Translations under genes and position numbers: made by a program | Shown: in pieces, positions 1 through 25,803 of the stretch | Position numbering within the stretch: the first letter of the stretch is position 1 | Layout of the letters: the number at the start of each line of letters is the position of its first letter | Notes under the pieces: model-generated | Seen by the model: only the letters and a program-made list of their open reading frames with translations | What the model was told of the DNA's origin: nothing | Database searches by the model: none | Origin: a virus | Strand: one strand, 5' to 3' | DNA: 25,803 nucleotides | Virus record (IMG/VR): IMGVR_UViG_3300037807_000025 | Coordinates: 1 to 25,803 of that record

Positions 1-1
1 T

Positions 2-133
2 AAACGAGGTGCTTTTGAAGGTGCTGAATTAGCCGATGTTGGTACTGTACGTAATCGTTTAACAGCATTCCTTGATGCTAATAAGCCAGCAGAACCAGAT
101 GCTGATGAAGATGCTGATAAAGAAGGCATGTAG
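2..133 (+). CDS. C-terminal end of an unidentified acidic protein (5' end outside window)
   Basis: An open frame enters from the left edge and ends at TAG 131-133, giving 43 residues. They begin KRGAFEGAELADVG, continue with a predicted helix (TVRNRLTAFLDA) and finish in an Asp/Glu-rich tail (PDADEDADKEGM). The codon use resembles that of the downstream genes. The RGAF-x-G-x-E-L motif reminds me of small conserved proteins of T4-like marine phages, but I cannot name the family and no function can be given. It ends 8 nt before the tRNA, so the tRNA may be cut from the same transcript. Confidence 0.6.
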   Translation, partial: KRGAFEGAELADVGTVRNRLTAFLDANKPAEPDADEDADKEGM

Positions 134-141
134 TAAGACCC

Positions 142-218
142 GCCCCTTTAGCTCAGTTGGTTAGAGCGTCCGACTCATAATCGGCAGGTCCACTGTTCAA
201 GTCAGTGAAGGGGCACCA
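142..218 (+). tRNA. tRNA with CAU anticodon (tRNA-Ile2-like, or elongator Met)
   Basis: A complete cloverleaf can be folded. The acceptor stem is GCCCCTT 142-148 with AAGGGGC 208-214. The D stem is GCTC 151-154 with GAGC 164-167. The anticodon loop CTCATAA (174-180) carries CAT at 176-178. The T stem is CACTG/CAGTG around the loop TTCAAGT 196-202. CCA is encoded at 216-218. The outermost anticodon-stem pair (169/185) is a T-C mismatch. The CCCCTT acceptor arm, the CGACTCATAATCG arm and the TTCAAGT loop look more like E. coli tRNA-Ile2, which reads AUA after lysidine modification, than like elongator tRNA-Met. That assignment is from memory. Confidence 0.93.
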
Positions 219-233
219 AATTATATAATGGAG
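219..233 (+). promoter_or_regulatory. Conserved AATTATATAATGGAG start-site element, copy 1
   Basis: This is the first of five near-identical blocks directly before start codons (also 596, 2656, 7025 and 9456). GGAG 230-233 serves as the Shine-Dalgarno for ATG 240 with a 6-nt spacer. It begins right after the tRNA CCA end. Confidence 0.6.
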
Positions 234-239
234 ATACAA

Positions 240-488
240 ATGGTATTAGCAGAACAAGATAAGAAAGACATTTTAACAGTAATTAAAGATTGCTCGGACT
301 CCCTCACTAGAATGGAGGGAGAGCGTGAATTCATTAAAGAAGCTATTATGGGTCTTAATGAGAAGCACGGCATTGATAAGAAGCATTTACGTAAAGTTGT
401 CAACATTTACTATAAGCAAAACCTTGCTGAAGTAACAGCTGTTAATAACGATGTAGAAGACTTATACGAATCTATTACAGGATCGTAA
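240..488 (+). CDS. dsbA: DsbA-like dsDNA-binding protein (late transcription accessory)
   Basis: An 82-residue protein of the same size class as T4 DsbA (89 aa), which binds double-stranded DNA near late promoters. The central part (ERE.IKEAI..L.EKHGIDKKHLRKVVNIYYKQNL) and the end (DVEDLYESITGS) follow the T4 pattern of a helical centre followed by E-V-x-E-L-Y-D-T-V. It has no Cys and no membrane segment. An upstream in-frame ATG at 228 would add four residues (MEIQ), but that ATG lies inside the repeated TATAATGGAG element. In the other copies GGAG lies 6-8 nt before the true start, so I chose ATG 240. The identification rests on remembered similarity of a small protein. Confidence 0.7.
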   Translation: MVLAEQDKKDILTVIKDCSDSLTRMEGEREFIKEAIMGLNEKHGIDKKHLRKVVNIYYKQNLAEVTAVNNDVEDLYESITGS

Positions 489-492
489 CCTG

Positions 493-521
493 TTGACTTA
501 TACACGGTAATAGTGTATAAT
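493..521 (+). promoter_or_regulatory. Sigma70-type early promoter upstream of gp44
   Basis: TTGACT 493-498, a 17-bp spacer and TATAAT 516-521, preceded by G. The expected start is near 528, giving a leader of about 90 nt before gp44. It lies just after the dsbA stop. Confidence 0.85.
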
Positions 522-531
522 AAAGAATACA

Positions 532-591
532 AGGCCAAGGTGTAAACCTCCTGCCTCTGAGCACTTTGAGAGTAGTGTGTATGAAACTCTC
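532..591 (+). other. Structured 5' leader of the gp44 transcript
   Basis: Two helices can be drawn: AGGC 532-535 with GCCT 553-556, enclosing AGGT 538-541 with ACCT 546-549; and GAGAGT 568-573 with ACTCTC 586-591 around a 12-nt loop. There is no U-run, so it does not look like a terminator. Most other promoters in the window have short leaders, which makes this one unusual. A control role is inference. Confidence 0.4.
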
Positions 592-616
592 ACCTAATTA
601 TATCATGGAGAAGTAA
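581..616 (+). other. Possible 11-codon leader peptide abutting gp44
   Basis: ATG 581 opens MKLSPNYIMEK and stops at TAA 614-616, directly touching the gp44 ATG at 617. A GAGAG sequence at 568-572 could serve as ribosome-binding site. An internal ATG (605) gives MEK-stop. It may be chance, but a very similar MEK-stop abuts the queE start. Confidence 0.25.
596..610 (+). promoter_or_regulatory. Conserved start-site element, copy 2 (AATTATATCATGGAG)
   Basis: GGAG 607-610 lies 6 nt before the gp44 ATG. The A-to-C change breaks a TATAAT reading while leaving ATGGAG intact, so the conserved function is probably at the RNA level. Confidence 0.6.
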
Positions 617-1552
617 ATGAAAAGAGAAGAGTTCTTGTGGGTTGAAAAATATAGACCAACTACTATTGACGAATGTATCTTACCTAAACCACTGAAGGAT
701 ACGTTTAAACAGATAGTAGAAACTGGTGAATTGCCTAACATGATGTTTACAGGTACTGCGGGAGTAGGTAAGACTACTGTTGCTCGTGCTTTATGTAAAG
801 AGCTCAATCTCGATTATATCATAGTCAATGGTTCGGAAGATGGTAACATTGATACTCTTCGTGGTAAAATCAAACAGTTCGCTTCAACTGTTTCATTACA
901 GGGAGGATATAAAGTAGTCATTTTAGATGAGGCTGATTACTTAAACCCCCAATCTACTCAACCTGCATTACGTGGATTCATTGAAGAATTCTCTAACAAC
1001 TGTAGGTTCATTTTAACTTGTAACTTCAAGAATAAGATCATTGAGCCTCTTCATTCAAGATGTTCTGTGTATGAATTTAACGTTGGCAATAAAGCTGAGC
1101 TCGCAGGTATGTTCATGACCAGATTAACATACATCCTTGAACAGGAGAATGTTAAGGCTGAGCCACAAGTTGTTGCTGAATTGATTATGAAGTACATTCC
1201 TGATTGGCGTCGTGTCATTAACGAGTGCCAACGATATGGCATGTCGGGTACAATTGATGCTGGTATATTAGTATCTTTATCTGAAACGTCTATTAAAGGG
1301 CTTATGGCTGACTTAAAGAATAAGAACTTCAAGGGTATGCGTAAATGGGTAAGTGATAATATCGACATGGAACCAGCTGTAGTATTCAGAATGATCTATG
1401 ATAACATGTTGGATTATGTGTCCGATGAATACATTCCTCAATTGGTGATTACGTTAGCTGAATATCAATATAAGAATGCATTTGTTGCAGATCATGAATT
1501 GAATACTGTTGCTTGTCTTACTGAGATTATGGCCCAAGGTAAATTTAAGTGA
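617..1552 (+). CDS. 44: Sliding-clamp loader large subunit (gp44-like AAA+ ATPase)
   Basis: This is the ATPase subunit that, with gp62, opens the gp45 clamp and loads it at primer ends for the replicative polymerase. It has 311 aa against 319 in T4. It begins with the clamp-loader signature WVEKYRP (8-14). Walker A is GTAGVGKTT (46-54), Walker B is VVILDEAD (100-107), sensor 1 is FILTCNF (131-137) and the arginine-finger SRC motif is at 147-149. The C-terminal part is a helical collar. ATG 617 is preceded by GGAG at 6 nt. Its stop overlaps the GTG start of gp62 (GTGA). The clamp gene (45), next door in T4, is not in the window, so the T4 gene order is only partly kept. Confidence 0.96.
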   Translation: MKREEFLWVEKYRPTTIDECILPKPLKDTFKQIVETGELPNMMFTGTAGVGKTTVARALCKELNLDYIIVNGSEDGNIDTLRGKIKQFASTVSLQGGYKVVILDEADYLNPQSTQPALRGFIEEFSNNCRFILTCNFKNKIIEPLHSRCSVYEFNVGNKAELAGMFMTRLTYILEQENVKAEPQVVAELIMKYIPDWRRVINECQRYGMSGTIDAGILVSLSETSIKGLMADLKNKNFKGMRKWVSDNIDMEPAVVFRMIYDNMLDYVSDEYIPQLVITLAEYQYKNAFVADHELNTVACLTEIMAQGKFK

Positions 1553-1986
1553 CTCCAAAGGACCACTTAAATAAGAATACTAATGAGCTAACTAGTAATC
1601 CGTTCTCGTATTTAAACGCCATTAACAATAACGCGTTTTATCACTTCAGGGATGTTGATATAAAAAATAAAGACTACCCTGCGTTTATGATTAATCGTGG
1701 TCTATCATACTTCCCAGATACTGTGCTATATGCTAATGAGATGAATATCAACCATCATCTTGATGGTAAGCCTCAGTTTGATTTTCTTATAAATATCATT
1801 AGAAAGAGGAAAAGGTTTTCTAAATGGAACAAGGCTTCTGAGTCTGATGATATCAATGCTTTAAAATCTTACTATGGATATAGTAATGAAAAAGCTAGAA
1901 ATGTTTTACCTCTTTTCAATAACATTGAATTGAATAGAATAAAGGAAACTATAAATCATGGTGGATCAACAAGAGGAGCTCTTTGA
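1549..1986 (+). CDS. 62: Clamp-loader small subunit (gp62-like)
   Basis: 145 aa, shorter than T4 gp62 (187 aa), with no ATPase motifs, as expected for the structural subunit of the gp44/62 complex. It contains NPFSYLNAINNNAFYHF, a DYPAFMINRGLSYFPD segment and a KRKRFSKWNK basic stretch, matching the T4 order of DYSKFMVENALSQFPE and GKRYGKW. The start is a GTG overlapping the gp44 stop (GTGA), with AAGG about 10 nt upstream. This suggests translational coupling that fixes subunit ratios. The 3' end overlaps the longest regA reading by 29 nt. Position and motifs make this a firm call despite low conservation in the family. Confidence 0.88.
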   Translation: MTPKDHLNKNTNELTSNPFSYLNAINNNAFYHFRDVDIKNKDYPAFMINRGLSYFPDTVLYANEMNINHHLDGKPQFDFLINIIRKRKRFSKWNKASESDDINALKSYYGYSNEKARNVLPLFNNIELNRIKETINHGGSTRGAL

Positions 1987-2368
1987 TTGGAGCCCAGAGG
2001 CTATGTTGGAAGTTACAATAGCACAACCAGACGATTTTCTAAAAATCAGAGAAACCCTTACACGAATGGGTGTGGCAAGCAAAAGAGACTCAAAATTATA
2101 TCAGTCTTGTCATATATTACACAAGCAAGGACGATACTTCATCACACACTTTAAAGAGCTGTTTTTGTTAGATGGTAAGCCTTCTAACCTAACAGTTAAT
2201 GATGTCGGCCGACGTAACACCATTGTTACTTTAATGTCGGATTGGGGACTGCTTGAGACTGTAAGTATAATTGGTTATACTTCACCCCTAAATCAAATCA
2301 AAATCATCTCTCATAAAGAGAAGCCTAATTGGGAACTTTGTCCTAAGTATAACATCGGTACAAAATAA
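1958..2368 (+). CDS. regA: RegA translational repressor
   Basis: RegA binds the initiation regions of many early phage mRNAs and blocks their translation, including its own and that of gp44 in T4. The motifs DDFLKIRETLTRMG, LYQSCHIL, GRYFITHFKELF, DWGLLE and the end PKYNIGT match T4 RegA (122 aa) closely. As listed it has 136 aa, with 15 extra N-terminal residues (MVDQQEELFDWSPEA) encoded inside the end of gp62. ATG 2003, with TGGAG 10 nt upstream and located after the gp62 stop, gives a 121-aa protein that starts exactly where T4 RegA does and is a serious alternative start. ATG 1958 has AAGGA about 11 nt upstream. In T4 the next gene is 43; here a 7-kb block intervenes. Confidence 0.93.
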   Translation: MVDQQEELFDWSPEAMLEVTIAQPDDFLKIRETLTRMGVASKRDSKLYQSCHILHKQGRYFITHFKELFLLDGKPSNLTVNDVGRRNTIVTLMSDWGLLETVSIIGYTSPLNQIKIISHKEKPNWELCPKYNIGTK

Positions 2369-2382
2369 ATACGGATTTTCCG

Positions 2383-2411
2383 TTGACCTTTGGTTAGTTT
2401 TGTTGTATAAT
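2383..2411 (+). promoter_or_regulatory. Sigma70-type early promoter upstream of the 2441 gene and queE
   Basis: TTGACC 2383-2388, 17-bp spacer, TATAAT 2406-2411 with G before it. The expected start is near 2418. It lies in the regA-2441 gap and can drive queE and the phosphoribosyltransferase. Confidence 0.82.
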
Positions 2412-2440
2412 ATAAGTATATTAACAATGAAAGGTGCAAC

Positions 2441-2656
2441 ATGAAAAAGATTACAGATGATACGATTAAAGCAATTTGGGCTGAACAAAACTTAGAGGCT
2501 AAGAAAGACTTGCTGTTGGATGTTATTGACAACTTCCAGTACAAGTCAAAGCAAGAGCATTTTAGAGAGGCAGTACGAAATACAAAATCAACACAACGAC
2601 TTGACTTTTTGTCAAAAGATATCTTCTTTGTCGGTTGTGGCATGAAGATAGTTTAA
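2441..2656 (+). CDS. Small hypothetical protein, 71 aa
   Basis: A 71-residue protein starting MKKITDDTIKAIWAEQNLEAKK. The first half is predicted to be helical and charged; the end is FLSKDIFFVGCGMKIV. AAAGG lies about 8 nt before ATG 2441, and it is the first gene behind the 2383 promoter, which supports real translation. It has no signal peptide, membrane segment or motif I recognise. It precedes queE with a 20-nt gap that holds the repeated start-site element, so it is in the same operon, but its link to the modification genes is unknown. Confidence 0.65.
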   Translation: MKKITDDTIKAIWAEQNLEAKKDLLLDVIDNFQYKSKQEHFREAVRNTKSTQRLDFLSKDIFFVGCGMKIV

Positions 2657-2670
2657 ATTATATAATGGAG
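2656..2670 (+). promoter_or_regulatory. Conserved start-site element, copy 3 (AATTATATAATGGAG)
   Basis: It is identical to copy 1. GGAG 2667-2670 sits 6 nt before the queE ATG. ATG 2665 opens MEK and stops at TGA 2674-2676, directly touching ATG 2677. Confidence 0.65.
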
Positions 2671-2676
2671 AAGTGA

Positions 2677-3540
2677 ATGGCAAAGATCAGATATTCTGAG
2701 TATTTTTACTCTGTACAGGGTGAAGGTAAATGGGTAGGAACACCAACAGTATTCTTTCGAACGTTCGGGTGCAATTTAACATGCGCTGGGTTCGGACAAC
2801 CAAGAGACAATCATATACCTGAGGAAGAGATGCCTCACATGCTGGTATATCTTACTAACATCAAATCAGTAGAGGACCTTCCGGTAGTTGAAATCGGCTG
2901 TGACTCTTCAGCATCATGGAGTAAAAAGTATAAACATCTAAGTCCTTTCGCTGAGACTAATGAAATTGCGTCAAATTTAGGAGATCTCCTTACAGGTAAC
3001 TTATCATTCGAGGATAATGTTCACTTGTGTATGACAGGTGGTGAACCTTTATTGGGTTGGCAGAAAGCTTATGTTGAGTTGTTCCAACAACCTGAATTAG
3101 TGAATCTAGAACATCTTACGTTTGAGACTAATGGGTCGAAGATGGTACAGCAGGTACTCATTGACTATTTCAATAACACAAACGCGATGTTTACTGAAGT
3201 TACGTGGATGGTATCTCCTAAGTTATCATTAACCGGTGAAGATCAGAATGTTACTATTGATCCTGAATGCTTATTGTCAATGAATAAAGTGCTTAATTCA
3301 AACATTAACTTGAAGTTTGTTGTTAGAGATGAGATCGATTTAGCTGAAGTTGAAGCTGCCCTTGCAGCCTATGAAGAAGCGGGTGTTGAGATTGAGGATG
3401 TATTCTTAATGCCAGAAGGTGCTACGTTAGAAGGCCAAGAGTTGACAGAAAAGAATGTTGCAGAGTTGTGTATGAGAGAAGGTTATAAGTTCTCTCCTAG
3501 ATTACACATCAATTTGTTTGGCAATTCGTGGGGTACCTAA
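2677..3540 (+). CDS. queE: 7-carboxy-7-deazaguanine synthase QueE (radical SAM)
   Basis: QueE converts 6-carboxy-tetrahydropterin to 7-carboxy-7-deazaguanine using S-adenosylmethionine and a 4Fe-4S cluster. The protein has 287 aa and starts with the QueE hallmark YSVQGEGKWVGTPTVFFRTFGCNL; the SAM-binding motif TGGEPLL is around residue 120. The cluster cysteines are spread out: C32-x3-C36 is followed by F39 where the classical CxxxCxxC has Cys, and the likely third ligand is C75 in GCDSSASW. Inserted cysteine loops are known in some QueE proteins (CX14CX2C), and I recall similar long ones in phages. With queD and folE downstream it forms the first three steps of deazaguanine synthesis. ATG 2677 has GGAG at 6 nt. 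Confidence 0.93.
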   Translation: MAKIRYSEYFYSVQGEGKWVGTPTVFFRTFGCNLTCAGFGQPRDNHIPEEEMPHMLVYLTNIKSVEDLPVVEIGCDSSASWSKKYKHLSPFAETNEIASNLGDLLTGNLSFEDNVHLCMTGGEPLLGWQKAYVELFQQPELVNLEHLTFETNGSKMVQQVLIDYFNNTNAMFTEVTWMVSPKLSLTGEDQNVTIDPECLLSMNKVLNSNINLKFVVRDEIDLAEVEAALAAYEEAGVEIEDVFLMPEGATLEGQELTEKNVAELCMREGYKFSPRLHINLFGNSWGT

Positions 3541-3541
3541 A

Positions 3542-3982
3542 ATGATTAAGTATACTAATGAACAATACGTGAGAGATCTTGCAAAGATTAAAGATGAGAT
3601 AGAGTCGATGATCATGCGCGGTCATGTTAATATCAACATTGTAGGCCTCCATAGAGGATCGTTACCTATGGCTGTACATCTATCTAACATCCTCCCTGCC
3701 AAGATGTCGATTGTTAATTATCAAACCCGAGACGGCGATTCTACAGAACCTGTTTTCGCTCTTGATACTATTGCTTTAGGGGATACTATTATCGTGTTGG
3801 ATGATATTTACGATTCTGGTAAGACTATTAGAGACACTGTTGCTATGATTAGACAGAAGTATCCTGATCAATACGTTAAACCTATGGTGTTGTTTGGAAA
3901 AGATAATGAAGATGACTGTTCGTGGGTAAGAGAGCATACTGGTGAGTGGATTAATTTCCCTTGGGAAGTTGAGCTTAATTAA
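3542..3982 (+). CDS. Type I phosphoribosyltransferase
   Basis: 146 aa with the type I PRTase signature: the PRPP loop IIVLDDIYDSGKT (83-95; VDDIxDTGxT in the family) and, before it, VGLHRGSLPMAVHLSNIL (34-51), which resembles the pyrophosphate loop of xanthine/hypoxanthine enzymes. Such enzymes join a free base to PRPP to give a nucleotide. I start it at ATG 3542, one base after the queE stop; an in-frame TTG at 3518 inside queE would add eight residues but has little support. The base it uses cannot be read from sequence. Its place between queE and queD suggests guanine-like or deazaguanine bases, but ordinary purine salvage is equally possible. Confidence 0.85.
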   Translation: MIKYTNEQYVRDLAKIKDEIESMIMRGHVNINIVGLHRGSLPMAVHLSNILPAKMSIVNYQTRDGDSTEPVFALDTIALGDTIIVLDDIYDSGKTIRDTVAMIRQKYPDQYVKPMVLFGKDNEDDCSWVREHTGEWINFPWEVELN

Positions 3983-4005
3983 CGGTCATCGAGTCCACAT
4001 GCACT

Positions 4006-4013
4006 TATAAATA
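4006..4013 (+). promoter_or_regulatory. T4-type late promoter motif before the homing endonuclease
   Basis: An exact TATAAATA in the 58-nt gap between the PRTase and the endonuclease gene. The expected start near 4020 gives a leader of about 20 nt. T4 homing endonucleases such as I-TevI are also expressed late. No sigma70-type promoter is visible in this gap. Confidence 0.65.
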
Positions 4014-4040
4014 GTATTATATAACTACAAGGATACTAAT

Positions 4041-4760
4041 ATGAAAAAATATTATTACATATATAAAACTACTAATAACATCACAGGCAAAATCTATATA
4101 GGAAAGCGGTATGGAACATTAGATGAGTCTTATTATGGGTCTGGGGTGCATATTAAAAGATCTATAAATCATCATGGACAGTCTAACTTCACAAAGGATA
4201 TATTAGTTATTACTGACAACTTCTATATAGATGAACTAGAGAGAAATATGATACAACATTTTAATTCTCAGGACCCCTCAGTGGGGTATAATATATCTAG
4301 TGGAGGAGATGGGGGGGATACTTACCAAGGGAGATCGTGGAAAGAAGTTTCTAACACACAAGTGTATAATCGTAGAGTTCAAAAGAAGAAGGAGCGAGAC
4401 GCTGTATATTGGACTGATGCTAATAGAGCTTTATTAGGTGAGGCGGTTAAATCTAAACAATGGACAGGAAGTCGAGGCGCTAAAAGAAGAGAAGATCATA
4501 GAGAGCGCATTACAGGGTCCAAAAACCCGGGTGCTAAATCATATGAACTTACCGACACTGATGGTAATGTTATTAGCACGAGTTGTCTCAAAAGTTTTTG
4601 TGAAGATAATGGATTAGTAACATCTACTGTTAGAAGATTTGTTGGTGTTGGTAAGATAGAGAGGAAATCAAATAAAGATCATTCGTTTAAAAACTGCCAC
4701 ACTAAGCGTTTCTTAAATGGGTGGGAAATAATTGAAAAAACTGTTGACATTACAGCTTAG
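4041..4760 (+). CDS. GIY-YIG homing endonuclease (free-standing)
   Basis: 239 aa. The N-terminal catalytic domain has YYIYKTTNNITGKIYIGKR (5-23), i.e. the two GIY/YIG strands, followed by YYGSG and an E-x2-MIQHFN segment. The middle is basic. The C-terminal part (YELTDTDGNVISTSCLKSFCEDNG and RRFVG) resembles the NUMOD/IENR DNA-binding modules of homing enzymes. Such proteins cut a target allele so that their own gene is copied into it. It sits alone between the PRTase and queD, with its own late-type promoter and AAGGA before ATG 4041. Its 3' end (TGT TGA CAT TAC) contains the -35 box of the queD promoter. No intron boundary is evident, so I call it free-standing. Confidence 0.93.
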   Translation: MKKYYYIYKTTNNITGKIYIGKRYGTLDESYYGSGVHIKRSINHHGQSNFTKDILVITDNFYIDELERNMIQHFNSQDPSVGYNISSGGDGGDTYQGRSWKEVSNTQVYNRRVQKKKERDAVYWTDANRALLGEAVKSKQWTGSRGAKRREDHRERITGSKNPGAKSYELTDTDGNVISTSCLKSFCEDNGLVTSTVRRFVGVGKIERKSNKDHSFKNCHTKRFLNGWEIIEKTVDITA

Positions 4761-4772
4761 ATAGTGTATAAT
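4744..4772 (+). promoter_or_regulatory. Early promoter for queD-folE, overlapping the endonuclease 3' end
   Basis: TTGACA 4744-4749, 17-bp spacer, TATAAT 4767-4772. The -35 lies in the endonuclease coding region (stop 4758-4760). The expected start near 4779 gives a leader of about 23 nt containing AAGGAG. Confidence 0.87.
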
Positions 4773-4801
4773 GACTATATTAATCACACAAAGGAGAAAA
4801 A

Positions 4802-5383
4802 ATGATTATTAGAAAGAAGTTTAAATTTGAAGGTGCACACATAGTGCGTAATTGTTCTAGTGAACGGTGTAAGTTTTCTATACATGGTCATAGCTATGTT
4901 GTAGAGGTATTCTTCACTGGTGCAGGATTAGATAATGGTCAGATGATTATGGACTTTGGTCTCATGAAGAGTACTATTGGTGATTTTGTAGATTCATTCG
5001 ATCATGCATATTCTATGTGGGATAAAGAAAGCGACGAATTTAAAGAGTTTATTCATAACAACTCAGCACGATACATTAACATGCCAGTAAGTCCAAGCGC
5101 AGAAGCATATTCACTTATGATGTTCAAAGTAATCGATGCAATCGTTAATAATACTGAATTCAATAATGGTGAGAAGGATGTTGAGTTGTATGCTGTTAGG
5201 GTACACGAAACATTATCTGGATATGCTGAATCTCGTAGAGAAGATATGAATTGGGTTGATTGGGGTATTAAAGATATCACGTTCAGTGATGATATTAAGA
5301 GTGAGTGGAAAGATCCTGAGATGTTTGATAAGCTATTAGCAGGTGAGAAATTTATTAATGATAAAGTGGAGCAACAAGTATAA
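4802..5383 (+). CDS. queD: 6-carboxytetrahydropterin synthase QueD
   Basis: QueD turns dihydroneopterin triphosphate (from FolE) into 6-carboxy-tetrahydropterin, the QueE substrate. The 193-aa protein has the T-fold zinc ligands H13 (FEGAH) and H28/H30 (IHGHSY), a Cys at 23 likely to be catalytic, DFGLMK after strand 2, FDHAY for the catalytic Asp-His, and VRVHET with the pterin-anchoring Glu. It is longer than bacterial QueD (about 120 aa); the extra part is a 50-residue tail (MNWVDWGIKDITF...) seen, as I recall, in other phage versions. ATG 4802 has AAGGAG 7 nt upstream. Its stop overlaps the folE start (TAATG), so the two are co-translated. Confidence 0.92.
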   Translation: MIIRKKFKFEGAHIVRNCSSERCKFSIHGHSYVVEVFFTGAGLDNGQMIMDFGLMKSTIGDFVDSFDHAYSMWDKESDEFKEFIHNNSARYINMPVSPSAEAYSLMMFKVIDAIVNNTEFNNGEKDVELYAVRVHETLSGYAESRREDMNWVDWGIKDITFSDDIKSEWKDPEMFDKLLAGEKFINDKVEQQV

Positions 5384-6063
5384 TGCACGACAAAAGTAAA
5401 CAAAACGAGTCTTTAGGTAAACAAGTAAATGAGTATTTAGTTAAAATGGGAGTACAAACTCCAATGACAGATAAAGTACACGTGAATGATCAAATCAAGA
5501 TCAATGCTATTAGACGAGATGTTGAATCAACTCTTAAAGAATTGGGATTAGACTTAACTGATGATTCATTAATTGATACACCTAATAGAGTAGCTAAGAT
5601 GTATGTTAATGAGATCTTTTCAGGATTGAGAGCAGACACGTTCCCTAAGTGTACAGCGGTAGATAATAAGATGACACAAGGAGATGAGTTTGTGGTAGAA
5701 AGAGATATTACTTTATTCTCTGATTGTGAACATCACTTGCGACCTATCATTGGTAAGTGTCATGTAGCATACATTCCGAAGAAGAAGGTGTTGGGTCTAT
5801 CTAAGATGAATCGATTAGTTCAATACTTTGCACGACGTCCTCAAATTCAAGAACGCTTGAATCAACAGATTGCTCATGCTATGTCATTCATCACTGAATC
5901 AGACGATATCATCGTAATGGTTGATGCAGGTCACACTTGTGTAAGTCAACGTGGTGTTATGGATACTAATTCAACTACTGTTACTTTAACTGCCTTAGGT
6001 AAGTTTGGTGAACCAAATTCGCCATTAAGAGCAGAAGCATTAGCAGCTTTCACTAGGAAGTAA
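5383..6063 (+). CDS. folE: GTP cyclohydrolase I FolE
   Basis: FolE opens GTP to 7,8-dihydroneopterin triphosphate, the shared entry to folate and deazaguanine synthesis. In 226 aa it shows DTPNRVAKMYVNEIFSG, the zinc site C115/H118 in SDCEHHLRP, LGLSKMNRLVQYFARRPQIQERL, and H184/C186 in AGHTCVSQRG, with the zinc ligands as in type IA enzymes. The N-terminal 40 residues are a poorly conserved extension. The start overlaps the queD stop by one base and its own stop overlaps the next ATG in the same way, so queD, folE and the GIY-YIG gene form one translation unit. No folate genes are nearby, which points to the deazaguanine pathway. Confidence 0.96.
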   Translation: MHDKSKQNESLGKQVNEYLVKMGVQTPMTDKVHVNDQIKINAIRRDVESTLKELGLDLTDDSLIDTPNRVAKMYVNEIFSGLRADTFPKCTAVDNKMTQGDEFVVERDITLFSDCEHHLRPIIGKCHVAYIPKKKVLGLSKMNRLVQYFARRPQIQERLNQQIAHAMSFITESDDIIVMVDAGHTCVSQRGVMDTNSTTVTLTALGKFGEPNSPLRAEALAAFTRK

Positions 6064-6401
6064 TGGAACGCAAATCTAGAGGAGTTTATAGCGTTTGGGA
6101 TGGAGACCAATGTGTATACGTTGGATCCACCTCTTTAAAGCTTGAGTGGTTAGAGAATAACCACAGGGAGTGGCAACGCAAAGGATATTCTCCTACTAAG
6201 TTCAGACAAGCTCTTACTTCCACTCGTGCAAATGAGTCATGGGTATTCAAGTGGGTAGTTGAACCAAAGAATAACCTGACTCAAGCTTACATTGAGATTC
6301 AAGAAGAAGGGTTCATTCAATGGTTGAAACCAAAGTACAACGTTGATTTCAATCCGTATGAGTCATCCATTAGTTATGGCAGATATGGCAGATGCTGTTG
6401 A
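6063..6401 (+). CDS. Small GIY-YIG nuclease-like protein
   Basis: 112 aa. GVYSVWDGDQCVYVGST (7-23) gives the GVY and YVG strands of a GIY-YIG domain, and IEIQEEGFIQWLKPKYNVDF near the end gives the late Glu and Asn seen in the family. The Arg usually found after YIG is not obvious; H34/R35 come later. There is no DNA-binding module, so it is not a typical homing enzyme. It starts within the folE stop (TAATG) and is therefore tied to deazaguanine synthesis. T4 endonuclease II (DenA) is a small GIY-YIG enzyme that cuts unmodified host DNA; a similar role is possible here but is inference. A DNA-repair (UvrC-like) or structural role is not excluded. Confidence 0.78.
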   Translation: MERKSRGVYSVWDGDQCVYVGSTSLKLEWLENNHREWQRKGYSPTKFRQALTSTRANESWVFKWVVEPKNNLTQAYIEIQEEGFIQWLKPKYNVDFNPYESSISYGRYGRCC

Positions 6402-6426
6402 CTTCTAACTCATTATAGGGTATAAT
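6398..6426 (+). promoter_or_regulatory. Early promoter giving a leaderless mRNA for the 6434 gene
   Basis: TTGACT 6398-6403, 17-bp spacer, TATAAT 6421-6426. The TGA stop of the upstream gene (6399-6401) is part of the -35 box. The ATG at 6434 is 8 nt after the -10 box, at or next to the expected transcription start, so there is no room for a ribosome-binding site. Confidence 0.85.
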
Positions 6427-6433
6427 ACATAGT

Positions 6434-6808
6434 ATGAAAATAAAAAAACAAATGATATGGGTTAGGTTTACAAAGGAAGGAATTCATAAGTTCCCTGCTG
6501 CGCTGACTGAACCTGAGTTGAGTGAAGTTAAGTTCTTAGGTTACGACCATAGACACATCTTTCATTTTAAAGTAGGTATTGAAGTTAAGCATGACGATCG
6601 GGACATTGAGTTTATTCTATTCAAGAGATGGTTAGAGAGCTTATATGAAGATTCTACGTTAGAATTGGACTTTAAGTCGTGTGAGATGATATCTAATTCA
6701 CTTTGCGATGCTATTAATTATAAATATCCTCATAGAGACATCACTATTAGTGTGTCAGAAGATAATGAAAACGGATCATATAAGGAGTATACAAATGAAG
6801 ACATTTAA
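6434..6808 (+). CDS. Probable second T-fold protein related to QueD/PTPS
   Basis: 124 aa. The layout follows QueD: a first strand with H18 (RFTKEGIHKFP), then YDHRHIFHFKVGIEV with H39 and H41 in the position of the HGH zinc motif, a D-D-R-D-I-E-F-I-x-F-K segment like QueD's MDFGLMK, LDFKSCEMISNSLCDAI like the second helix, and DITISVSEDNENG like the strand that ends in the anchoring Glu. No Cys lies between H18 and H39, so the QueD catalytic Cys is missing. It may be a different T-fold enzyme or a partner subunit. I recall uncharacterised relatives in phages. It is expressed from its own promoter, apparently without a leader. Confidence 0.6.
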   Translation: MKIKKQMIWVRFTKEGIHKFPAALTEPELSEVKFLGYDHRHIFHFKVGIEVKHDDRDIEFILFKRWLESLYEDSTLELDFKSCEMISNSLCDAINYKYPHRDITISVSEDNENGSYKEYTNEDI

Positions 6809-6986
6809 AGAAGTTAGAGAAGGTAAGAAAGATAAGGAAGCAGAGATGTTTGCATGGGTTGTTGATAATATGGAAAACTCTAACCACAATCATGGTAAGA
6901 TGAAGAAAGAATTTACTAAGATTTTCGGTGCTGCAGCTACAAAGAAACATTGGGACGATATGGTCACTATGGCTATGGGTGGCTAA
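6795..6986 (+). CDS. Small hypothetical protein, 63 aa, MKTFKE start
   Basis: It starts at ATG 6795 with AAGGAG (6782-6787) 7 nt before; a longer in-frame reading from 6708 lies inside the preceding gene and is not supported. The product MKTFKEVREGKKDKEAEMFAWVVDNMENSNHNHG is charged and mostly helical and ends MVTMAMGG. Its first nine residues resemble the capsid-targeting leader MKTYQEFIAE of T4 internal proteins and the leaders of the 17.5-21.5 kb cassette, although V-R-E is a poorer cleavage site than I/L-x-E. A TATAAATA motif at 6719-6726 could give it late expression. Function unknown. Confidence 0.7.
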   Translation: MKTFKEVREGKKDKEAEMFAWVVDNMENSNHNHGKMKKEFTKIFGAAATKKHWDDMVTMAMGG

Positions 6987-7001
6987 CACGTTGTATAGTT
7001 A

Positions 7002-7018
7002 GACTTCTATAAAAAGTC
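7002..7018 (+). terminator. Weak hairpin before the DpdA-like gene
   Basis: GACTT 7002-7006 pairs with AAGTC 7014-7018 around a 7-nt AT loop and is followed by ATTTTG. The stem is only 5 bp and the U-run short, so termination is likely to be partial at best. Confidence 0.3.
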
Positions 7019-7024
7019 ATTTTG

Positions 7025-7039
7025 AATTATATTATGGAG
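7025..7039 (+). promoter_or_regulatory. Conserved start-site element, copy 4 (AATTATATTATGGAG)
   Basis: GGAG 7036-7039 sits 7 nt before ATG 7047. There is again a single change in the centre with ATGGAG intact. ATG 7034 gives ME-stop. Confidence 0.6.
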
Positions 7040-7046
7040 TAACATT

Positions 7047-7862
7047 ATGAGATTTTGTCACATATCACCACCTGCCTTCGCAGGCTACGCAGCAAACAAA
7101 AGTGGTCTCCACTTAACCTTAGCACACCTTGTTGAAGAGCAAGGTGCTGCATATTGTAACACCTTCCAAGACGGTAAAGACATTATTTTAGATAATTCTG
7201 CCTTCGAGATGTACAAGCAAGGTCGTCCAATGTATCCCTCAGATAAACTATTAGAAATGGCTGAACAGATCAATGCTGATTATATCGTAATGTCTGATTA
7301 TCCTGGGGAGCCTGGTCAAAAGACTATTGATGCAGCGAAGAAGTTAGGTCATATCTTTAAAGAGGCAGGATACAAAACGTTCTTCGTTCCTCAGTCAGAA
7401 GTAGGTGATTTTGATGATTACGTTGAAACCTTTAAGTGGGCACTTAAACAGGATTGGATCGATCTAATCGGTGTATCCATTCTTGGTGTTCCTAACGCTT
7501 ATGGTGTAGAGAAAGATAACAACTTACAAAGGTTCTTATCAAGGTGGCACATGATGAAGTATCTTGAGGATGAAGGCATCTTAGCTGATACAGATGAGAA
7601 GCGTTTACATTTCCTTGGTATGGTAGATGGTCCTAATGAGATTGATCTTGTAAGACCTTACCACTATTACATTAACAGTTGGGATACGTCAGCAGCAGTA
7701 TGGGCTGGTATGAATGATATCATGTTCGATGAAACTCCAACAGGATTAGAGTTTGGTAAGTGTGAAATAGAGGTTGACTTTAATGAAAAAGAATGGTATA
7801 ATCAGCATCAGGTTGAGGCTAATGTTAGCTTCATTAATTGGAAAGAAGGAGTAGAGATTTGA
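7047..7862 (+). CDS. TGT/DpdA-like protein, candidate DNA 7-deazaguanine transglycosylase
   Basis: 271 aa with the look of a TIM barrel. The order is ISPPAF and HLTLAHLVEE, then IILDNSAFEM (46-55; compare the DSGGFQ loop of tRNA-guanine transglycosylase), DYIVMSDYPGEP (78-89), KTFFVPQ (110-116), DLIGVSI (139-145), LHFLGMVDGPNEIDLV and INSWDTSA (209-216), with D49, D84 and D213 as candidate catalytic acids. DpdA proteins of phages and bacterial dpd clusters exchange guanine in DNA for a 7-deazaguanine and have this strand order. Presence in the same region as folE, queD and queE supports that role. I rely on remembered pattern rather than on an alignment; another TIM-barrel enzyme is possible. 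ATG 7047 has GGAG at 7 nt. Confidence 0.6.
   Translation: MRFCHISPPAFAGYAANKSGLHLTLAHLVEEQGAAYCNTFQDGKDIILDNSAFEMYKQGRPMYPSDKLLEMAEQINADYIVMSDYPGEPGQKTIDAAKKLGHIFKEAGYKTFFVPQSEVGDFDDYVETFKWALKQDWIDLIGVSILGVPNAYGVEKDNNLQRFLSRWHMMKYLEDEGILADTDEKRLHFLGMVDGPNEIDLVRPYHYYINSWDTSAAVWAGMNDIMFDETPTGLEFGKCEIEVDFNEKEWYNQHQVEANVSFINWKEGVEI
7774..7802 (+). promoter_or_regulatory. Early promoter inside the DpdA-like gene
   Basis: TTGACT 7774-7779, exactly 17 bp, TATAAT 7797-7802, with G before TATAAT as in the other copies. It lies within coding sequence and would start near 7809, giving a 50-nt leader for the TTG-started gene at 7859. Confidence 0.7.
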
Positions 7863-8350
7863 AACATATTATGGGACCTAACTCAGGGTCGAAATTGAGT
7901 GGTGTAAGAGAAGGTGATGTTCAACCTAACGCGGTTGACTTACGTGTAGATAAGATCTTTCGTATTGAAAGTAACTTATTTACTATTAACGAAGATGAGA
8001 AGATCCATCGTGGATCTACAGAGTTGCATCCTAATGAGAAAGGTAATTGGTTCTTACCAACAGGTCTGTATGAAGTGATCATGGAGAATACTATCAAAGT
8101 TGGTATGAATGAATCAGGTTGGGTTATCACTCGATCTACATTAAATCGTAATGGTGTGTTCTTAACATCAGGTCTATACGATTCGGGTTATGATGGGTGT
8201 ATGGCTGGTTGTATGCATGTTGCTGTAGGTGATATGAAGCTTACACGAGGTACACGTATTGGCCAGTACTTATCATTTGATTCAGAGTCTCTTCATTCAT
8301 ATGATGGTGATTACGGCACTAATAAAGCACACGACGATAAGTATATATGA
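7859..8350 (+). CDS. dUTPase / dCTP deaminase family enzyme
   Basis: 163 aa of the trimeric dUTPase fold. It has QPNAVDLRVDKIF (family QPxSxDLRLG), GNWFLPTGLYEV, ESGWVITRSTLNRNGVFLTSG, LYDSGYDG (compare dUTPase GxIDSGYRG) and TRIGQYL. The C-terminal HSYDGDYGTNKAHDDKY resembles the glycine-rich lid. It would remove dUTP, or deaminate or hydrolyse dCTP, to feed dUMP to ThyX. The DSGY form favours a dUTPase-type reaction but does not settle it. I place the start at TTG 7859, which overlaps the previous stop (TTGA) and has AAGGAG 7 nt upstream; ATG 7871 is the alternative. It overlaps the next gene by ATGA. Confidence 0.82.
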   Translation: MKHIMGPNSGSKLSGVREGDVQPNAVDLRVDKIFRIESNLFTINEDEKIHRGSTELHPNEKGNWFLPTGLYEVIMENTIKVGMNESGWVITRSTLNRNGVFLTSGLYDSGYDGCMAGCMHVAVGDMKLTRGTRIGQYLSFDSESLHSYDGDYGTNKAHDDKYI

Positions 8351-8913
8351 TAATCGCATTAACAGGTTTAGCAGGGTCAGGTAAAGATACTGCTGCTGAG
8401 ATTATAGCAGAGATTCTAGGGGGAGCTGCCATTGTAGCTCTTGCTGATCTACCTAAAGAGATGGCTGCTAAACACTTTAATATGCCAAAGAGCATGTTTT
8501 ACGATAGAAAGTTTAAAGATTCAACAATGATTATTCCACACGAAGATGGATACAGGTACACATACACTGGACATGGTGATATAACACCCCGCGAGCTATT
8601 AGTATCTTGGTGGGATGAGTTGTTTGAAGAACATGGATCTGATTACTCATTACGAATGAACATTAAAAAGATTAATGATATTGACGAGAAGAATATAATC
8701 ATTTCAGACATTAGATATCCAATTGAATTTGATTGGATAGACAATGAAGGTATTACATTATTAAATATACAAAGAGATGCAGTTGAGAAGACTATCGATC
8801 ATGTTACTGAATCAGTAACTATGAAAGGTTATGCGGTGGATAATAATGGATCAATTGAAGATTTAAAAGTTGTATTGACTGATATGTTCATGAACCCACA
8901 ATCTTTTGTATAA
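8347..8913 (+). CDS. 1: Deoxynucleoside monophosphate kinase (T4 gp1-like)
   Basis: 188 aa P-loop kinase. Walker A GLAGSGKDTAAE (7-18) has the Lys-Asp-Thr form typical of T4 gp1. SDIRYPIEFDWI matches the T4 'PDTRQDHE' segment, and VDNNGSIEDLKVVL near the end matches T4 'NDGSLEEL'. gp1 phosphorylates dGMP, dTMP and hydroxymethyl-dCMP in T4. Here, in a block with deazaguanine genes, acceptance of unusual dNMPs would be worth testing. At 188 aa it is shorter than T4 gp1 (about 240). ATG 8347 overlaps the previous stop (ATGA). The late promoter for hsp20 overlaps its stop codon. Confidence 0.82.
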   Translation: MIIALTGLAGSGKDTAAEIIAEILGGAAIVALADLPKEMAAKHFNMPKSMFYDRKFKDSTMIIPHEDGYRYTYTGHGDITPRELLVSWWDELFEEHGSDYSLRMNIKKINDIDEKNIIISDIRYPIEFDWIDNEGITLLNIQRDAVEKTIDHVTESVTMKGYAVDNNGSIEDLKVVLTDMFMNPQSFV

Positions 8914-8916
8914 ATA
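8909..8916 (+). promoter_or_regulatory. T4-type late promoter motif before hsp20
   Basis: An exact TATAAATA spanning the stop of the dNMP kinase gene. The expected start near 8922 coincides with the foot of the next hairpin, so the late hsp20 mRNA would begin with that hairpin. Confidence 0.62.
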
Positions 8917-8921
8917 AACCC

Positions 8922-8944
8922 ATAGGATGCCTTCGGGGTCCTAT
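8922..8944 (+). terminator. UUCG-loop hairpin between the dNMP kinase and hsp20
   Basis: ATAGGAT-CC (8922-8931, G8929 bulged) pairs with GG-GTCCTAT (8936-8944) around a C(TTCG)G tetraloop. No U-run follows, so it may act as a weak terminator for early transcripts or as a stabilising 5' hairpin on the late hsp20 mRNA. Confidence 0.55.
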
Positions 8945-9002
8945 AGTAGAAGAGTGACATGAGTTGCTCTATAATTTAACTCGCTTAACAGGAGAAAACA
9001 AC

Positions 9003-9434
9003 ATGACAAACTTTCAAAAAGATTTGTTCTTCGGCTTCGATTCATTATTTGATTCGATCCAAACCCCCCAGAAACAACAATCATACCCACCATACAATGT
9101 AATTAAGAAGGGTGAAAACCATTACTTCATTGAAATTGCAGTGGCTGGATTTAAATCAGATCAGATTGATTTGACTTTAGAGAAGGGTGTATTAACGGTG
9201 AAAGGTACAAGACTTCTTACCGATGATATAACTGATTATGTTCATAAAGGAATTTCAACAAGAGACTTTACAAGATCATTTACATTAGCCAAAACTATTA
9301 AGGTAGTTGGTGCTGATATTGTAGATGGTGTCTTATTGATTGGTCTTGAAAATGAAGTGCCAGAGGAAGAGAAAGCACAAACAATTAACCTTGGTGAATT
9401 TAGTAAAAAAGCTAAAGAACTACTGCTAGGTTAA
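9003..9434 (+). CDS. hsp20: Small heat shock protein (Hsp20 / alpha-crystallin family)
   Basis: 143 aa. The N-terminus FFGFDSLFDSIQ resembles the IbpA/Hsp20 start. The alpha-crystallin domain follows, with NVIKKGENHYFIEIAVAGFKSDQIDLTLEKGVLTVKGTR, then a GISTRDFTRSFTLAKTIKVVGADIVDGVLLIGLE segment (the family's FxRxFxL and A.l.nGvL.i). ATP-independent holdases like this keep proteins soluble and occur in many marine T4-like phages, where a role in virion assembly is suspected. ATG 9003 has AGGAG at 8 nt; an earlier TTG (8964) adds 13 residues and is unlikely. The upstream TATAAATA motif suggests late expression. Confidence 0.93.
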   Translation: MTNFQKDLFFGFDSLFDSIQTPQKQQSYPPYNVIKKGENHYFIEIAVAGFKSDQIDLTLEKGVLTVKGTRLLTDDITDYVHKGISTRDFTRSFTLAKTIKVVGADIVDGVLLIGLENEVPEEEKAQTINLGEFSKKAKELLLG

Positions 9435-9439
9435 TTTTA

Positions 9440-9455
9440 AGGGGTCGCAAGGCCC
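9440..9455 (+). terminator. GNRA-loop hairpin after hsp20
   Basis: GGGGTC 9440-9445 pairs with GGCCCC 9450-9455 (one T-G wobble) around GCAA. It is GC-rich in AT-rich surroundings. No U-run follows (ATTATACAATGG), so factor-independent termination is uncertain; it may protect the 3' end. Confidence 0.5.
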
Positions 9456-9469
9456 CATTATACAATGGA
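9456..9469 (+). promoter_or_regulatory. Conserved start-site element, copy 5 (ATTATACAATGGAG)
   Basis: GGAG 9466-9469 is 8 nt before ATG 9478. It begins at the foot of the hairpin 9440-9455. It is the least conserved of the five copies. Confidence 0.5.
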
Positions 9470-9477
9470 GAAATATT

Positions 9478-9759
9478 ATGGATTCACATATCGTACGTCT
9501 AAACTCCGGTGAAGAGTTACTTTGTAACATCAAATCTTCCACCGAAAACCTAATCACAGTAACTAACCCTTACATTATCTTACCAACACAAGATGGTAGT
9601 ATCCAATTTATGAAGTATATGGCTTATGCAGTATATGATGAATTGCCTATTAAAGAATCAGACATCATGTGGGTTGTCGTTCCTAGTATTGAACTAGCAG
9701 CCAAACATTCTGAAATGGCAGGTCAAATCGCCACACCAACCCAGAAAATAATTACGTAG
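9478..9759 (+). CDS. Small beta-rich protein, possibly LSm/Hfq-like
   Basis: 93 aa. The start HIVRLNSGEELLCNIKSSTENLITVTNPYIILP has the alternating strands and SGEE turn of Sm-type barrels, and IMWVVVPSIELAAKHSEM forms a last strand plus helix. I recall uncharacterised proteins of this kind in marine T4-like phages. No catalytic motif is visible. If it is truly LSm-like it could bind RNA, but the sequence alone does not show this. It follows hsp20 and precedes the gp43 promoter, and its start carries the fifth copy of the ATGGAG element. Confidence 0.7.
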   Translation: MDSHIVRLNSGEELLCNIKSSTENLITVTNPYIILPTQDGSIQFMKYMAYAVYDELPIKESDIMWVVVPSIELAAKHSEMAGQIATPTQKIIT

Positions 9760-9765
9760 TACTTG

Positions 9766-9794
9766 TTGACTTCTCTCCGTATTTACTGTATAAT
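9766..9794 (+). promoter_or_regulatory. Early promoter giving a leaderless DNA polymerase mRNA
   Basis: TTGACT 9766-9771, 17-bp spacer, TATAAT 9789-9794. The gp43 ATG (9801) begins 7 nt after the last base of the -10 box, just where transcription should start. Confidence 0.88.
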
Positions 9795-9800
9795 GGCTGT

Positions 9801-12314
9801 ATGACAAATGAAAAATTCTACACAAGCGTCTATAGACGCGGCAATAACATTCTCTACAGAGGATATGAAAACGGCAAGGCAGTAGCAAGAAAGGTTCCTT
9901 TCCAACCTACAATGTACTATCAAGTGGATACTCCAACCGATTGGAAGACTCTTGATGGTCACTTCGCCAAACCTATCAGATACTCATCGATGAGTGATGC
10001 TCAAACCAAGATTAATGAATCGAGTGAAATCTCGAACTTCAATCTACATGGAATGAGCAACTTCTTATCTCAATACATTACATCTGAATTCCCTGAAGAA
10101 ATCAAATTCAAACGTGGAATCGTTAATGTATTGTCTCTTGATATTGAGGTACAATCTGATGAAGGTTTCCCTAAACCAGAAGAAGCAAACTATGAAGTGA
10201 TCTCAGTTGCTATGAAGAGTAGTAAAGAGAACACTTACTATGTGTATGGTCTTAATGACTATGATGTTTCTAAATCATATATGAAGGATAGTGAAGTTAT
10301 CTATCGAAAGTGTACTGATGAGAAACATCTATTAACTTGCTTCATTGATCGATGGGCATTAAACTATCCTGACATTGTAACTGGTTGGAACGTGAAGTTC
10401 TTTGATATGACGTACCTCGTGAATAGAATCATTCAAGTGTGTTCATTGAAAGAATCTAAACGATTAAGTCCTTGGGGATACAATCATCCACGTAAGACTA
10501 AGATAATGAATAAAGAGATTCATTGGTGGGACATCTATGGTGTTGCTATTCTCGATTACCTTGATCTGTTTAAGAAGTTTGGGTATTCGTATGGACAGCA
10601 AGAGTCCTACAAGTTGGATCATGTTGCACATACAGTTCTAGGCGAACGTAAGTTATCATATGAAGAACACGCTAACCTATATACACTATACAAGGAAGAC
10701 CATCAAAAGTTTATCGACTATAACATCAAAGACGTTGAGTTGATCGAACGATTAGAAGATAAGATGGGACTGATCACACTCGCAATGGTTGTGTCATACA
10801 AAGCTGGTATCAACTATGCTGAATGTATGGGTACTGTAGGAGTATGGGATTCTATCTTATATCGTGACTTAACAAGTCGTGGTGTTGTAGTTCCTCCTAA
10901 TATCCATTCTGAGAAGGGTGATTATCCTGGTGGTTATGTTAAAGCTCCTCAGGTAGGACTACACAATTGGGTAGTATCATTTGACTTGAACTCACTATAT
11001 CCGAACATCATTTGTCAGTATAACATGAGTCCCGAGACTATTGTAATGAAAGAAGGGGGAGTATCTATTCAAGCTATTATGGATGGAAAGGTTCGTAATA
11101 ATGATCCCCACTCAGGTCTTGCTGCTAATGGGTTAAGATTCAGAAATGATAAGTTAGGAACGATTCCTCGTATCATTGGTGATCTATATGCTGAACGTGT
11201 TGTGGTTAAGAAGAATATGCTGAAGTATCAACAAGAGAAGGAAGGTATTGCTAAGTCAGATAAGAAAGCTATCTATAAGATTGAAAAGGATATCAACATT
11301 GCTGAGAATAAACAGATGGCGATTAAGATTCTTATGAACTCTCTTTATGGAGCGATGGGCAACCAATACTTTAGATACTTTAATCAAGATGTTGCTGAGG
11401 CTATTACGACTTCTGGTCAGACTACTATTAAGTGGGCTGAAAGAGCTTTGAATGGTTATATGAATGATATTATGGGGACCACTAATTATGATCACATTAT
11501 TGCTATTGATACTGATAGTGTTTATGTTAACATGGATCCTCTCGTTCAGCTTGTTAAGCCTAACAACCCTGTTGCATTCCTCGATAAAGTTTGTCACGAG
11601 AAGTTGGAGAAGGTACTTGAAGTAGCGTACACAGATCTATTTAAGACATTAGGTGGTATTGCTGAGAAGATGGTAATGAAACGAGAGGCTATTGCTGATA
11701 AAGGAATATGGACAGCCAAGAAACGATACATATTGAATGTTCATAACAATGAAGGTGTACAGTATGCTAAGCCTAAGTTGAAGATTATGGGATTGGAAGC
11801 TGTTAAGTCTTCTACACCTGCTGCTTGTCGTGATGCACTAAAACACATATTTAAGACTATTATTAAAGGTGATGAGTCTGATACACAAGAAGAAGTTGCT
11901 AAGTTTAAAGAACACTTCATGACATTGGCTGCTCATGAAGTATCATTCCCTAGAGGTGTGTCAGAGATTGATAAATGGAGAGGTAAGGATGGTGACATAT
12001 ATGCTAAAGGGACTCCTATTCATGTTAGGGGAGCGTTGATATATAATGATGCTATTAACATGAGAAACCTCGATAATAAGCATACATTAATTCAAAGTGG
12101 AGAGAAGATTAAGTTTACATACATGAAGATGCCCAATCCTCTCAAATCAAATGTAGTATCATTCCCTGAGTATCTTCCTAAAGAATTCAAAGCTGATGAT
12201 TATGTTGATAGAGATCTCCAGTTCCAAAAGACATTCCTTAAACCGATCGAGCCAATCTTTGATGCTATCGGTTGGAGTGTTGAGTCCACTGTATCGTTGG
12301 AGGACTTCTTTTGA
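9801..12314 (+). CDS. 43: Replicative DNA polymerase (gp43-like, family B)
   Basis: 837 aa against 898 in T4. The N-terminus MTNEKFYTSVYRRGNNIL aligns with T4 MKEFYISIETVGNNIV, fixing the start. The 3'-5' exonuclease motifs are Exo I LDIE (113-116), Exo II GWNVKFFD (195-202) and Exo III YNIKDVEL (307-314). The polymerase motifs are A DLNSLYP (395-401), B KILMNSLYG (509-517) and C DTDS (570-573), all with intact acidic residues. The C-terminus VSLEDFF fits the clamp-binding peptide. It replicates the genome with gp44/62, the clamp, the helicase and the primase. No ribosome-binding site precedes the ATG; see the leaderless promoter. Its TGA overlaps the TTG start of the next gene. Confidence 0.98.
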   Translation: MTNEKFYTSVYRRGNNILYRGYENGKAVARKVPFQPTMYYQVDTPTDWKTLDGHFAKPIRYSSMSDAQTKINESSEISNFNLHGMSNFLSQYITSEFPEEIKFKRGIVNVLSLDIEVQSDEGFPKPEEANYEVISVAMKSSKENTYYVYGLNDYDVSKSYMKDSEVIYRKCTDEKHLLTCFIDRWALNYPDIVTGWNVKFFDMTYLVNRIIQVCSLKESKRLSPWGYNHPRKTKIMNKEIHWWDIYGVAILDYLDLFKKFGYSYGQQESYKLDHVAHTVLGERKLSYEEHANLYTLYKEDHQKFIDYNIKDVELIERLEDKMGLITLAMVVSYKAGINYAECMGTVGVWDSILYRDLTSRGVVVPPNIHSEKGDYPGGYVKAPQVGLHNWVVSFDLNSLYPNIICQYNMSPETIVMKEGGVSIQAIMDGKVRNNDPHSGLAANGLRFRNDKLGTIPRIIGDLYAERVVVKKNMLKYQQEKEGIAKSDKKAIYKIEKDINIAENKQMAIKILMNSLYGAMGNQYFRYFNQDVAEAITTSGQTTIKWAERALNGYMNDIMGTTNYDHIIAIDTDSVYVNMDPLVQLVKPNNPVAFLDKVCHEKLEKVLEVAYTDLFKTLGGIAEKMVMKREAIADKGIWTAKKRYILNVHNNEGVQYAKPKLKIMGLEAVKSSTPAACRDALKHIFKTIIKGDESDTQEEVAKFKEHFMTLAAHEVSFPRGVSEIDKWRGKDGDIYAKGTPIHVRGALIYNDAINMRNLDNKHTLIQSGEKIKFTYMKMPNPLKSNVVSFPEYLPKEFKADDYVDRDLQFQKTFLKPIEPIFDAIGWSVESTVSLEDFF

Positions 12315-13246
12315 TTAGCCTAACAATATTCAAGAATCTGTATGACAATAAGACTGATAAGAACATGCAGTTTGAGACTCCTGATGATTTCATGAAGTTC
12401 TTACATCAGCTATCTTCAGTTGAGTATAAGGAGAAGAAAGATGCTCCATTAATGAGTCCTGCAACCTTTCTTCCTAATACAACTAGAGCTAACAAGAGTG
12501 TTGTTAATTGGGCTGGTTGGGCAGCTGTCGATGTTGATGATCATGTGTTTGAAGGCAACCTTGAAAAGGAGTTACATGATCTGTATGGTCAATACACTTA
12601 CGTGTGTTACTCAACTGCGTCATCAACCAAAGAACATCCTAAGTTTAGATTGGTGTTTCCTTTATCAGAGAATGTCCCAGCAAATAAGATTAAACACTTC
12701 TGGTTTGCTTTGAATAAGACATTAGGGGATATAGGTGATCCTCAAACTAAAGATTTGAGTCGTATGTACTTCGTTCCTGGTAATTATGCAGGTGCTCATA
12801 GCTTCATATTCACGAATGCTGGGGAGTTAATGAGTCCAGTGGTGCTAATGGACAGCATAGAATACGCCGAAAAGCCGTCAGGAAATGCATTCTTAGATAG
12901 TTTACCTGAGAAGGTTCGCAATCAAATATTAGAGTACAGAAAGAATCAAATGACAAACACCTCAATTGCTTGGGACAGCTATCACAATTGTCCATTCGTT
13001 AATAAGGCACTAGTTGCTGAGTATAATACAATCAGTGAGACCGGTTGGTATCGTAAGATGTATCAGATAATGGTATCGATTGCCATGAGAGCAATCAAAC
13101 AAAGGTACCCTATCAGTTCAAATGAAATTGCAGAGATGTGTGCTCAGATCGATAGAGAGAATGGCGGTTGGTATAATAATCGACCATTAGAAAGAGAGGC
13201 TACAGGAGCAATTAATTTTGCTTATGAAAACGTTGACTTTAAGTAA
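12311..13246 (+). CDS. Candidate AEP-type primase (PrimPol-like)
   Basis: 311 aa. WAAVDVDDH (71-78) gives the hhDhD metal motif, STASSTKEHPKFRLVFPL (101-118) the sxH nucleotide motif, and KDLSRMYFVPG (147-157) the third motif of archaeo-eukaryotic-type primases of the PrimPol/RepB-like kind. The C-terminal helical part (WYRKMYQIMVSIAMRAIKQRY... GGWYNNRPLEREA) resembles primase C-terminal (PriCT) domains. It would lay primers for the gp41 helicase complex. T4 uses an unrelated TOPRIM primase, gp61, which is not seen in this window. The start is TTG 12311, overlapping the gp43 stop (TTGA) with GGAGGA at 6 nt, so it is coupled to the polymerase. The family call comes from motifs only. Confidence 0.68.
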   Translation: MISLTIFKNLYDNKTDKNMQFETPDDFMKFLHQLSSVEYKEKKDAPLMSPATFLPNTTRANKSVVNWAGWAAVDVDDHVFEGNLEKELHDLYGQYTYVCYSTASSTKEHPKFRLVFPLSENVPANKIKHFWFALNKTLGDIGDPQTKDLSRMYFVPGNYAGAHSFIFTNAGELMSPVVLMDSIEYAEKPSGNAFLDSLPEKVRNQILEYRKNQMTNTSIAWDSYHNCPFVNKALVAEYNTISETGWYRKMYQIMVSIAMRAIKQRYPISSNEIAEMCAQIDRENGGWYNNRPLEREATGAINFAYENVDFK

Positions 13247-13261
13247 GGAATAGTGTATAAT
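13233..13261 (+). promoter_or_regulatory. Early promoter for uvsX
   Basis: TTGACT 13233-13238, 17-bp spacer, TATAAT 13256-13261. The -35 encodes the last residues of the primase gene (stop 13244-13246). The expected start near 13268 gives a leader of about 23 nt containing AGGAG. Confidence 0.86.
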
Positions 13262-13290
13262 ATAGTATATTACAAACAGGAGAAATGTAT

Positions 13291-14325
13291 ATGGGAATAA
13301 TGGATAAGCTACAAAAGAATAGTAAGATCAAAGAGACTGCAATACTGTCTAAATCTAAACTGTTTGCAAATCAGGATATGGTACCCACCCCAGTACCTAT
13401 GATAAACGTTGCACTGTCTGGCAATCCAGATGGAGGATTGACATCGGGACTAACTGTATTGGCAGGACCATCGAAGCACTTTAAAACTTCATTCGGCTTG
13501 TTAATGGCTGCGGCTTACCTTAAGAAACATGAAGATGCTATCATCCTATTCTACGACTCAGAATTTGGAAGCCCCCAAAGTTACTTTGAAAGCTTTGGTA
13601 TTGATACAAGCAGAGTGTTACACACACCAATCACCAATGTTGAAGAGTTGAAGTTTGACATTGTGAATCAACTGGAAGAGATTGCTAAGGAAGATAAAGT
13701 GATCATTATGATTGACTCTATTGGTAATCTTGCATCCAAGAAAGAAATGGATGATGCTATGAATGAGAAGAGTGTTGCTGATATGTCACGAGCCAAAGCC
13801 CTGAAAGGTCTATTTAGAATGTGTACTCCATATCTTTCAATGAAAGATATTCCTATGCTCGCTATCAATCATACATACCAAACAATGGAGATGTTCTCTA
13901 AAGCTGTTGTATCAGGTGGTACAGGTATCTATTACTCAGCTGATAACATTTGGATCATTGGTAGACAACAAGAGAAGGATGGCAAAGACATCAAAGGATA
14001 TAACTTCATTATTAATGTTGAAAAGTCTCGATTCGTTAAAGAGAAGAGCAAGATTCCAATTTCTGTTACTTGGGAAGGTGGTATTGAAAGATATACTGGT
14101 TTATTAGATGCAGCTATTGAAGGTGGATTTGTTGTTAAGCCTACTATGGGTTGGTACTCTCCAGTAAATATTGCGACAGGTGAAGTATCTGATGTTAAAT
14201 TGAGAGCTAAAGCTTTAGGTAAAGACTTTTGGGAGCCTATTCTAGCATTGCCTGAATTTAAATCATTCCTTAAAACTAAGTACGAGATTGGTCATGCTTC
14301 AATGATTAAAGAAGACTCTGAGTGA
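13291..14325 (+). CDS. uvsX: UvsX recombinase (RecA-like)
   Basis: A 344-aa strand-exchange protein that forms filaments on ssDNA and drives recombination-dependent replication. It matches T4 UvsX in TPVPMINVALSG, Walker A AGPSKHFKTSFG (58-69), LFYDSEFG, the Walker B region KVIIMIDSIGNLASKKE, DMSRAKALKGLFR, AINHTYQT and VEKSRFVKEKSK. It is shorter than T4 UvsX (391 aa) and lacks most of the acidic C-terminal tail. I use ATG 13291 because AGGAG (13278-13282) is 8 nt upstream; ATG 13285 would leave only 2 nt. Its stop overlaps the helicase GTG start (GTGA). Confidence 0.97.
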   Translation: MGIMDKLQKNSKIKETAILSKSKLFANQDMVPTPVPMINVALSGNPDGGLTSGLTVLAGPSKHFKTSFGLLMAAAYLKKHEDAIILFYDSEFGSPQSYFESFGIDTSRVLHTPITNVEELKFDIVNQLEEIAKEDKVIIMIDSIGNLASKKEMDDAMNEKSVADMSRAKALKGLFRMCTPYLSMKDIPMLAINHTYQTMEMFSKAVVSGGTGIYYSADNIWIIGRQQEKDGKDIKGYNFIINVEKSRFVKEKSKIPISVTWEGGIERYTGLLDAAIEGGFVVKPTMGWYSPVNIATGEVSDVKLRAKALGKDFWEPILALPEFKSFLKTKYEIGHASMIKEDSE

Positions 14326-15665
14326 ATTTAGAGACACTAATTCTACGCTCATTGATTCATGATGAGGTGTATACAAGAAGAGTTATACCTCACTTAAAGC
14401 AGAAGTACTTTGATGGTCCATACAAGCTGGTGTTCAATGAGATTATATCATTCGTAACAAAGTATGGCAATCTTCCTACTACTAATGCGTTAAGTGTTGA
14501 GTTGCAAGATGGAGCATCCATTCCAGCTGATATGGTTACAGAGGTGTATTCTGTTATCAACGATTTGAATGCTCCTGCTGCTGAGTCTGATGAAGATTGG
14601 TTAATCGATCAAACGGAGAAGTGGTGTCAGGATAGATCTATATTCCTTGCTATTATGGAATCAATTGAAATCATTGATGGCAAACATAAAGATTTAACCA
14701 AGAATGCTCTTCCTGAGCTGTTGAGTGATGCCTTAGCTGTATCATTCGATACCAACATTGGTCACGATTACATCGAGAACTCAGATGATCGTTATAAGTT
14801 TTATCATAGAGAAGAGGAACATCTTCCATTCGACTTAGAGATGTTCAATAAGATCACTAAAGGTGGATTGGTTAATAAGACGTTAAACGTTGCATTAGCT
14901 GGTACTGGTGTAGGCAAGTCTTTGTTTATGTGTCATGTTGCTGCTGGTGCCCTAACTCAAATGAAAAATGTGTTATACATATCTATGGAAATGAGTGAAG
15001 AGCGAGTTGCTGAACGTATTGATGCTAACTTAATGAATGTGCCTATATCTCAATTAGAGAATCTGTCCAAAGATATGTTTGATAAGAAGATGAATGCTAT
15101 CACTAATAAAGGTTTGGGCCAGTTGATTGTTAAAGAGTATCCAACGGGAGCTGCTAATGCGACTCACTTTAGGGCACTCTTAGGTGAGTTGAAGTTGAAG
15201 AAGGATTTCATTCCTGATTTGATTTGCATTGATTATCTAAACATTTGTGCTTCTAGTAGAATGAAAGCTGATTCTGGATCATACACGTATGTTAAAGCAA
15301 TTGCAGAAGAGTTGAGAGGTTTAGCAATGGAGAACAATCTTCCAATCTTGACAGCTACTCAAACTACTCGTGGTGGTTATGATAATTCAGATGTATCGTT
15401 GACAGATACGTCCGAGTCATTTGGACTACCTGCAACGGCTGACTTAATGTTCGCATTGATATCTACTGAGGAATTGGAAGAGAGAAATCAGATACAGGTT
15501 AAACAGTTGAAAAATAGGTATAACGATCCAACAGGAGACACTAAACGTTTTGTGTTGGGGATTGATAGATCAAAGATGAGGTTGTATGATGTTGAAGATA
15601 ATGCACAAACGTTATCAGTAGATACTAATCAACCAACAGCAGATTATAGTAAATTTACAGTATAG
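14322..15665 (+). CDS. 41: Replicative DNA helicase (gp41-like, DnaB family)
   Basis: 447 aa. An N-terminal helical domain is followed by a RecA-like motor: Walker A ALAGTGVGKSLF (191-202), YISMEMSEERVAERIDAN, Walker B LICIDYLNICAS (300-311) and the DnaB-type ILTATQTTRGGY. It unwinds ahead of the polymerase and recruits the primase. The GTG start overlaps the uvsX stop (GTGA) and the local ribosome-binding site is weak, so translation is probably coupled. T4 has gene 40 between uvsX and 41; it is missing here. The protein ends 8 bases before the thyX GTG. Confidence 0.96.
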   Translation: MNLETLILRSLIHDEVYTRRVIPHLKQKYFDGPYKLVFNEIISFVTKYGNLPTTNALSVELQDGASIPADMVTEVYSVINDLNAPAAESDEDWLIDQTEKWCQDRSIFLAIMESIEIIDGKHKDLTKNALPELLSDALAVSFDTNIGHDYIENSDDRYKFYHREEEHLPFDLEMFNKITKGGLVNKTLNVALAGTGVGKSLFMCHVAAGALTQMKNVLYISMEMSEERVAERIDANLMNVPISQLENLSKDMFDKKMNAITNKGLGQLIVKEYPTGAANATHFRALLGELKLKKDFIPDLICIDYLNICASSRMKADSGSYTYVKAIAEELRGLAMENNLPILTATQTTRGGYDNSDVSLTDTSESFGLPATADLMFALISTEELEERNQIQVKQLKNRYNDPTGDTKRFVLGIDRSKMRLYDVEDNAQTLSVDTNQPTADYSKFTV

Positions 15666-15673
15666 GAGATATA

Positions 15674-16408
15674 GTGGTGGAAAGAACAAATAGTATTAAG
15701 AGCACAGATAAAGTGAAAAGAGTAGATCACCAATCTACTACTACTAAGGTTAAGATGGTATCGTATAGTATGCCAAGCCAAGAGTATAAAGAGGCAGGCC
15801 TGAATGATGTTCAGGATCTAATTGCATATTGCGCAAGGGTATCTAATCCAAGTAATCAATTCAACAAAGAGACTAGTGATAAGCTCATTAAGTATCTTAT
15901 TAAACATAAGCATTGGAGTCCGTTAGAGACAGTATCAGCGTGCCTGGAGATCGAAACTACACGTGACATTGGACGTCAAATCCTTAGACACAGATCATTC
16001 TCGTTCCAAGAGTTTTCTCAACGATATGCTGATCCTACTAAGGATATGGCATTCATGTTAAGAGAAGCAAGACTTCAAGATACGCAGAATAGACAGAACT
16101 CAATCGACACCGATAATGCTGCATTGTCTGCTATGTGGAGAATTAAGCAAGAGGAATTGATTAAGAAGTCATTAGATGCTTATAACTGGGCCATTGAGAA
16201 CGGCATTGCAAAAGAACAAGCTCGGGCTGTATTGCCAGAAGGGAATACAATGAGCAGAATGTATATGAACGGAACTTTACGTTCTTGGGTTCATTACATT
16301 GAGTTAAGAAGTGCTAATGGCACACAGAAAGAACACATTGAAGTTGCAAAGCAATGTGCAAAAGTAATTGCGGAGATCTTTCCGTTAATGCTTGACATTA
16401 TGGAGTAA
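15674..16408 (+). CDS. thyX: Flavin-dependent thymidylate synthase ThyX
   Basis: 244 aa. ThyX methylates dUMP to dTMP using methylene-tetrahydrofolate, FAD and NADPH. The signature RHRSFSFQEFSQRY (105-118, RHRx7S) is complete, with HWSPLETVSACLEIETTRDIGRQIL before it and the substrate-site stretch ARAVLPEGNTMSRMYMNGTLRSWVHYIELR after it. It replaces the T4 td-type synthase and needs no dihydrofolate reductase. The first 20 residues are a polar extension. The start is GTG 15674 (or GTG 15677), with AGGAG at about 6 nt. The end of the gene carries both a Shine-Dalgarno for the next ORF and the -35 box of a promoter. Confidence 0.96.
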   Translation: MVERTNSIKSTDKVKRVDHQSTTTKVKMVSYSMPSQEYKEAGLNDVQDLIAYCARVSNPSNQFNKETSDKLIKYLIKHKHWSPLETVSACLEIETTRDIGRQILRHRSFSFQEFSQRYADPTKDMAFMLREARLQDTQNRQNSIDTDNAALSAMWRIKQEELIKKSLDAYNWAIENGIAKEQARAVLPEGNTMSRMYMNGTLRSWVHYIELRSANGTQKEHIEVAKQCAKVIAEIFPLMLDIME

Positions 16409-16420
16409 ATCATGTATAAT
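16392..16420 (+). promoter_or_regulatory. Early-type promoter at the end of thyX
   Basis: TTGACA 16392-16397, 17-bp spacer, TATAAT 16415-16420. It overlaps the thyX 3' end and the first codons of the 16412 ORF, so its transcript (start about 16427) would lack that ORF's ATG and serve the small genes beyond. Confidence 0.7.
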
Positions 16421-16573
16421 AGATATATAGAACGTATTAAACAATTTTTCACTAAGAAGTTAGATTACGCCACGATGTACGAGAGCAAGTGTAAGGAGTG
16501 TGATGGGTGGGAGTTTAAATTTAACAAGTTGCAGAGACAACTCACAGCCATCTTAAAGGAAAGTGATTCTTAA
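16412..16573 (+). CDS. Small hypothetical protein, 53 aa
   Basis: ATG 16412 reads MYNRYIERIKQFFTKKLDYA and continues through TMYESKCKECDGWEFKFNKL to TAA 16571-16573. GGAG (16402-16405) lies 6 nt before the ATG, inside the thyX end, which argues for real translation from the thyX transcript. The middle has a C-x2-C pair (SKCKECDG) that could bind a metal, and the end is a short amphipathic helix. The -10 box of the promoter at 16392 covers its codons 2-3. No family recognised. Confidence 0.6.
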   Translation: MYNRYIERIKQFFTKKLDYATMYESKCKECDGWEFKFNKLQRQLTAILKESDS

Positions 16574-16694
16574 GCAGTGGTGTGTGATGTTCCTTGATGG
16601 AACAGGCAGAACTATTATGGCGGAAAGTAAAGAACAAATAATGTACAAATACAAAAACGTTAAAAGCGTATTTAAAATGGGAAGGAAAACATGA
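16563..16694 (+). CDS. Small hypothetical protein, 43 aa (GTG start)
   Basis: GTG 16563 opens MILKQWCVMFLDGTGRTIMA, followed by ESKEQIMYKYKNVKSVFKMGRKT. The pattern of two strands, a helix and a strand with alternating hydrophobic residues looks like a compact folded domain rather than noise. It overlaps the preceding ORF by 11 nt and the next by 4 (ATGA). AAAGGA lies only 2-3 nt before the GTG, so ATG 16587 may be the real start; a TAA two codons upstream bars any longer reading. Function unknown. Confidence 0.5.
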   Translation: MILKQWCVMFLDGTGRTIMAESKEQIMYKYKNVKSVFKMGRKT

Positions 16695-16822
16695 GTAAGA
16701 CAGCAATTGATGGCGTAAAGATACGCAAAGATAACAACGGCAATAGACTAAGTAAGAAGACTTATAGCCACGGCAGCTATAGATGTAAGCGTAAGCCAAA
16801 TTCAAAGAGATGCAAGAAGTAA
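16691..16822 (+). CDS. Small basic protein, 43 aa
   Basis: MSKTAIDGVKIRKDNNGNRL followed by SKKTYSHGSYRCKRKPNSKRCKK: very rich in Lys and Arg, two Cys near the end, and no hydrophobic core. GGAAGG lies 5 nt before the ATG, which overlaps the previous stop (ATGA). The high positive charge suggests nucleic-acid binding, but this is only composition. No family recognised. Confidence 0.55.
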   Translation: MSKTAIDGVKIRKDNNGNRLSKKTYSHGSYRCKRKPNSKRCKK

Positions 16823-16965
16823 TTAATTGGTTGAATATAGCGTTAATCCTAATATTAGCTGGTATAGTAATGGGGATTGCGGTAGTACTGGCGTTGATAT
16901 GGACGCCGTTTTTATTATTAGGGATTGCAATAGATTATTATGACAACAAAAAAACTATACGATAA
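16810..16965 (+). CDS. Small membrane protein, 51 aa
   Basis: MQEVINWLNIALILILAGIV continues with MGIAVVLALIWTPFLLLGIA and ends in the charged tail IDYYDNKKTIR. Residues 8-30 form one long hydrophobic segment and 33-41 a second short one, so it probably spans or hairpins in the inner membrane. It overlaps the basic ORF by 13 nt and the next gene by 26 nt; its ribosome-binding site is poor. Small phage membrane proteins of this size include superinfection-exclusion and antiholin-type proteins, but nothing in the sequence selects one. Confidence 0.55.
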   Translation: MQEVINWLNIALILILAGIVMGIAVVLALIWTPFLLLGIAIDYYDNKKTIR

Positions 16966-17278
16966 GTGGGAGTTTGTTTATTTAACCGATGAGGCTGGTG
17001 AGGCTATAACTGATGATGATCAGTGGTATGTTGAGCTTTTCGGAGGTAAGTATGATAAGGTGGTATATAGCTATACTAATGTAGTTATGAATGAAGAGAA
17101 CAGAGAGATAAAGTTTAATTATGAACTACATAGATGTATAGATGATGACCCACATGGGACTGATGAATTTAACGATGTAGTAGGAGAGATTCTTAATCTG
17201 ATCCTTGAGGATGCGTTTGAAGCAGGTGATTTTAAAATGGGCGATAATGATGAGCGAATCACTAATAATCCTAGCTGA
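16940..17278 (+). CDS. Acidic hypothetical protein, 112 aa
   Basis: 112 aa starting MTTKKLYDKWEFVYLTDEAG. The first two thirds are strand-rich with many aromatic residues (DQWYVELFGG, KVVYSYTNVVMNEENREIKFNYELHR). The last third is an acidic helix (DEFNDVVGEILNLILEDAFEAGDF). It is strongly acidic overall. ATG 16940 lies inside the membrane-protein ORF and has no clear ribosome-binding site, so coupling is likely. It overlaps the MazG-like gene by about 32 nt. I recognise no family. Confidence 0.65.
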   Translation: MTTKKLYDKWEFVYLTDEAGEAITDDDQWYVELFGGKYDKVVYSYTNVVMNEENREIKFNYELHRCIDDDPHGTDEFNDVVGEILNLILEDAFEAGDFKMGDNDERITNNPS

Positions 17279-17513
17279 AGAATGTGCGGAGGTCCAACAA
17301 GAGGTGTCTAAGATTCTTCGATTTGGTCCTGAAGAAGCTAATTTGAAGAACCTAGAAAAGGAGATTGGTGATGTCATTGCTATGATGGTTGTCTTAGCAT
17401 ACCAAGGTATCATTAATGAAGATAAGGTTATGCGTAGAGTCCCCACTAAACTTAGAAAGTTGAAGAAGTGGAGTGATATAAAAGATTTAGACGCTATTAT
17501 AGAAAACTTATAA
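17247..17513 (+). CDS. MazG-like nucleotide pyrophosphohydrolase
   Basis: 88 aa, all helical. The metal-binding signature EExxE...ExxD is present as E11-E12-x2-E15 (LAEECAEVQQE) and E39-x2-D42 (LEKEIGDVIAMM), as in MazG and related NTP pyrophosphatases. Such enzymes cleave NTPs or dNTPs to the monophosphate and may lower ppGpp or remove unwanted dNTPs in infected cells. The start is ATG 17247 or 17250; an in-frame reading from 17205 overlaps the previous gene and adds 14 residues without family match. It is the last gene before the late promoter at 17509. The actual substrate cannot be inferred. Confidence 0.83.
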   Translation: MMSESLIILAEECAEVQQEVSKILRFGPEEANLKNLEKEIGDVIAMMVVLAYQGIINEDKVMRRVPTKLRKLKKWSDIKDLDAIIENL

Positions 17514-17516
17514 ATA
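17509..17516 (+). promoter_or_regulatory. T4-type late promoter motif at the head of the 17.5-21.7 kb cassette
   Basis: An exact TATAAATA spanning the MazG-like stop codon. The expected start near 17523 gives a leader of about 20 nt before ATG 17544. No sigma70-type promoter of the common pattern occurs between here and 22635. Confidence 0.68.
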
Positions 17517-17543
17517 AGTCTATATCACAACTTAAAAATAACG

Positions 17544-18236
17544 ATGATCAAATTCAAATCATACTTAGAAGAGGGTAAGAACGATAAGTCTATCTTCCAT
17601 GCTATATTCATGGCAGGCGGACCAGGCTCTGGTAAGTCTTACGTTGTTGGTCAACTAGGTTTAGAAGCATTAAACTTCAAAGATATCAATTCAGACTCTG
17701 CATTAGAAAAGGCTATGAAGTTATCTTTAATGGATATGGAAATGCCTGACGGGCAAGCCTATGCTAAAGATATCGTTAGGGGCATATCAAAGAAAACAAC
17801 TAAACGCAAAGAAGGTCATGCTGTGAATGGCAGACTTGGTTTAGTGATTGATGGTACTGGCAAAGATGATAATAAGATCAAAGCTCATAAAGAAACCTTA
17901 GAGAAACTTGGATATGAATGTTCAATGGTGTTTGTTGATACATTTTTAGATACTTCTATTGAACGTGATATGCAAAGAGGTAAAGATGGTGGAAGATCAT
18001 TAGGATCTAAAGCTGTCACTTCAATGTGGAAAGGCGTTCAAAGTAATAAGAAGTCATACTCGAGTTTGTTCGGTAAGAGATTATTCATTATCGAAAACAA
18101 TAGTACTGGTAAAGATGATAAGGATGGTAATGTTCAATTCGATCGTCAAATCAATAAAGTAAATACTAAGATCGCTTCTTGGGCTAGTCAATTACCAAAC
18201 AATCCCCAAGTGAAAGCTTGGATGGATGTAAATTAA
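17544..18236 (+). CDS. P-loop kinase (zeta-toxin/polynucleotide-kinase-like) with capsid-targeting-like leader
   Basis: 230 aa. The first ten residues MIKFKSYLEE|GK resemble the T4 capsid-targeting leader MKTYQEFIAE|A, with L-x-E before the possible cut. Then IFMAGGPGSGKSYVV (21-35) is a Walker A of the zeta-toxin/PNK class, DINSDSALEKA supplies the conserved Asp after strand 2, LGLVIDGTGKDDNKI is like the zeta 'E/DGT' segment, and FVDTFLDTSIERDMQRGKDGGR holds the lid arginines. The substrate may be a nucleotide sugar or a 5'-OH polynucleotide end; the sequence does not decide. It follows the late promoter and is the first gene of a set sharing this leader. Confidence 0.75.
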   Translation: MIKFKSYLEEGKNDKSIFHAIFMAGGPGSGKSYVVGQLGLEALNFKDINSDSALEKAMKLSLMDMEMPDGQAYAKDIVRGISKKTTKRKEGHAVNGRLGLVIDGTGKDDNKIKAHKETLEKLGYECSMVFVDTFLDTSIERDMQRGKDGGRSLGSKAVTSMWKGVQSNKKSYSSLFGKRLFIIENNSTGKDDKDGNVQFDRQINKVNTKIASWASQLPNNPQVKAWMDVN

Positions 18237-18244
18237 GGATATTC

Positions 18245-19117
18245 ATGGACAATTTTAAAGGTTATATATTAAACGAAGCAGCTAACAGTAGCTTTCAAGT
18301 CATCATTGACGACAAGTTGACAGATGAAGAAAAGAAGGTGCATGGTAAGTATGATATTCCTAAGAAGAGTTTTAAGTTAAAGCTTCATCCTAAGGATAAG
18401 AAGACTTTCATCAAGCTGTTTAAAGAAGCTCCTGATAAGACAGTTGGTAATGGTGAAATTTCCTTATATTGGTTGTTTGACGGCAGAGCCCAAGAGACAC
18501 GTGGTGGTACTGAGCCAGACTTGCATATTGATAAGAAGGCTGTTGAAGTAAAAGCATATCCAAAACATGATCCGATATCGTTAGGAAGATTCCAGGATAG
18601 ACGAGAGTTTAGAGCATTACTAAACACTTTGTTTGGCATCTCTAATTTATTCCAAGCCTTCTCAAAAGATAACAGCAAAGGCAATCAATCTTTCAAAGGG
18701 GAATTGTCATTCAGATACCCTGATGTACTAGAAGCAGCTGAGAAGTTTATTGAATTATCAGAGCTATTCAAGGGCAACAAAGATCTAATGAACTTTAAAA
18801 TATTTAAAGACATGAAAAAGACTACTGATGATTTTGAGAAACAATTGAAAAAGTTGGGATACGGATCCAAGATTAATGATCCTGAAAGCATTGCTGTAGG
18901 TTTAATGAAACGCTTGATTGATGTGTTAGTTGGGGATAAGCCTGGTGATAAAGGATATATTGCTAATGTCAAAGATAGTGATCCAACTGACATTTGGTTC
19001 CATTACATAGACTTTAAAAATATGGTTAACGACACCAAGACTCTATCTAAAAAAGGAACATTTGCTGTTAATGGCGGAACATTCAAGGCATCTTTCGGTA
19101 CACTGTTTCCTGGATAA
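18245..19117 (+). CDS. PD-(D/E)XK nuclease candidate with capsid-targeting-like leader
   Basis: 290 aa from ATG 18245, with AAGGA at 5 nt; the longer in-frame reading from 18218 lies inside the previous gene. The leader MDNFKGYILNE|AA again ends in L-x-E followed by Ala. The catalytic pattern fits the PD-(D/E)XK fold: E71 (GNGEISLYWLF), P91-D92 (GGTEPDLHI) and E101-V-K103 (AVEVKAYPK), followed by a polar stretch with Arg residues. The C-terminal half is helical and Lys-rich, then ends TFAVNGGTFKASFGTLFPG. Such nucleases cut or recombine DNA. If packed in the head, it could act on host DNA or on rival genomes at entry; that is inference. Confidence 0.62.
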   Translation: MDNFKGYILNEAANSSFQVIIDDKLTDEEKKVHGKYDIPKKSFKLKLHPKDKKTFIKLFKEAPDKTVGNGEISLYWLFDGRAQETRGGTEPDLHIDKKAVEVKAYPKHDPISLGRFQDRREFRALLNTLFGISNLFQAFSKDNSKGNQSFKGELSFRYPDVLEAAEKFIELSELFKGNKDLMNFKIFKDMKKTTDDFEKQLKKLGYGSKINDPESIAVGLMKRLIDVLVGDKPGDKGYIANVKDSDPTDIWFHYIDFKNMVNDTKTLSKKGTFAVNGGTFKASFGTLFPG

Positions 19118-19121
19118 CATA

Positions 19122-20354
19122 ATGAAATCATTTAAAAGACATTTAGCAGAAGCTAAGAATACTCACATGATCCATATCGAAGATTTGGTTATTGATGGTG
19201 GTGTTAATGGTACTCGTGCTGCTATCAATGCATTAAGAGATTTAAGAGATATGCTTGCAGGTAATACAAATGATACTAAAGCTGTAACAGTTAAATGGGA
19301 CGGTGCACCAGCAGTATTTGCTGGTATTGATCCTACTGACGGAGAGTTCTTTGTTGCTAAAAAAGGCATTTTCAACAAAGAGCCTAAAGTGTATAAGTCA
19401 CATAGTGATATTGATGCTGACACTTCAGGTGATTTATCTGATAAGCTTAAAGTTGCTTATACTGAATTGAAGAAAATAGGTATTAAGAAAGGTGTCTATC
19501 AAGGTGACATTATGTTCACTAAGAACGATCTTAAGAACGAAACCATTGATGGGCAGAAGTATGTTACGTTCCACCCAAACACCATTGTATATGCAGTGCC
19601 AGTCGAAGATGCTAAAGAGATAACAACTGCCAAGATTGGTGTTGTATGGCATACTAAGTATACTGGATCATCATTTGAAACTATGAATGCTTCATTCGGT
19701 GTTAAGACATCTGAATTTAAAAGCACATCATCTGTATGGAGTAAGTCTGCAGACTTACCTGAAGTTCCTAATGCCACATTAACCAAGAAAGAAACAGATG
19801 CTATCACTAAACATTTGTCCCTAGCAGGCAAGTTGTTTAATAAGATATCTTCTGGTGTTCTTAAAGATGTTAGTACAAACAAAGAGATTAATCTATACAT
19901 TAACACCTTTAGAAATACCAAGGTAAGAGCTCAGTCAGAGATTAAGAATACAAAGGCCCACACTAAGGAATTAGTACAGTGGATTCATAATCGATATGAC
20001 AAAGAGATTGACAAGTTGAAATCTGATAAGGGTAAGGCTAAGAAGAATGCTAAGAAGATTGAAGCATTAGATTGGTTCAATAACGAAAATACAAAGAATC
20101 TTGTATTAATGTTTGATATGCAGAATCACTTGGTTGATGCTAAGAGAGAGTTAATGAGACATCTTAATAAGATAGATGATATAAATACCTTTGTAAAGAC
20201 TAAAGATGGTTATAAAGTAACAGGGGCTGAAGGCTATGTTGCTATTGATCATTTAACAAACGGTGCAGTGAAGATTGTAGATAGAATGGAATTTAGTTTT
20301 AATAATTTTAGTAAAGACATAGTAAAAGGATGGGAATCTGATGGTAGAGGATAA
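19122..20354 (+). CDS. KxDG nucleotidyltransferase (ligase-like, DUF6267-type) with capsid-targeting-like leader
   Basis: 410 aa from ATG 19122; an earlier TTG (19062) lies inside the previous gene. The leader MKSFKRHLAE|AK is the closest of the set to T4 MKTYQEFIAE|A. VKWDGAPAVFAG (57-68) matches motif I KxDG of DNA/RNA ligases and capping enzymes, where K58 would take the AMP. EFFVAKKG, KGVYQGDIMF (123-132) and KIGVVWHTKY (171-180) could be motifs Ia/III and V. The second half is a long Lys-rich helical part. I recall uncharacterised relatives (DUF6267) in marine T4-like phages. A role in sealing nicked RNA or DNA is plausible but unproven. Confidence 0.65.
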   Translation: MKSFKRHLAEAKNTHMIHIEDLVIDGGVNGTRAAINALRDLRDMLAGNTNDTKAVTVKWDGAPAVFAGIDPTDGEFFVAKKGIFNKEPKVYKSHSDIDADTSGDLSDKLKVAYTELKKIGIKKGVYQGDIMFTKNDLKNETIDGQKYVTFHPNTIVYAVPVEDAKEITTAKIGVVWHTKYTGSSFETMNASFGVKTSEFKSTSSVWSKSADLPEVPNATLTKKETDAITKHLSLAGKLFNKISSGVLKDVSTNKEINLYINTFRNTKVRAQSEIKNTKAHTKELVQWIHNRYDKEIDKLKSDKGKAKKNAKKIEALDWFNNENTKNLVLMFDMQNHLVDAKRELMRHLNKIDDINTFVKTKDGYKVTGAEGYVAIDHLTNGAVKIVDRMEFSFNNFSKDIVKGWESDGRG

Positions 20355-20703
20355 CATAGAAGTAGAAGTTGATGAGGCATTAAACGCTAAGCAACGCATG
20401 AAGATGAAGCAAGCATTTAAAAAGAGTGCTGCTAAACGCAAGATCGGCATGAAGAAGTCTAAGAAGAAGCTGAAAGATCCTGAGAAGCTTAAGAAGACAG
20501 CATCTAAGAAAGCTCGTGATATCGTTGCTAAGAAGATCATGAAAGGTAAGGATAAGTCTGATATGTCGTTCTCTCAGCGTAAATCACTAGAGAAGCGTTT
20601 AGACAAGAAGAAAGGGGCTATTGCTAAGCTAGCTAAGAAGTTAAAGCCTAAAGTTAAAAAGGCTGATAAAGAACGCGTGGCTAAAGCAAGGTCAAATGCA
20701 TAG
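20341..20703 (+). CDS. Very Lys-rich basic protein, 120 aa
   Basis: About a third of its 120 residues are Lys or Arg. After an acidic first dozen residues (MVEDNIEVEVDEA) it reads LNAKQRMKMKQAFKKSAAK and runs as charged helices to KPKVKKADKERVAKARSNA. It has no Cys, no membrane segment and no known motif. I recall similar basic proteins in marine T4-like phages. The composition suits binding DNA or RNA, perhaps condensed DNA in the head. It overlaps the previous gene by 14 nt and the next by 8 nt, so it belongs to the same late operon, but it lacks the shared leader. Confidence 0.75.
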   Translation: MVEDNIEVEVDEALNAKQRMKMKQAFKKSAAKRKIGMKKSKKKLKDPEKLKKTASKKARDIVAKKIMKGKDKSDMSFSQRKSLEKRLDKKKGAIAKLAKKLKPKVKKADKERVAKARSNA

Positions 20704-21511
20704 TTTTAAGGAACACTATTTAAAGGAGGATAAATCTAACACAGTTGTTATTAACTTCGGTAGATTTAATCCTCCTACTAGTGGTCATGAAAAACTACTA
20801 GACGCATCTAAGAAGTCTGTGAACGGAATGCATAGGGTATATGCTAGCCAATCGCAAGATGCAAAGAAAAATCCTTTAGGATTTGCTGATAAGGTTAAGT
20901 TCATGCGTAAGATGTTTCCTAAACATGCAAGGGCTATTCTTATGGACAAAAGTGTTCGAACGTTCTTTGATGCATTGGTTATAGCATATAAAGATGGATT
21001 CAAACAATGTACTATTGTTGTAGGTTCAGATAGAGTTAAAGAGTTTGATACCGTATTAAATAATTACAATGGTGTTAAAGCTAAACATGGATTTTACGAG
21101 TTTGATGGTGGAGTTACTGTTGTATCTGCTGGAGAAAGAGATCCAGACTCGGATGATGTAAGTGGTATGTCCGCTTCTAAGCTTAGAGCTGCTGCTAGAG
21201 AGAATGATCTTATAACATTCACTAAAGGCATGCCTAAAGGATTCAAAGGAGCAGAAGCTCTAATGAGTGCTGTACGATCTGGTATGGGTCTCAAAGAAGA
21301 TGCTAACTATAGCAAAGATATCAAGCTTAAACGCTTGTCAATGCTAAGAGAAAAGTATATCAATGGCAACTTGTTTGAAGTTGGAGATATTGTTGTTATA
21401 GCTGAAACTCGTGAAAAAGTTGCTATAAATAAATTACGTAATAATTACGTAGAAGTTAATTTAAATGGTGAATCTAAAAATGTTTGGATCACTGATATAT
21501 GTAAGGAGTAA
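20696..21511 (+). CDS. HxGH-type nucleotidyltransferase with capsid-targeting-like leader
   Basis: 271 aa. The leader MHSFKEHYLKE|DK fits the cassette pattern. VVINFGRFNPPTSGHEKLL (17-35) gives the T/HxGH motif, CTIVVGSDRVKEF the middle strand, and GMSASKLRAAA (157-167) the ISSTxxR-like motif of the cytidylyl-/adenylyltransferase family (NMN adenylyltransferase, CoaD and similar). The end (FEVGDIVVIAETREKVAINK) resembles a small SH3/KOW-like barrel. An NMN adenylyltransferase would make NAD, and other T4-like phages carry NAD salvage enzymes. The acceptor is not clear from sequence. It starts inside the basic gene with no strong ribosome-binding site; a conserved start codon and leader support ATG 20696. 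Confidence 0.75.
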   Translation: MHSFKEHYLKEDKSNTVVINFGRFNPPTSGHEKLLDASKKSVNGMHRVYASQSQDAKKNPLGFADKVKFMRKMFPKHARAILMDKSVRTFFDALVIAYKDGFKQCTIVVGSDRVKEFDTVLNNYNGVKAKHGFYEFDGGVTVVSAGERDPDSDDVSGMSASKLRAAARENDLITFTKGMPKGFKGAEALMSAVRSGMGLKEDANYSKDIKLKRLSMLREKYINGNLFEVGDIVVIAETREKVAINKLRNNYVEVNLNGESKNVWITDICKE

Positions 21512-21514
21512 CAT

Positions 21515-21742
21515 ATGAAGTATAAGAAGGAAGGTCAATTTAGAGATGCAGTAGCAACTGAGAAAGGAATTTTCGGTGCCAATGGTGCAGCGATGTTAGT
21601 AATGAAGTTGTCTAAGGCAGACATTGCTGAATTCAATGGAACCAAGGATGCTCCTAAGAATAAAGAGTCTAAGAAAGATGCACCTAAGAAGAAAAGTATG
21701 GTGGCTAAGATTAAAGATAAGGTCCTTAAGAAAAAGAAATAA
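21515..21742 (+). CDS. Small hypothetical protein with Lys-rich tail, 75 aa
   Basis: MKYKKEGQFRDAVATEKGIF, a short hydrophobic part (GANGAAMLVMKLSKADI), then a tail made almost only of Lys, Asp and Pro (KNKESKKDAPKKKSMV...KKKK). AAGGAG lies 7 nt before ATG 21515. A TATAAATA at 21424-21431, within the preceding gene, could be an extra late promoter. The basic tail suggests contact with DNA or with an acidic protein. No family is recognised, and it lacks the cassette leader. Confidence 0.7.
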   Translation: MKYKKEGQFRDAVATEKGIFGANGAAMLVMKLSKADIAEFNGTKDAPKNKESKKDAPKKKSMVAKIKDKVLKKKK

Positions 21743-21759
21743 ACCAACCCCCTTATATT

Positions 21760-22116
21760 ATGAAATTAAGTAAAGCCACATTCGAGCTATATGCTTCGAA
21801 GCATTATCAAGCAAGTAACTGGGCTACAACAGAAGACTTTAAGTCAGACCTAGCTAGGTTTAAGTATATCAATAGACTTATAAAACGGTACTATAGAGAT
21901 GATGATTTAAAGGAAAGACTTATTTTGAACCACATTACTATACTAGGTAACATGTTTGGACCTTTGGAGACGGCTCTGATGTTAATGTACAACACTGATT
22001 GTCCGCTAAAGAGTGTGTCTAAAACCTTCTTAGTATATTTGAATTATCTACCAGAATCTGAGTATGTGGAAATTCCGCTAGACTCAACAATAGTAAATGC
22101 ATTAAGAGAATTATAA
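21760..22116 (+). CDS. Uncharacterised helical protein, 118 aa
   Basis: 118 aa, mostly helical: MKLSKATFELYASKHYQASN, then TTEDFKSDLARFKYINRLIKRYYRDDDLKERLILNHITILGNMFGPLETALMLM, and an end EYVEIPLDSTIVNALREL. The segment LKERLILNHITILGNMFG is striking, and from memory I connect it with conserved proteins of unknown function in T4-like marine phages. There is no catalytic motif or membrane segment. ATG 21760 follows a 17-nt gap with only a weak ribosome-binding site. The stop touches the next ATG, so the pair 21760/22117 is probably made together and may work together. Confidence 0.75.
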   Translation: MKLSKATFELYASKHYQASNWATTEDFKSDLARFKYINRLIKRYYRDDDLKERLILNHITILGNMFGPLETALMLMYNTDCPLKSVSKTFLVYLNYLPESEYVEIPLDSTIVNALREL

Positions 22117-22638
22117 ATGGGAATATCCAGAGCAGCAGATTTATACTACACCTATCGGTTTTTGAAGACACTGATTACTCCATGGAAAGATATGGAAGCA
22201 TTCGACCTAGGCATTATCGATGAGAAGGGTAACAATCTCATTAAGACTAGAGACTTAAACACTAACGATCAGAAGGACGCCTTTACTACGTTCCATCGTT
22301 TAGTGTTTAACATCAAACGTATCATGGAAAAGGTCCCATTTGGCAAGTCTCGTATTGCTTCATATGCTGCAGCTCTCTATCTATTAAGAGAAGAGACAGG
22401 CATGTCTGAAGAACAAATTAACAACGCGTTGGAAGAACTTGGGGTTGACACATCTGCAGATCTAAACGAGTCAGTATTCCCTGCCTTAAACCAACAATAC
22501 ATCTTATCAGAAACAATTGATGAAGATCATCCTAAGGGTTCAATAATAACCTTAGAAAACATAGTAGATACTTTTGCAGGTATCCCTATATATAATACAA
22601 CGGAAGGTATTTTCGTAACATCGTCAAATATTAGTTGA
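22117..22638 (+). CDS. Uncharacterised protein, 173 aa
   Basis: MGISRAADLYYTYRFLKTLI opens a helical protein with FGKSRIASYAAALYLLREETG near the middle and an Asp/Glu-rich second half ending GIPIYNTTEGIFVTSSNIS. I recall conserved relatives in T4-like marine phages, with no function known to me. It begins at the base following the stop of the 118-aa gene. Its TGA stop (22636-22638) forms part of the -35 box of the nrdA promoter. With no nuclease, NTP or membrane motif, a structural or assembly role is possible but not shown. Confidence 0.75.
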   Translation: MGISRAADLYYTYRFLKTLITPWKDMEAFDLGIIDEKGNNLIKTRDLNTNDQKDAFTTFHRLVFNIKRIMEKVPFGKSRIASYAAALYLLREETGMSEEQINNALEELGVDTSADLNESVFPALNQQYILSETIDEDHPKGSIITLENIVDTFAGIPIYNTTEGIFVTSSNIS

Positions 22639-22663
22639 CTTTTGGATCAAAATAGGGTATAAT
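22635..22663 (+). promoter_or_regulatory. Early promoter for nrdA-nrdB
   Basis: TTGACT 22635-22640, 17-bp spacer, TATAAT 22658-22663. The stop codon of the previous gene lies in the -35 box. The expected start near 22670 gives a leader of about 37 nt. Confidence 0.87.
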
Positions 22664-22706
22664 AGTCCCTATAACACAATTAAATAATGAATGAGGAATT
22701 GAGCCT

Positions 22707-24992
22707 ATGTCTACCATACACGTCAAAAAAAGGGATGGTACCCTTGAACCTTTAGACTACGATAAAATCCACGAGATCCTGGAGCTATGCTCTGATGGAT
22801 TAAATGTATCAGTATCGAGTACTGCTTTAAACGCACACATCAAATTCGTCAATAAGATATCAACTGTTGACATTCATCAAACATTAGTTAAATCTGCTGC
22901 TGAAAAGATTGGCCCCGCCACACCTGACTACGATGTTTATGCTGGGCGACTACTTATATCTCATATGCGAAAAGAAGTATATGATTCATTTGATGCTATT
23001 CCATTCCTAGACTATATCCAATCTCGTGTTAAGAGTAAATTATATTCACCAGATATTTTAGTGTCATATACTGATGAAGAGATTATTAACTTAGGATCAT
23101 TCTTAGATCATAATAATAACTTCAATAGGGGTTACGCTTCTATTACTCAAATGGAATCTAAGTATCTTATTAAGGATGCAAAGACTGATAGGCTATTAGA
23201 GATGCCACAAGAGACATTTATGTTGATTGGTATGGTTATCTTTGCTGAAGAGAAGAATAGAACTAAGTTGATTATTGAGTTTTATAATGCTTTGAAGGAT
23301 GATGAGATATCATTACCTACTCCAATCATATCAGGTGTAAGAACTCAATTGAAAATGTTCTCATCATGTTGTAAGATTAAGATGGGTGATACCGCTGAAT
23401 CTATTCTATCATCTGAATACGCATTAAGTATTATGACTGCACGAAGAGCTGGTATTGGTGTTGATATGGGACCTGTGAGAGGTATCCTATCACCAGTTAA
23501 GAATAATACTGTTAAGCATACTGGAGCCCTACCTTTACTTAAAACAATTGAGGCGGCTTCAAAACAGTTCACACAAAATTCATTACGTTCTGGTGCTACA
23601 GTAGTCAACTACCCAATATTCAATTGGGAGATAATGGATGTATTAGAATACAAGAACAATCAAGGTTCGAATACTACACGGGCTAGATTCATTGATTATA
23701 CAATTGGGTTACCTTCGATCTTTATTGAAAGAGTATTAAAGAAAGAAGACTTTACTTTGTTCTCATCAGAAGAAGTACCTGAGCTATTTGAGCATTATGG
23801 TGATACTAAGAAGTTTAATGAAGCGTACTTGATGTATGAGAATAAACGTGGTATTAGAAAGAATAAGGTTCCCGCAACAGAAATCTTTAACAAGTTAGTT
23901 AAGGAACGTGTTGGTACTGGACGAATTTACATTCACTTCATTGATAACATTAACAAGCAAGGTATGTTCTCTGAACCGGTAACACAAACAAATCTGTGCA
24001 GCGAAATATTCTTGCCAACTAAGGCTATGAAGTTTGACGGACTTAAACAAACTAAATTTGAAAACGTTGAAGACTATGACTTAGAAAATGGTCAAGTATC
24101 ATTATGTATCTTAGGTTGTGTTAACTTTGGTAAGATATCTAACATTACACACTTAGATCATTTAACTGCTTTAATGGTTAGGTTCTTAGATAACCTTATT
24201 GATATCCAAGAATATCCATTAGATGCGGCAGAATGGCCTACAAAAGGTTATAGATTCTTAGGTATCGGTATCAGTGACTTCGCGCATTTCTTAGCTAAGT
24301 CAGAGGCAAGATTAGGTACAATCAAATCGAAAGAGTTGACACATAGATGGGCTGAACGATTCCAATACGGATTAATTAAAGCCTCTATGGAATTAGCTAA
24401 AGAACGTGGGGCATGTACTTATTTCGATAGAACAGAATACTCTAAAGGTAAGTTACCTATTGATACCTATAATAAGAATGTAGATCAAATTGTTGATAAT
24501 AAGTTATTATGCGATTGGGAAGGATTAAGAAAAGATATTGCCAAACATGGTATGAGAAATACAGCATTGTCTGCTATTCCACCTACGGCAAGTTCTTCAT
24601 TGGTTTCTAATTCCACACAAGGTATTGATCCTATTCAAAGTGTTACAGATACATTTGAAAGTGCATCTTATACAGTTAAGAGTTTAGTGCCTGATTATGA
24701 TAAAGAAAAGTATTACATGAAAGCTTGGGATATGCCTGATAACACATCGGCAGAATACATTAAGTTGATGGCAATTCTCCAGAAATTTATTGACCAAGGT
24801 ATGAGTGTCAATCAATGGTATGACCTAACTAAAATTGAAGGAAAGATCCTAGATTCAAATAGAGTTAAAAGAGATATTATTACTGCATACAAATATGGAC
24901 TAAAGAGTTTATATTATATCAGAAGTAAAGATAAAGAAAATACTAGTGAAGTGATCCTTGAGGGGTGTGAATCTGGTGCGTGTTCAATTTAA
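22707..24992 (+). CDS. nrdA: Ribonucleotide reductase class Ia, alpha subunit
   Basis: A 761-aa subunit that reduces ribonucleoside diphosphates together with NrdB. An ATP-cone-like N-terminus (IHVKKRDGTLEPLDYDKIHEIL) suggests allosteric control of activity. The active-site residues are seen in order: the first redox Cys in MFSSCCKIKMGD, NLCSE (Asn, thiyl-radical Cys, Glu), the second redox Cys in SLCILG, the tyrosine pair in SLYYIRSK, and the C-terminal CESGAC (754-759), which passes electrons from thioredoxin or glutaredoxin. The length and the C-terminal Cys positions equal those of E. coli NrdA. nrdB follows after 16 nt. Having its own promoter, just behind late-type genes, allows early dNTP supply. 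Confidence 0.98.
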   Translation: MSTIHVKKRDGTLEPLDYDKIHEILELCSDGLNVSVSSTALNAHIKFVNKISTVDIHQTLVKSAAEKIGPATPDYDVYAGRLLISHMRKEVYDSFDAIPFLDYIQSRVKSKLYSPDILVSYTDEEIINLGSFLDHNNNFNRGYASITQMESKYLIKDAKTDRLLEMPQETFMLIGMVIFAEEKNRTKLIIEFYNALKDDEISLPTPIISGVRTQLKMFSSCCKIKMGDTAESILSSEYALSIMTARRAGIGVDMGPVRGILSPVKNNTVKHTGALPLLKTIEAASKQFTQNSLRSGATVVNYPIFNWEIMDVLEYKNNQGSNTTRARFIDYTIGLPSIFIERVLKKEDFTLFSSEEVPELFEHYGDTKKFNEAYLMYENKRGIRKNKVPATEIFNKLVKERVGTGRIYIHFIDNINKQGMFSEPVTQTNLCSEIFLPTKAMKFDGLKQTKFENVEDYDLENGQVSLCILGCVNFGKISNITHLDHLTALMVRFLDNLIDIQEYPLDAAEWPTKGYRFLGIGISDFAHFLAKSEARLGTIKSKELTHRWAERFQYGLIKASMELAKERGACTYFDRTEYSKGKLPIDTYNKNVDQIVDNKLLCDWEGLRKDIAKHGMRNTALSAIPPTASSSLVSNSTQGIDPIQSVTDTFESASYTVKSLVPDYDKEKYYMKAWDMPDNTSAEYIKLMAILQKFIDQGMSVNQWYDLTKIEGKILDSNRVKRDIITAYKYGLKSLYYIRSKDKENTSEVILEGCESGACSI

Positions 24993-25008
24993 AGAAGGAG
25001 TATATATC

Positions 25009-25803
25009 ATGAGTTGTAAAATATTTTCACTAGGTGAAACAGTACATAGTAAGGGAACAAGGTTATTTTTAGGTGAGAACTCGTGTCACAGAAATATCCA
25101 AACATATCACGATCCGAAGTATCCGTGGATCTTAGAGTTCGCGGAAGAGATGAGGGCTATTGGTAATTGGAGTAAGAATGAAATCGATTTATCAAAAGAG
25201 AAAGTGAACTTCGAATCATTAGATGAAGCTGGTAAGCACATCTTTGAATCTGGATTAAAGTTTGCTATTACATTAGACAGTTGTGCTGGTCGTGCCCCTT
25301 TACAGTTATTCAATAATGGCGGTATTAGTAATAACCCTGAGTGGGAACTATATATCACAAACCATCAGAACAATGAGTTACTTCATTCAGAGTCTTATAC
25401 TGAAATGGTTCGTGCAATCTATAATGATGTGGATGTGTTTGTTGATTCTATCACATCAGATCCAGAAGTACAGAGAAGAGCTACTTCTATTTTAAGTGCA
25501 TTCGATTGGGCAACAGGTGTATTTGATAGAATGGATGCTAACTCAACCGCTGTTAATCATGGTATGGCAAAACCTTTCCCTGAAGTTGATGAAAAGATGA
25601 TTAAGACCGCAATTTACAAAGCTGCACTTGTTCTTAATATGTTTGAAGGTATTAGATTCTTCTGCACGTTTGTTACCAACTGGAGTTTCTCTGAACAACC
25701 AACTAAACTTATGGCTGGTTCATCTAATATCTTTAAGCTAATTGCAAGAGATGAAATGATCCATTTAGATGTTGTTCAGCGTGTACTTAAAATGCTACGA
25801 ACA
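25009..25803 (+). CDS. nrdB: Ribonucleotide reductase class Ia, beta subunit (3' end outside window)
   Basis: 265 residues are present before the window ends, of about 375-390 expected. NrdB carries the di-iron centre and tyrosyl radical needed by NrdA. All class Ia ligands can be read: D90 (ITLDS), E123-x2-H126 and the radical tyrosine Y130 (NNELLHSESY), E213 (MFEGIRFF), and E249-x2-H252 (ARDEMIHLDV). They correspond to E. coli D84, E115, H118, Y122, E204, E238 and H241. ATG 25009 has GAAGGAG 8-9 nt upstream. In some T4-like phages nrdB holds introns or homing genes; none is seen in this part. Confidence 0.97.
   Translation, partial: MSCKIFSLGETVHSKGTRLFLGENSCHRNIQTYHDPKYPWILEFAEEMRAIGNWSKNEIDLSKEKVNFESLDEAGKHIFESGLKFAITLDSCAGRAPLQLFNNGGISNNPEWELYITNHQNNELLHSESYTEMVRAIYNDVDVFVDSITSDPEVQRRATSILSAFDWATGVFDRMDANSTAVNHGMAKPFPEVDEKMIKTAIYKAALVLNMFEGIRFFCTFVTNWSFSEQPTKLMAGSSNIFKLIARDEMIHLDVVQRVLKMLRT

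Follow-up and report, generated by a model that had tools for sequence, protein, structure and literature searches.

The DNA analyzed here (the window) is a virus record of 25,803 nucleotides whose gene content reads as T4-like, with clamp loader, family B DNA polymerase, UvsX-like, and helicase-like proteins and a ribonucleotide reductase. On its + strand, an ORF matching phrog_2076 (2677..3540; E 6.5e-48) is followed by a purine phosphoribosyltransferase gene next to queE (3530..3982; PF00156, E 7.7e-12) and by the genes encoding QueD, the 6-carboxytetrahydropterin synthase (4802..5383; PF01242, E 4.6e-21; phrog_2389), and FolE, the GTP cyclohydrolase I (5383..6063; PF01227, E 6.9e-57). The gene under study, which encodes a protein of 124 amino acids from an ATG start (6434..6808, + strand), comes after the queD-folE pair, where the sequence-only reading had placed it, with a short GIY-YIG ORF (6063-6401) in between. 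Another GIY-YIG ORF (4041-4760) flanks the pair on the other side, and both are likely to be homing endonucleases within the modification cluster. Further along the + strand lies the gene of a DpdA-type DNA guanine transglycosylase (7047..7862). A phosphoribosyltransferase is also present in 59 of the 127 loci in which the gene under study was compared (a redundant set), as well as in the corresponding cassette of Flavobacterium phage immuto.

No Pfam or NCBIfam model reached its cut-off with the 124-aa protein, and no match was obtained with PADLOC. In PHROGs it matches phrog_17812 (E 2.5e-31), a family still listed as being of unknown function, whose members are called "hypothetical protein" in GenBank. 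The hits returned by a sequence-only search of the PDB (bacterioferritin and a hypothetical protein, aligned over short stretches with non-significant or marginal E values) were discarded. Relatives were identified by tblastn in 26 of the 50,697 phage records in INPHARED, and by alignment-based scans in at least 588 stretches of viral contigs and in 8 MAG contigs, while none were found in plasmids. Since relatives occur in these three kinds of records, the ORF is not a chance reading frame.

The gene is preceded by a near-consensus sigma-70 promoter (TTGACT-17-TATAAT; 6398..6426, + strand), which shows 11 of 12 matches. Promoter-like sites in the overall scan were no more numerous than in shuffled sequences. 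Both hexamers and the gap of 7 nt separating the end of the -10 box from the ATG were kept in all five loci aligned (the window, L003, L005, L006, and L007), which are related to each other, one relative being nearly identical to the window. Because the -10 box ends only 7 nt before the start codon, the transcript is predicted to be leaderless, or nearly so.

The AlphaFold2 model built with 35 sequences of the family has a pLDDT of 94.4 and a pTM of 0.84, and the order of the elements in the predicted core is strand, strand, helix, helix, strand, strand. The best PDB matches given by Foldseek were the E. coli QueD structures 4ntm and 4ntk (E 3.6e-5, TM 0.65-0.71), followed by other PTPS proteins and then by QueF-like proteins (E 5.7e-3). 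On the basis of this model, the 124-aa protein almost certainly adopts the tunnel fold (T-fold). The family is also collinear with a QueD profile over 113 columns in hhalign (E 3e-5 in a one-template comparison; probability 73%), but the profile-profile probabilities of the family against QueD were only 58 to 77%. The sequence-only reading had described a QueD/PTPS-like T-fold protein on the strength of three histidines (H18, H39, and H41), a (D)IEFI-x-FK segment, a second helix, and a final SVSED strand. All these elements are present, the kinship with QueD is borne out by both the structural match and the profile alignment, and the model is a confident T-fold rather than a confident structure of another kind, which would have counted against this reading. 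The histidines, the loss of which in homologs would also have counted against it, are kept in all the 108 sequences compared. The T-fold domain may also occur fused to N-terminal regions at L037:5224-6375 and L040:5446-6327 (HNH-like in the case of L040), and either within larger proteins or in similar fusions in the BFVD entries A0A6J5LEZ6 and A0A8S5V119.

The resemblance to QueD/PTPS-I (COG0720, PF01242; 4NTK) extends to the putative active site. H18, H39, and H41 align with the zinc-binding histidines H16, H31, and H33 of QueD, and E109 with E110, the glutamate anchoring the purine; the helix-2 glutamate is also shared. The segments paired by the alignment are FTFEAAHRLP in QueD with FTKEGIHKFP in the T-fold family, HGH with HRH, IIDF with DIEF, PTSE with KSCE, and VKET with VSED. 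The residues on which catalysis depends in QueD are, in contrast, not retained. The cysteine C27, located four residues before the first histidine of HGH, corresponds to L35, which is a leucine in 108 of 108 sequences, and the catalytic Asp-His pair (D70/H71 in E. coli), neither residue of which varies among 17 QueD sequences from phages, falls in an alignment gap, the whole segment being absent from the T-fold family. Ten residues (H18, L35, H39, H41, R56, E59, S82, C83, E84, and E109) are invariant in the 108 near-full-length distinct sequences, and two of them, R56 and C83, are new with respect to QueD. The claim that the cysteine is missing therefore holds at the catalytic position of QueD, where a leucine is found, but it overlooked C83, located at the start of helix 2 in the only alignment column in which cysteine is common. 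As the family shows LxxxHRH in place of the PTPS-I signature CxxxHGH (PMC5041015), its members are not QueD enzymes. The PF01242 cut-off was not reached by any of the 46 members searched (best E 0.014, with a match in only 4 of them), whereas the true QueD of the window matches this model strongly. The T-fold protein is thus a cousin of QueD which is unable to perform the QueD chemistry with the QueD residues. The similarity with QueF and QueF-like proteins (nitrile reductase and amidinotransferase) is restricted to the fold and to the fact that QueF acts on a 7-deazaguanine via a cysteine: the PF14489 model of QueF did not match the T-fold protein of the window and was not among the families listed for the 46 members, and the nitrile on which QueF acts cannot be made without QueC in the phages carrying the T-fold gene.

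The genes accompanying the T-fold gene were analyzed in 24 long or complete records, namely the complete genomes of 11 named phages and 13 long contigs of viral origin. All 24 of them encode FolE and 23 encode QueE, the exception being a 68-kb contig that is possibly a fragment. QueD was identified above the PF01242 cut-off in 17 records, and one of the seven others is a complete named phage. No credible match with QueC was found in the 24 records, nor any match with QueF above the cut-off, under conditions in which the control phage immuto gave one. Cellulophaga phage phiST is an example of a phage carrying the T-fold gene and no QueC. Weak matches with QueC in four records were read from their sequences as other PP-loop proteins (NAD-synthetase-like, encoded beside a nicotinamide phosphoribosyltransferase-like gene, encoded beside a carbamoyltransferase, or asparagine-synthase-like). 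Since the protein at L127 retains a Cys-rich tail, a remote relative of QueC may possibly exist in Vibrio phage D479. In the set of 50,697 phage records, tblastn detected FolE in 392 and QueC in 331, which indicates that FolE is usually accompanied by QueC. In view of the rarity of FolE, its association with the T-fold gene is far from accidental, and it is unusual for QueC to be missing: the naive products over the 11 phages are 6e-24 for the company of FolE and 1e-9 for the absence of QueC, both of which are too small because these phages are related, although they leave no doubt about the direction of the effect. In the case of the window phage, of which the record spans 25.8 kb, QueC is presumed to be absent as in its relatives. 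That the T-fold protein belongs to the deazaguanine pathway can hardly be doubted, and it very probably acts after QueE, in the place of QueC.

The DpdA protein of the window gave an AlphaFold2 model with a pLDDT of 82.7, the best Foldseek match of which was a tRNA-guanine transglycosylase (E 1.1e-8, TM 0.57), which indicates a TGT-type TIM barrel, and it is related to the annotated DpdA of phage immuto (tblastn, E 4e-4). The Pfam TGT model PF01702 matched nothing at E 1e-3 in the 24 records; as the DpdA of the window does have a TGT fold, this negative result is uninformative about DpdA. Three types of DpdA-like proteins accompany the T-fold gene: D1, to which the window protein belongs; D2, which corresponds to phrog_10773 and has a relative in nt-1 and in other phages of Vibrio; and D3, a 540-aa protein present in PA5oct-like phages. 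D2 and D3 can be regarded as DpdA-like in view of their DSGG[FL]Q motifs and the annotation in phage X1. A 540-aa DSGGFQ protein of this kind, annotated as hypothetical (L032:3224-4846), has relatives in 72 loci, and seems to define a divergent DpdA-like family which PF01702 also misses. A DpdA-like gene was found near the T-fold gene in 111 of the 127 redundant loci.

QueC without the T-fold family is present in phages 9g, nt-1, CAjan, Dp-1, immuto_2-6A, BSP7, and PhiXhv-12. Among the D1-type phages, immuto and BSP7 have QueC and no T-fold protein, whereas the phages of the window type have the T-fold protein and no QueC was seen; among those of type D2, nt-1 has QueC, whereas ACP17, X1, and BUCT-ZZ01 have the T-fold protein. 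The two genes have therefore been swapped within two DpdA lineages. In the gene set they share one position, between QueE and DpdA, and each replaces the other, although QueC, a PP-loop enzyme of about 230 aa that consumes ATP, has an unrelated fold and the T-fold protein has no evident ATP site.

We therefore propose that the product of ORF 6434..6808 is an enzyme acting on 7-carboxy-7-deazaguanine (CDG) in the place of QueC. In the reading we favor, to which we assign a probability of roughly 0.6, it is a zinc-binding enzyme derived from QueD/PTPS which most likely decarboxylates CDG to 7-deazaguanine before DpdA acts. The computed evidence consists of the T-fold, the metal and anchor residues resembling those of QueD, the loss of the QueD catalytic residues, the company of FolE, QueE, and DpdA, and the replacement of QueC. 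CDG is proposed as the substrate because it is the last intermediate available without QueC, and decarboxylation is the simplest reaction because no ATP or NADPH site is evident, whereas a metal triad, an arginine, a cysteine, and glutamates are present. FolE, QueD, and QueE would convert GTP into CDG, which would then be taken by the T-fold protein instead of being converted into preQ0 by QueC. The guanine-like edge would be gripped by E109, together with the E84 region, as occurs in QueD and QueF, and the 7-carboxylate by R56 and a zinc ion bound to H18, H39, and H41; C83, H53, or E59 might serve as the general acid, and the release of CO2 would yield 7-deazaguanine. DpdA would subsequently exchange guanine in the DNA for this base, and the guanine released may be recycled by the phosphoribosyltransferase (3530..3982), for which we propose a salvage role of this kind. 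The final base would therefore differ from that resulting from the QueC route, which probably helps the phage DNA to escape restriction.

A point that fits decarboxylation poorly is a GT4-type glycosyltransferase gene which adjoins the T-fold gene in 82 of the 127 redundant loci (separated by a median of 236 bases and less than 1 kb away in 73 cases; examples at L032:4846-5907, L033:4963-5991, L034:3446-4606, L030:6384-7475, and L065:7632-8726). Of these loci, 67 have DpdA of type D3 and 4 have type D2. As 7-deazaguanine has no obvious handle for such an enzyme, a different product would fit better, at least in these phages: CDG might be converted into an activated or substituted 7-carboxyl derivative, for example, and then glycosylated by the neighboring enzyme, the window lineage stopping at the intermediate. 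The glycosyltransferase family is almost confined to phages carrying the T-fold gene (15 of the 19 named INPHARED records), one of its relatives adjoins a QueC-bearing ORF of 521 aa in phage PhiXhv-12, and C83 could form a thioester-type intermediate, as the cysteine of QueF does with its nitrile. The glycosyltransferase is absent, however, from the window and from all 35 D1 loci, in which the T-fold protein is equally conserved, it was not found at the locus examined in Cellulophaga phage phiST either, and neither a nucleotide site nor an NADPH site is evident, so that we take this other product to be distinctly less probable than 7-deazaguanine. The presence of the glycosyltransferase suggests that the inserted deazaguanine is glycosylated in the phages possessing it. 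It is conceivable, if doubtful, that in most relatives (the PA5oct/Paride-like phages, ACP17, Phosso, and many marine phages) the branch lacking QueC ends in an undescribed sugar-bearing 7-deazaguanine, inserted by DpdA and glycosylated by the GT4-type enzyme.

The other explanations bear on the protein itself. The sequence-only reading had hesitated between a new enzyme of pterin or deazapurine metabolism and a regulatory partner of QueD, and the gene company described above favors a new deazapurine enzyme. T-fold proteins form rings which are able to bind partners, and the frequent proximity of a DpdA-like gene might suggest a non-catalytic role, as a subunit delivering the substrate to DpdA or determining its specificity, if not as a regulator of QueD. 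This is improbable, since the invariant residues, which include the metal triad, a cysteine, an arginine, and three glutamates, are arranged as is typical of active sites, proteins as dissimilar as the three DpdA types are unlikely to share a dedicated subunit, and there are seven records in which QueD itself was not detected above the cut-off. These same seven records, along with the common fold and metal site, are what might be expected of a substitute or second QueD making or finishing 6-carboxytetrahydropterin with a relocated catalytic cysteine, C83; but a true QueD is also encoded in the window and in the 17 other records, the cysteine and the Asp-His pair of QueD have all been lost, and it would remain unexplained why QueC is absent, which makes this proposal slightly less probable still. 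A weak Pfam match with Tad6, an inhibitor of type I Thoeris (PF25188; E 0.011 over 29 residues), raised the question of an anti-defense nucleotide sponge. Its score of 16.2 bits is below the Pfam cut-off of 27, it was obtained in only 4 of the 46 members, and the neighborhood is one of deazaguanine synthesis; the match was rejected, and a sponge of this kind is very improbable.

Decarboxylation of CDG by the T-fold protein would provide a candidate for the step missing in phages that make CDG without QueC. In a 2023 paper, Cui et al. reportedly described deoxy-7-deazaguanine and deoxy-7-carboxy-7-deazaguanine in phage DNA, along with a predicted CDG decarboxylase, DpdL, for which the same reaction is said to be proposed in the same type of phage (FolE, QueD, and QueE without QueC). 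The T-fold family is found in the context expected of DpdL, with FolE, QueE, and DpdA present and QueC absent, and the two may be identical. If CDG is indeed decarboxylated by this protein, a T-fold enzyme would have turned from pterin chemistry to the cleavage of a C-C bond on a deazapurine, and whether a phage has the T-fold gene or QueC would tell which 7-deazaguanine is carried by its DNA, with consequences for the escape of this DNA from restriction.

In the Xanthomonas phage PhiXhv-12 (L138:3669-6903), the related glycosyltransferase is encoded beside a PIG-L-type deacetylase and the 521-aa ORF. The product of the latter, annotated as a glutamine amidotransferase, scores as QueC and is probably a glutamine-amidotransferase-QueC fusion, and this cluster might possibly specify a sugar-modified base of the archaeosine type.
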